Assembly: GCA_002917775.1 (NCBI GenBank)
Contig: KZ627150.1
Coordinates: forward strand, 188,052 to 252,051
DNA: 64,000 nt
Direction: 5' to 3'
Origin: Glaciozyma antarctica PI12
Lineage: Eukaryota; Basidiomycota; Microbotryomycetes; Kriegeriales; Camptobasidiaceae
The notes under the pieces are model-generated. The model worked only from the letters and a program-made list of their open reading frames with translations. It had not been told where the DNA came from and ran no database searches. Of this stretch, positions 1-64,000 are shown one piece after another. The first letter of the stretch is position 1, and every line of letters starts with the position of its first letter. Position numbers and translations under genes: made by a program.

Positions 1-438
1 CCTCCTCAAGCAACACACACTCGAGTCCAAACCCCCTTTCCCTCGCAGCGCTCCAGCTCATCCAAAGCTCCTCGACCAGGATCCAGCCGAGATTCATCGA
101 CTTGAGAGCTCCCAAGCTGCCAATGACCGCAGCGATACGCTCGTCGCAATTCGAGTATTTCGGTACGTCCCAGGCGGTCTCCCCAAGGTCGATGGTGACG
201 ATTCCAGGCGAGGATATCGCGAGAGCTTCGAGCTTTTCGAGCGTCATGTCGCGCGTGTAGCGAAGGGTAAGGTGGCGAAGCTTGGGGAAGGAGGTAAGGA
301 GGGAGAGGGGAATGGTGGGGCCGGTATGGTCGCCTTTGTACTCCCACGGAGCTTCGTCGATCGTGTCGAGGCCATCGAAAGAGAAAGATCTCAGCTGCTG
401 TCCGAGGGCGTGTACAAAGATGTCGAGATCGGTGGGGG
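1..438 (-). repeat. Left outer arm of inverted duplication (F-box 3' half)
   Basis: The reverse complement of 1-438 matches 19880-20293. The left copy is 24 bases longer: the right lacks 1 base and then 23 bases nearby. A cluster of about a dozen substitutions lies at roughly 111-170; the rest looks identical. The duplication continues beyond position 1, since the right copy runs on at 20294. Confidence 0.85.
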
Positions 439-1240
439 AGGGGAGGTCGCGAGCCGTCATGATGAAGATGTATAGGTTGAGAGTTCGCTTTGGGATGCAG
501 AGGAGGAGGTCGCCGAGGTCGAGGTCGCAATTGAGCAGGCTGAGCTTGCGAACGCGAATCGCGAGTCCGCCCTGCGTCGCCCTCGACGATTCGGTCGATC
601 TCTCCCACTGGAGCTGGAGATTGCTCAAGACGAAACGGTCGAGCTTGGTGATCCCCGCCGACTTGAACCAGCGGCAAAAAGCTTTCCTCGACAGTCCCCT
701 CGCGGTGATCGCAACCTCGCTGAGGCGACCAGGAACGACGACAAGCGCTTCGAACATCGCCTTGACCTGCTTCTCGGTAGCCATTGGCATCCCAACTCCC
801 TTCAGGCGCGGACAGCACTTGACAAGGTCGCGCGCCCATTCCCACGCGAGGTACCTTGCAGGCGGATTCGACTTCGTGCCGGGCTTCAGCTCAATCAGCA
901 GGTACCATGAAGAGGCCGATTTGAGAAGGCGTCGGTAGATGGTGGTGAGAGGCTGGAGGTATTTTACGAGGGAAGCGAGTTCGGGGTGAGTTTGGAGGGT
1001 CGAGAGGAGAATGGCCGCGCTCGCCCACGTCGTCGCGGGGGCGGCGTCCCGGCTGAAGGAAGGTGCAACCAACGGCGAGCGATAGAGCTCGCGAAGACCC
1101 GACGAGAGCCAACCTTTCGAGGTGCGAGCGAAGGCGCTGAGCGTAGGGAGGCGAGCACGCTTGTCGGGGAGGTTGCTGATGCGTCGGCAGATGAGGTCCT
1201 GGGCTTCCTCGCTGATTCGGAGAGCTGGTGGAAGGGGCAT
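1..1240 (-). CDS. F-box-like/LRR-like protein, 3' end cut by window start
   Basis: One uninterrupted frame runs from an ATG at 1240 to the window edge, about 413 codons without a stop. The N-terminus (LPPALRISEEAQDLICR, then a segment ending GLRELYRSPL) matches the N-terminus of the gene at 7806-9311 and looks like a degenerate F-box; the rest is leucine-rich with an F-box/LRR layout. The C-terminal part (RHLTLRYTRDMTLEKLEAL onward) is nearly the same as the gene after the N gap (19880-20391). A splice-like donor near 1307 and acceptor near 1258 lie upstream, so a 5' UTR or extra N-terminal exon is possible. F-box proteins usually act as SCF ubiquitin-ligase substrate adaptors; that role is inferred. 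The stop lies outside the window. Confidence 0.7.
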   Translation of the reverse strand, partial: MPLPPALRISEEAQDLICRRISNLPDKRARLPTLSAFARTSKGWLSSGLRELYRSPLVAPSFSRDAAPATTWASAAILLSTLQTHPELASLVKYLQPLTTIYRRLLKSASSWYLLIELKPGTKSNPPARYLAWEWARDLVKCCPRLKGVGMPMATEKQVKAMFEALVVVPGRLSEVAITARGLSRKAFCRWFKSAGITKLDRFVLSNLQLQWERSTESSRATQGGLAIRVRKLSLLNCDLDLGDLLLCIPKRTLNLYIFIMTARDLPSPTDLDIFVHALGQQLRSFSFDGLDTIDEAPWEYKGDHTGPTIPLSLLTSFPKLRHLTLRYTRDMTLEKLEALAISSPGIVTIDLGETAWDVPKYSNCDERIAAVIGSLGALKSMNLGWILVEELWMSWSAARERGFGLECVLLEE

Positions 1241-3109
1241 GGCGAGAGATGGGTAGCTAGGGCGGAGAGTCAGCGAGCGGCCTGAGCGGAAGGGCAGCAC
1301 AGGACGTACGGGAGGTGGAGTGAGCGCCGCAAGAGAAGACCGCTGTTCACGCTGGGAGTAGCTTCAAGCTCTGAGGAGGAGTGTTGGTTTCGGAGGAGCA
1401 AGCAAGACCTGAGCGAGTGGGGAGAGGGAGAGGAGCAACTCGCTCGAACTCGAGCCTCTTGCGCTTCTACCGTCGCCTGCGATCCTCCACTGCGAAGCTT
1501 TCCAGGTGTACACGCTGAGCCCCGATCAACAGTACGTGCCATCCAGACGCTCCTCAAAGCCTGCGCCAGCTGACCGCCCTCCTCGCTTCGCAGACGCCCG
1601 CCTAGGTCGGAGGCTTTCTTGAACGACACCGTAAGACAATCCCGGCGAGGCAGAAGGAGAGAAAGCTAACCAAGCTCTACAGTAGGCTCGCATCCGCCCT
1701 ACGACTTCTCCTGCTTGGCACCGTCGACCTGAGACCCCCTCCAACCGTCCACCTGCTCCTTATCGCCTGGCCGCCGATTCGCCCCGCAGAGCACGCGTGT
1801 CTTCGAGTGGCAGGAGAAGAAACTGGTGTGGAATGGAAGCCCTCAGTTCGAGCTGGAGCAGGAGACCGAAGAGGGAGGTGGAGCTGAGGTGCGACGACTG
1901 CTAGGCTCGAGGACGCGACGAGGTCAAGAGCCAGCGCTCTGGCTGTGCGGACCTGCTTCCTTTGAGAGAACGGGAGCTCGAGTGCAGGCACAGGAACCAG
2001 AGCAGGAGCTCGAGTCCCCGGACGTCCTCAGCTCCTCAAGGTGCACGAAATCGCCCCCTCGGAGGAGTGGAGCTTTCGCCCTGCGTTGTATCGCAGTCAA
2101 CGTTCATCTCACTGCTGCACTCGTGCGTTCTTTTCGCTGACGCCGTTTACCGGAGCTGATTCGTTCCCTGAGCAGTCTAGCATCCAGCGCGGCCGAAACG
2201 CCTACCGTTCGATCTCGCACTCGCCCAGGAACGACACGACCTCGCACGAAGCTAAAAGCTACTAGCTGTGCGCTCGAATAGGCCGGTTGCTGAGAATACT
2301 GCTGGTGCGAAGACGGAGCGTGGTGCCGAGCGCGGCGACGATCATTTTGAGCGCGATCTCTTGCTGGTGAGCCTTATCGTTCTCTTCCCGAGCAGCGAAT
2401 CCGTTCTGATGAGCGCACACAGGTTGCCAAGTTGCAACAACAGAGGACCTGACGTTCGCAGCGTCTCAAGTTTGCCATCGAGTCCGGGACGCCTGCGTGC
2501 GCTTTCAACACTCCCCTACCCAGCTTCTCGCTTCTCTCCCGAATCGCAGGAGAACATTCACGGCAGTCATGAGCACTTTGACGAGCTTGTCCGTAGCTTG
2601 GTGAGGCACGGTTTCGACACTGGAGGGGCAGCGACCAGCTTTTGAGGAACGAGATTGGAGGACTGCGCCGAGGGGAATCAGCTACGCAGAGGAATGCGAC
2701 GTTCTCCCTCTTCACCACTCTCGTGCACTTCTCTGCTCATCTCGAGAGCTCTCGCTGCTGAACGAACTTCTGCTCTGAGGTGTTCGTGATCTTGCGATCC
2801 TTTCTCGCTCTCGGTCTCGCACTGCTCCGCCCTTCGCAATCGCAACGTTGGCTTGGCTCCCGAGCATTCCTAGCTTCTGTTCCATCGCTCAGCGCTTTTC
2901 TCTGCGCGTTCTTCACAACCTGCTCCGCAGACACGCGCCGATTCAGGTGAGACCCATCGTCCGTCGCGCGAACGAACGACGAAACAGGAGCAAGGCTCTC
3001 GCCGGAGTTTGCGCGCGTTCTGGAGCAGGTCGTTGGCGAATCTCTCTCTCTCTCAACACGGTGTGGGATGGTGGAAAGCAGAGGAGGGATGGATTCGCAA
3101 ACAAATCGT
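1241..3109. other. Unassigned 1.9 kb, no recognisable gene
   Basis: No frame here resembles a known family and the open frames are short with arginine/serine-rich random composition. Several intron-like 3' ends (CTRAC followed within about 20 bases by CAG, for example near 1570-1592 and 1666-1680) lie on the plus strand, so a spliced non-coding or decayed transcript is possible. If the duplication was complete, the counterpart of this stretch should be inside the N gap. Confidence 0.5.
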
Positions 3110-4114
3110 CTAGTGCTTGTTGTCGTCCTTGTTCTCGTCTTCTGCGAACGGGACGTCAGTTCAAGGCTGCGAGAGACAAACAAGCGAAAGGAACGCACTC
3201 TTGCCCCAGTCCTTGTTGTCCTTGTGATCATCCTTGTGATCGTCGTCTGCAAAGCGAGAGTCAGGTCCACGAACAGCGAGGAGGAAAAGGAAGACGTACT
3301 CTTGCCCCAGTCCTTGTTGTCGTGCTTGTCGTCGTTGTGCTTCTCGTCTGCGACGCGAGAGTCAGTTTGGAACGAGGGAGAAGGGTCGAAAGGACGTACT
3401 CTTGTTGTCCCAGTCCTTGCCGTAGTAGTCCTTGCCGTAGTTCTCCTTTCCGTGGTAGTCCTTGCCGTAGTAGTCCTTGCCGGGGTAGTAGTCCTTGACG
3501 TCGTTCCAGTCGTTGCGGTAGTCCTTTCCGTGGTAGTCTAGAGAAGTGGCGTAAGCGAACGGCACCGAACGAACGAAAGTGGAAAAGACGCACCCTTGCC
3601 GTAGTAGTCCTTGCCGTAGTAGTCCTTTCCGTAGTAATCCTTGCGATCCCAGTCCTTGCGCTCGCAAGAGTCTGTACGAAAGAGCCGCACCGTCAGTCGA
3701 GGAGCGAGGAACTAAACGAAAATCGAACTCACACTTGTTCCAGTCGTACTTGTCCTTGCCGTAGTTCCAGTCCTTGTGGTCGTACTTGCCGTCGTCCTCT
3801 GCCAAACGAAGCGCCAAGTCAGCTACGTGCGAGAAGCGAGGGAGCGAAGACGAGAACGCACTCTTGTCCCAGACCTTGTTGTCGTACTTCTGGTCGTCCT
3901 TGTGATCGTACTTGTCCTTGTTGTCGTACTTGTGTTCGTCGTCTGTCGAACGGAGTGCGAGTTAGCTCAGGAAAAGACGAGAGAGAGAGAGAAAAAACCG
4001 CGTGCTCTTTCCGTCGTACTTGTGGTCGACCGCGCCGCCGTCGGTGGCGGTGGGGACAGCGAGCGCCGTCATGGACGCGAGAGCGAGGACCGAATAGAGA
4101 GTGGTGGCGAGCAT
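3110..4114 (-). CDS. Secreted Lys/Asp/Tyr repeat protein made of phase-1 exon modules
   Basis: Eight exons: 4114-4006, 3942-3862, 3798-3733, 3671-3594, 3537-3400, 3347-3300, 3246-3199, 3141-3110, giving 199 residues. Exon 1 holds the ATG and a signal peptide (MLATTLYSVLALASMTALA). All seven introns interrupt codons after the first base, so each internal exon (81, 66, 78, 138, 48, 48 nt) is a self-contained in-frame module. The mature protein is built of short units such as KYDNKDKYDHKD, DYYGKDYYGK and DNKDWGK; it is rich in Lys, Asp, Tyr and His, with a single Cys. Exons 6 and 7 are sister copies. Intron 1 has a GC donor; the others are GT. I recognise no domain; a secreted cell-wall, adhesive or metal-binding role is speculation. 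The perfect agreement of frame and splice signals through eight exons is the main support. Confidence 0.82.
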
Positions 4115-5361
4115 TGCTGAGGTTGGTTGCTGAGGAGGTTGGTTGCTGGGGTGGTTGCTGGGTTGCTTGATTGCGTGCGGAATCGAGAACCAAGGACCAC
4201 CGGACCTCAAGAGGGCGCTCAGCGGGAAGGCTTCCATCCAGCTGCGAGTCCTTCTAATTTGTGCGCGAGTACAGGAGTGTCCCTCATCACGGGGACGCGA
4301 GGATGCAGCGCGATCCGCTCAAGACCTGCCAAGTGGGGTGGCTCGCAGAATCGAACTCGTCCAGACCTCCGAGAAGAAGAGCAGGTTTCGCTGGAGTAAC
4401 GGTATCGGTGGAAGCTGGTGCGGAGCTGGTCAACGTCGCCGCTCGTCGAGGCTGAGATCTGAGAAGGAGCAAGCGACGGCGCCGAAACGCTCCACCGTTG
4501 ACCACCTGCGAGTGTTCCGCGAGGATCTAGAAAGCGCGAAAGCCCCGCTTCGGCCAAGCCCTGCAAGGGAGACCCTGAAAACAGAGCCGGAGGAACGGAA
4601 CCCTCGGCGACGCGCGGGTAGGGCCAGCAGCTCCGCTCCGCCACGGCGTCCGGGGCAAGGTGTCGAAGGGCTGGGACTGGAAGCCAGGGGAGCAGTATGC
4701 TGGCAGCAAAGCAGTGTGCGTAGATCAGCGTTAATGGAGAGAGGGAAAGGAGCAGCAACGTCGCCGCCGCGAACGAGCTGCTCGTCTCTTGCGCTGGTAT
4801 CGCCCCCGACCTTTCGGTACAACGCGTTCTGACTGCTCAGAGTAAGCCTAGGAGCAGTAGGACGAGCACACCAGCTCTCCCAAAGCCGCCGCCAGCTAAC
4901 GCGCCTTGCTCGCCGCAGAGGACCGCTTGCAACGGAGGCTGCTCCAGGGACGCCGTACGCACTCTCTAGCTCCATCGAGCAGCGTGGAGAGGACAGCTAA
5001 CCCACATTGCAGAGTGAACAGCAACTCTGCGCCGCCTGGGTGCCGCGAACCGTCGACCTCCGCTCCTCCGCCTCCATCCGCCGTCCCTCTCTCCGCCGCG
5101 CTCCTCTCGCCTGGCAGCTTACTCGCACCTCGTGATGCGCTATCTTCTGAGGACTAGGACGCGTTGATTCGTAGGCTGTGGAGGCTGAGCTGGAGCGGGC
5201 GTTCGGACGAGCGAGGCGTGGGCTGGACGACCTGAGCTGGAGGACGCCGCGAAGGCGACGGAGCAGCTGTACGTGCCCTCTTTCCTGCCGAGAAATTATT
5301 AGCTAACGAGCGGGAGCGGTTACAGAAGGAAGGAGCGCTCTCTCTCGGCGACGACGCTTCG
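4115..5361. other. Unassigned 1.25 kb upstream of the repeat-protein gene
   Basis: Contains the promoter and leader side of the minus-strand repeat-protein gene and then sequence with no recognisable gene. Intron-like acceptors occur on the plus strand near 4918 and 5010. Nothing else can be supported. Confidence 0.45.
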
Positions 5362-5922
5362 CACTGGCTCTCGCGAGTTGCGGAAACTACTGCTGGAGAG
5401 GGCTTCGCTCGAGGGGAGCTGCTTGGTCGCGACTCTGAGTGCCTGCTTGCGAGTCTTCTGCATCTTTCGGCCCCGTCGATGGGTTGAGGAGGACGCAGGA
5501 GGACGCAGGAGAGCTGAATCCTTCGCAGAGGGCGACCGTTTTCCCAGGGGAGATGCGCCGACGATGCTGAAGGAGCTAGCTTTTCGTTAATCGCGCGATT
5601 CTGGGTACCTGCGAGAGGGATGTGGGTGTAGCGACGAGTAATCCATCTTCGTCGACTGGGTGAGCGAGCTGCTTCTGCCTTCTGCTTCCAACGCTGCTCG
5701 CTGCTCGTTCAAAAGCTCCATCTACTTGAAAGCTGTCCTGTCGCTCGCTCTCGTTCCTGTTTTGAGTTCGCGAACGCCGAGCTGTTGCTGTCTTTCGACG
5801 ACAACGCAGCAAGCGACCAAAGCGCTGCTCCAGTCTCTCTCGGGGATCTCTCTCGCTGATCCATCCTACTTGAACAACACGACACGACAAGTTCATTCCG
5901 AAACGATCCCCCAAAAGTCCAT
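5362..5922 (-). repeat. Left inner arm of inverted duplication (SOD 3' flank)
   Basis: The reverse complement of these 561 bases matches 18459-19019 with no difference I could find and no length change. It includes a tandem GGACGCAGGA repeat near 5490. It corresponds to the 3' flank of the intact SOD gene at 17705-18446. Such identity in non-coding DNA next to diverged coding DNA points to recent duplication, gene conversion or an assembly effect. Confidence 0.9.
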
Positions 5923-5968
5923 CTTCTCTCCCCGTGACTAGCCCTCACTCTCCCCGAGCTCCCCCTCA

Positions 5969-6072
5969 CTACGTATCGCTCTCCCTCCTCAAGTTCGCGC
6001 ACGTAATCCTCGTCGAGTTCGCATAATGGATGACGATGCTGCGACTCCCAAAGTAGGCCTCCTCGTGAGGCT
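5969..6072 (-). pseudogene. SOD 3' fragment (last-exon remnant)
   Basis: On the minus strand the frame reads EAYFGSRSIVIHYANSTRI then TCAN and a stop at 5969-5971, nearly the same as the last exon of the intact SOD gene (18295-18446), with a few extra bases just before the stop. The preceding codons (KPHE) are only roughly similar, and the copper-binding core exons are absent upstream. It is a truncated copy at the inner edge of the left duplication arm and is unlikely to make an active enzyme. Confidence 0.8.
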
Positions 6073-7232
6073 TTGTCAAGGCGTAGTTTCTGTTCGCCAA
6101 ACGTTCCGAGCAAAGGAGGAGCGGGACGAGGAGGAGAGGCACGGAGGGCAAAAACGCAGGAAATAACTCTTCGATCGCTCATTCGCGCCGGGGCAGAAAT
6201 TGCAGTTCTTCGACAGTTTCTGCCCTCTCCTCCACCCTCTCCTCCACCCTCTACTCCCTCCCGCCACCTCGACTTCGAAGTCCAGAGCGACGCTGGAGCA
6301 ACACCTCGCCACTGTTGCAGGGCTCGTCCCCCGTCGGCGCGTGGGGGACGAGGAGGAAGGAGCAGCGTTGAGGAGGGACGTCGGCCAGCTAAAGCTCCGA
6401 GGTGCGCTGGGTTGGAGTGCGGGAGGCAGGCCGAGCTAACCCCAACGCAGGTCCCGTCTCGGTGGCCTGTCAACGGTGCTGCTCAACCCCAGCTCGCTCG
6501 CCCTTCCCGTCATCCGTAACCTCCGACCTCTCGCCCCCGGCTCCTCCTCTCCCTCGGCTCCCGATTCCATCGCCAGCGCCACGAGCACGGTCCTACTCCT
6601 CCGTTCACCGTGAGTCTATCCTCCTTCTTCTCCCCTCCCCACGGCCCCTCCCGCTCCAAAGGATGATACCTCCCAGTGCATGGCTTTCGTATCGAGGGCC
6701 TACGCTCTTTTAGGGCATGGCTCTCGACATGCCGATCGCAAAACTATAGACAAGCATATATCTGAACCCTCCTCGTTGCACGCTGGCTTTCGAGCGAGCC
6801 CGCTGCTTCAACCACGGCTGCTGTTCAGGACCACGAGCTAACGCCTTTCCTCTCGTGCAGTGCTCGTCGTAGCTGTTCCCCTCACCACTCTGCTTCTCCG
6901 TATTCAGTGACCTTTCGCTGCAAGCACCTCGTGCGCAATACTTACAGCGCATCCGGCCCAGTCTCAGACCAGGCCTCTTCTCACGAGCTGCCACCGCTTC
7001 GCTGCTAGGACACCGCTCGTCGCCTATTCTCCGCTTTCAACGCCCTCTCGCACAGGTCGACAAACCAGCTTGGAACGGCGGCCATTGCTCGCGCGCACCC
7101 GCACTACTGCGTGCCTCAGCAGCGGCGATCGTGGTGCGAAAGAGGAGTTCGCGCCGCACGGGGAGTTTTCGCAATACGAACGCACCATCGCTGGTGTCTG
7201 TTCATCTTCTCTCGCTTGGGGTCCTGCTACAG
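6073..7232. other. Unassigned 1.15 kb with a short pyrimidine tandem repeat
   Basis: No recognisable gene. A CTCCACCCTCTC-type repeat of about three units lies near 6225-6255. Intron-like 3' ends occur near 6450 and 6860 on the plus strand. The stretch separates two SOD fragments in opposite orientation. Confidence 0.45.
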
Positions 7233-7514
7233 AGGAGCATGGCAAGATCGCCTCGTCGCCGTTCGTGGCGTCGTACGTCGATTTGTTCGCTTCGACCGAC
7301 CCCGCTGCGGAGGAGTTTGTGGGAGGACGGAGTGTTGTGGTGCATTTTGCATATACAGTGGGGCGAGGTTTTCGTAGGTTCTTGTGCGCCAAATTTCGAC
7401 GTCGCCAAGGACGAGCTGGCGGGAGTGAACGTTGGAGGAGCGCGGAGGGGAGGAGTGGGAGGAGTGATGGCGTTTGTGCTGGGAGCGGTGGCTCTTCAGG
7501 TTCGTGTTTGGTGA
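7233..7514 (+). pseudogene. Second SOD C-terminal fragment with hydrophobic tail
   Basis: After an acceptor-like CTACAG, the frame reads VASYVDLFASTDP then GGRSVVVHF, matching the last exon of the intact SOD gene (TSYVDLYASTEP, SRSIVIHY). The expected continuation (SCAPNFDVAKDE, then a Gly-rich stretch and hydrophobic VMAFVLGAVAL end resembling a GPI-anchor signal) lies in a different frame, so a frame break sits near 7353-7375. No exon with the HIH copper-site motif is found upstream. It looks like a truncated paralogue of a GPI-anchored surface SOD. Confidence 0.65.
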
Positions 7515-7805
7515 TGGAGGGATGGTTCCGAGGTTGAAAGGACGTTGTGAAGTGACTGCGAAGCTTGCCAGAGAGAGGGAGCGAGATCTGCTCTTCGCCG
7601 CGAGACCCCCATTCTTTCTGCTTCCTGACTTCTCTCCTTCGCTCAGCTCACTCAGTCGCTTAAAATCTTCAAGCAGTGCTGACGGAGGAAGTCTCAAGCA
7701 GGAGAGCAGCGAGCCAGCGAGGAATGGCCGAGATGCGGCGTCTTCTCTCGGCGAGCTCGTCAAGTACCGTGCCGCCAACTCAACCTGGAATTGCGAACCA
7801 TTCAA

Positions 7806-9311
7806 CTAGTACTCGTAATCGTAATCCACCTCGTAATCCTCCTCGTAATCCTCCCCGTAATCCTCCTCGTAATCTTCCTCGTCGAACGAGTCAATATCCT
7901 CCTCCATGGCGCACACCTCGTACTCCAGCTCCACTCCCTTCGCCGACGCAGCCTGGTGGCTTTCCCTCAACTCCGAGTGCGCCTCAAGCGGGAGCCAGCC
8001 GAGATTCAGCTTCTTCAGCTAACCAAGGCTCAAAATAACGGCTGCGATGCGTGCGTCGGCGTCCACGCGAAGGACGCTTTTGTCAAAGTGCTCGATGCTC
8101 GCCGAGTCCCAGACGCTGTAGGCGAGATTGATGCTAATGAGGTGTGGGGAAGTACGGGCGAGAGTCTCGAGCTTCTCGAGAGACATGTCGCGGGTGTATT
8201 TGAGGAGGAGGTGACGGAGGCGGGGGAAGGAGATGAAGAAGGAGAGGGGGATAATGGGACCGGTGTGTTGCTCTTCGGTGTAGGATTCGTACGAGTCGAG
8301 AGAGGGAGGGTGGTCGATCCCGTCGTCTGGCAAGTACAGTCCCTCATCGATACTAAACGCGAAACGGCGAAGCTTCTGGCCGAGCGCTTTCGCGAGGAGC
8401 TCGAATTGGGAGGGAGAGAAGGGTGGGCCCTCGTGAGAATCGACGACAAGGGAGATGAGATTCGTGGGGTGGGCTGGGGTGCAGAGGAGGAGGTCGTAAA
8501 ACTCCATGTTGCACGAAAGGAAGGTGATGTAGCGAGCTTGGATAGGTGATCCTCCCCGAGTGCGCGGCGTCGACAAGTCCAGCCATTCTAGTTCGAGAAA
8601 GTGAAGGTGGTCGAGCTTCTTGATCCCGCAGCTTCGGATCCAGCAAAGGTAGGCGTCCTTCGGCATGTCGAATCCAATGTCGACCTGAGCCAAGCGCGTC
8701 GGGTCAACGGCCATGGCGTCCTTCAACTTCTCCGCCTCCTCAACGGACTGCAGCTGCACACCGACCCGCTTGAGACGCCTGCACCTCGTTAAGATCCCGC
8801 ACATGATCTCCAAGAACTTCTCCCGCCGAGCAGCGACGACCGCATCGTCCGTCGGAGCCGATATACCGAGGGCCCGACAGACTGCTGGGATCCTCTGCAG
8901 AGACTCGACGTGATTCGCAAGTTCCGGATGAGCGCGAAGTGTCGAGAGAAGAGCTTCGGCGCTTGCGATCATCCCGTCGGAACGCCATCTGAACCGGGAG
9001 GCATCCAAGGGCGAGTGGTAGAGCGCTCGAAGGCCCGACGAGAGCCAGTCCTTCGTGGTGCGAGCGAAGGCGTTCAGGGTGGCAGAATCGTATATGTAGC
9101 GGCAGATAAGGTCCTGAGCTTCTTCGCTGATTCGGAGGGCGGGTGGGAGGGACGTGGCGCCTGGGACGTTCGGCGGCAGGGAGAGGTTGGAGCTTTGGGA
9201 GTCGGTGGCAGCAGGGACCTGGCAGGACGGCGAGGATGTCAGGGGAAGCTTTACTAGATCAGAGCTACCACGTACCTCCTGGAGTGGCTTGGAGGCGTTG
9301 GCAGCAGACAT
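7806..9311 (-). CDS. F-box-like/LRR-like gene with internal in-frame TAG
   Basis: ATG at 9311. A probable 57-nt in-frame intron (GTACGT...CCTGCCAG) lies at about 9282-9226. The N-terminus ALRISEEAQDLICRYI and the body match the gene at 1-1240 throughout. The frame meets TAG at 8019-8021, within SLG*LKKLNLGW. It then stays open and homologous for 71 codons (the paralogue has SLGALKSMNLGW), ending in an acidic Tyr tail (EEDYEEDYGEDYEED) with a stop at 7806-7808. Either this is a nonsense allele or decaying gene, or a base error, or the stop is read through. Function as an SCF adaptor is inferred from family only. Confidence 0.75.
7809..7876 (-). repeat. 12-base tandem repeat coding an acidic Asp/Glu/Tyr tail
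   Basis: Units of CGTAATCCTCCT (plus strand) repeat about five times with small changes. Read on the minus strand they code EEDY/GEDY units at the C-terminus of the F-box-like gene, downstream of its internal TAG. The related right-arm gene also ends in an acidic Ser/Asp/Tyr tail. Confidence 0.8.
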
Positions 9312-9529
9312 CTCGAGCGGATGGATGAGGGGGACCTACAGACACAGAGCTCCGTTAGCGCCTTCCCCCCGTCCGACGGTGCTTCTGGCGCTCACCTGGA
9401 TTTACTAGTACTCGCGGTGAGCAAGCTCCAGAGCGTTCGACGTCGAGGGGTGAGGAGTAAGAGGGCAAGGAGCACTTCGCGAACGAATCGGTTCCCTCTT
9501 AGTCCTACCCTTCGCTCTTCGCCCAGCAG
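9312..9529. promoter_or_regulatory. Shared promoter region, F-box gene / CDK8
   Basis: 218 bases separate the divergent start codons of the F-box-like gene (9311, minus) and the kinase gene (9530, plus). No TATA box or known operator could be identified with confidence. Confidence 0.5.
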
Positions 9530-11309
9530 ATGGCGCCTCCAATACCTCTGCAGAACCCAGCTACGCCGTCGGAGTCCTATTTCAAGAAGCGCGACTGGCA
9601 GAGACCGACCGTGCTCTCGCGCTACTCCATCCTCGGTTTCCTCTCCTCTGGTACTTACGGCCGCGTCGTACGTGCTCTCCCGTGCTCTCTAAACGGACTA
9701 CGAGCTTACAAGGAAGGTCGCAGTACAAAGCGCGTATTCGAAAGCCGTCTTCAGATGCGTCTCCAGCGGGATTCATGGGCACCCCGGGCGCCGCAACGCC
9801 AGGCAAGCGGCTCAAGCTGAGCAGGGATGAAGGGGACGAGGAGGGGGAGCTCGTGGCGATCAAGAAGTTCAAGCCGGACAAGGAGGGAGAGGTGGTCACG
9901 TACACGGGGATCAGTCAGAGTGCGTGCAGGGAGATTATGGTGAGTCGGCTGAGCTGCTGGAGCTGTGGGAGGAAGCTGAGCCTGCGCAGATCAACAGGGA
10001 GATATCGCACGAGCACGTTACGGCTCTACGAGAGGTCATGCTCGAGGACAAGAGCATCTACCTCGTGTTCGAGTACGCAGAGCACGACTTCCTGGTGCGT
10101 CCTCCCGTTCGCCGTGCCGTCGCAGTGCCTGATCCCTCGAGCAGCAAATTATCCACCATCACTCTTCGACCCGCACGACGCTTCCACCAGCAGTCCTCAA
10201 GTCCCTACTCTGGCAGCTCTTTAACGGCGTCTCCTACCTTCACGACAACTGGATCATCCATCGCGACCTCAAACCCGCCAACATCCTCGTCACCGCTACT
10301 GGACAAGTCAAGATTGGCGATCTTGGGCTGGCGCGACTGTACCAAGAGCCTCTCCAACCGCTCTACACGAGCGACAAGGTCCGTCGTTCCTCCCTACTCT
10401 CGCTCTCTCGCTCTCGCTCACTCGTCTCGCAGATCGTCGTGACAGTCTGGTATCGCTCTCCCGAACTGCTCCTAGGCGCACGACACTACACTCCCGCTAT
10501 CGATCAATGGTCGATGGGCTGCATCTACGGCGAGATGCTCGCATTGCGACCGATGTTCAAAGGCGAGGAAGCCAAGGTTGAGATTGGCGGAGGAGGAAAG
10601 AAGGGTGGGGTACCCTTCCAGCGGGACCAGATGGGGAAGGTTATCGAGGTCGTCGGGAGCATCGACAGTTCGTCTCTCCTTCGCTCTCCCGCTGCCTCGC
10701 TGACCTCCGCGACTTCGCAGAAACGCAATGGCCGACCGTCACTCAGCTGCCCGAGTACTCGCAACTCACCCGCTTCGACCGGTCCGTCCCTCGCCCTGCT
10801 CTATCCTCCCTGCTGCTCGCACTGACGAACCGTCGCACAGCGCAAGTGCCGACGGCCTCTGGAACTGGTTCCAGCCCAAAGTCCCGCGCGGATCGTCCGC
10901 AACGCTCGGCTTCGATCTCCTCAAGCAGCTTCTTACCTACGACCCGAACAAGCGCATTACGGCGCGCGCGGCGTTGACGCACAAGTGGTGGCTGGAGAAC
11001 CCGCAACCTCACGCCAAGTCAGTCCCTTCCCATCTCCGCTCCCCCCTCTCCGACCTCTCTCACCTATCATACCTCACTCCTCCTCTCAACACGGCTAACA
11101 TCTTCGCACTCAGCGCCTTCCTCGGCCTACCAACCGGCGTCTCGTACCCCCTTCGCCGCGTTACGCACGACGATACGGACCCGAAACTCAGCAGTGGACC
11201 CGCGGCGCCCAACAAGTCGAGCTTTGCTAGTGCGGGAGGGAGTGGAGTGAATAGTGGACTCCCTTTCGCGGGCGGGAGGGCGGCGGGGAAGAGGTCTAGG
11301 ATGGATTGA
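9530..11309 (+). CDS. SSN3: Mediator kinase CDK8/Ssn3
   Basis: Eight exons: 9530-9667, 9724-9939, 9990-10094, 10145-10378, 10433-10667, 10721-10781, 10841-11017, 11114-11309, all frame-consistent. Kinase landmarks in order: glycine loop ([11 protein letters not shown]), VAIKKFK lysine, [12 protein letters not shown] hinge typical of Ssn3, [11 protein letters not shown] catalytic loop, DLG in place of DFG as in yeast Ssn3, PLYTSDK before the activation segment, and [10 protein letters not shown]. It phosphorylates RNA polymerase II CTD and transcription factors as part of the Mediator kinase module with cyclin C. A low-complexity insert follows the glycine loop. I am confident of the family; the CDK8/Ssn3 assignment rests on EYAEHDFL and the DLG motif. 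Confidence 0.92.
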
Positions 11310-11490
11310 TTTCGGAGTGTTGTTTTGATTATGCATTTTGCAAGGCGTTTTGCAGGTTTTGGATCCTTGCCGCTCTCTAATTAGGCAGAGCTCAGCGCTC
11401 AGCAGCGTGGAGGAACACAATCGCGTGGGACGACGTACGAAGCTCGAAGTCCCGGCGCTGGCTACTCTTGCTCTTCTCCCAGCCACGCCG

Positions 11491-13941
11491 ATGCAGCAGC
11501 AGCCCGCGCCTGCTCGAGCTAGCTCATTTCCCTTCCCAACTCTATCCCTCTTCGCCATTTACTCCTCCGCGCCTCTCCTCGAGCTTTCAACCGCCGAAGA
11601 CGCACCCTCGGATGATGCGGCCGTCGAAGCCTCCAAGCTCCTCTTCTTCTCCTCCACCCAGGAGCCACTGTCCAAGGAACGGAAAGCGCGGTTGATGGGG
11701 ACTGTTATTGGAATGGCTGACTTCGCGCGGTACGTCGACGAGGTGCGGAGGAGGAGGGCCGTGGCTGACTCGCGTGCAGGATGCTGAGTCCTGGAGGAGC
11801 ACCGGCTGTGCGAGCTGTTCACTCGCAAAGGCAGCGGATGGTCTGGCTGGAAGCTGAGCCAGGGCTGTTCATTCACGCCGTGAGTCCTTCCGCTGCTGCT
11901 CTGCAAGCGCGAACTCACCCACTCTCTCCACAGACCATCGAGCTCCCCCGTCCTCTTCGACACGCCCGAAGCGCCTCATCCGCCACTGTGACCTCTCTTC
12001 CCGCTCCGGCAACCTCATCTCCGGCACTGGAGGACGACTCGCTGCTCGCCTCTCTCTCGCTCGGGTACCGCGAATATCGTCTGAGGTGCGGCACGCTCGC
12101 GGGTCTGCTGGAAGCGCAAGGGCGAGAAGCGCTGGTACAGAGCTTACGTGGGTTTTGGGAGGCCTGGGTGCCAAAGTGGAGAGTGGAGAGTGGAGAGAGA
12201 GGAGGGTTTGAACGCGTTATCGAAGGTACGCCGTGCGGGCTTGCGGAGGGGGTGGAGCTAACCACCTCGCAGGCCTTCCACTCTCTCGTCTATCCACTCC
12301 CACTTCGCAAGCACAGCTCGCCCCGCTTCTCGCCCAGTTCGCCGCCTCAAATTCCTCGGCACTCCCCATCCTCCTCCACGAAGCCTCCGTCCTCCACCTC
12401 CCCTCCGTTCGCTCCACCACCTCCGTTTCGAGCACACGACCAAGCTCGACGAACGAATCTATCACCTCTGCTACCCGCCCTCCGCGACCCTCTCCTCCTC
12501 CGCTAACGGAGCAAGACCTCCTAGCCCTCGTACACCACCTCGCCTCCAAAGTCCCTCCTCCCGCCCCTTTATCGCTAAAGACGAAATTTCCGCCATCTTT
12601 CAAGCCCGCTCCCTCTACCTCGTCCCCAACCGATTCGCGCTGGAACACCTACACGCTCGGCATGGGCTCCTACCTCTCCCCCTCCCTCCCCTCGGCCCTC
12701 CCCTCCCTTCCCAACTCCCTCTCGATCCCCGGCCTCTCCAACTCCCAAAGTCGGCCGAGGTCCGCCCCGACGGCGCCGCACGAGCGGGAATCGAGCTCGT
12801 GGAGCCTCCGAAGAGTCAGCTGGATGGGACTGGGGAATCATAGTCGGAGTACGTCCAAGTCGGGGAGTCTGGGAGAGGGTACGGAGAGCGAGTTGCCATT
12901 TGTGGGAGGAGGGGCTGCGGGCGGGATGGTGGCGGGAGGTGTGAGAGGGGAGGAAGGGAAGGAGGGGGTTGAGGTGGGGAGCTTTGATGTGGCGGCGTTG
13001 GCGGAGGCTATGGAGGAGTTGGGGGATGTGGAGGGTGCGAAGGCGCTGGGAGGAGGGGTGGAGACGCTGGAAGGTGGGAAGGAGGTCGAGGCTCTGACGC
13101 CGGAGGCGGCAAGCGAGGGAGCTGGGGGGGTGGGCGCGGTGGCGGAGGAGGTGCAACTGGAGCTGGAGGACGACGTACTTTTGGTGCACGAAGAGGAGGA
13201 GGTTCCAGAGAAGGAGGTGCGACGGGTGATGCCTGCGTTTTGTGGGGAGGGCGAGGTGAGGGACACGAAGATGGAAGTCCGGAGTTTCAAGGTTCGTTCT
13301 TCGCTCTCCTTTACTTCGCCGAGCTTACGATCTTACAGAGAGGACCTCTGACGCTCGCACTAGCGACCCTGCCTATCCTCAACGACGAAGCCGAGCAGTG
13401 GCTTGCGATGAAGTCGAATCGGCTGCTCGAAGCGGTTGAGACTGTCCTCGAGCCTGTGTCTCCCTTCGCTCCGTGCGTCCTTTCCTCTCCCCGCGTTTGC
13501 TTACCTTCCTGACCGCTTCCTCCAGCTCTTACCCTCATCGCCACCTCGTCAAGACGCAACTTCTCACGAGCTCGCATGGCTGGCCTGCGAAGGAGGAGCA
13601 GTGGTCTGGGAAGGCTGCTGCAGGCGACGTCGAAATCAGCTCAGGGCTGTTTGACTGCATTCGCGCCCTAAAGAGGTGCGTTTCTCTCTCGCGCCGTCCT
13701 TTCGCACGCTAATTCGCAGCTGCTCAGCGACCCGCCTATCCTCGAATCCTTCATTCGCTCCAGTACCTCCCAATGGATCGTCGCTCGTCGATCCGAATCC
13801 ACCAACTCCTCCTCGACCGCCACCAGTGCCACCGACATCTACGCTGTCCTACCGTCAAAGGTCAGCTCGCTGGTCGACGCTGGCGACGAGCTGCGAAAGC
13901 TGGAGCGGGCGTATCCACGGACACTGGGAGGGCTCGAGTGA
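11491..13941 (+). CDS. CCZ1: CCZ1-like vacuolar fusion protein (longin, Rab GEF subunit)
   Basis: Seven exons: 11491-11729, 11780-11879, 11934-12225, 12273-13291, 13339-13472, 13526-13675, 13728-13941. The N-terminus (LSLFAIYSSAPLLE...LLFFSS, then the FAR...ML segment) fits the first longin domain of the CCZ1/INTU/HPS4 family. The middle is a long low-complexity, then Glu/Gly-rich region. The C-terminus (GPLTLALATLPIL; IYAVLPSKVSSLVDAGDEL) fits later longin segments. With Mon1 this protein activates Ypt7/Rab7 on late endosomes and vacuoles. The acceptor of the last exon is the second AG after the branch point; the first AG (13719) gives a frame that does not look like protein. Confidence 0.75.
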
Positions 13942-14342
13942 CCCAGTTGTTGTTGTTCAACTTGTTCTCATCTTGCAACGCACGCAGCATCTCTCGTTGC
14001 GACGGCTGTCCGTCTGCAGCACCTCGCGTCGGAGAGCGGAGAGGCGGTTTAGCCTGTTCCGTGTGGGGAACCATGGGGAGACGCGGCTGCTTTTCTGGGG
14101 ACTCCTGAGCCTTCCCAGTCGACGTACGACACGCTATGGAGGTCCCAGAGACTGTGGGTGCACCAGAACGAACGGAGAAAGGTCAGGCCGCGAAGGTCTA
14201 CTCCAGAGTTCTTCGCCCGCGACCCACTCTCGGTCCTCCCAAACACCGCCAACGGCTCCTCTCACCAAGGCGCCCCTCCAGCACACTTCAAACTAACCCC
14301 CTACCGCCTACCAGCTCCCTTTGAGCCCCGTCTACGCCAACG
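13942..14342. other. CCZ1 3' end and MTHFR leader
   Basis: No separate gene seen. The right part is the 5' untranslated exon of the MTHFR gene; its last base, A at 14343, becomes the first base of the start codon after splicing. Confidence 0.55.
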
Positions 14343-17076
14343 AGTGAGCAACTTGCCAATCGACTCGGCGGAGCCCTACTCACACGTGTTCCTCGCTGCA
14401 GTGGTCAAGATCTCTGAAAAGATTGCGCGCGCCGAGAAGGAAGGACAGCCTTGGTGGTCTTTCGAGTACTTCCCGTGCGTTACGATCCGATTCGTCTGCT
14501 AGAGCGACTGTGCTGACCACTCACTCCGATGTGCAGCCCGAGGACCAACGATGGATGGGTCAACCTCTACGATCGCATCGAGCGAATGCAGCTTCTGGGT
14601 CCTATCTTCGTCGACATCACGTACGTGCATTGCAGCCTGCCTGGGCCACCTACGAGAGGGAGATGGGAGGGAGGCGGAGGGGAGATGGCGTGCTGGACTT
14701 GGGAACTTTTTTTTGATGGGACCGGCAGGGTTGCATGCGAGTGCGAGGAACAGGAGCTGACTTGGGCTGCTTGATATTACAGCTGGGGTGCTGGAGGAGC
14801 TACGAGCGAGGCGACCACCGCCTTCGTCAAGACGGCTCACTCGGAGCTGGGCCTCGAAACGTGCATGCATCTCACCTGCACCAACATGCCCGTCTCCATG
14901 ATTGATTCCGCCCTCAAGGTACATTGTGTTCCATTAACTTGCCAGTAGGGCGTGAGGAGAAGAGCCAGGAGGAGGTAGCTAACCCGACCTCATCGCGCAG
15001 GAGGCCCACGATTCCGGCTGCCGCAACATCCTCGCCCTGCGCGGTGACCCTCCTCGCGGTTCAGAGGAGTGGACTCAGACTGAGGGAGGCTTCAACCACG
15101 CCATCGACCTCATTCGTCACATCCGCGCCAAGTACGGCGACTACTTCTGCATTGGGGTGCGTTCAGGTGCTGCTGCTGGTGTCGGAGGGGAGCTGATACG
15201 TGCTGCTGGTGTAGATTGCTGGATTTCCCGAGGGACACCCTCAGAGCAAGAGCCCCGAGGAGGAGATGCGCTTCCTGCGCGAAAAGGTCGATGCTGGAGC
15301 GGACCTTATCTTCACTCAGATGTTCTACGACGCCGATGGTGCGTGCCGCTCTTCAGGTAGATAGGAACACAGCTGATCTCTCTCGCGCAGTCTTTATCAA
15401 GTGGGGTCGTGAAGTTCGTGCCGCAGGAATCACGATCCCCATCATCCCCGGTATCATGCCTATTCAGACGTTCGCCTCGTTCAAGCGCCGCACCGCCTTC
15501 TCCAAGACCATCGTTCCTTCTTCGCTCATGGCGACGCTCGAGCCGATTCAGGACGACGACAAGAAGGTTCGCGAGGTCGGGACCAAGTTCGTGGCCGACA
15601 TGGTGAGGAAGGTGCTGGCCGCAGGATTGGGGGATTCACGGAGTTCACTTGTGTGAGTTGCGGACGTCGGACTCGCGGAGAGAAGAGGAGGTGACGCTTG
15701 GCCGCAGACACGATGAACCTGAGCCGAGGAACCGAGATGCTGCTGGAGGAGCTGGGATTCGTCGCAACTGCCGATGTCGTGAAGCCGTGAGTGCTTACCA
15801 CGAGTCTGCAGAGCACGAGTACTGACGACTTCGTTATCTAGCCTTCCTTGGCGACTCGTGCGCTCCTTCTGCGCTTCTCCTAATGAGCGATAGCTAACGT
15901 GCCTCTCCGTTCGCAGTCCCTCACCTCCAAGCGTCGCACCGAGACCACTCGCCCCATCTTCTGGTCGAACCGCCAGCGCTCGTACCTGTCTCGCACTGCT
16001 GACTGGGATGAGGTGAGTCTTTGCGCCATCTTGCCGTCGCAACCTCGTTGACGAAGCCATTCTCACTCGCAGTTCCCCAACGGTCGCTGGGGAGACCAGG
16101 CTTCTCCCGCGTTCGGCGATATCAACCCCCTTTCTCTCTCCCTTCCCCAGACTTCCAAGGACGCCGAAACCCTCTGGGGCCTCCCCACCAAGCTCTCCGA
16201 CATCACCGCGCTCTTCTCCAACTTCTGTCGCGGCGACCTCAAGTCCCTCCCCTGGTCCGACTCGCCTGCGGCGGCCGAGACGACTGTCATCTCGGAGCCT
16301 CTGGCGAAGATCAACGCCGATGGGTTCTTGACGATCAACTCTCAGCCCCGCGTCGATGGCGAGAAGAGCAGTCATCCTGCTTTCGGATGGGGTCCCAGGA
16401 ACGGCTACGTCTACCAGAAGGTGCGTTGTCGCCACTCGAAGGCCTTCGTCGTCTGGAGCTGACGAATGTCCCTACGCAGGCGTACCTGGAGTTCTTCGCT
16501 CCTCCCGATCGCGTCTCGGAGCTGCTGGATCTCGTCGAGAAGACTCCTGCTGCCACCTACCACGCCGTGCGCTTCCTCTTTGCCTCGCCACCTTGGACGA
16601 CGACTGACTCGGCTCCTCGCAGGTCAACAAGCAGGGTGACCTTCTCACGAACACTACCAGCGGGCCAAACGCTGTCACCTGGGGAGTCTTCCCTGGCGCC
16701 GAGATCATCCAGCCGACTGTTGTCGATGCGATGGCGTTCATGGTGCGTCTTGCGCTTGCTCAAGCTGCGCCGTTCGCTGACGTCGTCAATCGCAGGCCTG
16801 GAAGGACGAGGCGTTTGAGCTTGGAGCGCAGTGGGCCGCGTTGTACGACACGATTTCGCCACCTTCATCGCAGCTCATCCACGACATCATGGACACGTAC
16901 TACCTCGGTGAGTGCACTTCAGCTTTCGCAAGTACCTGTACTCATCTCTCACGGCAGTCAACATCGTTTACAACGACTACCGCGACAGGAACGATCTCGC
17001 CATCTTTGAGCCCTTCTTCGCCCTCACCAAATCCCAAAACGCCCCCGTCGCCAACGGCGTCGCGAACGGCATCTAG
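14343..17076 (+). CDS. MET13: Methylenetetrahydrofolate reductase
   Basis: Makes 5-methyl-THF for methionine synthesis. The start codon is split: A14343, an intron (14344-14401), then TG; reading on gives [15 protein letters not shown], the usual MTHFR N-terminus. Coding exons: 14343, 14402-14474, 14537-14620, 14783-14918, 15001-15156, 15215-15338, 15391-15652, 15708-15786, 15842-15857 (16 nt), 15917-16012, 16073-16420, 16480-16566, 16623-16742, 16796-16907, 16958-17076. FAD-domain landmarks are present ([54 protein letters not shown]), then the fungal C-terminal regulatory domain ([15 protein letters not shown]). At the G5 run 15629-15633 the frame needs one base fewer to reach the conserved GIHGVHLYTMN, so an apparent one-base insertion interrupts the gene. 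Confidence 0.9.
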
Positions 17077-17704
17077 ACGGACAGTTATCTCGGATCTCGT
17101 CCACCTCCCCTCTCCCACGCTACCCCCCTTTCTTGTGTTCCCATCATCCTGTTGAGCCATCAACTGACTCCCACGTCTCGTCTTCAACCGGCGCCGACTT
17201 TGTATCGTTAGCCATTTTAGTTTTTTTCACGCTTTCCTTCCCTCCTATACCTCCCCTGCTCATCGCCGAATATACCTCATACGCAATACCAAATCAGCGG
17301 TTCAACACGCAGCTCCTGGTTTTGGCGACGAGAAGGTCTGCCCGTTGCCCTCGCTTTCTCTTGTCCTCCTCCTCTCTCCTGCTCTGATCCAAAGGTTGGC
17401 GCAAAGGCGGATGGAAGCAGGAACGACTCTAGGCTACCTCCAGTGCTTTCTGCGCTCCAAGCTGCTCCGACCTGCGACCAGGCTGCTCACTCCGGACCTC
17501 CGGGACTCTCGACTCTGAGCAGCACCCTCCGAGGTTCGCCCGTCACCACCTCGCTCTTCTGCGTGCGCGTAAATAGCGCGTCTCCTGCCTCCTGCTCCAT
17601 CTCTGCTCTCAACGCAACGACCGCCTCTGAGGAAGACTTCGCAACCCTGAGCTACTTCGCTGACCGCGGCTCTCTCTCTCATCACCCGCGTCGATACCTC
17701 AGCA
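17077..17704. other. Intergenic, MTHFR 3' flank and SOD promoter
   Basis: T-rich stretches near 17215-17235 suit the MTHFR 3' UTR. The rest is presumed SOD promoter and leader. No gene or clear motif seen. Confidence 0.45.
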
Positions 17705-18446
17705 ATGCTCGCTCAAACTCTTCCCTACGCAATCCTCGCTCTCGCCTCCTTCTCCACTCTCGCCAACGCCCACTCGACCCCTCCTCGCATCACCGGAAAG
17801 CTCGGCGACGCTCGCATCACCACCAACAACCCCAAGGGAGTGGTCTACACCGCCACCTTACCCGAACGCCACGATACGACAGTCCATGGATCCATCACCG
17901 CCGCCGCTGGTCCTGGAGGCAAGGGAGTCAAATTTGACGTCCACTTCTGGGGGCTGCCGGAGAAGGGAGGACCGTTTCGTGAGTGCTGCTTCTTCGTTCG
18001 CCCTCCACGCAGCTGAATATGTGGTTACAGCCTACCACATTCACGTCTACCCCGTCTCCGAATCCGGCGACTGCCTTGCGACGGGCGAGCACCTCGATCC
18101 CTTCGTCCGCGGCCAAGTCCCTCCTTGCGACCCCTCCGCTCCCGAGACCTGCGAGGTTGGTGAACTCTCAGGAAAGCACGGAAGCGCCATCCCATACTAC
18201 GGATACGACCGCAACGACGATCACTGGGATGGGAACAACGGTGCGTCGCCTCGCTCCTCAATCTCGGCCGTAAACTGACTTTCGGTCATCGCAGAGGACG
18301 GCAAGTACTCGACCTCCTACGTCGACCTCTACGCCTCGACGGAACCTCACGACGAGGCCTACTTTGGGAGTCGCAGCATCGTCATTCACTATGCGAACTC
18401 GACGAGGATTACGTGCGCGAACTGGAGGGAGAGCGATGCCTGGTGA
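17705..18446 (+). CDS. Secreted Cu/Zn-type superoxide dismutase
   Basis: Three exons: 17705-17978, 18031-18240, 18295-18446, giving 211 residues. A signal peptide (MLAQTLPYAILALASFSTLANA) precedes a SOD_Cu domain. The metal and structural residues can be seen: HIH of YHIHVYPV (copper), GDC (disulfide Cys), GEHLDPF (bridging His), GELSGKHG (His), IVIHY (copper His) and CAN near the end (second disulfide Cys). The ELSGKHG region and extra cysteines resemble extracellular SOD5-like fungal enzymes, some of which use copper only. No GPI signal follows, so the product is probably soluble and secreted, removing superoxide at the cell surface. Its 3' end and flank are copied in inverted orientation at 5362-6072. 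Confidence 0.88.
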
Positions 18447-18458
18447 GAGGGAGAGAGG

Positions 18459-19019
18459 ATGGACTTTTGGGGGATCGTTTCGGAATGAACTTGTCGTGTC
18501 GTGTTGTTCAAGTAGGATGGATCAGCGAGAGAGATCCCCGAGAGAGACTGGAGCAGCGCTTTGGTCGCTTGCTGCGTTGTCGTCGAAAGACAGCAACAGC
18601 TCGGCGTTCGCGAACTCAAAACAGGAACGAGAGCGAGCGACAGGACAGCTTTCAAGTAGATGGAGCTTTTGAACGAGCAGCGAGCAGCGTTGGAAGCAGA
18701 AGGCAGAAGCAGCTCGCTCACCCAGTCGACGAAGATGGATTACTCGTCGCTACACCCACATCCCTCTCGCAGGTACCCAGAATCGCGCGATTAACGAAAA
18801 GCTAGCTCCTTCAGCATCGTCGGCGCATCTCCCCTGGGAAAACGGTCGCCCTCTGCGAAGGATTCAGCTCTCCTGCGTCCTCCTGCGTCCTCCTCAACCC
18901 ATCGACGGGGCCGAAAGATGCAGAAGACTCGCAAGCAGGCACTCAGAGTCGCGACCAAGCAGCTCCCCTCGAGCGAAGCCCTCTCCAGCAGTAGTTTCCG
19001 CAACTCGCGAGAGCCAGTG
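18459..19019 (+). repeat. Right inner arm of inverted duplication
   Basis: Matches the reverse complement of 5362-5922 over all 561 bases with no difference seen. It starts just after the SOD stop codon and ends exactly at the N run, so the true end of the right copy is unknown. Confidence 0.9.
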
Positions 19020-19879
19020 NNNNNNNNNNNNNNNNNNNNNNNNNNNNNNNNNNNNNNNNNNNNNNNNNNNNNNNNNNNNNNNNNNNNNNNNNNNNNNNNN
19101 NNNNNNNNNNNNNNNNNNNNNNNNNNNNNNNNNNNNNNNNNNNNNNNNNNNNNNNNNNNNNNNNNNNNNNNNNNNNNNNNNNNNNNNNNNNNNNNNNNNN
19201 NNNNNNNNNNNNNNNNNNNNNNNNNNNNNNNNNNNNNNNNNNNNNNNNNNNNNNNNNNNNNNNNNNNNNNNNNNNNNNNNNNNNNNNNNNNNNNNNNNNN
19301 NNNNNNNNNNNNNNNNNNNNNNNNNNNNNNNNNNNNNNNNNNNNNNNNNNNNNNNNNNNNNNNNNNNNNNNNNNNNNNNNNNNNNNNNNNNNNNNNNNNN
19401 NNNNNNNNNNNNNNNNNNNNNNNNNNNNNNNNNNNNNNNNNNNNNNNNNNNNNNNNNNNNNNNNNNNNNNNNNNNNNNNNNNNNNNNNNNNNNNNNNNNN
19501 NNNNNNNNNNNNNNNNNNNNNNNNNNNNNNNNNNNNNNNNNNNNNNNNNNNNNNNNNNNNNNNNNNNNNNNNNNNNNNNNNNNNNNNNNNNNNNNNNNNN
19601 NNNNNNNNNNNNNNNNNNNNNNNNNNNNNNNNNNNNNNNNNNNNNNNNNNNNNNNNNNNNNNNNNNNNNNNNNNNNNNNNNNNNNNNNNNNNNNNNNNNN
19701 NNNNNNNNNNNNNNNNNNNNNNNNNNNNNNNNNNNNNNNNNNNNNNNNNNNNNNNNNNNNNNNNNNNNNNNNNNNNNNNNNNNNNNNNNNNNNNNNNNNN
19801 NNNNNNNNNNNNNNNNNNNNNNNNNNNNNNNNNNNNNNNNNNNNNNNNNNNNNNNNNNNNNNNNNNNNNNNNNNNNNNN
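19020..19879. other. Assembly gap (860 N)
   Basis: A run of 860 N. The flanks correspond to left positions 5362 and 438, so the left arm holds 4,923 bases where the right has 860 N. Either the gap size is only an estimate and a second repeat-protein gene is hidden, or the right copy is shorter. Open frames drawn across the N are meaningless. Confidence 0.98.
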
Positions 19880-20293
19880 CCCCCACCGATCTCGACATCT
19901 TTGTACACGCCCTCGGACAGCAGCTGAGATCTTTCCTTTCGATGGCCTCGACACGATCGACGAAGCTCCGTGGGAGTACAAAGGCGACCATACCGGCCCC
20001 ACCATTTACCAAGCTTCGCCACCTTACCCTTCGCTACACGCGCGACATGACGCTCGAAAAGCTCGAAGCTCTCGCGATATCCTCGCCTGGAATCGTCACC
20101 ATCGACCTTGGGGAGACCGCCTGGGACGTATCGGACTATTCGACGTGCGACAAGCGTGTTGCTACGGTTATCGACAGCTTGGGAGCTCTCAAGTCGATGA
20201 ATCTCGGCTGGATCCTGGTCGAGGAGCTTTGGATGAGCTGGAGCGCTGCGAGGGAAAGGGGGTTTGGACTCGAGTGTGTGTTGCTTGAGGAGG
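19880..20293 (+). repeat. Right outer arm of inverted duplication
   Basis: Reverse-complement match of 1-438, 24 bases shorter, with a divergent patch at about 20131-20180. Confidence 0.85.
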
Positions 20294-20391
20294 ACTCGGA
20301 GGACTATGAAGGACTTGCGGATTCGGATTCGGTCGGGGATTACGCTTCGGGGGAGTACTCGGAGGAGGAGTCGGAGTATTCGTTCACCTAG
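19880..20391 (+). CDS. F-box-like protein, 3' part only (5' end in gap)
   Basis: The frame begins in the N gap. Compared with the left copy it lacks one base near 19930 (left CTTTCTCTTTCG, right CTTTCCTTTCG) and then 23 bases near 20007. The two losses sum to 24, so the shared frame is lost for about 75 bases and then regained at PKLRHLTLRYTRD (here TKLRHLTLRYTRD). It continues through LGETAWDV and LGWILVEELWMSW to an acidic tail (EEDSEDYEGLADSDS...) and a TAG at 20389-20391. The altered stretch next to the gap could be real or an error at the edge of assembled sequence. Confidence 0.65.
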
Positions 20392-21093
20392 TGAGGGTTG
20401 CAATCGTGGATTCGTGCTTTGGAGACCGATTTAATTTCTTCAGTGCGGCAGTACTGGCGAGTTTTCTTCCCTCGGACCAGCAGGGCAGGGGAGCGAGAGG
20501 AGTGGAGCGAGAGAGGCGCGTCGAGCCTGCCGCTCCCCGACGCGAAGTACCTCCCTCGCCTTGCCCTCGTCGACCTGTGTTCTCATTCTCAACCTCAGCA
20601 GTACAGTAGTTAATCTACGCCAAACCTTATGTACCCAACCTCACGACGTCCGCTTTCAATCGTTGGAGAAGTGCATCCTCTCAGGCCAGCTCCACGCTCC
20701 TCCGCCGCACGTACAGCCGCCAATTCAGATCCACGACCTAGGAGAAGACACCAGCAAGTTTCAAAGTAGTCCCCTATATCATCGCTCGAGAAGGGGGGAC
20801 GATCGCGGTCGTCGTCCGAGAGTCAAGGCAGCTCAGCGTCGAGAGCTTGCGCAGAGGTTTCCCCGCGCCTGGCTCCTTCGGAAACCCTTGAGAAGTTTGC
20901 AAACAGCAAGAAAGGTGCTCGAGAGGCGAGGAGGTTGAGCCGACCGCTTCGCACGGCGTGGTGAGTGGCGACGAGCATTTCGGAAATGCAGTTTTCGCCT
21001 ACTCGGCTAGCGAAGTGCTCTTCCCATCCAGGTTTGCTCGTGCGAGTGCGCGTATCTACGCTTCCAGGTAGCAATGCAGAATATGTACAACAT
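20392..21093. other. Intergenic between converging F-box-like gene and Tul1/Dsc1 gene
   Basis: Presumed 3' UTRs of the two converging genes. No gene, tRNA or repeat recognised. Confidence 0.5.
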
Positions 21094-24080
21094 CTACAAC
21101 GGCGGTAGCCTCCCCCTACACACTGGGCACACGCTCTGTAGACGAAGGAGATGATCAGCTTGCGTCGAAGCTTCCGAAATCGCGAGCTCGCCTTGATCGC
21201 CAACCAGCTCTCCAAGCACCTCGTATGCGCCACATGATGACACGGCGGACACATGTACTCCCACCTCGCTCTCCCCGCCATCCCGAGCTCGCGATCCTCC
21301 TTGTCCCCCAACACGATCGGCTCGAGGCAGATCGGGCAGTCCTCAGCCAGTTGCCCATCTTCGACGTCCGAGGGAGGGAGGAGAGGGTGGTAATCCCAAG
21401 ACTCGGCGTCGGTGAGGCCGAGGGAGGGGAAGAAGAATCGGGGGAGGAAGAAGCGCGCGCCGAGGCGGGAGTCTTGGGCGAGGAGAAGGGAGGCTTGGGC
21501 GAACGAGTAGAGAACGAGTGCGCAGACCCATTCTACGAAGACGGGGGTCAGGTTGACGACAAGGGTGGGAGAGAGAGGACGAACTGCTTGTCTCGACGGA
21601 GAGGACGTTGGCGGGGCAGCCCCAGATGTAGAGAGGGAGAACGAGTCGCGCGAGCGTGACCCCGACGACGTACTCTCTCTTGAGCGCCATTCTTGCTGCT
21701 CCGCGTGAGACGTTGAGAGCAATTTGAGGGACTGCGAAGCTCGGCCTTAGTCGAGCTCATCTCTTGAGAGAGGAAGACTCACTCCAGTAGCTGTAGAGAA
21801 TCGTGACGATCAATCCAATCCAGCCCCAGACGATGATGATCGTAAGGCAGACGAGGAAAGCCAACAGCGCAAGTCCACCTGCGTATTTCGTATCAGCCAG
21901 CGCCCACGTCGCGAGAGCCAACGCCAACGCACCAAACAAGTGACTCGAATCCCCCTCCGTCCGAACGACCACAGGCACGACCGGCGCGACTGGCTCCTCG
22001 AGCAAAGGCGTATCCTCCTCCTCTTCGGCATCCGCTCTCCTCTCCGCAGCTGCCGCGCTCAGTGCCTCCCTCGTCGGAGGCGGTGGCGGGGGTGGCGGAG
22101 GAGGACGAACGGGTTCTGCAGGCATGGCGGCTCGGATATTGGAGGCATAGCGCATCCCGAAGAGGAGGGAGGAGATGAGGCCGAAGAAACCGGGTACGAG
22201 GAGGGGGACGGAGGAGCGGTTGTCTGTGAGGTTGCGTTAGTGTGGCGGCGAGAAGGGAGGAGGGGGGACGAACCGGTTACGACGCCGATGGTGAATGTGA
22301 TGATCTGCGTTCAGCGTCAGCGGCGTCGAGAGAAGCTAGCCGAGAAGGACGTGCAAAGAAGTAAGAGTCCATCGCGGCCTGCATCGCGACGGTCGAATAC
22401 GCCACCTTCGCTGCCCCACTGGGGCTCCTCCCAAACTCCATCTGTCGCACCAGCAGCACAACTAGCACAAATTGTACCAGTCCCATCATAGCGGCGTAGC
22501 TCGTCGCGCGTTCCCAGAGCCGCGGGCTCGGAAGGACCTCTCCTTCGCCCGAGAGGACTAGTCCGCAGTTCTCGGAGTAGAGGGAGTAGGAGAGGCGAGA
22601 GGTTGGAGGAGCGCGGAGAGAGGAGCCGGTTGGGTGGAAGAGGGAGGCATAGTACTCGGTGTACAGCGTGGGAGTGAAGGAGGGCGGAAGGGGAGTGAGG
22701 GAGGCGTGGATGGTGAAGGTGCAGAGAGCGCCGGTGGTTTGATCTGCTGTTCTCCGAATCAGAAAAAGAGGTCAGGGAGAGGAGATGGAAGACGCACCGA
22801 ACGAAGAGGAGGGCACTCCGTTCCTCTCGAGCTCGAAGCGGTCTCGAACGATCCGTCGGTCGACCTCTCGCAGGATGGTGTGGCCCGCAGCAAGGGAACT
22901 GGCGTTCGAGCGAGATGCGTCGAAGGCAGGGAGGATGGGAATTTCGAAGATGTGGGTGGAGACGTAGGAAGGCGTCGCGAAGCCGAAGACAGTCCCTTGC
23001 GAAAGGAAGCTGCGTGCGAGGAGTGAGTTCTCGCTCAAACCACGTCTGGAAGGAGCGTACTGGACGGCCTCAATGTCGAGAACAAAGTCGTTCTTTCCGT
23101 CCTTCGAGCTCAGCGTGATATCTCCCTGCGCACTCCTCGTTAGCGCGACTCGAAACCGGCACCAACTGCGCGGAACGCACCCTGAGATAGGTCACCGGTC
23201 CCTCCTTCTCCCAGTCCTCGAATCGACCCCCCTCCATCTCCACCAGCTTCCCATTGTCTTGCTCCCGACCTTCTGGCGCCTCGACAGCTCCAACGATCGA
23301 CGTCTGCTCCTCGCGCAAGTTGAACGAGACCTTGCCGCCTGTGAGCCACGCAAAGTCGGCGCGCGAGACGGTGCGATTCTTCGTAACGTTGACGTTGGCC
23401 ATCTCTGGGAGAGTCGAGTTGGAGAGGTCGGTGGCGTTGGTGAGGATGGGGTCCGATTCGAGGAGTTGGCGCCGCACGATCGTCGCAGAGCTCGCTGCCG
23501 CCTCCACCAGATCCCTCGGCTCCTCCAGCTTGTCCTTCTCCTCGCCTTCTATAGCCTCAAGCACCTCCTCCAGCTTCTCCGGCACGACCTCCCGCAGCGT
23601 CGTCGTATTGTACGCCTCCTCCAGCCCCAGCCGCTCATAGCTCCAATCCTCCGCCTCCCACCTCCCCTTGATGAACCCCGTCAGATTCTGCGGATAGAAC
23701 TGCCGTCCGTCGTTCCGATCCATCAGCGCATGCCACGTCGGCAGGAGGACGGGATTCGTGTGGTCCTCCGGGGCGAATTCGATGATCTGGGAGGGAGACG
23801 AGGCGTTCGTGCCGTTCTGCGAAAGCTCGTAGGTCGTGTTCACGCCGAGCCAGACGGCCAGTCCATCCCGCCTGTGCTCCCGCCGCGCAAGAGCTGCCCG
23901 CATCCGCTCGAGCGTAAGGTCATCGCCGAAGCTGTTGCCGACGCTGTCGTTCTGGTTCGAGACGAGGTAGAAGAGGATGCTGAGGAAGACAAAGTCTGTG
24001 GAGGATGGTCAGCGGGGGACGGGAGCTGGTGGGGAGGACGCACAGGAGAGGCTGGGACGCTGTTGCTGCTGTTGCTGCAT
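21094..24080 (-). CDS. TUL1: Transmembrane RING E3 ubiquitin ligase, Tul1/Dsc1 family
   Basis: Nine exons: 24080-24044, 23995-23181, 23125-22798, 22746-22355, 22304-22274, 22223-21783, 21731-21585, 21532-21192, 21135-21094, giving 857 residues. The N-terminus has poly-Gln and a membrane anchor (YFVFLSILFYLVSNQ). Then come a lumenal region with FEDWEKEGPVTYLRGDITL, several membrane helices (GLVQFVLVVLLVRQ, VPGFFGLISSLLFG, LTIIIVWGWIGLIV), a proline run, and a C-terminal RING: CPICLEPI, CPPCHHVAHTRCLESW, then CPVCRGRLPPL at the stop. This is the catalytic subunit of the Golgi/endosomal Dsc ligase. The last exon joins through a GC-donor intron (21191-21136) and exon 4 also ends at a GC donor (22354). 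Without the last splice the second zinc site is lost. Confidence 0.9.
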
Positions 24081-24397
24081 GAAACGAGCGCCGGGTTGAC
24101 CGCCGGGACCTGGGAGAGTCCCAGCGGCTGGAGGAGGTACGACTGGAGGCAGATCCACGGTGCCTGAAGCCCAAGCTGAGTTGAAGCTGGTGCGGGGTGT
24201 TGGGAGGAGGGAGAGTAAGGACGCCCGCCGTCTTCGCTGAGCGCTGGACCTTCTCACCCTCTCCCTTCCCCCACACCTTCCACCCGTAAGTTTGCTCGCG
24301 CGTAGCTGTCGTCAAGGGCGCGTGAAGCCTCCAGCGGCGCGAGTTGGGCCCATCGCTGACCTCCTGCATCCCCCTCCAGGCCACTCCTCCTCCCACC

Positions 24398-24815
24398 ATG
24401 GTCCTCGCCTACGTCTCCTCCTTTGCCGCTCTCGGTTTCGGCGTGCGGTACGCCCTCCCTACTCTCCGCGCATACCCTGGCTGATCCCTCTCACAGGTGT
24501 TACCAACTCGCCATCATGAAGCGCAACATCTTCGAGAGTACGCCCCCGCCCATCTCCCTCACCCGTCCACTGACAACGTTCACAGACCTCGGTGGACACG
24601 CCCTCTCCGTCACCGCCTTCTCGGGCCTCGGATACTACCTCTACAACGCCGAGTCCGTCCCCCTCCCCCTCTCCCCGATCAGCGCCGACCGACTGACCTT
24701 CCGCTGCAGTATCCGGCAACGCGCGCAGATCGAGGAGAAGAAGGAGCAGCTGCTACGGATGAGGGATCGCGAGGTCGCTATCGCTGCCAAGGCTCCCGTC
24801 GTCGCGCATCATTAG
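24398..24815 (+). CDS. Small single-pass membrane protein, perhaps a mitochondrial complex I accessory subunit
   Basis: Four exons: 24398-24447, 24497-24537, 24586-24652, 24710-24815, giving 87 residues. It reads MVLAYVSSFAALGFG, RCYQLAIMKRNIFENLGGHA, SGLGYYLYNAD, then a charged coiled tail (RQRAQIEEKKEQLLRMRDRE). Size and layout recall small fungal accessory subunits of NADH:ubiquinone oxidoreductase, but this is a resemblance only. It shares a 317-base divergent promoter with the Tul1 gene. Confidence 0.65.
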
Positions 24816-25680
24816 GTGGAGATGGGGTGTGTGTATGAGGAGGAGGCAAGAAGACGTTTTTGGGAGGACTGGTGCGGGCCGTGAGGGGTTGCTGGCTGCG
24901 TGTGTGTGTACTGAGGGGTGGTCCTGCTGGGAGGGGGGACTCTGCGTGGTGAGCTGAGTGTCTGCTCCTTCTGGCTCAGCGCAGCCTGCTGTCTGCTTTG
25001 CGCTCGCCGGTCTCTCTGGCGTATGCGCTCCACTGCTCCCAGTTCTTCCGCTCAGCTCTCTACTGCATCTGCTACACTTCTGCGGAGCCACAGCACCCCT
25101 CACCTCCTTCTCCAGTCTCCTCAGCTCCGAACACCTCTCTCCCAGCCGTCGTCGCCATCACTTCTTCCCTCCCCCCCTCTACGCCTCACTAATCTTTGAA
25201 CAATGTGCAGTCATAATCGATTCCTCTGTACGAACGATCAAGGTCACGATGGTCCTGCGGTGATTCAGCACTGCTTGTGCGAGAGCGCGAGCTGCGAGGC
25301 GCTGGGAATGGTGTGGGACGCGTGGACGGGCGATTGCGTGCGAGTCCTGGAGTGCATCGCGTCGCGTGCCACGGAATCGGGCAGGACGCCTGAAGGGAGC
25401 GGGGGAGGGAAGCGGGTGTGTTAAAAAAGCTCCAACCTGCGACGCCGCAAGATCTAGCACGGCCAATCCCTCTTGGCTCGCTTGAGATTTACCGCATTGC
25501 ACCGCAGAGAGTGAGGAGTTCCAGGGACAGCGCGTTGGGAAGTCTGAACGCGAGCGGGAGGAAGGAAGAGCGAGTGAGCAGGAAGGTCCGCAGGAGCAGC
25601 ACGAGCAGCACGAGCAGCACGAAGCAGATCTCCACCTATCCCTCGACGCATCCCACAGCTCCCTCGGAACCCTCTAATGA
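24816..25680. other. Converging 3' flanks, 865 bases
   Basis: No gene recognised. A GAGCAGCAC repeat of about three units lies at 25595-25622. Confidence 0.5.
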
Positions 25681-26460
25681 TTATAGCGCCTCCTCGAAGC
25701 TGCACACCAGCATCTTCTTCTTCTTCTCCCCTCCGACGCTGATCCCCTTGAGCACCGCCTTGCGCACCTCCTCCTCTCCCCAGCTCCCCTCCGCCTTGGC
25801 CTTCTCCACCACAGCCTCCAACAGCTCCACCAGCGGCCTCGAAGTCGTCAACAGCGTCGGGAGGAGCTCTCCCAAGAACGCTGGGAGAGTAACCTTGGGC
25901 GCGGAGACCTCCTCGACGACCTTGGCCTTCTTCTCCTTCTTCTCCTTCTTCGCCTTCTTTGCTTTGGGCTCCTCCTCCGCCACGAACACAGCTGCCTCCT
26001 TCACCTCCGCTGCTGCCATCTCCTCTCTCGCACGCTTCTGCGCCGGCTCGACGACCTGCTGGCGGTCGGGGTGAACGGCAGTCGCAGGAGGAGGAGCGTT
26101 GGGTGCGGGAGTGGGGATGACTGGTGCGGCGACTTGAGGCTTGCCAGGCTTGGCTTTAGGTGCTTTGTAGACGCTGTGGGTTCCTGAATTAGCTGGCGAG
26201 CTGAAGAGCAGAGGAGAAAGAAGCTCACGTCTTTTGGTACTTCTGGTCTTCGGAGATGCAGGAGGTGTGGGCGCGGTAGGCGGTGCCTTGAAAGGTGACG
26301 TTGCAGTCGAGGCCTGTGGGGAGTGTTAGCGGTCCTGCTCGAAAGCGGGAGAAGGGAGAGACGAACAAGTGAAGACAGCGTAACGACAGCGTTGAGCGTG
26401 CGAGTCGAGCTTGGGCTTCTTGAGGGTGTCGTTGCAAGTCTCGCAAGAAAAGGAAACCAT
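25681..26460 (-). CDS. LYAR-type C2HC zinc-finger nucleolar protein
   Basis: Three exons: 26460-26367, 26313-26229, 26173-25681, giving 223 residues. The N-terminal MVSFSCETCNDTLKKPKLDSH, FTCLDCNVTFQG, YRAHTSCISEDQKYQ pattern is the LYAR zinc-finger pair. A Pro-rich linker, a lysine block (KAKKAKKEKKEKKAK, a nucleolar-type basic signal) and a small C-terminal helical domain follow. LYAR proteins act in nucleolar ribosome biogenesis and gene control. Start codons of this gene and the CLC gene lie 147 bases apart, a tight divergent promoter. Confidence 0.85.
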
Positions 26461-26607
26461 CTTAGCTGACGAGGAGGGAGGAGGGAGAGGAAGACGAGCG
26501 GAGCGAGAATCTTGCGCGCCGAACACCTCGCGCTCGGGCGGGGCGCGCTCAAGGCATTGCTCCTTCCACAACGCCCAAATCGCCAGAGAACGACTTGCGA
26601 CGAGGAG

Positions 26608-29600
26608 ATGGCCTCCACGCCATCAACTCCACCTAGGAGAGGCTCAGCCAAATCGTCAGCAGCTCTTCAGCCCCTCCTCCAGCTCCCATCCTGACCCTCT
26701 CTCCCAGTCCAACTAGCCGGCACAGTCCCGCGATCCCCGATACCCCAAACCGCCTGCACCGCTTCCTCCCCAGCATCATCTTCCCCTTCGACCGCTCCAC
26801 CACCTCCGACGACTGGATCACGCTCAACACGCGCGAGCGAGTCGCGGACCAGAACGCCTCGTCCATCGACTGGTCTCACGAGTATGCCAAGGAGCGCGTA
26901 CGACTACAGGCGTTATCGGAGCTACAGGGAATGAATGGGGTGGGCGCAAGGCTGTGGGACGTCATGGTGCCATGGTTGGTCGTCGTGGCTACGGGGATTG
27001 CGACGGGTGTCCTGGCGGCTGGACTCGATATCCTCAGCGCCTGGCTCAGTGATCTGCGGTTCGGAGTGTGCAGGGACATGTGGTGGATGAGCAAGGGAGT
27101 CTGCTGTACGGGGCTCGACGGTGCGTTGCTTCCTGCTAGATCTGAGAGGGGGAGCTTATCCTCGCTTGGTTCGCAGTAGGAGAGAAGTGTAACGCCTGGA
27201 AGACCTGGGCCGATATCGCAGCAAGTCAGTCCCACACTGTCGTCCGAGCTCTGGCGCAGTACGGAATCTACATCCTCTTCGCGGTGCGCCTTCAGCTCTC
27301 TCGAGCGACGGGACTCCGGAGCTGATGCTCCTCGACGCAGGTCCTCTTCGCCGTGACTGCTTCCTTCTTCATCGAGGTCTACGCTCCCTTTGCTTTTCAC
27401 ACTGGTATCCCCGAGATCAAGACCATCCTCGGCGGCTACATCATCGTCGGCTTCCTCTCCGGCTGGACTCTCCTCGTCAAGGCGATTGGACTACCGCTCG
27501 CAGTAGCCAGTGGCCTCTCGCTCGGGAAAGAGGGACCTCTGGTACATGTGGCATGCTGTATCGGCAACCTCATGCTTCAACCTTTCGCCGTTCTGCGGGG
27601 GAACGAAGGTGCGTTTTCGCCGTCGCGATTTAGGCGTGCGAAGAACTGACGCCGCGCAAGCTAGCTCGGCAACGACAGATTCTCGCTGCTGCAGCTGCTG
27701 CAGGCGTATCAGTCGCTTTCGGTGCACCCTTAGGTGGCGTTCTCTTCTCCCTCGGTTCGTCGTTCTTGGGCACCTTCGCAAGCTCCGGCTGATCTTCTTT
27801 CTTCGAGTAGAGGAGATCTCGACCTTCTTCCCAGGCTCGACGCTATGGCAAGCTTTCGTCTGCGCCATCGTCGCCGCCGTCACTCTCCAGTGCGTGCTCT
27901 CCACAGCGACTCTATACGAAGCTGACCCCTCGCAGGTACATCGACCCCTACAACACGGGCAAGCTCGTTCTCTTCCAAGTCACGACCACGAACCAAGTCT
28001 GGCGCGGTTTCGAGCTTATCCCCTGGCTCTTCCTCGGCGCGTGCGGCGGTCTCTGGGGCGCGTGGTTCATCCGCATGAACGAGGAATGGGAGCGCCTCCG
28101 CCGCGCGTCCGAAATGCGCAACTGGCGCGTAACGGAAGTCGCAATCCTTGCCCTGCTGACAGCAGTCATCAGCTATCTCATGCTTCTCATGCGAATCCCT
28201 ACTTCGGAGCTCGTCGCAAATCTCTTTCAGGACTGCAGCGCGATAGACCCACTAGGTCTCTGCGAGTACGTCCCATTCACTCCCTCCTCATCCCATCTAA
28301 CGCCGCGAGAACAGCACCTCCCGCAGCGCCTCCCTCATCACTCTCCTCCTCGTCACCGCCTTCGCCAAAACCCTCCTCACGGCCGTGACCTTCGGCGCCT
28401 TCGTCCCCGCCGGCATCTTCCTCCCCTCCCTCGCTATCGGTGCCTGCGTCGGTCGGGCAGTCGGAGTGGCGATGGCGAGTTGGCAGACGGCGAGTCCCGG
28501 GGCGTGGGTGTTTGCGAACTGTCCGGCGGACGGGGCGTGCATCTCGCCGGCGGTTTATGCGGTGATTGGAGCGGCGAGTGCGTTGGGAGGCGTGACGAGG
28601 ATGACGATTAGTCTGGTGAGTTGTGCTATGAGGATGGGAGCTTGGACTGATGAGCCTGCAGGTCGTGATGATGTTTGAGTTGACGGGGGCGGTGGATCTG
28701 GTGCTGCAGATTATGATGGCGGGTGCGTCGGCAGTCCTCTCTTTTCCTGGACTTCACTGCTGATACGTTCATTCAGTCATGGTTTCGAAATTTACTGGCG
28801 ACTACTTCTCGAAGGATCGCAACGGAATCTACGAAGGTCGGTGATCTCGTTCACCTTGCCGCGTCGTAGCTGACGCTTACCTCTCCAGCATGGATCAACC
28901 TCCGAAACTACCCTTTCATCTCCAACAAGACTGAGTACCGGCGCGATACCATCGTCGCAAAGGAGGTCATGACGCCCGTCAAGAATCTCTGCCTTCTCAG
29001 CGACGAGGGATGGACCTTCAGTCGACTCAGTACGTTCTGTCGAGCTGCTCTCCTTGCCCAAGCTTACATCCGTTCGCCACAGAGGCTTTGCTCGAAACGG
29101 AGGAATTCCGAGGCTACCCTATCGTGCGCACGCTCAGCGATCGCGTCGTTCTCGGCTACATCTCCAAGCTCGAGCTTCAATCAGCAATGGGTACGCCCTC
29201 GCTCCCGCCACCGGCGTTTCTAACGCCCCCTACTAGATCAAATTCGCGTAGCGGAAGGCGTCACTCCGTCGACGCTGTGCTTCTTCACCTCGAGCTCGAC
29301 GCGTGGTCCTCAGATCGGCCCTCTAGTCTCCGACAAGAGCACCACTTTCGACGCTGCTCCTCACGCGAAGGGAGAAGGTCTCGGCTCCGCTTTCGCCGGC
29401 GACGCAGGGCAGGAAAGCTGGGTCAGCCTCAAGCCCTGGATAGACCAAGTTCGTCTCCCCCTCGCTCTCGCTGCGCGCCGCTGATCTCAACTCTGCCAGA
29501 CGCCCCTCACGCTCAACCTCGAAACGCCAATGGAGATCGTCGTCCAGATGTTCCGCCGGCTCGGCCTGCGATCGATGCTCTTCACCAGGCGCGGAGTCCT

Positions 29601-29876
29601 CGCTGGGATCCTCACCAAGATGGTTCGCTCTTCTCTCCTCGCTCCTCGCTCTCGCTGACTCGTTCGCAGGACCTTCATGCTCACCTTCACCCCGAGCCAG
29701 GCGAGGTCGTTAGGCGTGTCAAACCTAGTTATCAGAGTACGGGGGGGTTGCGAGCGAGACCGCGGAGGCAGAGCAGGTCGTTGATGCGCGAGGAACCGCA
29801 GGAGGGGATGGGGTTGATGGACGACGTGAGCACTGCGGGGTCTAAAAGAACTTCGAGAGGCTCGTGGGGAATGTAG
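26608..29876 (+). CDS. GEF1: CLC chloride channel/transporter, Gef1-like
   Basis: Fifteen exons, beginning 26608-26654 and 26708-27120 and ending 29500-29622 and 29670-29876; all junctions keep frame. CLC signatures: [12 protein letters not shown] (the usual GSGIPE, here HTGIPE), GKEGPLVH with the gating glutamate, and [14 protein letters not shown]. Later helices include [18 protein letters not shown] and [20 protein letters not shown]. Two CBS domains follow (VAKEVMTP...; [15 protein letters not shown]...[11 protein letters not shown]). It probably exchanges chloride and protons in Golgi or endosomal membranes, as yeast Gef1 does. The His-Thr at the first selectivity motif is unusual. Confidence 0.92.
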
Positions 29877-30210
29877 GATGTTGGTTGGTCGTTGGGCTCA
29901 AGTCGTCTTGAAGCCGATGAGGAGACCGTTCGCCGCAGTGGTTCGTATGCGGGAGGGAGCGAACGCGAAGAGGCGAACAAGACGCGAGGCGAAGAGCAGC
30001 CAGACGTCTGCGAAGGGGTGGCTAGGTGAAGTGGTGGTAGCCTAACTCAAAGAGCAGGCTCCAAGAAGAGCCATCCGGACGGCGAAAGGGAGCAGGGAGA
30101 GCGGGCTCGGAGGAGCTCTTGCTGGTTGAGCTCCAACCGCACACCTCACCACCTCGACGTCAAAGCAGGAGCAGCAAAGCGCAGCGTAGACCTCTTCACC
30201 CTCAAGCCTG
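29877..30210. other. CLC 3' flank and NOSIP promoter
   Basis: No gene recognised in these 334 bases. Confidence 0.45.
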
Positions 30211-31623
30211 ATGACCCGCCACTCGAGAAAGTACGCCCTCTCCCTCCCGCGTCCGCCGTTCTCGCGCTGACCTCCACTCGCTCAACAGGAACACCAATGG
30301 AAGCACGTACACGTACGCCGAGCGCCAAATGCTCACTGACGGCACGAAGAAGGAGCGCCTAGGACGAGACGCGATGCGGGTGCGTTCCTCTCCCACAGCT
30401 GAGGGAGCGGCAGCTCACCCTACCTCTCTCCACAACAGAACTTCAACGCCTGCAGCCTCTGTCTAGAGCGAGCACGGGATCCTCGCGCCTGCTCAGAAGG
30501 ACACATCTACTGCCAGGTTCGCCCACTCGCCTCCGCCCTCGAGCCGTCCTAACGCCTCCTCCACAGGAATGCATCGTCACCTCCCTCCTCTCGCAGAAGA
30601 AGGATATCAAGCGGCAGAACCTCCTACTAGAGCGCATGCGCGCCACAGAAGCGGACGAGCTTCAATCTGCGCGCGCCGCAGCTCGGGAACGCGTGCTCAA
30701 GGAGTTCGAGGATGCGCAGAGCGGGCTTTCAAGCAAGGCGACAAAGGGGAAGGTGGTGGCTGGCACGCAGGGGCATGGAGAAAAGGAGGAGGGGAGGGGC
30801 ACGAAGCGCAAGTTTGACTTGGATCAGGAGGAGATGGAGAGGCTTGCGAAGGAGGGGGAGGATGAGGCGCTCAAGCGGACGGCGTTGGAGATGGCGGAGG
30901 CGAGGAGGGCGAAGCTACCGAACTTCTGGCTGGTAAGTGCATTAAGATGTCCGGTGGGAGGAGGAGCGAGAGCTGATGTCGACTGTGCAGCCATCCTTAA
31001 CGCCAACTTCGACAGCAACATCGATCGTCGAGGTCAAGCTGCAGACGCTGTGCCAGGTCTCCAAGCCTGCACACCCCGTCAGGTGTGTACAAGTAACCTT
31101 GAGACATGGGCGAAGCTGATGATAGTCTTTGCAGCCTCAAGAGCCTGACCATCGTCAAGTTCGATTAGGATTCGACCGACGGGGCCAAGGAGGGCGAACG
31201 CGCGTGCATCTGTCCTGTCTGCCGAAAGAGCTTGACGAACAACGTCAAAGCGTATTGTGCGTACTCGTCCCGCTTCTCCCAGCTTAAGTGCACTCGCTGA
31301 TCGACTTCGCAGTTTTGAAGCCTTGCGGAGACGTGATCTGGTTGGCACCTCTCACTGCGAGCGCATCGCGAATGACGCTAACGCTTCTCTCATCTCTAGC
31401 AACGCCTGCGTCGATACCCTCTGCAAGCCTGACAAGCAATGCGCGCATTGCGGCGTCAAGGTTGCGAAAGGTGGATTTGTCGAGCTCAAGCGGGAAGGAA
31501 CGTGCGTACCTGCCCACCTGCGCAACTCGCTAAGGAGACTGCTAACTATTTCGCGCGTGCAGGGGATTCGCAGCTGGGGGAATGGCCGAGTCGCAACGGT
31601 ACGATACTCCGTTCCAGGGATAG
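30211..31623 (+). CDS. NOSIP-type U-box protein with an in-frame TAG
   Basis: Nine exons: 30211-30230, 30289-30379, 30439-30516, 30567-30932, 30991-31082, 31135-31256, 31313-31340, 31400-31501, 31563-31623. It starts MTRHSRKNTNGSTYTYAERQ, the NOSIP N-terminus, followed by the first half U-box (FNACSLCLERARDPRACSEGHIYCQECI), a coiled region (LLLERMRATEADELQ), and the second half (CPVCRKSLTNNVKA, FLKPCGDVICNACV, GTGFAAGG). NOSIP homologues are E3-type proteins of late spliceosomes. The frame has TAG at 31166-31168 (KFD*DSTDG), in a loop just before the second half; everything downstream is conserved. It may be a base error, a nonsense allele or a readthrough site. Confidence 0.85.
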
Positions 31624-31958
31624 TCCTGCGGAATCGAAGCTCGTTTTCTTTCCTCGACGTCCGGTCTCTGCTCTCTCGCTCTCCGAAGTGGTATTTGCGC
31701 GTCGGGAGCTCTCTCAGAAGGAGCGAATACTGCTTCCAGAAAGCTGAGCAGCGCCAGGCCTGCTCAAATCGTCCACTCGTCCTGAACCGGCGGGAGAGTT
31801 CGCTCCGGGGGCACAAAGCGATTGCAGGGGAACGTAAGTACGAGAGGGTCGACGAGTGATGGAGGAAGGAAAGGAAGGCAATAAAAAAGGAAGGGAGTAA
31901 AGTAAGGTGGGGGAGAGTAGATGGCCAAATACATGCCATCCCTCGATGGCGTCCGCTC
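31624..31958. other. Converging 3' flanks of NOSIP and THP3 genes
   Basis: 335 bases with A-rich blocks near 31863-31905, likely containing both poly(A) regions. No gene seen. Confidence 0.45.
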
Positions 31959-33790
31959 TCAGATCTGCCCCTTCAGATCGACCTTCGTAAGCTTCGCCAA
32001 CGCCTCGACGAGGTTCCCCTGCGCCATCTTGCAATCGAGCGTCTTGTCGCCGTCCGGGGAAGGGGTAGGAGAGGGCTTGTAAATCGCTGCGTTGAAGTCG
32101 GCGAGGAAGGCGTCCGCTTCATCAAGAGTGTCGAACGCGAGCTGGGTGGCGATGAAGGAGAGAGGAATAGTGAGATATCTGCGCGAGACCTCGTGGTCAG
32201 CGCGCCGCGCGAGTAAGGCGCGAGGAAGGGACGTACGCTTTGCTGATGGTCACGAGTGCCTGTACCCGCTCGCGCACGATGAAGTGGTCCATTAGATAGG
32301 CACCCATCTTGGGTGCGGCGAGGAAGAGTCGGAAGAACTTGGTATAGTTGCCTTGTGAGACGGCGTGGCGGACTGCGAGGGCGTGCTCGACGGAGGGGTC
32401 GCTCTTCTGAGCCTCGGTGAGGTTGCCGATGGTCGAGTTGAGCTCTGAAATAGCGGAAAGGGAAGTGAAGAAGGAGGTGGAAGGGAGGAAGAAGAGGGGG
32501 AGGTTAGCGATGCACGATGCGAGGAAGGACGGAGACTTGCCTGCGGGGTTTCGAGCGAAGATGAGGTAGAGAATGCGATAGCCAAGAAACTCCATGTCGT
32601 GTCCCGTCAGTCCGTGCTTGTACAGCTCGCGAAGCTGGCCTTGACATTGGTTGAACTCGCCAAGGTCGCCCTGAGGAGAGAACGAGTCGGTCAGTCCAGC
32701 CAAAAGCGAGGCGAGTTGGCGGAAGAAGCGGACCTTCTCAAGGGCTATCCGTGCGTGGATCTCGTACACTGTGCAGGTAAAGTCATTCTTGATGCGCTGG
32801 ACCTGGGATGCGAAACGGCGTCAGTCGCAGCTTCGACGAGAGCGAGGGACTGGTGAGGCGCACCGTCAAGTCCTGCCGCATGCTCTTGAACTGATCACAG
32901 ATGTAGCCGTAGTTTCCTTCTTGTTTCCACTTGGTCTTGAGGAGGTCGAGCGTCTTTTGCAGGACAGGCAAGGGCCGGATCGTGGTGGGGTCGGGAACCT
33001 GCGCGCACACTGGTCAGCGCCATCGTCACTTTCCCGTCCAACGCTCAATGCCGCTCACGCTGGTTAATCGGAGAAAGGGCTTCTCCAGCTTGGAGCTCGT
33101 TCCGACCACCGTCTCCCTATCCCAATCGATAACATTCTGTTCGCCCCAGTCAGCTTCCCCTTCGCTCCTCCCAGCCTCTAGACAGCACCGTACGTACCGG
33201 ATCGTAGACCGCATCAGGCTCAGGCGGCGCGTATCCCCCATAACCTCCCGCTCGTGCATTCCTCCCCAAGTACGGCGAGTTGCCGCCAGTCGACGCGGAG
33301 CCCGAAGGGCCTTCGTCTTCAAAGCGCCGCGCTCGCTTCTCCCGTCGGTCAGATTCGGCGTTGTTGGCGGGAGAGGTGACGCCGTAGGAATGAGGAGTGG
33401 AGGGAGCAAAGGCTCTGGAAGAGGAGGTCAGCCGATGAGCTCAGAGTGGGAGCGCGGGACGACTCACTTTCGCTTCTTTGGAGGCGCAAGGCTGTAAAGA
33501 GATGCCAATAGGTCAGTACGAGGCTTCGCAAGGCGCTCAGCTCGCCCAACGCACCTCTTGAGCTCCACTTTGGACCAGTCCGTCGTCCACAGCTTGTCGC
33601 CCTGGAATGCGTCGAAGATCATCTTCTTCAGCTCTGCTTCCACTGCTGCCCTGTTTGAATCGGTGCATTTGGCAAAGGTCTCGTTCACATAAGTCCTGAG
33701 AGGTGAGAGCGTAAGCGCCAGGTCGGCTGAGCCAGAAAAAGGTCGGGAGAAGGCTCACTTGAGCGCGGGAGGCCAGTTCGAGGACGACAT
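31959..33790 (-). CDS. THP3: SAC3/GANP-PCI domain protein, THP3/LENG8 family
   Basis: Ten exons: 33790-33759, 33695-33555, 33491-33468 (24 nt), 33414-33198, 33136-33059, 32998-32864, 32802-32734, 32670-32541, 32444-32237, 32178-31959. A short N-terminus (SSNWPPALKTYVNETFAKC) and a basic nuclear-type signal (PPKKRK) precede a low-complexity linker. The conserved SAC3/GANP core follows: IRPLPVLQKTLDLLKTKW, NYGYICDQFKSMRQDLT, VQRIKNDFT, YEIHARIALEKGDLGEFNQC, then PCI helices. Yeast Thp3 works with Csn12 in transcription elongation and mRNA processing. The intron after exon 8 has a GCAAGT donor. Confidence 0.9.
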
Positions 33791-34112
33791 GGTGAGTGCT
33801 CGCAGTGACTGAGCTGGATTGTGTTAACTGGGCGGCAGCTAGAGAGCTCTGAGAGGAGAAAAGCTGTGGAGATATCAGGAGGCAGTTAGCAGGGAATGGG
33901 TTGCGGGTGTCGGCGGGGTGGCGGGGAGTGACGGCGTTGTTCCTGAGGGGTGGCCGTGGTCTGGGTGAGGGTTTGGTCGCTGTAGGTGGGAGTGGTCGAG
34001 CGACGAGGGTTGGAGGAGGAGAAGGACTTCCGAGCAGTCCACTCAACGCTCTTGACCTCCTCCCACAGCCTCCCACTCAGCTCCACTTCATCGTTCCGTT
34101 GCTTCGATCTGG

Positions 34113-36301
34113 ATGTGAGTGCTTCGCCGGGCTAAACGTGACAGTGTACAGCAGCTAACGCTCTCCCGCTCACAGGTCCTCGAAGCGACCAGCTCCCGAT
34201 TCGCCCGGCCCCGAAGCACAGGTCGCCTCGACACGCCGCCGCACGACAGCTCCTACCGAACAAGAATCCACTGCCCGCCTCCTGCCGGATGAGAGCATGG
34301 ACGGCGTGCAGCCGAGCCTCACGACCGTAGCACAACTCCAGCACTGGACCGAGGTCTTGTCGAAGCGCACCGGCGGGGAGGCGATGGAGGTGGTGGAGGA
34401 GGACGGCGGCGCGGAGGGAGCAACAGGAGGAGCGAGCAGCGCAGGTTCGGTCACTCTCTCTAAAGTGGAAGCGCTATCCCTCCTCTCCGTCCTCCAGCAC
34501 ACGCTCGACACCTTTCTCGAAGCTCCCCTCACGCGCAACGACCTCCTCTCCCTCGTCCTCCACCTGGGGCAACAGCAAGCCGTCCTCTTCGCCCCTCCTC
34601 CCGCCCCTCCTCGCCGTCCCCTCTCGCCTGATCTCCCCGCCGATATCCTCGAGCTCGTCTTCGCAGAGCTGCGCAGGATCCGAATCGAGATGCCCGATGA
34701 GAGCGTCTTAGGAGGCAATTCGGGCGCGTTTGCGGGGTGGAAGGAGATGCGAGTGATGTCGGGGGTCAACAAGATTTGGAGGAGCGTCGCGAGGCCTCTC
34801 TACCTCGCCGAGATCCACGTCGCCGATACGCGACGCTTCCCTGGGCTCTCCAAGTTCTTGTTCAAGAACCCTCCTCGCGCAGACTGCTTGACCAGGATTC
34901 ACATCAAGGTATAGTGAGTATCGCGTCCCCTTGGAGATGCACCGTCGGATCCTGATATTTCTGGTTCGCAGCGACTTTGAGTACTCTTTCGGCAAGAGCT
35001 CCGAGGACGCAGGCTTCGCTCTCCCGACTGTCATCAGTCTCGCCACGAACCTTCATACCCTCTCGATTCAGTCCGACCGTAGCGGCGCCGCAAGTTCCTA
35101 TCGTCGACGGTCGCGCGAGGTCCATTCACTCGATACGTTCACGGGTGAGCCACCTCTCACTGCTCGCCACGTCTCGAAATAACACGGTTGCAGGTGGAGT
35201 TCACTTGCCTGAGATTATTGCCGAACGGAAGCGGCTCCGAACGCTCGTGTACGGAGCGCCCTGCACCATGGACGACATCGCCCTCTGTGAGTGCGCTCGC
35301 AAAAGCCCTCTCCTTCAACGCTAACTGCCCCCGCAGTCACGACTCAACTCTCCGAACTCCGCTCACTCGACCTCACGGGAGACGTCGATTTCCACGTGCC
35401 CCAGAACCACTTCCAGACGTGCTCGCCCCAGCTCAGGCGCTTTTGGGCTCCCACCGCAACCCTCAGTCCTTCCCAACTCTCCCGCCTATTCAAATCTTCC
35501 CGCGTCGACTCTCTCGCCTTCACCTTCGACATCGATGCGTACTGGGAGACCACCCCACCGACCACGGAGCAGACGACGAAGGTCCTCACCAAGCTCACCG
35601 CCTTCTTCGAGAAGCTCGGTCCTCAACTTAAGGCGCTCCTTCTCGCTTCCCCTTTCCACGACTCGGAGTCGGGGAGGATGAGGCTCCCGATGCCGCCGGG
35701 AGGATGGAACGGGTTCGGCGGCGGTGGCGGAGGAGGAATGGCGGCGCGGACGATTCAAATTGCGTTCCAGACGATTGTAGGAGGGATCGCAGGTGGAGGA
35801 CCTCCCGCCCCGGCTGGGGGAGCTCCCGCAGGAGGCCTAGCTGCAGGGCCAGCTCCTCCCATTCCAGCCGCCGCAGGAGTTCCTCCCCCCATCGTCGCCG
35901 GAGCAGCAGGCGGCGGTCCCCCTCCTCCCCCCGGCGCCAATTTTGCTCTATTCCCCTTTCCCAACATCGCTCCCGAACCTCCCACCCCCTTCTTCGAGGA
36001 GGTCATAGCCCACTGCCCCGCCCTCATGCATCTCGAGCTCTACGGCCGCCGCTTCTCTCCTGCCCTCCTCGACGAGATCAAGTTCCTCCCTCTTTCATTC
36101 CTCGCGATCTCGGTACCGAGGGACGAGGATAGGGTCAAGACGTTCGAGGGGATCTTGGGGGTGTTGGAGGGCGAGGGGTTTAAGGAGTTGAGGAAGTTGG
36201 AGCTGCATGGGGAGTGGGAGGCGACGGAGAGGAGGTCGGTCAAGGAGGCTTGCGATGGGAGGGGTATTGGGTACGCGAGCGTTGGGACTTCGAGGGGATA
36301 G
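34113..36301 (+). CDS. F-box-like/LRR-like protein with a spliced start codon
   Basis: The start codon is AT at 34113-34114 joined to G at 34176, giving MSSKRPAPDSPGPE. Exons: 34113-34114, 34176-34913, 34972-35144, 35194-35286, 35337-36301. An internal ATG at 34297 is possible, but the frame upstream is protein-like and consistent with the splice. Residues around RRPLSPDLPADILELVFAEL form a clear F-box core, followed by leucine-rich repeats (LSELRSLDLTGDVDF). A 90-residue Gly/Pro/Ala-rich insertion and a C-terminal LRR segment (HLELYGRRFS) follow. Substrate adaptor role in SCF ligase is inferred. Confidence 0.8.
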
Positions 36302-36744
36302 TCGAAGGACGGGGAGTGCGAGGGATGGGGAATGCGACGTGGAATTTGATCGCAACTTGCTATGCCGTTTGATGTTCAACGCTACGGCAGTGCCTTCTGA
36401 ACAGTTCTGATTCCTCAACGGCAGGAGAGAGAGAGAACACGAGAACGCGAGGACGGCGGCGCAGGCTGGCGGCAGCTCAAAAACACCCTCGGCGTCGCTG
36501 TCGACGCTCTTTGTCGGCTCCCTCTCATCTTCCTTCCACGACCAGCAGCGTCTTCAGCAGCCCGCCTCCGCCGGCGTAGTCTCCCAGCCATCTCCATCTC
36601 TCCCAGCGGGTTCGGCGCCCCCTTCCCTCCCAAGCAGCCCGCCCACTCCTTCCTGAACTCCGATCCTTCTCCTCCTTCTCCGACGCGACGTTCCCCTCTC
36701 TCCCTGGCCCACAGACGGATCTGCCGACACACCCTACTCCTCCG
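36302..36744. other. Intergenic, F-box 3' flank and KEI1 promoter
   Basis: 443 bases without a recognisable gene or motif. Confidence 0.45.
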
Positions 36745-37825
36745 ATGGTCACCTTAACACGGCTACGCTTTCCTGGTTCTGGGAAGATTCCCCTAGCCAA
36801 CAGCTTCGTTGGCGCGATGGACTTGAAGCTGGGTATGCATGCAGGACCGCGAGGCCCAGGTGGGGACGAGGAAGCTGATTCCTTTGCGCGGCAACAGGCG
36901 TTAGCATCATCTCCCTCTTTGCGGTCCTCAACAAGGTCGCAGGAGCCTACGGGATCATGGCGGTCTTCACGGGAGGGACGCCAGCCCAGCTCACGCTGTA
37001 CCTCTACTCAATAGGGACCATCGTCGTCTTTCTCTGGGGCCTCAAGAAGATCTCAGAGGTGCGCTCTCCCTTCCGTTCACTAGAGCGCGTCGAAGACTGA
37101 CACCTTCGCCTCCAGGAACACGGTCCCAAGACTCTCATCTACGCCCACCTCTTTGCGATCGACCACATGATCAGCACGGTCTACACGACTCTGTTCGCCG
37201 TAGCGTGGTACGTCTACGAGCCGCACGATGGGCGGCGCGTGGCGAATTCGGACGCGCAGAGGGAGATGATGGGAGAGGCGGGGAGGGTGGTCGATGATGT
37301 TGCGCGCAAGGCAGCGGCGGAGGCTATCTGGAAGTCGGAGCGAGGCTTTGCAGCGGCTGTGATTATTGGAGGGTGGATGGTCAAGGTACGCTCTTCCTGC
37401 GCCACTTTGCTCGCTCCAAGTTGACCCCGCGGATTCGGTAGGTGTACTTCATCCTCTGCCTCTACTCCTTTGCGCTCCACCTCCGACGAGGAACGTACCA
37501 CTCCCTCCCCTTCTCTCGCCCCATCTCCTCTCGCCACGCCCACACCTCCTCAACAAGCGGCGGCGGGCGATACTCTCACCTCCGCGGTCTCTCCGTCGCG
37601 ACGGACGCAGGAACCGAGACGACGCTCGCGCAGACGCTCTGGGAGGACGAGGAGTCAGCTGCGGCGTTCGAGCGGGCGGAAGAGGGGGAGAACCCTACTA
37701 GCCCGGCAGCGGCGAGAGGGACGGGGATGAGCAGGAGCCCGAGCGGAGGAACGCAGTTGTCGCTCGAGCGACCGAGTCCTTTTGCGACAATACTGGGCAA
37801 GCTGAGCGGGGAGGCGCAGCGGTAG
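36745..37825 (+). CDS. KEI1: Kei1, regulatory subunit of inositol phosphorylceramide synthase
   Basis: Four exons: 36745-36832, 36898-37058, 37116-37385, 37442-37825, giving 300 residues. The Kei1 pattern is clear: FVGAMDLKLG, SIISLFAVLNKVAGAYGIMA, LYLYSIGTIVVFLWGLK, IYAHLFAIDHMISTVYTTLF, VYEPHDGRRVANSDAQREM, and the last helix MVKVYFILCLYSFALHLR. About four membrane helices are followed by a Ser-rich cytosolic tail. Kei1 binds Aur1 in the Golgi and is needed for complex sphingolipid synthesis. No anomaly seen. Confidence 0.9.
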
Positions 37826-37962
37826 AATGGGAGGGGAACGAAGCACTTAATAAACATCGCTTGTCGACCCCCGATTCCCTCGCTCGCTCTCTCTTTGAGT
37901 TTCTTGAACTTTGACTTCCTCGAACGAACAGGATGGATTGCTCGTCTTCGCTCCTCCCCAGC

Positions 37963-39482
37963 TCAATCTCGCATCCTCCCTGCCATCCAGCGACGCACAG
38001 TCACCTCCCGCATCTGTAGCATCGCCATCGCCTGCGCCGGGTTCTCGGCAATAAAGTTGGGACTGGGGAGGGACGACATGGGCGGGATAAGGACTTGCAG
38101 AAGAACGAGAGTCTATCGTCGCAAAGCCACGAGTCAGCGAGAGTTCTGAAAAGGCTTGGGAGAGGTAGCGCACCTTCTTCACGCCAGAGCAAACGCGGTT
38201 GACGGTGTTGAACCAACGCCAGCTGTTCTTGTTCTCGCCTTCCGCGAGCATGCCTGCTGCGTTCGACGACCGGAAAGGACACGTCGCCGCGTCTGCAGGA
38301 TCCACGTAATTCGGCACGACGACGACAGCGAACCTGCATCACGAATCAGCGAGGGCTCCTATCATCATGAAAAGATGAAAAGAACGACGCACTCCGCATG
38401 CCCTCCTACAGGTCCTCCGAGCCCATACAGCACCCAATCCGCGCAGAACTTGACGCCCGACCTGACGACCCATCCCATTGATCGAAAGTGGTGGTACGAG
38501 GCGTAGTTGACGAGGAAGGGCGAGTCGAATCGCGCCAAGCGAGGATCCACCGTCGGAGAGGAGAGGCCGGCGGAAGGAGGGGAATTGAGGGTCGCGCCGT
38601 CGAGGAGGAAGAGGCGCCAGGTAGCGAGGATGGAGAGAGTTGGCGAGGGGGGAGTGGAGGGAGGGTCGAAGGGGGAGGAAGAGCGGAGGGAGAGGGCGCC
38701 GAGGGAGAAGAGGAGGAAGAAGGCCTCCTCGGGTTGGAGTTGGGTGTGTTCCGCGTCGAGCTGCCAGAGAGGAGGAGGCGCGACGGGCTCGTTCAGCTCC
38801 TCTTCTGCTGTTGCTTCCTCAACGGGAACGGCATCGGCGTCCTCCTGCTCCTCGACAATCTTCTCCAGCACTTCGACGAGGGCGTCCTCGTTATCCTCGA
38901 CTAGCCTGTCGGAGGGAAGAGCCGACGTGCTCGAGGAGGGACTGCCGATAGAGGATCCCCATTCGGACGCAGCGGCAGACGCAGCAGCAAACTTCTCTGC
39001 TTCCCTCTCGAGCTTCTTGACCTGCTTGGAGGACTTGCGCTCGACTCGACGCTGTGCGGTAATCTCCTCCGACGTGAGCTCTGCGAGAGGGCTCATCAGC
39101 TCCGTCCTTCTCTGCGTGTACTTCACAGGAACTCACTCTTCTCCCTTCCCTCCGATTCGGCCAGCATGTTCTCCACCCGCCGCTTCCAACTCGGTTCACT
39201 CCGACTCAACGATCCCTTGCCGAAGAACCCTCTCCGCCACAGCATGACCATATCCTCCTCCCCGTGGACCCATATACTCTTCGTGAGTTCATCGTAGATA
39301 GCTTGGATCTGCGGAGGCGAGAGGGAGAGGCCTGGGAGGGAGGAGAAAAAGGAGGAGAGGAAGGAGGGCGCGACGGGGGTGAGGGGGAGGAGGTTGCCGT
39401 ACAAGGCGAGGGCGCGGGATCGTTTGCTCGAGTTTCCTAGGTGCTCTGGTCGTGTGCCAGTTGGTGCTGTTCGTGCTGCCAT
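37963..39482 (-). CDS. SEN2: tRNA-splicing endonuclease catalytic subunit SEN2
   Basis: Four exons: 39482-39137, 39080-38393, 38333-38174, 38112-37963, giving 447 residues. The N-terminal half has the SEN2 motif WVHGEEDMVMLWRRGFFGKG, then an acidic, variable linker. The nuclease domain follows: YHHFRSMGWVVRSGVKFCADW. The catalytic triad is visible as Tyr in VLYGLGGP, His in GGHAEFAVVV and Lys in SGVKKTLVLLQV. It cuts the 5' splice site of intron-containing pre-tRNAs in the heterotetrameric SEN complex. The 3' end converges on KEI1 with only 137 bases between stop codons. Confidence 0.93.
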
Positions 39483-39773
39483 AGTCGTCAGACGCTGAGG
39501 TGGGCGGGGAGTCAAGAGAGGAACGCGACAACAATCCTCTCTTCCTCCCTTTCCTCTCGCTCCTCCGTCCCCGCCGACTCGCCAGCATCACGCCGTTGAG
39601 CTCCAGTTGATCCTCGTCCCAGCGAACGGCGACCCCAACCGCCCAGAGCCAGCAAACACCTCAACTCTCGGACCCCTCTCGCGCGCTCCACCATCTCCCC
39701 AGCTCCTCGCCTTCCTTCAGAGCTCTCCGAAGAACTAGGGACGACGCCTTTGAGCCCTTCTTAACCCCTCGCC
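39483..39773. promoter_or_regulatory. Shared promoter, SEN2 / dynein intermediate chain
   Basis: 291 bases between divergent genes. The right end is transcribed leader of the dynein gene, ending in the A (39774) that supplies its start codon. Confidence 0.5.
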
Positions 39774-42205
39774 AGTGCGTCTCGTTTGCCATCCTTGACC
39801 GCCTGGCTCTCCTCGCGTCTCCCAACTCAACTGACGACGCATCCTCCCAGTGGAACGACGAAAGGCTGAGATCGCTGCCAAACGCGCCAAGCTCGAGGAA
39901 CTCAAGAAAGCCCGCGAAGCTCGTACTTCGAACCTCCACCCCGCCGCTCCTTCCCGCCCTCCCTCGACGCTGGGAACCGACACAGAGCGGACCGTGACGC
40001 CGTCCAGTCGCGCGCAGCTGGATGACCTCGTTTCGAGCTTGCTAGGAGGTGGGAGTGAGGCAGGAGGGAATGTGATGGAGAGCCCGTCGAGGTTGGCGAG
40101 CAGTCGGAGTGAGGAAGTGAGCGGAAGGACGAGCAGGGCGAGTGAGGAGCTGAGCACGAGTACGGGGCCAAGTGGGCAGGCTTGGAGTGATAAGGGGAGC
40201 TTAGGGACGACGCTTGTTGGTGCTCAGGAATTGTGAGTCGCGCAGGGCGCTGACGGGAGCTCGGGAGCTGATGGTCGTTTCGTTCCAGGTTCCCGCCGAC
40301 ACCTGCCGCCATCCCCTCCTTCACCTCTACCTCCATTGAGCTCTACGACCTACCTCCAAAGCCCAAAGTTCTCTACGACAAGTTCATCCAAACCTCCGAC
40401 GACCTTTACCCCTCCATCCCCCCCGGCACGCACTCCCTCGGCACCTCTACCGACGTCGCCGACACGAACGGAGCAGGTGGAGGCGTTGGGCGGGAGAGCG
40501 CCGACGAGATGCGAGTACGGATCATCGCCGAGCTGGAGGAGGAGCGGAAGAAGCTCGACGCCGAGATTGAGGAGGAGAAGCGACGTGCGGCGGTCGAGCT
40601 GGAGGATGAACGCGCGAAGGGACTCTCACCGCCTGCGCTCTCCTCCGTCCTCGCTTCACCACCCTTCCTCGACTTCCTCTCCCATTCTTCCAAGATCGTG
40701 CAGCGAGCACTTTCGGATTCGTACGACTACTTGCGGGACTACACGGTCAGCTCGACGGAGGCGAGTGGGGAGGCCGACAATGCGATGGTTCGCTTGCTCG
40801 GCAGCTGGTACGAGGAGCGATGGGGTCGTGGAAGGAGCGTTACTGGTGTCGACTGGAGTCCAAAAGTGCGTTCTTTCAGCTCAGCGTCGCCTGAGCCTTT
40901 CAACTGACCCTCGCGCCCAGTTCCCCGAACTTTTCGTCGCTTCGTACAACAAGAATCCAAAGGGGGTGAACGAGCCCGACGGAATCGCCTGCGTATGGAA
41001 TCTTCACCTACTCGAACGGCCAGAGTTCGTCTTCCATTCCCAAGTGCGTCCTCTGTCCTTGCTTCGCAACGTCTCCCGCTGACCTTCGCTGGCAGTCCGA
41101 CGTTCTCTCCGTCGCCTTTACCCCCTTTCACCCCAACCTTCTCATCGGCGGCACCTACTCCGGCCAAATTCTCCTGTGGGACACTCGCTCTCGCCACCCC
41201 AACCCAGTCCTCAAGACCCCCCTCTCGGCCTCCGGTCACACCCACCCCGTCTACTCTCTCTCGATGGTCGGCACGCAGAATGCCCACAACCTCATCTCCG
41301 CCTCGACGGACGGCACGGTCTGCGCCTGGACGCTCGACATGCTCGCTCGGCCGCAGGAGACGCTCGAGCTCCTCCACCCGGCGCACAACAAGACCGACGA
41401 AGTCAGCGTCACGGCGCTCGGCTTTCCCGAGGGCGAGACGACGACCTTCTGGGTCGGTACGGAGGAGGGCAACGTCTACGCTGCGAACCGGTACGATCGC
41501 GCTGGCGCCAAAGCCGGCCTCGTACAGAATGAGGTCTACCGAGGGCATTCGGGACCGGTGACGGGGATGGACTTTCATCCTGTGGCGGGGACGGTCGACC
41601 TCTCCGATTTGTTCCTTACGTGCGGAGTCGATTGGACGGTTAAGCTTTGGCGCGCGGGAGGAGCGGGAGGAGCGGGGGCAGCGAAGGCGCAGCAGGCGGC
41701 GGCTCCGCAGAACGTCGCGAGCGGGGTCGTTCAGCCCATCTTCTCGTTCGAGGAGGCCGACGACTATGTCTACGACGTCAAGTGGCATCCGAATCATCCG
41801 GCAATCTTTGGGAGCGTCGATGGGTCGGGCAAGTTTGATCTTTGGAACTTGAACGTCGATACCGAGGTGCGTTCTCCCGGTCTCTTCTTTTACGACGGAC
41901 TAGCTGACGGTTGTCTTGACGCAGGTCCCAATCGTCTCTACTCCAGTCGCGCCAACCGCGTCGCGAGGCCTCAACAAGCTCGCCTGGGACCGCAGCGAAG
42001 GTCGACGAGCAGCCATCGGTTCCTCGGATGGCCGCGTCTACGTCTACGAGATCAGCCAAGGTTCGTTCTTTTCTCTCAGCTGGAAAAGGCTGGAGCTGAT
42101 GAGGTTGTGGTAGAACTGGCAACGCCGCGAGAGAATGAGTGGGAGCAGATGAGGAAGACGTGCAACACGCTCGGAGCGGGCGGGACGGAGATGGCTGGGC
42201 GATAG
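39774..42205 (+). CDS. Cytoplasmic dynein intermediate chain
   Basis: The start codon is A39774 joined to TG at 39851-39852 across an intron, giving MERRKAEIAAKRAKLEELKK, the usual N-terminal coiled coil. Exons: 39774, 39851-40232, 40289-40865, 40921-41043, 41096-41866, 41925-42060, 42114-42205. After Ser-rich linkers and a second coiled coil (ELEEERKKLDAEIEEEKR), WD repeats fill the C-terminal half (TGVDWSPKFPELFVASY, SDVLSVAFTPFHPNLLIGG, GPVTGMDFHPVAG...DLFLTCGVDWTVKLW). It scaffolds dynein heavy chain, light chains and dynactin. The LC8 light chain gene is 14 kb away in this window. Confidence 0.93.
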
Positions 42206-42500
42206 ATTGTTGGAGCTCGTAGGATACCTCTGCAACTCGATACCTAAGTGCAAACCGCAAAAAACGAGCGGAAGACTGAGTCAGAGCTCGACAGGAGGGG
42301 AAAGTGGATTCGGCCGCGCTGCTCCGACCTCTCCTTCCTCCCGTCGTTCTAGAGGATCTCGCACCACGAGCTTGCTCAAGTAGCTACAGGTACGTCCTCC
42401 TGCACCCCCCTGCTCCTCAGCTAACGTCCCTCTCCTGTCCGCCAGTCGCTCCGCCAGTCGCTCCGCCACTCTCCTCGTCGCGCGTCAACAACGCCTCCCC

Positions 42501-43755
42501 ATGGCTTCCTCCCTCCCACCCCCTCTCCAGCGCACCACCTCGATCGACTCCCTAGCTCTTGAAACCCTCTTTCTTCCACATCCTAGAACTCGCTGCCGAT
42601 TCCAGCTTCCCGATCACCTCGCGTTACCGCGTCCTCAAAGCCGCGGCGCTGGTCCGTCGAAGCTGGCGCGAGATCTCGCAGGAGCTACTCTGGAGGGAGG
42701 TCGAGCTGTCTTCCGTGGCCTCTTCAAAGGCTTTCGAGGCGAACGCGGGAGGGGTGGAGCTTAAGACGAATCGATTGAGGCTCGTTTCCCTCCCCAAGAA
42801 CCTCGGGATGAATGGACGCGGGTGGGACTTGGAGCGGATAATTCGAGCTTGCAGGGGTCTCAGGGAGCTGGAGCTGAAGAAGGTACGAGAGCTGGACATC
42901 CAGTGCCTTGCTGGTGCGAAGTTGGCAGATACGTGCTGGCTCCCCTTTCTCGAATCAACTTCTCGCTGTGCGAATCGCTCACCCTTCATCCAGGTCTCTC
43001 CTTGCTTAAAGTCGACGATAGCGACTTTGTCAACGGGCAATTATCTAGGCCCGAATTCGCCTTTCGCCTCTCCCATCTCGCCATCATCATCGGATCGAGC
43101 TACGAGGAATCATGGACGTCTCCCCTCCTCGCCCTCCTGTTCCAGTCGTCCATCACTCCCTCCTTCTCTACCTCTTCCCTGCTTAGGACAAAGAGCTGGT
43201 CAGCCTCTGCCGAAGCCTCCTTCCGACACTCAAGACCGTCGTCGCACCTCACCTTCGCCAATTCGTCCTCCATTCCTACTCTTCTTGCCTAGGCGACGTC
43301 GGACCAATCCTACAGCGTTGTACGCAGCTGGAGCACTTTGGCGCCGGAGACGTTTCCCTCCTTTCCTACCTCCCAATTCCGCTAAAGAGGTGGACCTGCC
43401 CCGGCACCGCGTCGACCAGCGAAGTGCTCGAGGCGCTGCGTTCCGCGCCGCTGGCCGTCTTGGAAGAGTTCATCTTGCCATGGATGTAGGAACCTCGCGA
43501 ACGAGACTTTTACAAAGAGGTGTTTGGCGAATGCTGTAGGCGCCAGATTCAAGTGCGCTTTGCAGGCCCGCCCGAGACGGCGAGGGCGATTGTCGCGATC
43601 CCTGATGAGCTTTTCGGGGTACGCAAGCCCACCTCTTGAGAAATTGGCGAAGCAAACTGACCTCCATTTGGCAGGAGAGCAGGTTCGTGTTGGGAGAAGG
43701 GAAGGGCGTGAGGAAACCGAACACGCAGAGCAGGAGCGCTTCGCAGGGCGCTTGA
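42501..43755 (+). pseudogene. Decayed F-box-like gene
   Basis: From an ATG at 42501 the sequence reads LPPPLQRTTSIDSLALETLF, then in the next frame FHILELAADSSFPITSRYRV, a good F-box core. The frame changes again near 42920-42950 before RINFSLCESLTLHPG and near 43150 before the segment ELVSLCRSLLP. In-frame TAG codons precede DKELVSLC (43183-43185 region) and follow EEFILPWM (about 43487). The tail DFYKEVFGECCRRQ and, after an intron-like stretch, ESRFVLGEGKGVRKP ends at TGA 43753-43755. Several breaks in one gene point to a pseudogene rather than single errors. The family is the same broad F-box/LRR type as others here, but it is not a close copy. Confidence 0.65.
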
Positions 43756-43792
43756 GATCCGACTATTTCTGCAACGACCATTCCGTACCAAT

Positions 43793-45370
43793 CTACTCTT
43801 CTCCAGCTCGCATCATCTCCTTTATCAACGCCATCGACGCCTCCCCCGCCCCAATCTCATTATGCCCACCCCTCACTGCCTCCCCAAACACCACCTCTCC
43901 CCACCCCTCGTCAAACCTCAAACCTTCTCACAACGCCCCACCCACCCCTCTTCTCCTCCTCCACAATTTTTGCTCGAGCTTTCTCCCGCTCGGAGGTTTC
44001 GAGGACGGCACGGGAGCGGATTGAGGGGTCGTTGGAGGCGAGGGCGGCGAGGATGGAGGAGGGGGTGGAGAAGGACTGGGAGGGGAGGAGGGAGTCGAGG
44101 AGGTGTGAGAAGAGGGAGGTGGAATGGGAGAAAGGGATCGTTTTGTCGTTAATGGCGTGGAGGATGAGGATTGGCGCGCGGACCGTCTGCGATGAGGATT
44201 GATGAGGATCTGGTTTGGGGTTTGAGATGACGGACAGACTTGGATGATGGAGTGCGTGTCGAGGCGCGTGTGGAGGAGCTTGAGGAAGGTCTCGACGGCT
44301 CCTGGGATCGTGCGGAATGGGGCGAGGACGGGGATCAGGCTTCCGAGCTTGTACGTTTCGAGGAGGTGAGGAATGCTGGTGAACGGTGCGACGAGGATGA
44401 GAGCGCGCGGGGAGATACCTGTGGTCGACGTTGAGCTGATCCAACGACGGGAAGAGCGAAAGCAGCTCACCCTCGAGTGCGAGCTGGCCTGCCAGTCCGC
44501 TGGAGACGCCAGTTCCGAGCGATTGCCCTGCGCGAAAATGAGACTTTGCAGGAGCAATTCTGAGGGAAGGAGTGCACCCATGATACCAATCTGGCGTACA
44601 GGTACTCCTTTCTCGAGCGTTAAGAAGTCCCAAGCGCGTCTCGCGTCGATGAGCAGCCCCGCCTCGGAGGGAGGAGGAACCTTGGAGGAGTCGGCGAATC
44701 CCCTGGGCAAGATGTGAGCGCACGGAGAGGAATCAGAGTCTACTTAACGCACCGGTAGTCTACGATAACGAAGTTTGTGCCTTGCGAAGCGACGTGGCGA
44801 CCGACACGAACTCGGTTGGACGCTGCGCGGGAAGCTGCGTTCCCATGCCAGTAGAGGCAGGTGGGGTGCGAGGATGACCTGCGTGTCGTGCGTGGGTCAG
44901 TGTTGCTTTAATAGCACGGGAGGAGGAGATCGTACACGAGCGCATCGTCGAACACAGATTGCGGGAGCGGTCCGTCGAGAGGAATTCCTTTGGAAGCAAC
45001 GTAGGCAGCGTAGATGTCGTCCGGCAGGACCTGCCATGCTCCAAGTACTGCACCGTCACTCGTAGTGAGGTTGAACGGGAGGACTTTACCAGCTGGAGGA
45101 GGAGCAGCGTCAGGTGGGAAGAAGGGGGTGCGGGAACGAGCGCACGAGCGAAACCGTAGGCCTCGGGGTGCTGGAAGTCTGCGTTCAGAGGCCAACGAAC
45201 CTGGTGTAGGTAGATCAAGCTGCGGTGGAGTGAGTGAGCTCGTACAGGGACGAGGGGAGGCGCACGCACCTCCGTTGAACGGGTTCGAGGGCAAACAGCG
45301 CGAGGAGGGACACGTACGCGCCCCCGGCCCACAGGAGCAGAGTGTGCGCTCGAAGGAGCAAATTCTTCAT
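43793..45370 (-). CDS. Alpha/beta hydrolase, ABHD12-like, membrane-anchored
   Basis: Exons: 45370-45270, 45219-45146, 45092-44936, 44878-44753, 44702-44578, 44527-44471, 44418-44240, then 44186 downward. An N-terminal membrane helix (TLLLWAGGAYVSLLALFAL) is followed by LYWHGNAASR, VIVDYRGFADS, the nucleophile elbow GQSLGTG, and LILHAINDKTIP with the acid. The frame stops at 43911-43913, but the expected catalytic His (GGHNEIGAG) lies just downstream in another frame, ending at 43793-43795. A one-base discrepancy or missed splice near 43912-43925 is likely, and the span given includes the His. Relatives are lipid hydrolases; the substrate cannot be told. Confidence 0.78.
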
Positions 45371-45701
45371 CGTTTGTCGAAGGGAGAGAGGGTGGAAGAG
45401 GAGAAGGACCACGACGTCGACGCTCAAAGCTCAAGCGCTCAGGCGAGACTGTTTACTTTCGCGTCAACAAAGCCGTCCGACCCTTCTGTAGTGCAAAGGA
45501 AGGCTGTGATTCCATCAAAGGATCTTCTAGTCGCTCCTACAGAACTTCAAGAAGAACGTCCAAGTCGAAGTCGACCCCGACCCCGGACGTCCCTCAAAGT
45601 CAAAACCAGCTCAGCAACCTCCTCTCTCTCCCTCCTCCCCCGCCCTGCTCCAATTCTCCCCCCTCCACCTCACTCTGCCGCCTCCACCAACCCACCGCGC
45701 C
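45371..45701. promoter_or_regulatory. Shared promoter, hydrolase / SH3BGR-like gene
   Basis: 331 bases between divergent start codons. No motif recognised. Confidence 0.45.
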
Positions 45702-46895
45702 ATGTCGTCCCAGCCCCAAATCGACGTCTTCACCACGTCAATCCTGAGCTCAGGAGCCGTGCGTGGTCGCCATGAGCGCGTCCTGCGACACCTCCAGAGC
45801 GCGCGGCTAGAGTTTAAGACGCACGACGTACCTCCGCTCCTTCTTCTCCTGCTCTACACGAGCTGACACGCCGTGGCTAGGTCGCGAGTGACGAGGAGGC
45901 GAAGCGGTATTGGAAGCGGAAGAAGTGCGTAACAGGGCTCTGGACTGTAGAGCGTGGAGCTGATGCGAGATGCAGTGGTGGATCGACGGAGCTGCCTTGT
46001 GTGCTGGTGAACGGAGAACGCGGAGGGGTACGTCCCCCTCCCTCCCGCTCCCCTATCATCTCGCTAACCGCCCTGCAGAGTGTCGAAGACCTAGACGAAG
46101 CGTTCGTCCCCCCTCCTGCTCTACGACTGTCCTAACGAATCTCACAGCGTCGAATTCGGTGAACTGCGTCAATTCCTCCACCTCGACTCTCCCCCTCCCT
46201 CGTCCCAAGCTCCCCCTCCCACAACCGCCACTCTCGCCGACTTCTCCTCCCTCTCCCTAACCCCCACCGAACTAGCTTCCCTCGAAGCCGAACTAGCCGA
46301 CACCTACTCCTCCCTCTCCTCCACCTCCTACTCCGCCTCCCCTTCGCGCGTCCCCGCCCTCCCCACCACTCGACCCCTCGCAGAACCCCACAACGACGAA
46401 CTAGACGGTATCGTCCTCACTCTCGAGGAGGAAGCCGAAGCCGAGGCTCTGGCGAAAGAATGGGCTGCTGAGGAGGGGACGACGCAGCCGTTGTTTAGTT
46501 CGAAAGTGACGACGCAGGAGTCATCACCAGCGGCGGAGACGCGGGAGGTGATGAGGGAGGCTACGACGGTAGAAGGGGATGGAGGAGCGGCGTTGTCTGC
46601 GCCTCTGGAGGAGGTCAGTCAGCTACGACTCAGCGCATCGGAGCGCGTCTCTCCCTCCGACGTCGTAGGTGCTATCGAAGTCCAGCCTCCTACGGACTTC
46701 GTCGACAGGCTCGAGGACAGCGTTACGCCGGTGCGGAGAGGGAAAGGGTCGGGGAAGCAGGAGGTTGAGCGGTTGCGGAGCGTGCTGGATGGGGATATGG
46801 GGGATACGGGGGAGGGGAGTTCGACGGTACCGAGTTTTGGACTGGCGTCGGTTGAGGAGAAGGTTGTTACTGCGATTCGGGAAGGGTTCCTCTGA
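45702..46895 (+). CDS. SH3BGR/thioredoxin-like domain with long acidic tail
   Basis: Five exons: 45702-45827, 45881-45924, 45976-46027, 46079-46101 (23 nt), 46148-46895. The first 90 residues (QIDVFTTSILSSGAVRGRHE, LEFKTHDVASDEEAKRYW, STELPCVLVNGERGGSVEDL, AVEFGELRQFL) match the SH3BGR/glutaredoxin-like fold. It lacks a CxxC active site: only ELPC is present in the strand before the conserved Pro position. A disordered Ser/Thr- and Glu-rich tail of about 240 residues follows. SH3BGR relatives have no proven redox activity; function unknown. A GTGCGT at 45758 looks like a donor but the frame reads through it as conserved sequence, so it is not used as an intron here. Confidence 0.75.
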
Positions 46896-46934
46896 GGAAT
46901 TCACAGGTGTACAGAGTTTCAATGCAGGGGCAGG

Positions 46935-48545
46935 TTACGAAGTGTCTGTGGAGAGAGTCAGCGAGAGGTGCAGGAGAGAGGAAGGGGGACGAACAGAAGT
47001 AGTAACCATCGATGAGGGGAACGTAGTCCCTGATCAAGGTCGAAACGAACCCAATGAGCGGCTTGTCCTCGAACCTGCTCGAGATGCCCTCGAGTTGCGG
47101 CCTGCGACGAACCCCAACCCATCAGCCTCACCCCATCGCAAAGCGAGAAAACGAACGCACTTGGTCCAACTCTCCCAAACCGGTCCCCTAACGAGGTACC
47201 ACCAGAACGCCCTCGCGCGGTTCTTCGTCTCAGCGCGCTCGACCTCGCTCTGCGAATTCGGCAACATTGGTCCCGAGGCTTTGGTGCCGGCAAGACGCGT
47301 GGCGGAGGTTTGGCGGAGGGAGAAAGCGAGGTATTCGAGGGCGAGGGAGAGAAGGTAGGGGAGGGTGTGGCGGCGTCCGTACTTGCGCATCGCGAGGACT
47401 GTTCACGGAGGGTCAGAGTGGTGGAAGAGGGACAGAGGGGAGGAACGTACCGTAGAGCAAAGGACGGAAGATCCAGATGATCTCAGCGACTTTGCCCAAG
47501 CCCTTCGCACGCGCTACGAGGTCCTCGGGCCTTTTGACGTCTTCAACGGTGAGGACCCTCGTAAGAAGGTACTGCTGCACGCTCTCCTTCCCTCTCCCAC
47601 TCGGCGGATCTCCCACGAGCGCGTCTCCCGCCAGTCGAATACTCGCAATCGTCGGCCTCGCGTACCCCGTCCTCGCTCCCTCCCAATACTCCTTCGTGCT
47701 CTCCCCCTCCACCTCTTCTCCCAGCAGCACGTCTGCGGCGGAACGAGGTACGCCAACGGCACCACTTCGGATCCTCGTAGGGACCGCTTGGACCTCCTCC
47801 TTGTGCGCCTTCAATACCGCCGGATCCACCTCCCTCTCCGCAATAGGCGGCTGAACCGCCGTCCTCCCTCCCGTCGCCCTCATCAACGCCAATCGGAGCG
47901 CAGCCTTGACTCCCTCAATAACGACCACAGCGTCCGAAGCAGCTCCAGGGCCCTTCCGCTTCCTCAGCGCCATTTCGAGGAGGAGCTCGAGGCGGGAAAG
48001 GACGGTGAGGGATCGAGCGAGCGTCGCGTAGGAGGGGGAGGTGGAGGTCCAGTGTCGTGTGTCTGCGGGGTGTTAGCCGGGTCGGAGAAGGGAGGGAGGA
48101 GGGAACGTACAGCGGGAATGAGAGGTCGGGGTAGGGCGGAGAGGAGCGGGGAGAGTCGAAACGCGTCGGGAGAGGATCGAGTCGTGGTAGAGGCCGAGGA
48201 TGTTGAGGAGGGAATAAACTGTGCGCTGCGTTAGCTACGGGAGGGGCGGGAGGACTGGGGGAGGAGCGTACGTGCTTCGGAGGCGAGTTCGGAGTCCTGA
48301 AACCGGCCTGTGATACGCGGTTAGCTCGGCAGCGGCCACGGTGAAGGCCAGGCGTACCTGGGAGGAACCAAGTCAAGGAGCGGAGGGATGACTCGATGGA
48401 AGCGATCCTGGAAGCGTTACCGAGCAGGAGGGATTCATCTGAGGAGAACAAGCGGGGGAGTGTTAGCTCGTTCGGGGGTCGTTGCTGTGCGTCCTCGAGC
48501 TCAGCGGGCTGACTACTCACAGCTTGAAGCGATTGCTGCTGCCAT
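46935..48545 (-). CDS. PEX16: Peroxin PEX16
   Basis: Eight exons: 48545-48521, 48438-48358, 48307-48272, 48218-48111, 48062-47451, 47398-47161, 47101-46995, 46945-46935. The start exon codes MAAAIASS. PEX16 signatures: LLLGNASRIASIESSLRSLTWFLPGRF, DSELASEALYSLLNILGLYHD, IIWIFRPLLYVLAMRKYG, PYLLSLALEYLAF, WWYLVRGPVWESWT, and the C-terminus GFVSTLIRDYVPLIDGYYF then YTS from an 11-nt last exon. It takes part in peroxisome membrane formation and membrane-protein insertion. The whole splice set keeps frame. Confidence 0.92.
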
Positions 48546-48754
48546 TCCTCGAGAGTCGACTCGTTTGAACGCGCTTGGAGAGGTTTGAGGGGAGAAAGAG
48601 CCGGAGCGCTCTCAAGTAGCCGCAGACCCGGGCCATTACAAAATTTACTTACTCGAATACATGTTTGTTACTTTCAATTCTCGCGCGCCAAACTTCCCTC
48701 CTGCGCCTTTGCTCCTCCCTCCACCAAGACGACGCGAGCTGCTCCTCCTCCAAG

Positions 48755-50398
48755 ATGGCGAGAACGCTGCTAGCCTGTCAACCACCCGTGGCGAGCACCT
48801 CCTCCCTCAAGCCCGCCCTCTCCCCACCCAAACAGCAGCCAGCACAACAACCCTCGGCGCTCCTCATCAACGGCCAACTCGTCCCTCAATCCTCTCTCGA
48901 GACCTCCGGCGGTCGTCTCAAAAGGTTTGCCTGCACGTTCGAAGGCTGCGACAAGCGGTACACGCGGCCGGTCCGCCTCGAGGAGCATCTGCGGTCTCAC
49001 ACGGGCGAGGTGCGTTTTGCGTTGTCGTCTCGTGTGGGAAGCGAGCTGATGGGACTCGTGTGCAGCGTCCCTTTCAGTGCCCGCATTGCTCCAACTCGTT
49101 TGGGAGGGACTCGCACCTCAAGGCTCATGTGAGGACGCATGCGGATGAGGAGGATAAGAAGTATGGGTGCGACGAGTGCTCGAAGAGGTTCTGGACGAAC
49201 CAGCACCTCAAGAAGCACGTCGAGGTGATGCACAAGGGCAAGACGTATGATGTGCGTTCTCTTGTCCGGCTCACTGGAGCGCAGCTGACGAAGGGATACA
49301 GTGCACCGAGTGCGACGAGTCGTTCCGCAAGCACCACCTCCTCCGCACTCACATCGCCGAGATCCACTCCGAGGACGGCACCAAGCCCTTTCCCTGCGAG
49401 TACGCAGGCTGCGACAAGTCCTTCACCCAAGCCGTTCACCTCAAAGCGCATCTCAAGACACACGACCGGTCCGTCCCTACCCCTCTGTCCCACTTCGCTC
49501 GCTCACCCTCTCTACACAGCCTCTCGATACCTCTGTACCCACCCCTCCTGCCTCCCTCTTCCTCTCTCCTCTCGACAATTTACCACCTGGTCCTCCCTTC
49601 AAAAGCATTCCAAATCCGCTCACCCGCCAACCTGCCCTCACCCCGAATGTAACGGCAAGACCTTCACCACGAACCGCGGTCTCAAGGGCCATTTGGCGGT
49701 TCATAAAGCGCGAGAGGGGGATGAGGAAGGAGGGGTGAGGAAGAGGAGGAGGAAGGCGGGGAGGGGGAGGAAGAGGGATAGTGAGGAGGAGACGGGGAGC
49801 GAGTGGGAGGAGAGGATGGAGAGTGAGAGGGAGGAGAGGATGGAGAGCTTTGGAGTTGGCGTCGCTGGGGGAGCGAAGAGGATTAAGATCGATGCGGACA
49901 GTCCGTGGGTTTGTGCAGAGGAGGGATGTAGGAAGAAGTACAAGTCGGTACGTCCTTTTCGCTCTCTCGGTGCTCGCTTCGCTCTCCTGACGCTTTTTTC
50001 TCCAGGCCGGAGCACTGGAGAACCACGTCGCTCTCAAGCACTCTCTCCTCCCTCCTCCTCTCCCCCAGGTCCCTCTCCCCGCCGCTCCCATCGCCGCCCC
50101 TCGTCCTCTCCAGAAGGCTCCAGCTCTCCTCGACCTCATCACCGGCACCAACTACGCCCCCTCTCCCACTTCCTCATCAACCCTCAAATTGCCCTGTCCC
50201 TTCCCCTCAATCCTGTCCATCTCCACGCGTCTCGAGCCTTCCGACCTCGATGGGGAGGAGGAAGTGGGAGATTGGGAGGAGGAGGGAAAGTGTGGGTATT
50301 GGTTCAAGAGGGTTTATGATGTTGAGAGGCATTTGAGGAGTCGTCATGGAGTTGAGGTTCATAGGGAGGAGTTGAAGGAGTGGTTGGAGGATGAGTAG
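48755..50398 (+). CDS. TFC2: Transcription factor IIIA, nine C2H2 fingers
   Basis: Five exons: 48755-49009, 49066-49251, 49302-49468, 49520-49947, 50006-50398. Fingers can be counted as CTFEGCDKRY..., CPHCSNSFGRD..., CDECSKRFWTN..., CTECDESFRKH..., CEYAGCDKSFTQ..., CTHPSC...TTWSSLQKH, CPHPECNGKTFTT..., CAEEGCRKKYKS..., and a ninth CGYWFKRVYDVERHLRSRH. Nine fingers with a long insert before the last is the yeast TFIIIA layout; the insert here has the leucine patch PALLDLITG. TFIIIA binds the internal control region of 5S rRNA genes. The join between exons 3 and 4 is off by one base with the best GT-AG pair, so either an error or an unusual splice lies there. Confidence 0.87.
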
Positions 50399-50525
50399 AC
50401 GAATACGCTTGACGCTTGCAGTACCGCAATCCACTGAGGATTCACTTTCTCTCTCTCTTTCCTCACGAAGCGAGAAACGAAACGCCAACCGCCCACGAGA
50501 AGGGCATTTTATCCTCCCCCCGCAT

Positions 50526-52296
50526 CTACACATGAACCGTCCCGGCGCGCGACCCAAAGCTCCTAACAATCGCCGTCCCCGTCGCCTCACTCAACACCCT
50601 CGCGGCCCCCTCAACCCCCTCAAGCGCACACATCGTCTCCAACCTACTCGGCTCCATCAGCGCCATTTCCTCCGCCAACATCGGCAACGCCGGCAATCCC
50701 TCCTTGGCTCTCTGCTCGTTCTCGATCCTCCTACGTGCGACGACGGGGTTGGATTCGAGCTTGGTTCGCTCGCGGCCGAGTTGGCGGGATTGGAAAGAGA
50801 GAGTGGAGAGGTGCGCTTGGTGAGTGTCGAGAGCGGAGATGAGGGCGCTGAGAGGGGCCGAGAGAGGGGCGGGGAGGGAGAGGGAGGAGGTGGGGAGGGA
50901 GAGAGTCGTGAAGGAGGGAGTGAGGGAGGAGGAGGTCGAGGAGGGGGTCACGAGGGTCGAGAGGAAGGCGGTGAGGAGGGGGGAGGAGCGGACCGAGACG
51001 GGGATCTCTTCGAGGATGTTCGAGGGGACGAGTTTGTGGTCGATGAGGCTGTGCGGTGAGTGGGTTAGAGTGGAGTTGGGGAGGGAGGAGAGGGGGACGT
51101 ACGACTGGGTGTCGAACTTGCCGACGCGGTACGCCTCGAGGAAGGCAGGAGTAAGGCGGTAGGCACGGAGTCCAACATGTCCCTGAGTAGCGCTGGCGGT
51201 ATCTGTCGCGCCAACTCAATCAGCTACCCGCTCGCCAAACGAACGACCAGCGCAAACTCACCAAAGACCAAAGCGATTCCCTTGCCGCTCTTGGATCCAG
51301 GTCCGCTCGCCACAGGAGCCTTGGCAGTCGTGGAACGTCCAACCGACGCGACCTTGGTGCCGCTTCCGATTCCTCCTCCGCTCATCTGCGCGCCGAGAAG
51401 TGCCTCGACGAACCCAGTCATGGCGAGGTGCTGGCCGTGGTTGGTCGAGGTGTAGAAGCCGACGAGGGAGGCGTCCGCGTTGAGGTCCGCAAGACGGGGA
51501 AGGAGCTGCGACGTGTACTTGGTCGCTGCGTCCTCACTCATCAGCCTGGTTCCGTAAAAAGGAGGAGACGAACGCACCGGCCTTGACTCCACGAGTCTCT
51601 CCCTCTCCCTCACCCGATGCTCCACCGAGACTGCCGGAAGGAAGCGCAAACACGTTGCTAACTTCGAGAGTGCCGTTCGAGTCGATTCCGAGGAGCTGGC
51701 CGACGGCAGGGGAGAAGGAGACGGTCGCGTTCGAGGTTCCAGCGGGCGCCGGGACGATCTGGTGCGCTTCGCGCGAGTGCTTGATGATCTTCATGAGAGC
51801 CTGCGCGACAAGTGGAATTAGTGAGAGTCCTGTGAGATACCGTGGCGCGTTGTCGTGGACCGGGGGTGATAGTGCTGTGCGCTGGAGTCGAGGCGTGTCG
51901 CTGCTCCCTCAGCGTTCGTCCCCGTCCCCCGAGCACGTCCCAAGTCCTCCAGATCCTCCGTAACTTCCTCCCCTTGCCACGTCTTGCACTCCCTTGTCCT
52001 CCACGCGGTGGCAGCGTCTTTGCCAGCTGAAGAAAGGGAGCTGCTCCTCGTGCACTCCCATCCCATCACTCCACGCCGCCCCTCCTGCCTCCCTGCTTCC
52101 CTCAAATCCTTTCCTCCGTACTGAAGACGCCACTTACCAAGCCATCGACGCGGATACGCTCGACCCTGACCTCTGCGAGTCCCTTGTCGATAGCGGCCTT
52201 CTCCTTGGGGTTCTGCTTGCGCTCGGCGACGGCGGGAGCCACGGCGGCCTGGACTGCAGGAGCTGCGATACTCGCTAGGGTTTTCTTGCTGTCCAT
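50526..52296 (-). CDS. Eukaryotic translation initiation factor 3 subunit H
   Basis: Five exons: 52296-52138, 51800-51578, 51525-51262, 51202-51103, 51048-50526. An Ala/Lys-rich lead (MDSKKTLASIAAPAV) precedes the MPN domain: VERIRVDGLALMKIIKHSRE, QLLGIDSNGTLEVSNVFALP, LADLNADASLVGFYTSTNHGQHL, IALVFDTASATQGHVGLRAYRLTPAFLEAY. A C-terminal helical region follows. The MPN domain has no JAMM zinc-binding motif, as expected for eIF3h, which is structural. A low-complexity insert (GGGIGSGTKVASVG) lies inside the MPN domain. Confidence 0.9.
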
Positions 52297-52824
52297 CTTG
52301 ACGGTGTGAGTTGCTGCTGTGCTGGGGGGGAGGGCAAAGCTGCGTGGAGAGCGCAGAGCTTTCTCGCATTAATTTTTTGCAAGGTGGGTAGCATGAAATT
52401 GGCTTTAAATACCAGTTTCACAGCTTGAGAATTCACACAAGAAATCGTCGATTTGACTCCGAGTCGCTGCCCTTGCTCTCCTTCTCAACCCCACCGTGTC
52501 GCCCCTCCTCCCGTTCCAGGTAAGCACTGCTCCAGTTCCTACCCAGCTCAGAGCTCCGACGGCTCCTCTTGAGATCGGGTGCGCAACGCTGCCCTTGACC
52601 GAGCTAGGCAGCTTCGAAGGCGTTCCGCGAAAGATTCTGTGGGGAGCGATGGACAGGGCTGGGGTAACTCCTTGCAGCTGGGCAAGGCTCAGAGCCTATC
52701 TAGGGCGGCTCACGCAACTCGGCGCTCACTTTCTACTACTCCCCGACCAACGCCACTCGTGCCGGAAGCTGAAGCTGACCCCCGACTGCTCCCTTGCACA
52801 GCTCCCTCCCTTCTCCCTTCCAAA
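52297..52824. promoter_or_regulatory. Shared promoter, eIF3h / TIM23
   Basis: 528 bases. An AT-rich patch at 52372-52420 includes TTTAAATA (about 52404-52411), a TATA-like sequence unusual in this GC-rich window. The right half is the TIM23 leader. Confidence 0.5.
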
Positions 52825-53997
52825 ATGGCCGCCGTCGCTCCCAACTCGAACGATATCCTCGGCAACGCTCGCTTCACGACCGCGCTAACCGCCTACTACG
52901 AGAACCGCAACGACGACATCCCCACCGCCTCCTCCATCCTTTCCGCCTCCATCGACCCTGCAGCTCTTCACCCTCTTGCCGGCCTAGTCGATAACAAGGA
53001 TCTCGATTACCTGCTGCTGGATGACGATAAGATTAGTGGAGTCGAGGGCGGGAAGAGCGTACTACCGAGTCGAGGATGGGGAGATGAGCTCTGCTACGGA
53101 ACTGGAAGCACCTACCTTGCCGGTACGTCCTCCCTCCCTCCATTCCAGCCGCCAGCTAACCCCTTGCTGGACGCAGGTCTCGCAGCAGGTGGACTCTGGG
53201 GATTCCGCGAAGGACTCCGCAAGCCTCTCGCCCCTCGCGCCCCTTCCTCCGCCCTCTCCACCGCCGTCCCTCCCATCGCCTCCACCTCCGCCCCTCTCGG
53301 CACCGCCCCTCTTTCCTCCGCCGTAGGCTCACAAGCCAAGGCGTTCGTGAACGCCACCAAGGACGCTGCGACGGAAGGAGTGGCTGGAGCGGCGGATAAG
53401 GCGCGCGTGAATGCGCAGGCCGCCGCGAAGGTTAGCTCGAGGTTGAGGTGGAACAATGTTCTTAACCAGGTGACGAGGAGGGGGAGCTTTACAGGCAACA
53501 GTGCTGGAGTGCTGGGTGCGTTCTTTGCGGCTTCCTTTTGGAGTGGGGGCGCGAGCTGACTGGAATTGGTGCAGCGCTCATTTACAATGGGTTCAACTCG
53601 ACGCTCGACGCGTACCGAGGTGGGAAGCACGATATTTACGGGAGTATGGCGGCAGGAGCTTGCACGGGAGCGTTGTGGAAGTGCACTGGTGAGTCTCTCC
53701 CTTCCGTTCTGGGGGAATGCGTTTGGAACTGGCGTGGCGGATGAGCGAGGGGCGAGGAGGGAGCGATGTATTCGCGTGGAGCCTTTCGACGATCTTGAGC
53801 GAGGCGGAGGGGGAGCAGGGCGCTGTAGTCGAGAGTTCCGGGTCCTCGGTGGACATTCCTTCGAAAAGTGAAAAGGAACTCGCTCGCTGACGTCTTCCCC
53901 CTTTCCCTCAGCTGGAGTCCAGCCGATGCTCATTACTTCAGGCTTGCTCACCGTCGGAGCCGCTGGATGGACGGTGGTCAAGCAGCAGTTCCTTTAG
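52825..53997 (+). CDS. TIM23: Mitochondrial inner-membrane translocase TIM23
   Basis: Four exons: 52825-53122, 53177-53515, 53575-53688, 53912-53997, giving 278 residues. An N-terminal intermembrane-space region (hydrophilic, with LHPLAGLVDNKDLDYLLLDD) is followed by the Tim17/22/23 fold: SRGWGDELCYGTGSTYLAGLAAGGLWGFREG, NVLNQVTRRGSFTGNSAGVLA, LIYNGFNSTLDAYRG, and a last helix LTVGAAGWTVVKQ. It forms the presequence channel. A Pro/Ala/Ser-rich stretch lengthens the first loop. The last intron (53689-53911, 223 nt) is long for this window; nothing is recognised inside it. Confidence 0.92.
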
Positions 53998-54771
53998 AGT
54001 ACGCCGAAACTGTAACACACGCCTCGCACCCTTCCGCACCCTTCTCCCTCCGTCTGAACGAACGAATGCTCGGCTCGCACGAGTCGAACGGCTGCCCTGA
54101 ATCGACAAAAGAAACGTTATGAAGAGAGCGAGGAAGACGATCTATCCGTGCGAAACCACTCAGACAAAAAATTACATTTTCGGACCCCCTGTGCTAGCGT
54201 TGCGCTAGCGAGTGAATCTGTCCCTGCTCTTCCTCGGACCTCCTCGGACCTCAATCAAGCTCTCCTTTGTCCCCCGAGGAGCACACAGTCACCTCCTGGA
54301 CCCAGCGGCGCCGTAGGGGACGGTACCTACGACTCCCGTCGACTTCGAAGATCACCCACGCGGTTCCGCCCTTTGTGCCCTTTTCTTTCCCCTTCCCCCC
54401 CTCTCGCCGCCCTGTTCTGGAATCTCGTTCTGATCTGGGTTTCGTCGGCGCCCGTGACGTGCGTTGTGGATTTAAAGTGGTGGAACCTTCGCCGAGACAA
54501 GCTTTTTGAGGGGGACTCGGGTTCTCTCTCTCTCTCTTTCTCTCCGATCTCCTGCTCCCCGAGTCTCTCCTTCGACACCTTTCTTCACAGCTACAGTCTT
54601 GCGCCACCACCCGCTTCTGCACGATCCTTCCTCCCCATCCTCAGTCGATTGCGGATCCCGCCAAGCTCTCCTCCTCTCCACGAACGCTCGCCTCCCGTGC
54701 GTCTTCTTCTCCTCTCTCCAATCCTTACTAACTCTCCTACAGCAGTTATAACTCCCTACAACCCCCACACC
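53998..54771. other. Long leader/promoter upstream of velvet gene
   Basis: 774 bases with no other gene. An inverted repeat GCTAGCG-TTG-CGCTAGC lies at 54193-54209, and an A/T patch at 54161-54181. A CT-rich tract sits at 54523-54545. A likely 5' UTR intron (GTGCGT...CTACAG) runs from about 54699 to 54742. Long leaders are common for developmental regulators; this reading is inference. Confidence 0.5.
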
Positions 54772-55986
54772 ATGTCAGGCGAACGACGTCGCACGAACCA
54801 AAGACCGTACCTCCGGTAGACCGCAGCGCCAGAACAGGCGGACTTCGGCGGGGCCTTATCCTCGTCCTTCGGCTTCTTCTGAAGAGGAGGAGGTGGTGGA
54901 GGTGGTGGAGGAAGAGGCGGTGAAGGAGGTGGTGAAGGAGGACGAGGAGAGGGAAGTTGTTGAGGAAGAGGGAGAGGGTCCCGAGGAGGTGGTGGCGTCT
55001 GCGACGAGTGGCGATAGGTTCGTCTCTATTTCGCTTCGTTTAGACGTCGCTGACTCTTGTTTCGTGCAAAGAACTTTTCATCTGTCGATTTGCCAGCAGC
55101 CAGAGATTGGAGCGAGCGCAGGTGCGGAGCGAATCACTCTCGGTCGCGTGAGTCCTTTTTCGCCCTCAGCTTCATGCAAGAGGACTAAGCGGTTCATCCA
55201 CAGCTTCCTATAGTCCCTGCGCCGGTGATACAAGTCATCGTGCGCGATTCCGAGGGGGAGGAGCTGTACGTCCTGACCCTCGCTTCGCTTCCGAACGCTG
55301 ATCCCGATTTCGTTCGCAGGGACGTTGAATTGCCGTACCTCTTCTGCTCCTGCTCTCTCCGACAAGAAGATGGGATCTCAGCAGTCGAGATACCTCCGCC
55401 TGACGGCGAGTCAGAGTCGTATAGCCTCTTGCTCGGTGGTCTCGTGCGGAATGTCCATCGGGTGACGGATCTCGAGGGGAAGGAGGTCAGTTACTTCGTC
55501 TTTGAGGATATGAGCGTGAGGGTGAATGGCACTTATACGCTCGAGTTTCGGTGAGTGCGAGGAATTGGAACGTGCGAAGGAGGTTTGCTGATTTCGCGTT
55601 TTTATCGCAGATTGGGAGAAGCGTGCGTTGTTCTTCCTCCTCGCCTCAGGAAGTGCAGATTCTGACTCGCTTCATTCTTTTGCAGGCGCCCGAAATCTCC
55701 CAAGCTCGCAGCCGTCACCTCCATTCCTTTCCAAGTCGTCGACCGACTCGCGTACCCAGGTCGACCTGCCGAAGGTTAGCTTCCTCCCCCACCTACTCCA
55801 CCACTCGCTAATCTCCTTACAGCCATCTACACCACACTCTCGAAACACCTCCACGAGCAATCGGTCCCGCTGTACATTCCCGCTCTCGTCCTCTCGCCCC
55901 CGAACGCGAATCCTCCACCAGCGTCGCTCAACCCCTGCCCATCCGACTCGGAGATTCCTGCACTCGCCATCGCTCGCCCAGAGTGA
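54772..55986 (+). CDS. Velvet-domain transcription regulator
   Basis: Exons after the N-terminus: about 54821-55017, 55072-55147, 55204-55265, 55320-55550, 55611-55622 (12 nt), 55686-55774, 55823-55986. The velvet fold reads FHLSICQQPEIGAS, ITLGRLPIVPAPVIQVIVRD, LPYLFCSCSLRQEDG, LLGGLVRNVHRVTDLEG, SYFVFEDMSVRVNGTYTLEF, ARPKSPKLAAVTSIPFQVV, then TTLSKHLHEQSVPLYI. Velvet proteins dimerise, bind DNA and control development and secondary metabolism. An acidic stretch (EEEEVVEVVEEEAVKEV) precedes the domain. The ATG at 54772 runs into TAG at 54817 unless the frame shifts by one, so the true start is unresolved. Confidence 0.83.
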
Positions 55987-56292
55987 TTCACTCCTATAGA
56001 TACCTCCTCGTTGTTGTCCCCCCTCTCGTCTGCCTTCCCCTTTCTCCTCTCCGAGCCCCCTTTTCCTCGTTTTTAGAACTAGATTCCTGCGCTAGAGACA
56101 CTGGATAACAATTGTACAGCACTAGCTACGCAACTCTTGCAATTCCGCATCCATCGTTCGCAAACCAGAAACTCGTATCAAAAAAGGTCGGAACCGCGCC
56201 GCTGGGGACGACGAACAGCGCGTCGCCTCTTCTCCTCCTTCCACCTCTCCACACCTTGGTCCCCACCTACTCTACCGCCTCCCACAACACCA
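55987..56292. other. Velvet 3' flank and LC8 promoter
   Basis: 306 bases, no gene recognised. Confidence 0.4.
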
Positions 56293-56937
56293 ATGTCGGA
56301 CGTAGAGAAATCCGCACCGGCGGTAAGCCCTGCCACCAACGCGCCGTCTCTCCACGCACCCGTGCTGAACCATTGTTTCGTCCCTCAGGCCATCGTCAAG
56401 TCCGCCGACATGCCTGAAGACGTGAGTCCTCTCTCCACTGCAGCCTACGTGGCGGCGCGGCGCGTTTCCAGGGGTGGGAAGGCGGGAGGTGGAAGGACGG
56501 GAAGCTGACGCCCTCGTGTTGAACGTAAATCCAGATGCAAAAGGTCGCTATCCAGGTCGCCCAGGACGCTCTGCTAGCCAACGATATCGAGAAGGACGTA
56601 CGTGCTTCCTCCGCTGCTGTACCGGGACGAGCGCTGACGCCGTCGTCGAGGATAGATTGCCGCGACTATCAAGCGCGAGTTTGACAAGCGGTACGGACCT
56701 ACTTGGCACGTCGTGGTGGGCAAGGCGTTTGGGTCTTATGTTACGCATGGTGAGTCGCAGTGCTAGGGACGGAGGGGAAGGAAGGGTCGGAGCTGATGGT
56801 GTTCGCGTGTCGCAGAGAGCGGACACTTCTTGTACGCCTACATTGGGAACATTGCCATCGTGCGTATCTCCCTGTAGGCCAGTGGGGACGGTACTGACGA
56901 GCTCCGGCGCATGCAGCTCTTGTTCAAGGCTGGGTAG
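56293..56937 (+). CDS. Dynein light chain LC8
   Basis: Six small exons: 56293-56322, 56389-56421, 56535-56597, 56656-56749, 56816-56859, 56917-56937 give 94 residues. [94 protein letters not shown] is the full LC8 sequence pattern, including the TWHVVVG strand that forms the dimer and ligand groove. LC8 is a hub dimer that binds dynein intermediate chain and many other proteins. No anomaly. Confidence 0.96.
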
Positions 56938-57381
56938 ACGGAGGCAGCTCGGGAAGGCGTGCTCTCCAGGCCTTCCACTCTTCCCTCACTCTCCCAACCA
57001 CCTACTTGACATCCTCTTGCATACTCGCCGTAATCGCCTGCCACTCCGCTGTCCTCCTCCCTTCTCGCCGCCTTTAATTTGGCGCGGTCCGACCCCCCCC
57101 CCCTACTACCTTCCTCCTCCTCCCCCGCAATTGGTACCTCTTTCGCAACATTGAGAGCTTTCACACGCAGTGAAGAACAGCGTTGAGAGGAGCAGAGCTG
57201 GAACCAGACGGGCGAGGAGATTCGTCGCGAGCTGCTCAGCTGCTTGAGCTGTCGCGAACGCGCGTTCGTTGCTCTTCCTCCTTCACACCGCGCCTTCCTC
57301 GCGTCTCGCGTTCAGCCCCCGTCAGCTCAGCGCTAGACCCCCGTGGGAGACGACCAGAACCAAGGAGCAGCACCAGCAAGC
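56938..57381. other. Intergenic, LC8 3' flank and VPS9 gene promoter
   Basis: 444 bases with a C-rich tract near 57090-57100. No gene seen. Confidence 0.4.
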
Positions 57382-60300
57382 ATGAGCACCGACTCACCGC
57401 TTCTCCGACCTCGTCCGACCTCGTCCCTCCTCTCCCCCACCGCCTCCCTATCTATCGGCCGCGCAGGTGGCAGGAACTCCCTTCGCAGCGTCGTCTCCAG
57501 CGACACTCTCTCCACGCATCCCCTCCTTGCCTCTCCTACCGACTCCGGAGCTCTCAACGGGGTATCCTCCTCTCCATCCGCCGGCTCCTACGCAGTCTAC
57601 TCAGGACGCAAGAAGCCCTCTGCCCTCGACGCGGTACCCCAATACGATCCTACGGCCTCGACGAGCTCTCCCCTCCTCGCGACTCCTCCTCCACTCCCTC
57701 AACGAGCTTCCCCCCTCTCACCAACCTCACCAACCAGCGCGACCCACCTCCCTCCCCTCATCTCTCGGCCCTCTAGCTCCCCTCTTCCCTCGACTATCAG
57801 CAGACCCGCAGCGCGCTCGGTATCGGAGGCGAAGGAGTTGTTGAGGGGACAGAACCTCAAGGCGGAGGTGCAGAGCTTGGGGCTTGCGAACGAGAGTGCT
57901 GGATGGGGGATGGTGCAGAAGCTCGCTAGCTTGGGGAAGGAGAATGAGTGGAGTCGGGTGCTTGCGGCGCTGGGGAGTGGTAAGGTGAGTTTTCATGCGG
58001 GAGGGAGGGGAGGGGAGGGGAGCTGATGATGCGAGTAGATGGTGCTGTTGCTGCCGGCGGAGAAGCTGGGAGCGTCGGTGCTTAGCCCGGCGTTCTTCTT
58101 GGATCATCTTGCGCTGCTGGAGACGCCAGTTGCTTCGACGTCGAGTGCTCTGGCGTCGAGTACGCGCGGGTTCGCGACGCTGAGTGGGTTCAGGGGAACG
58201 CTCGACTCGTGAGTTCGCGCTGCCTTTCCCTCGAACGAAGCTGATCTAGTTATCCACGAGCAGGGACACCCTGGTAATCTCCAGTTGCGGGTCAGCTCTC
58301 GCCGAGGGAACGAAGCTCAACTTTGCGGATTCCGAGCTACATCAGTGCGCTTCTCTCGTCGCAGCTCAAGGCAGCACTAACTTTCGCAACGCAGCGCTCT
58401 TGCCGGTGCCGCCTATCCCTCGTCTAGCATCGCATCTACCTCTACCTCGACGTACCCCACCACCACCACCACCTCCACCATCACCGAACTCTCCATCCCT
58501 CGCGCATCCTCGCGATCCTCCACCTCCAGCCCTCCTCCCACAAAACTCAAGCCCTCAACCATAGGTCGAGCAAGCGGTTCGACTGGAAGCCGACTCGCCG
58601 CCCTCTTCGCGAAAACTCCGCCGCCAGAACAGATGACCGACGTTCCCGCCGTCTCCGACCTCGAACCAGCAGCCATCGTCGAAGCTCCCACCACCAGCGA
58701 GCCCACTTCCCACTTCCCCTACTTCACTCTTGCTCACTCGGCAACTCAATCTCGGCATCGTCGTGCTCGCCATCAACAAGGTCATCCGGCACGCTGACAT
58801 CGTCAAGGCGATCGGCAAGACTTTCGACTCCCAACTGCGAGAAGCTCTCAAGGGCGTCGAAGGCTGCGAAGGCGAAGGAAACGTCATCGATCGCATCTGT
58901 ACTTTCGCCGCTCGCTTCCAGCCTCCACCAACCTGGACCAGCTCCCTCCCTCCTTCCGGAAAATCGCCTCAATCTGACTCGCACTACGCGAAAGACGTCG
59001 AGGAGCTCTCGGACGCGTTCCAGGACCTCTTCCACGCCGTCCGACTCGACTTGACGCGGAACTTTCGCGTTGCAGCTGTGCCGGAGAAGCGGAGAGCGGG
59101 CGATGCGGGGACGGGGGAGAAGGAGGTGGAGGAGGAGGATCTGGGATCGCTCGAGGAGCGGGTGGACGTCTCGTTGGAGAGGGTAGAGGGTCCTCGTCAC
59201 GACGGCGTTGTATGACCGAATCTTCTCGCCGGCGTCGTCGAACGATTCGCAGTTGGATGAGAACCTTTCGTCGAGGATCGCGGCGCTTAATATCCTTGAA
59301 CTGTCGCTCGAGCATCTTGGACTGGATCTGGGAGGCGATGGAGGACCTGATGGGTGGGACGAGTCGAGCAGGACGATTCGAGACAGTCTGGAGGATGTGA
59401 TTGGAGTTGCTGGCGTTGGTGAGCTCGGCAAGCGTCCTTGCGTCGGATCAAAGGCTGACGACCCTTCTCTCCAGAACTCGCTCGGCTGCAAGATCCTCTA
59501 ATCCGCTCGCCTCGAGCCAAGATGGAGATATTTGTCAACCTGCACAAGATCATCGTCGAGAACCTGAGTCGCCTGCCGCCTATTCCACTCAAGGAGGCGA
59601 AGCCGGACGACGCGAGCTCGACCAGTCGGACGTCAAACGAGGTGGAGATGGACGACACATCGCTTCGTTCTCGTCCTTCGTCTTCCCGTGCTCTCTCCCC
59701 CTCTCCTACTCCTCCGCAACTGGAATCACCAGACGAGGAAGCCCTCCTCCGCACCCCTCGACCCCCTTCCATCGCCGACGCCTCCCAGCCCATCCCCTCA
59801 ATCAGCCTTCCCCCCCCTTCCATAACCCCCTCCATCGCCTCCCGCTCCTCCTCTCCCACCCACGAGCTTCGCTACTCCGTCCACGAAGCGACCTCCTCCT
59901 CTGTCTTCGACACGACTCGTCGTTCCCCCTCCTCCTCAAGCGCGGACCTCATCCTTCCTCTCCTCATCTACCTCGTCGTCCAACTCAACCCTCGACACCT
60001 CACTTCCCACCTCCTCTTCGTCCAGCGTTTTCGCGCTGATTCCCTCCTACGCGGAGAGGGGAGCTATTGCTCTACAAGCATTCACGCCGTCATTGAATTC
60101 CTCAACCAGGTCGACATCTCCGCCCTCGGTCTTTCGTCTCATAAAGTCGTCGGAGTATCGAGCGGGTCGAGCAGAGCTACGAGCATGAAAGGCCGCGTTA
60201 CGCACGAGCTCGACCGATTCGTAGACGACGCCAATCTCGCTATCGTCAAAACGCTCGATTCGTCTCTACGGATGCTGTTCGGCCCGAAGGGGCTCGCGCC

Positions 60301-60940
60301 AAAGACGGTGGAGGACGTGAGGAACGTCCTGGATGGAGCGGGGAGTAAAGCGCGCGGAAGCATTTTGCGAAGAGGGAGTATGGCGGCGGAGGGAGCGCAG
60401 AGGGAGATGGTCGATCTCGTTCCTGGGGAAGGAGAGACGACGAGCGAGGTGGAGAAGGACGACGATGTGAGGAGCGTGAGGAGTATCTCGTCGATCGTTC
60501 GTGAGGCGGGGAAGGGACTGGTCGATAAGCGTGAGGGAGCTGAGGACCGTCCTTCTATCGGAGACCGACTGGCGAGCATTCCCGGGCTGGGGCGATTCGG
60601 GACGGAGGGCAAGACGTCGGGAACTTCGTCGCCTGCTAGGGTACGTCTTCCTCTCTCCTCGAACCGTTCGTCGCTAAAGCGCTCGCAGACTTCTCTCTTC
60701 GCAGCTTTCAACCCCAACTCCATCCCCAACGCCCGACGTGCAACTATTACCGCCTCCCCCCCTCCAGTCTCAGCTCCTCTCTCTTCCTCCTCCAGCTCTT
60801 CGCTCATGACGACGGTACGGCCTGTGCAGAGGTTCATGGAGTGTGAAACGGGGGATTTGAGGATGAGTGAGGTCGGGGAACTGTTGATGGAGTATCGGAG
60901 GCTGGCGGAGGAGCTGCAGAGGCTGGGAGGGATGGCTTAG
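57382..60940 (+). CDS. VPS9-domain Rab5-type guanine exchange factor
   Basis: Exons 57382-57984, 58039-58208, 58264-58344, a long exon 58395-59418, and 59475-60940. The N-terminal half is Ser/Pro-rich with SVSEAKELLRGQNLKAEVQSLGL and MVLLLPAEKLG; the middle has VVLAINKVIRHADIVKAIGKTF. The C-terminal half carries the VPS9 fold: KMEIFVNLHKIIVENLSRLPP, then after a long Ser/Pro insert SSSADLILPLLIYLVVQLNP, HLTSHLLFVQRFR and SIHAVIEFLNQVD. VPS9 proteins activate Vps21/Rab5 on endosomes. In the long exon the frame changes near 58700-58735 and again near 59195-59210 with no clear intron, so errors or missed splices lie there. Confidence 0.78.
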
Positions 60941-61362
60941 GGCGAGCGAATTATCGTACACGAAGTTGACAGCGAGAATCGTCGTCGGGGAGAGACCCTG
61001 GGCACGTCGGCGGCTGCGAAAGACCGGGATCGCAGCAGTGTATAGAATGAGCTCAGTCGGATCGGTGAGAAGGCTCGCTGCGAAGAAGAACAGCAAGGCA
61101 CGGTCACCACCAGAGCAGAGCTAGCAGAAGCATCCTCCTCGCAAATCCTTCCCTCCCTCGTCACGCCCTTCCAACCGACACCCGCGCAGAAATCGAGCAG
61201 CCCTCCTCCGCGCCATGAGCATGGAAAGAGACCAGTTTGCATGGATGAACCGGGCATCCCCCACACTCTCACGAGCTCGCCCCGCTCCGACACTCCTTTC
61301 GAAGTTGATGCCCCCTCCACACCCCACCAACTCTTCCTCAACAACCTTCACTCCCGAATGCT
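60941..61362. other. Converging 3' flanks of VPS9 and eL37 genes
   Basis: 422 bases; open frames on both strands look random. Nothing recognised. Confidence 0.45.
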
Positions 61363-62133
61363 TTACTCGGAGGCGGTGGCCTTGGTCTTCCTCGTCGCGG
61401 AGGTTCCCTCTCGGAAGCTGCGAGGGCTTAAGTTAGTCGGTGTCGAGCACAGAACGACGACGAACTCACCCGTTCTTAAACCTGCGAGACACCGACTTGA
61501 GGTGCTGCATACGTCCAGTACCAGTGGTGTGCCTGCGCTTGGCCTTCTGTCCCCACTCGACTGAGAAAGGTAGAGAGTCAGCTCCCGTGTTGGCCCAGCC
61601 GGAAACCGCGACGCACAAGTACGGAGCTTGGCAGCAGGGTATCCGCACGAAGCGCACGACTTGTGCTGCTTGTGGAATGCGCGACGACCGCAACGACGGC
61701 ACAGGGTGTGCGTCTGTCGAACGAGCCTGGGTCAGCTTCTCGAGCTCACGCGTGTGCACAGAGAGCGGGCGTACCTTGGTGTGCCTCTTTCCGAACGAAC
61801 TTGTTCCTTTCGTCTGTGCAGGGAAGCGGGGGTTAGCAGGTGGTTGGAGGCGTGGAGAGCTGGGCGTGAGGAGAGGTCGTCGGATGTGTCGAAGGGGGTG
61901 TACAGTCGTCCTTCCTCCCTTCCTTTTCGCCAAAGCCGAGGTTCCCTCCCACGCCATCCCAGCAGCCCTCCGTCCCTCCCACTCCTCCTCACTCATCGCC
62001 AATGACCGATTTTCTCCTCTCCCAAGTTTGCCTGTCGAATTCGAGGTCGGGCGGGTCGGTTGGAGCGGGGGATTGGCGGGCGGACGAGTTCGGTAGGAGC
62101 AAGAGGTGTGGAACGGCGAGTCAAACGTACCAT
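61363..62133 (-). CDS. RPL37: 60S ribosomal protein eL37
   Basis: Five exons: 62133-62131 (the ATG alone), 61813-61775, 61713-61617, 61560-61470, 61417-61363, giving 94 residues. The sequence [76 protein letters not shown] is the full eL37 pattern with its C4 zinc finger. The first intron directly follows the start codon and is 317 nt, several times longer than the others here. I could not make out a convincing C/D or H/ACA snoRNA in it. Confidence 0.95.
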
Positions 62134-63152
<1,019 letters not shown>

Positions 63153-63494
63153 ATGCTGTCCTTCTCCCCCGCAACCTTTCCTTCACGGGATTGGCGAGCA
63201 ACCTTCTTATGACCCTATGCCTGCAACCTGAGGGATTGACGTCGTATCTTTGCGTGTGAGAGGAGAGTGCCAGTGCTGCTCGTGCGCTGCTTCGTGGAGC
63301 GGACTGGGTGACGGCTCTTCGCCCTCGTCCGACCCAGTTCCAACGCCCTCTTCTTTGCACACTCCCTTGGCTTCAGATTTCCCGCTCTGCGTAGCCGCAC
63401 CACTCGTCAAAAGCGTCGAAAGCGAAGCGCAAGTAGGTCGGCCCTGCTCAAATCGATCTCTCCCCCCGCTTTCGCTCTCCCTCCCTCTCCCCAA
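63153..63494. other. Intergenic, UBI3 3' flank and ERG26 promoter
   Basis: 342 bases, no gene recognised. Confidence 0.4.
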
Positions 63495-63991
63495 CCATGT
63501 CCGAGTCCTACATCGTCGTTGGTGGTAAGCCTGACCGTACAGACACCTCAGCAACTCCCAGCTAACCCCCTCCTCTCCCAGGTGAAGGCTTCCTAGGCTC
63601 CACGCTCGTCAAGGCTCTCGTCGCCCGTTACCCCTACGCCGCCGTCTCCTCCCTCGACATCGTCCAGCGTCACTTCCCCACAAAGTCCCAATGGACCTTC
63701 TACTCCGCCGACCTCACCTCCCTCCCTTCCCTCTCCGCCGCATTCAAAGCCAGCGGCGCCACGACCGTCTTCCACACCGCCTCTCCTTGGACTGGTTCCG
63801 GAGCGGACGTGTGTGAGAAAGTCAATGTTCAGGGGACTCAGACGATTGTGGATGCGTGTGTGCAGGAGGGTGTGCGCAAGCTCGTCTTTACGAGTAGTGC
63901 TGGGACAGTTTATAATGGCGAGGACCTCATCAACGTGGACGAGAGGATGCCGTTCCCGGAGAAGGCGCTGGATGCGTACAACGTGACCAAG
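63495..63991 (+). CDS. ERG26: Sterol-4-alpha-carboxylate 3-dehydrogenase, 5' part
   Basis: Exons 63495-63522 and 63582-63991; the next intron starts at 63992 (GTGAGC), and the rest lies outside the window. MSESYIVVGGEGFLGS gives the Rossmann GxGxxG-type motif (GGEGFLG). Then come DIVQRHFPTKSQWTF, VFHTASPWTG, KVNVQGTQTIVDACVQEGV, and KLVFTSSAGTVYNGEDLINVDE; the catalytic Tyr-x3-Lys appears as YNVTK at the edge. It removes the C-4 carboxyl during ergosterol synthesis in the ER with Erg25 and Erg27. Confidence 0.9.
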
Positions 63992-64000
63992 GTGAGCAGC

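What the first reader, a model, noticed from the sequence alone, without database searches (positions are those of the whole stretch)
3110..4114. Secreted repeat protein in which every intron is phase 1 and every exon is a repeat module
Seen directly: eight exons, all seven introns in phase 1, internal exons of 81, 66, 78, 138, 48 and 48 nt, each starting and ending at the same codon position, so any exon can be duplicated, skipped or swapped without breaking the frame. The coded units (KYDNKDKYDHKD, DYYGKDYYGK, DNKDWGK) differ between exons while exons 6 and 7 are sister copies. Behind a signal peptide, this makes a highly charged Tyr/Lys/Asp/His surface or matrix protein. Symmetric phase-1 exons are a known sign of exon shuffling in animals; a yeast gene built this way could make length variants by exon duplication or skipping. 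I know no described family with this pattern. Adhesion, wall cross-linking or metal binding are guesses.
Basis: partly seen in the sequence, partly recalled or inferred. Interest (0 to 1): 0.8.

Follow-up and report, generated by a model that had tools for sequence, protein, structure and literature searches.

The report
Secreted repeat protein from copied exons
A gene, probably fungal, for a secreted, highly charged, tyrosine-rich repeat protein appears to have grown by copying whole exon-plus-intron blocks, which explains why every intron cuts the reading frame at the same place; the way of growing is known from other organisms, the protein is not.

Summary
On the minus strand, 4114 to 3110, eight exons give a 199-residue protein with a signal-peptide-like start, and all seven introns are phase 1.

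The seven phases are not seven independent coincidences. The gene's introns resemble each other more than random sets of window introns do, and exon-intron-exon blocks align through their introns. The gene most likely grew by tandem duplication of phase-1 exon-intron units, plus 12-18-nt repeat growth inside exons. Exon skipping would keep the frame but is not shown. The product looks like a disordered Lys/Asp polyampholyte with many Tyr/Trp; a matrix, wall or adhesive role is inference.

New here: the gene lies in one arm of an inverted duplication whose other arm has an 860-N assembly gap, and its signal-peptide exon resembles that of a nearby Cu-only-SOD-like gene, a possible parent (suggestive only). 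No relative was found, but no eukaryotic genome collection could be searched. Uniform-phase exon arrays are known in aphid bicycle, schistosome micro-exon and Tetrahymena LRR genes.

The parts
4006..4114 (-). Exon 1: start codon, signal-peptide-like sequence (MLATTLYSVLALASMTALA by eye), start of repeats
   Evidence: resembles SOD-like gene start
3943..4005 (-). Intron 1, phase 1, GC-AG (GCACGC)
   Evidence: not recovered by the gene finder
3862..3942 (-). Exon 2, 81 nt, KYD.K repeats
3799..3861 (-). Intron 2, phase 1; resembles introns 1, 3, 6, 7
3733..3798 (-). Exon 3, 66 nt
3672..3732 (-). Intron 3, phase 1
3594..3671 (-). Exon 4, 78 nt, three DYYGK units, the only Cys
3538..3593 (-). Intron 4, phase 1; no close match to the other six introns
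3400..3537 (-). Exon 5, 138 nt, two further DYYGK units
3348..3399 (-). Intron 5, phase 1; closest to intron 6
3300..3347 (-). Exon 6, 48 nt, ends DNKDWGK; sister of exon 7
3247..3299 (-). Intron 6, phase 1
3199..3246 (-). Exon 7, 48 nt, ends DNKDWGK; sister of exon 6
3142..3198 (-). Intron 7, phase 1
3110..3141 (-). Exon 8, 32 nt, last residues and stop
1..6086 (-). Arm A of an inverted duplication: 6086-5362 and 438-1 match arm B; the repeat gene lies in the 4.9 kb between
18329..20293 (+). Arm B of the inverted duplication, interrupted by 860 N at 19020-19879
17705..18446 (+). Secreted Cu-only-SOD-like gene, predicted three exons, two phase-1 introns; possible parent of the repeat gene's signal-peptide exon

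Best explanation
The gene is a protein-coding gene that grew by tandem duplication of exon-plus-intron units. A phase-1 junction (codon AAG, one base, intron, AC GAC or AC GAG) was copied together with its intron, presumably by unequal crossing-over or replication slippage, so internal exons are symmetric and introns share phase 1 by descent. This is well supported for the units around introns 2, 5, 6 and 7, weaker for 1 and 3, and unsupported for intron 4. Inside exons, 12-18-nt repeats (KYD.K, DYYGK) grew on their own. The product is inferred to be a secreted disordered polyampholyte (Lys+Arg 23%, Asp+Glu 28%, evenly mixed; Tyr+Trp 18%) acting as a multivalent hydrated matrix, wall or adhesive protein, with Tyr/Trp as stickers or cross-link sites and Lys/Asp as soluble spacers. 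Units can be gained or lost in frame, so length could vary between strains. Shown: anatomy, frame, resemblance of introns. Inferred: recombination mechanism, secretion, disorder, function.
For: Anatomy and phases; 6 of 7 introns found ab initio. Blocks align through introns: 3448-3218 with 3342-3113 (71.6%, 243 columns), 3909-3769 with 3243-3112 (72.7%, 143), 3904-3770 with 3339-3218 (72.6%, 135). Introns alone: mean pair score 11.8 against 3.9 (SD 2.1) for 20,000 random sets of 7 from 100 length-matched window introns, P 0.0001; 6 of 21 pairs in the top 2% of background. Tandem arrays of 12, 15 and 18 nt in exons. Composition, GRAVY -2.57, charges mixed more evenly than in any of 500 shuffles. 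Third-position G+C 0.91 against 0.74 in other predicted genes.
Against: No transcript, no protein and no relative seen. Intron 1 has a GC donor and was not recovered by the finder. Intron 4 is in none of the six closest pairs. Background introns are my own predictions. Six of 8 other genes with five or more short introns also show intron likeness above simple shuffling (z 2.7 or more), because splice signals are shared, so only the test against real introns counts. The function rests on composition alone.
Confidence: 0.55

Rival explanations
1. The gene descends from the neighbouring secreted Cu-only-SOD-like gene: a tandem copy kept the signal-peptide exon and the phase-1 intron-2 junction, lost the enzyme domain, and amplified that junction into modules. 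Compatible with the best explanation; it would add the origin.
For: The SOD-like start (-30 to +60) is the best match to this gene's start among the 1,042 other ATGs scanned (26, next 16) and its intron-2 junction is the most similar of 116 window junctions (18.5, next 11.6). 0 of 10,000 simulated signal-peptide starts reach 26; 1 of 10,000 reaches the coding part alone. SOD intron 2 against intron 5 of this gene beats all 114 background introns. SOD exon-3 relics lie at 6085-5975 and 7241-7399.
Against: The 30-nt leader alone is no better than the best of 18 other leaders (4.0 and 4.0). Random synonymous recoding of the SOD peptide reaches the observed DNA score in 4.8% of trials, so much of the match is at the peptide level. 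On the intron alone the SOD junction ranks 6th of 116; only introns 5 and 7 of the seven are in the top 2% against SOD intron 2. The SOD loop peptide matches the repeats no better than its shuffles (42 against a mean of 41). Only one other secreted gene start was available for comparison.
Confidence: 0.3
2. One reading: the symmetric exons serve regulated exon skipping that makes protein length variants.
For: Skipping any one internal exon keeps the frame, 6 of 6. Micro-exon genes of schistosomes are said to code for variant secreted proteins (PMC5038963, passages).
Against: Symmetry is expected from unit duplication alone. Exon skipping is 1% of coding-region events in S. commune by its main count (PMC5034255, passages). 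No reads were available.
Confidence: 0.1
3. Introns were inserted independently, or as copies of one mobile intron (introner), at the recurring AAG-GAC codon pairs of an intron-less repeat.
For: All junctions follow an AAG codon, and intron 4 is unlike the others.
Against: The resemblance does not reach beyond the gene: mean score of the gene's introns against other window introns 4.1, among themselves 11.8. Exon parts on both sides align together with the introns.
Confidence: 0.08
4. A decaying or non-coding repeat array: the GC donor of intron 1 is a mutation that has disabled the gene.
For: GC donor; GTACGA at 4019 competes with it and breaks the frame.
Against: No in-frame stop in 600 nt, strongly biased third positions and intact splice sites at the six other introns.
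Confidence: 0.07
5. A host-directed effector of the SP7 type: a secreted disordered repeat protein acting inside another organism.
For: Signal-peptide-like start and hydrophilic imperfect repeats, as in SP7-like effectors (PMC11333574, passages).
Against: The SP7 motif Y[KR]Rx[AP]x[AP] needs a KR or RR, and the protein has none; the organism and its lifestyle are unknown.
Confidence: 0.07

Closest known systems
Tetrahymena LRR genes with arrays of 90-bp exons (PMC6564038, abstract and passages)
   Same: Tandem arrays of symmetric exons with one intron phase; the authors infer clonal origin and exon expansion
   Different: There phase 2, exactly 90 bp, LRR domains, thousands of genes; here phase 1, 48-138 nt, no known domain, one gene seen
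Aphid bicycle genes (PMC9168663, passages)
   Same: Many small internal exons almost all of one phase; putative secreted effectors
   Different: There phase 2 and CYC motifs, about 17 exons on average; here phase 1, one Cys, eight exons
Schistosome micro-exon genes (PMC5038963, passages)
   Same: Symmetric short exons, secreted products
   Different: There most exons are under 37 nt; here internal exons are 48-138 nt and are repeats of each other
SP7-like effectors of arbuscular mycorrhizal fungi (PMC11333574, passages)
   Same: Signal peptide, hydrophilic imperfect repeats, disorder
   Different: SP7 motif and dibasic residues absent here; in the passages seen, SP7 genes share one intron before the first repeat rather than an intron per repeat
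Fungal Cu-only SODs (PMC13017621, passages; PDB 4n3t)
   Same: The nearby gene 17705-18446 is of this kind and its signal-peptide exon resembles that of the repeat gene
   Different: The repeat protein has no SOD domain (Pfam 0)

Membership tests
Genes grown by tandem duplication of exon-intron units | Internal exons symmetric and of one phase | tested here: met
   6 of 6 internal exons, 7 of 7 introns phase 1; intron 1 depends on a GC donor
Genes grown by tandem duplication of exon-intron units | Introns between copies are related to each other | tested here: met
   Mean 11.8 against 3.9, P 0.0001; intron 4 not individually
Genes grown by tandem duplication of exon-intron units | Unit number differs between relatives or strains | not testable with these tools
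   Own genome not held; no eukaryotic collection
Aphid bicycle genes | Internal exons almost all phase 2 | tested here: not met
   All phase 1
Aphid bicycle genes | CYC motifs | tested here: not met
   One Cys in the protein
Schistosome micro-exon genes | Majority of exons under 37 nt | tested here: not met
   1 of 8 exons (the last, 32 nt)
SP7-like effectors | Y[KR]Rx[AP]x[AP] motif | tested here: not met
   No KR or RR in the protein
Tetrahymena 90-bp-exon LRR genes | 90-bp exons, phase-2 introns | tested here: not met
   Sizes and phases differ
Kex2-processed repeat proteins (definition recalled) | Repeats separated by KR or RR | tested here: not met
   0 such sites
Hydrophilins (definition recalled: Gly above 6%, mean hydrophilicity above 1) | Composition thresholds | tested here: met
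   Gly 8.9%, GRAVY -2.57; a composition class, not a family
Hydrophilins (definition recalled: Gly above 6%, mean hydrophilicity above 1) | Protection against water loss | not testable with these tools
   Needs an experiment
Fungal Cu-only SOD | SOD domain | tested here: not met
   Pfam 0 families, PDB 0

The most novel reading that the evidence does not exclude
A new secreted protein was born beside a Cu-only SOD gene: a tandem copy kept only the secretion signal and one phase-1 exon-intron-exon junction, and repeated copying of that junction, intron included, turned an enzyme loop into a disordered Lys/Asp/Tyr matrix protein whose length can change in frame by unit gain and loss.
Probability: 0.22. 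Interest if true: 0.6.

Novelty: new variant of a known kind. Interest (0 to 1): 0.42.

Why it matters
It gives a compact case, in a gene with 52-63-nt introns, where the shared phase of all introns can be traced to copying of exon-intron units rather than to shuffling of foreign exons. If relatives carry different unit numbers, it would be a natural length-variation system for a secreted disordered protein. If the SOD link holds, it would show how a new secreted protein can arise from one junction of an enzyme gene.

Tried and rejected
Other strand as coding: the plus-strand ORFs over the gene are hydrophobic antisense readings of the repeats, and third-position G+C supports the minus frame. 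Other donors for intron 1: none acceptable keeps the frame. First version of the gene finder: it merged the window into two giant genes and was discarded. Rfam: 0 matches at gathering score. Relatives: Pfam 0 and PDB 0; viral contigs 1 and bacterial/archaeal contigs 12 stretches matched a pattern, 0 confirmed. Repeat peptides in paper texts: 0 papers for six strings. Papers with all of Rhodotorula, secreted, repeat, phase 1, introns, exon: 0. One search returned mainly unrelated papers; one of them (PMC5034255) was used. One search gave one paper (PMC5412055), seen only in the listing and not used. Structure prediction was not run.

SOD loop peptide against the repeats: no better than shuffles, so not used as support. 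Intron likeness by shuffling was replaced by the comparison with real introns, because 6 of 8 other genes also exceed shuffles.

Full report
WHAT IS THERE. On the minus strand between 4114 and 3110 lies an eight-exon gene for a 199-residue protein. Exons are 109, 81, 66, 78, 138, 48, 48 and 32 nt, introns 63, 63, 61, 56, 52, 53 and 57 nt, and all seven introns interrupt a codon after its first base (one search had cut exon 4 short). The internal exon sizes are those in the finding. Of the introns 2-7, five donors read GTRCGT and one GTGAGT; five of these six introns contain CTGAC, intron 4 has CTTAC instead, and all end in AG (sequences). Intron 1 is the exception: it starts with GCACGC. Read as if it were GT, this donor scores 4.9, against a median of 5.4 for the predicted donors, and no acceptable in-frame GT donor was found.

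INDEPENDENT CHECK. I wrote a small gene finder (codon scores, splice-site matrices, short introns) trained only on the window. A first version over-merged and was discarded. The second predicted 20 genes and recovered introns 2-7 of this gene exactly, all phase 1, but replaced the GC intron by two other introns and used an upstream start. In a later run 22 genes passed the threshold before overlap removal, and this gene had the longest same-phase run (6; next 5 and 5); the reversed window gave 0 genes, a weak control because reversal also removes splice signals. There is no transcript evidence, and the background gene models are rough.

IS SEVEN OF SEVEN SURPRISING? The other predicted introns are 54, 53 and 41 of 148 in phases 0, 1 and 2, so seven independent phase-1 introns would have p about 8e-4. 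They are not independent. Alignments run through introns: 3448-3218 with 3342-3113 (end of exon 5, intron 5, exon 6, intron 6, exon 7, one unit out of step; 71.6% over 243 columns), 3909-3769 with 3243-3112 (exon 2, intron 2, exon 3 with exon 7, intron 7, exon 8; 72.7% over 143) and 3904-3770 with 3339-3218 (exon 2, intron 2, exon 3 with exon 6, intron 6, exon 7; 72.6% over 135). The exonic parts are low in complexity and inflate such scores, so introns were tested alone: the mean pair score of the seven is 11.8, against 3.9 (SD 2.1) in 20,000 random sets of 7 from 100 length-matched window introns, P 0.0001. Introns 5 and 6 are the closest pair; 6 of 21 pairs are in the top 2% of background pairs, and intron 4 is in none of them. 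Tests by shuffling are weaker evidence: 6 of 8 other genes with five or more short introns also give z of 2.7 or more. So the uniform phase is most simply inherited from copied exon-intron units. Inside exons, arrays with periods of 12, 15 and 18 nt show a second, finer growth, so 'every exon is a module' is only roughly true.

THE PROTEIN. After a signal-peptide-like start (judged by eye; no signal-peptide program was at hand) the 180-residue remainder is 25% Asp, 22% Lys, 13% Tyr, 9% Gly, 9% Asn, 6% His and 4% Trp, with one Cys, no KR or RR and no N-glycosylation sequon; GRAVY is -2.57, and charges are mixed more evenly than in any of 500 shuffles. Third-position G+C is 0.91 against 0.74 in the other predicted genes, which fits strong expression or repeat homogenisation. 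Pfam, PDB, viral and bacterial/archaeal contigs gave no relative; no eukaryotic genome collection was available, so this means little. A hydrated matrix, wall or adhesive role is my inference from composition.

SPLICING. Skipping any one of exons 2-7 keeps the frame, 6 of 6; of seven single intron retentions only that of intron 2 reaches the normal stop in frame. In S. commune exon skipping is 1% of coding-region events and intron retention 43-44%, though a second junction-based count in the paper lists 1,527 coding-region exon-skipping events (PMC5034255, passages). KYD codons (AAGTACGAC) contain GTACGA, close to the local donor consensus, so out-of-frame cryptic splicing is conceivable.

SURROUNDINGS. 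In inverted orientation, 6086-5362 matches 18329-19019 (93.7%, long stretches identical) and 438-1 matches 19880-20293 (91.6%). Where arm A has 4.9 kb with the repeat gene, arm B has 860 N, 19020-19879. Either the gap hides a second copy or something shorter, or the assembly of the arms is faulty. The boundary at 6086/18329 lies in exon 3 of a Cu-only-SOD-like gene with a signal-peptide-like start (17705-18446; best PDB match C. albicans SOD5, E 2.3e-19; Pfam Sod_Cu 26.6 bits, under its cut-off of 28.9). This leaves a relic of its 3' part at 6085-5975; another, more diverged, lies at 7241-7399. If the gap holds what arm A holds, the repeat gene sits about 1.9 kb downstream of the complete SOD-like gene in the same orientation (inference).

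POSSIBLE ORIGIN. For: the SOD-like start (-30 to +60) is the best match to this gene's start among the 1,042 other ATGs scanned (26, next 16), and its phase-1 intron-2 junction is the most similar of 116 junctions (18.5, next 11.6); 0 of 10,000 simulated signal-peptide starts reach 26. Against: the 30-nt leader alone ties with the best of 18 other leaders, and random recoding of the SOD peptide reaches the observed DNA score in 4.8% of trials; on the intron alone the junction ranks 6th; only introns 5 and 7 of the seven are in the top 2% against SOD intron 2; and the SOD loop peptide matches the repeats no better than shuffles. I give this origin 0.3.

KNOWN PARALLELS. Uniform-phase arrays of short exons are described in Tetrahymena LRR genes (PMC6564038, abstract and passages), aphid bicycle genes (PMC9168663, passages) and, as mainly symmetric very small exons, schistosome micro-exon genes (PMC5038963, passages). 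SP7-like fungal effectors are secreted disordered repeat proteins (PMC11333574, passages). This gene fails a defining feature of each (membership table). It resembles the first group in how it seems to have grown; it is a member of none. Text searches for the repeat peptides and for a Rhodotorula case found no paper in the held library.

VERDICT. Observation confirmed, with the GC donor as caveat. The mechanism is known in kind; I found no description of this instance, and the protein is unknown. The species was not identified.

Noticed in passing
1-6086 and 18329-20293: Inverted near-identical duplication; arm B is interrupted by an 860-N assembly gap (19020-19879) exactly where arm A carries 4.9 kb with the repeat gene. 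A second gene copy may be hidden, or the assembly is faulty.
   Followed up: partly
17705-18446; 6085-5975; 7241-7399: Cu-only-SOD-like gene with signal-peptide-like start (best PDB match C. albicans SOD5), and two relics of its last exon nearer the repeat gene.
   Followed up: partly
6-1240; 7806-9311; 19880-20393: Paralogous genes without a Pfam match at E 0.1 (the two tested: 6-1240 and 7806-9311); they look F-box/LRR-like to me (recalled). The copies at 7806-9311 and 20393 end in acidic Tyr-rich tails.
   Followed up: partly
3862-4114: KYD codons (AAGTACGAC) contain GTACGA, a near match to the local GTRCGT donor, so exons carry cryptic out-of-frame donors.
   Followed up: partly
62475-63152: Predicted ubiquitin-ribosomal S27a fusion gene, recognised by eye from the translation; not searched.
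   Followed up: no
4238-7805: The gene finder called no gene here above threshold, apart from the SOD relics seen by tblastn.
   Followed up: no
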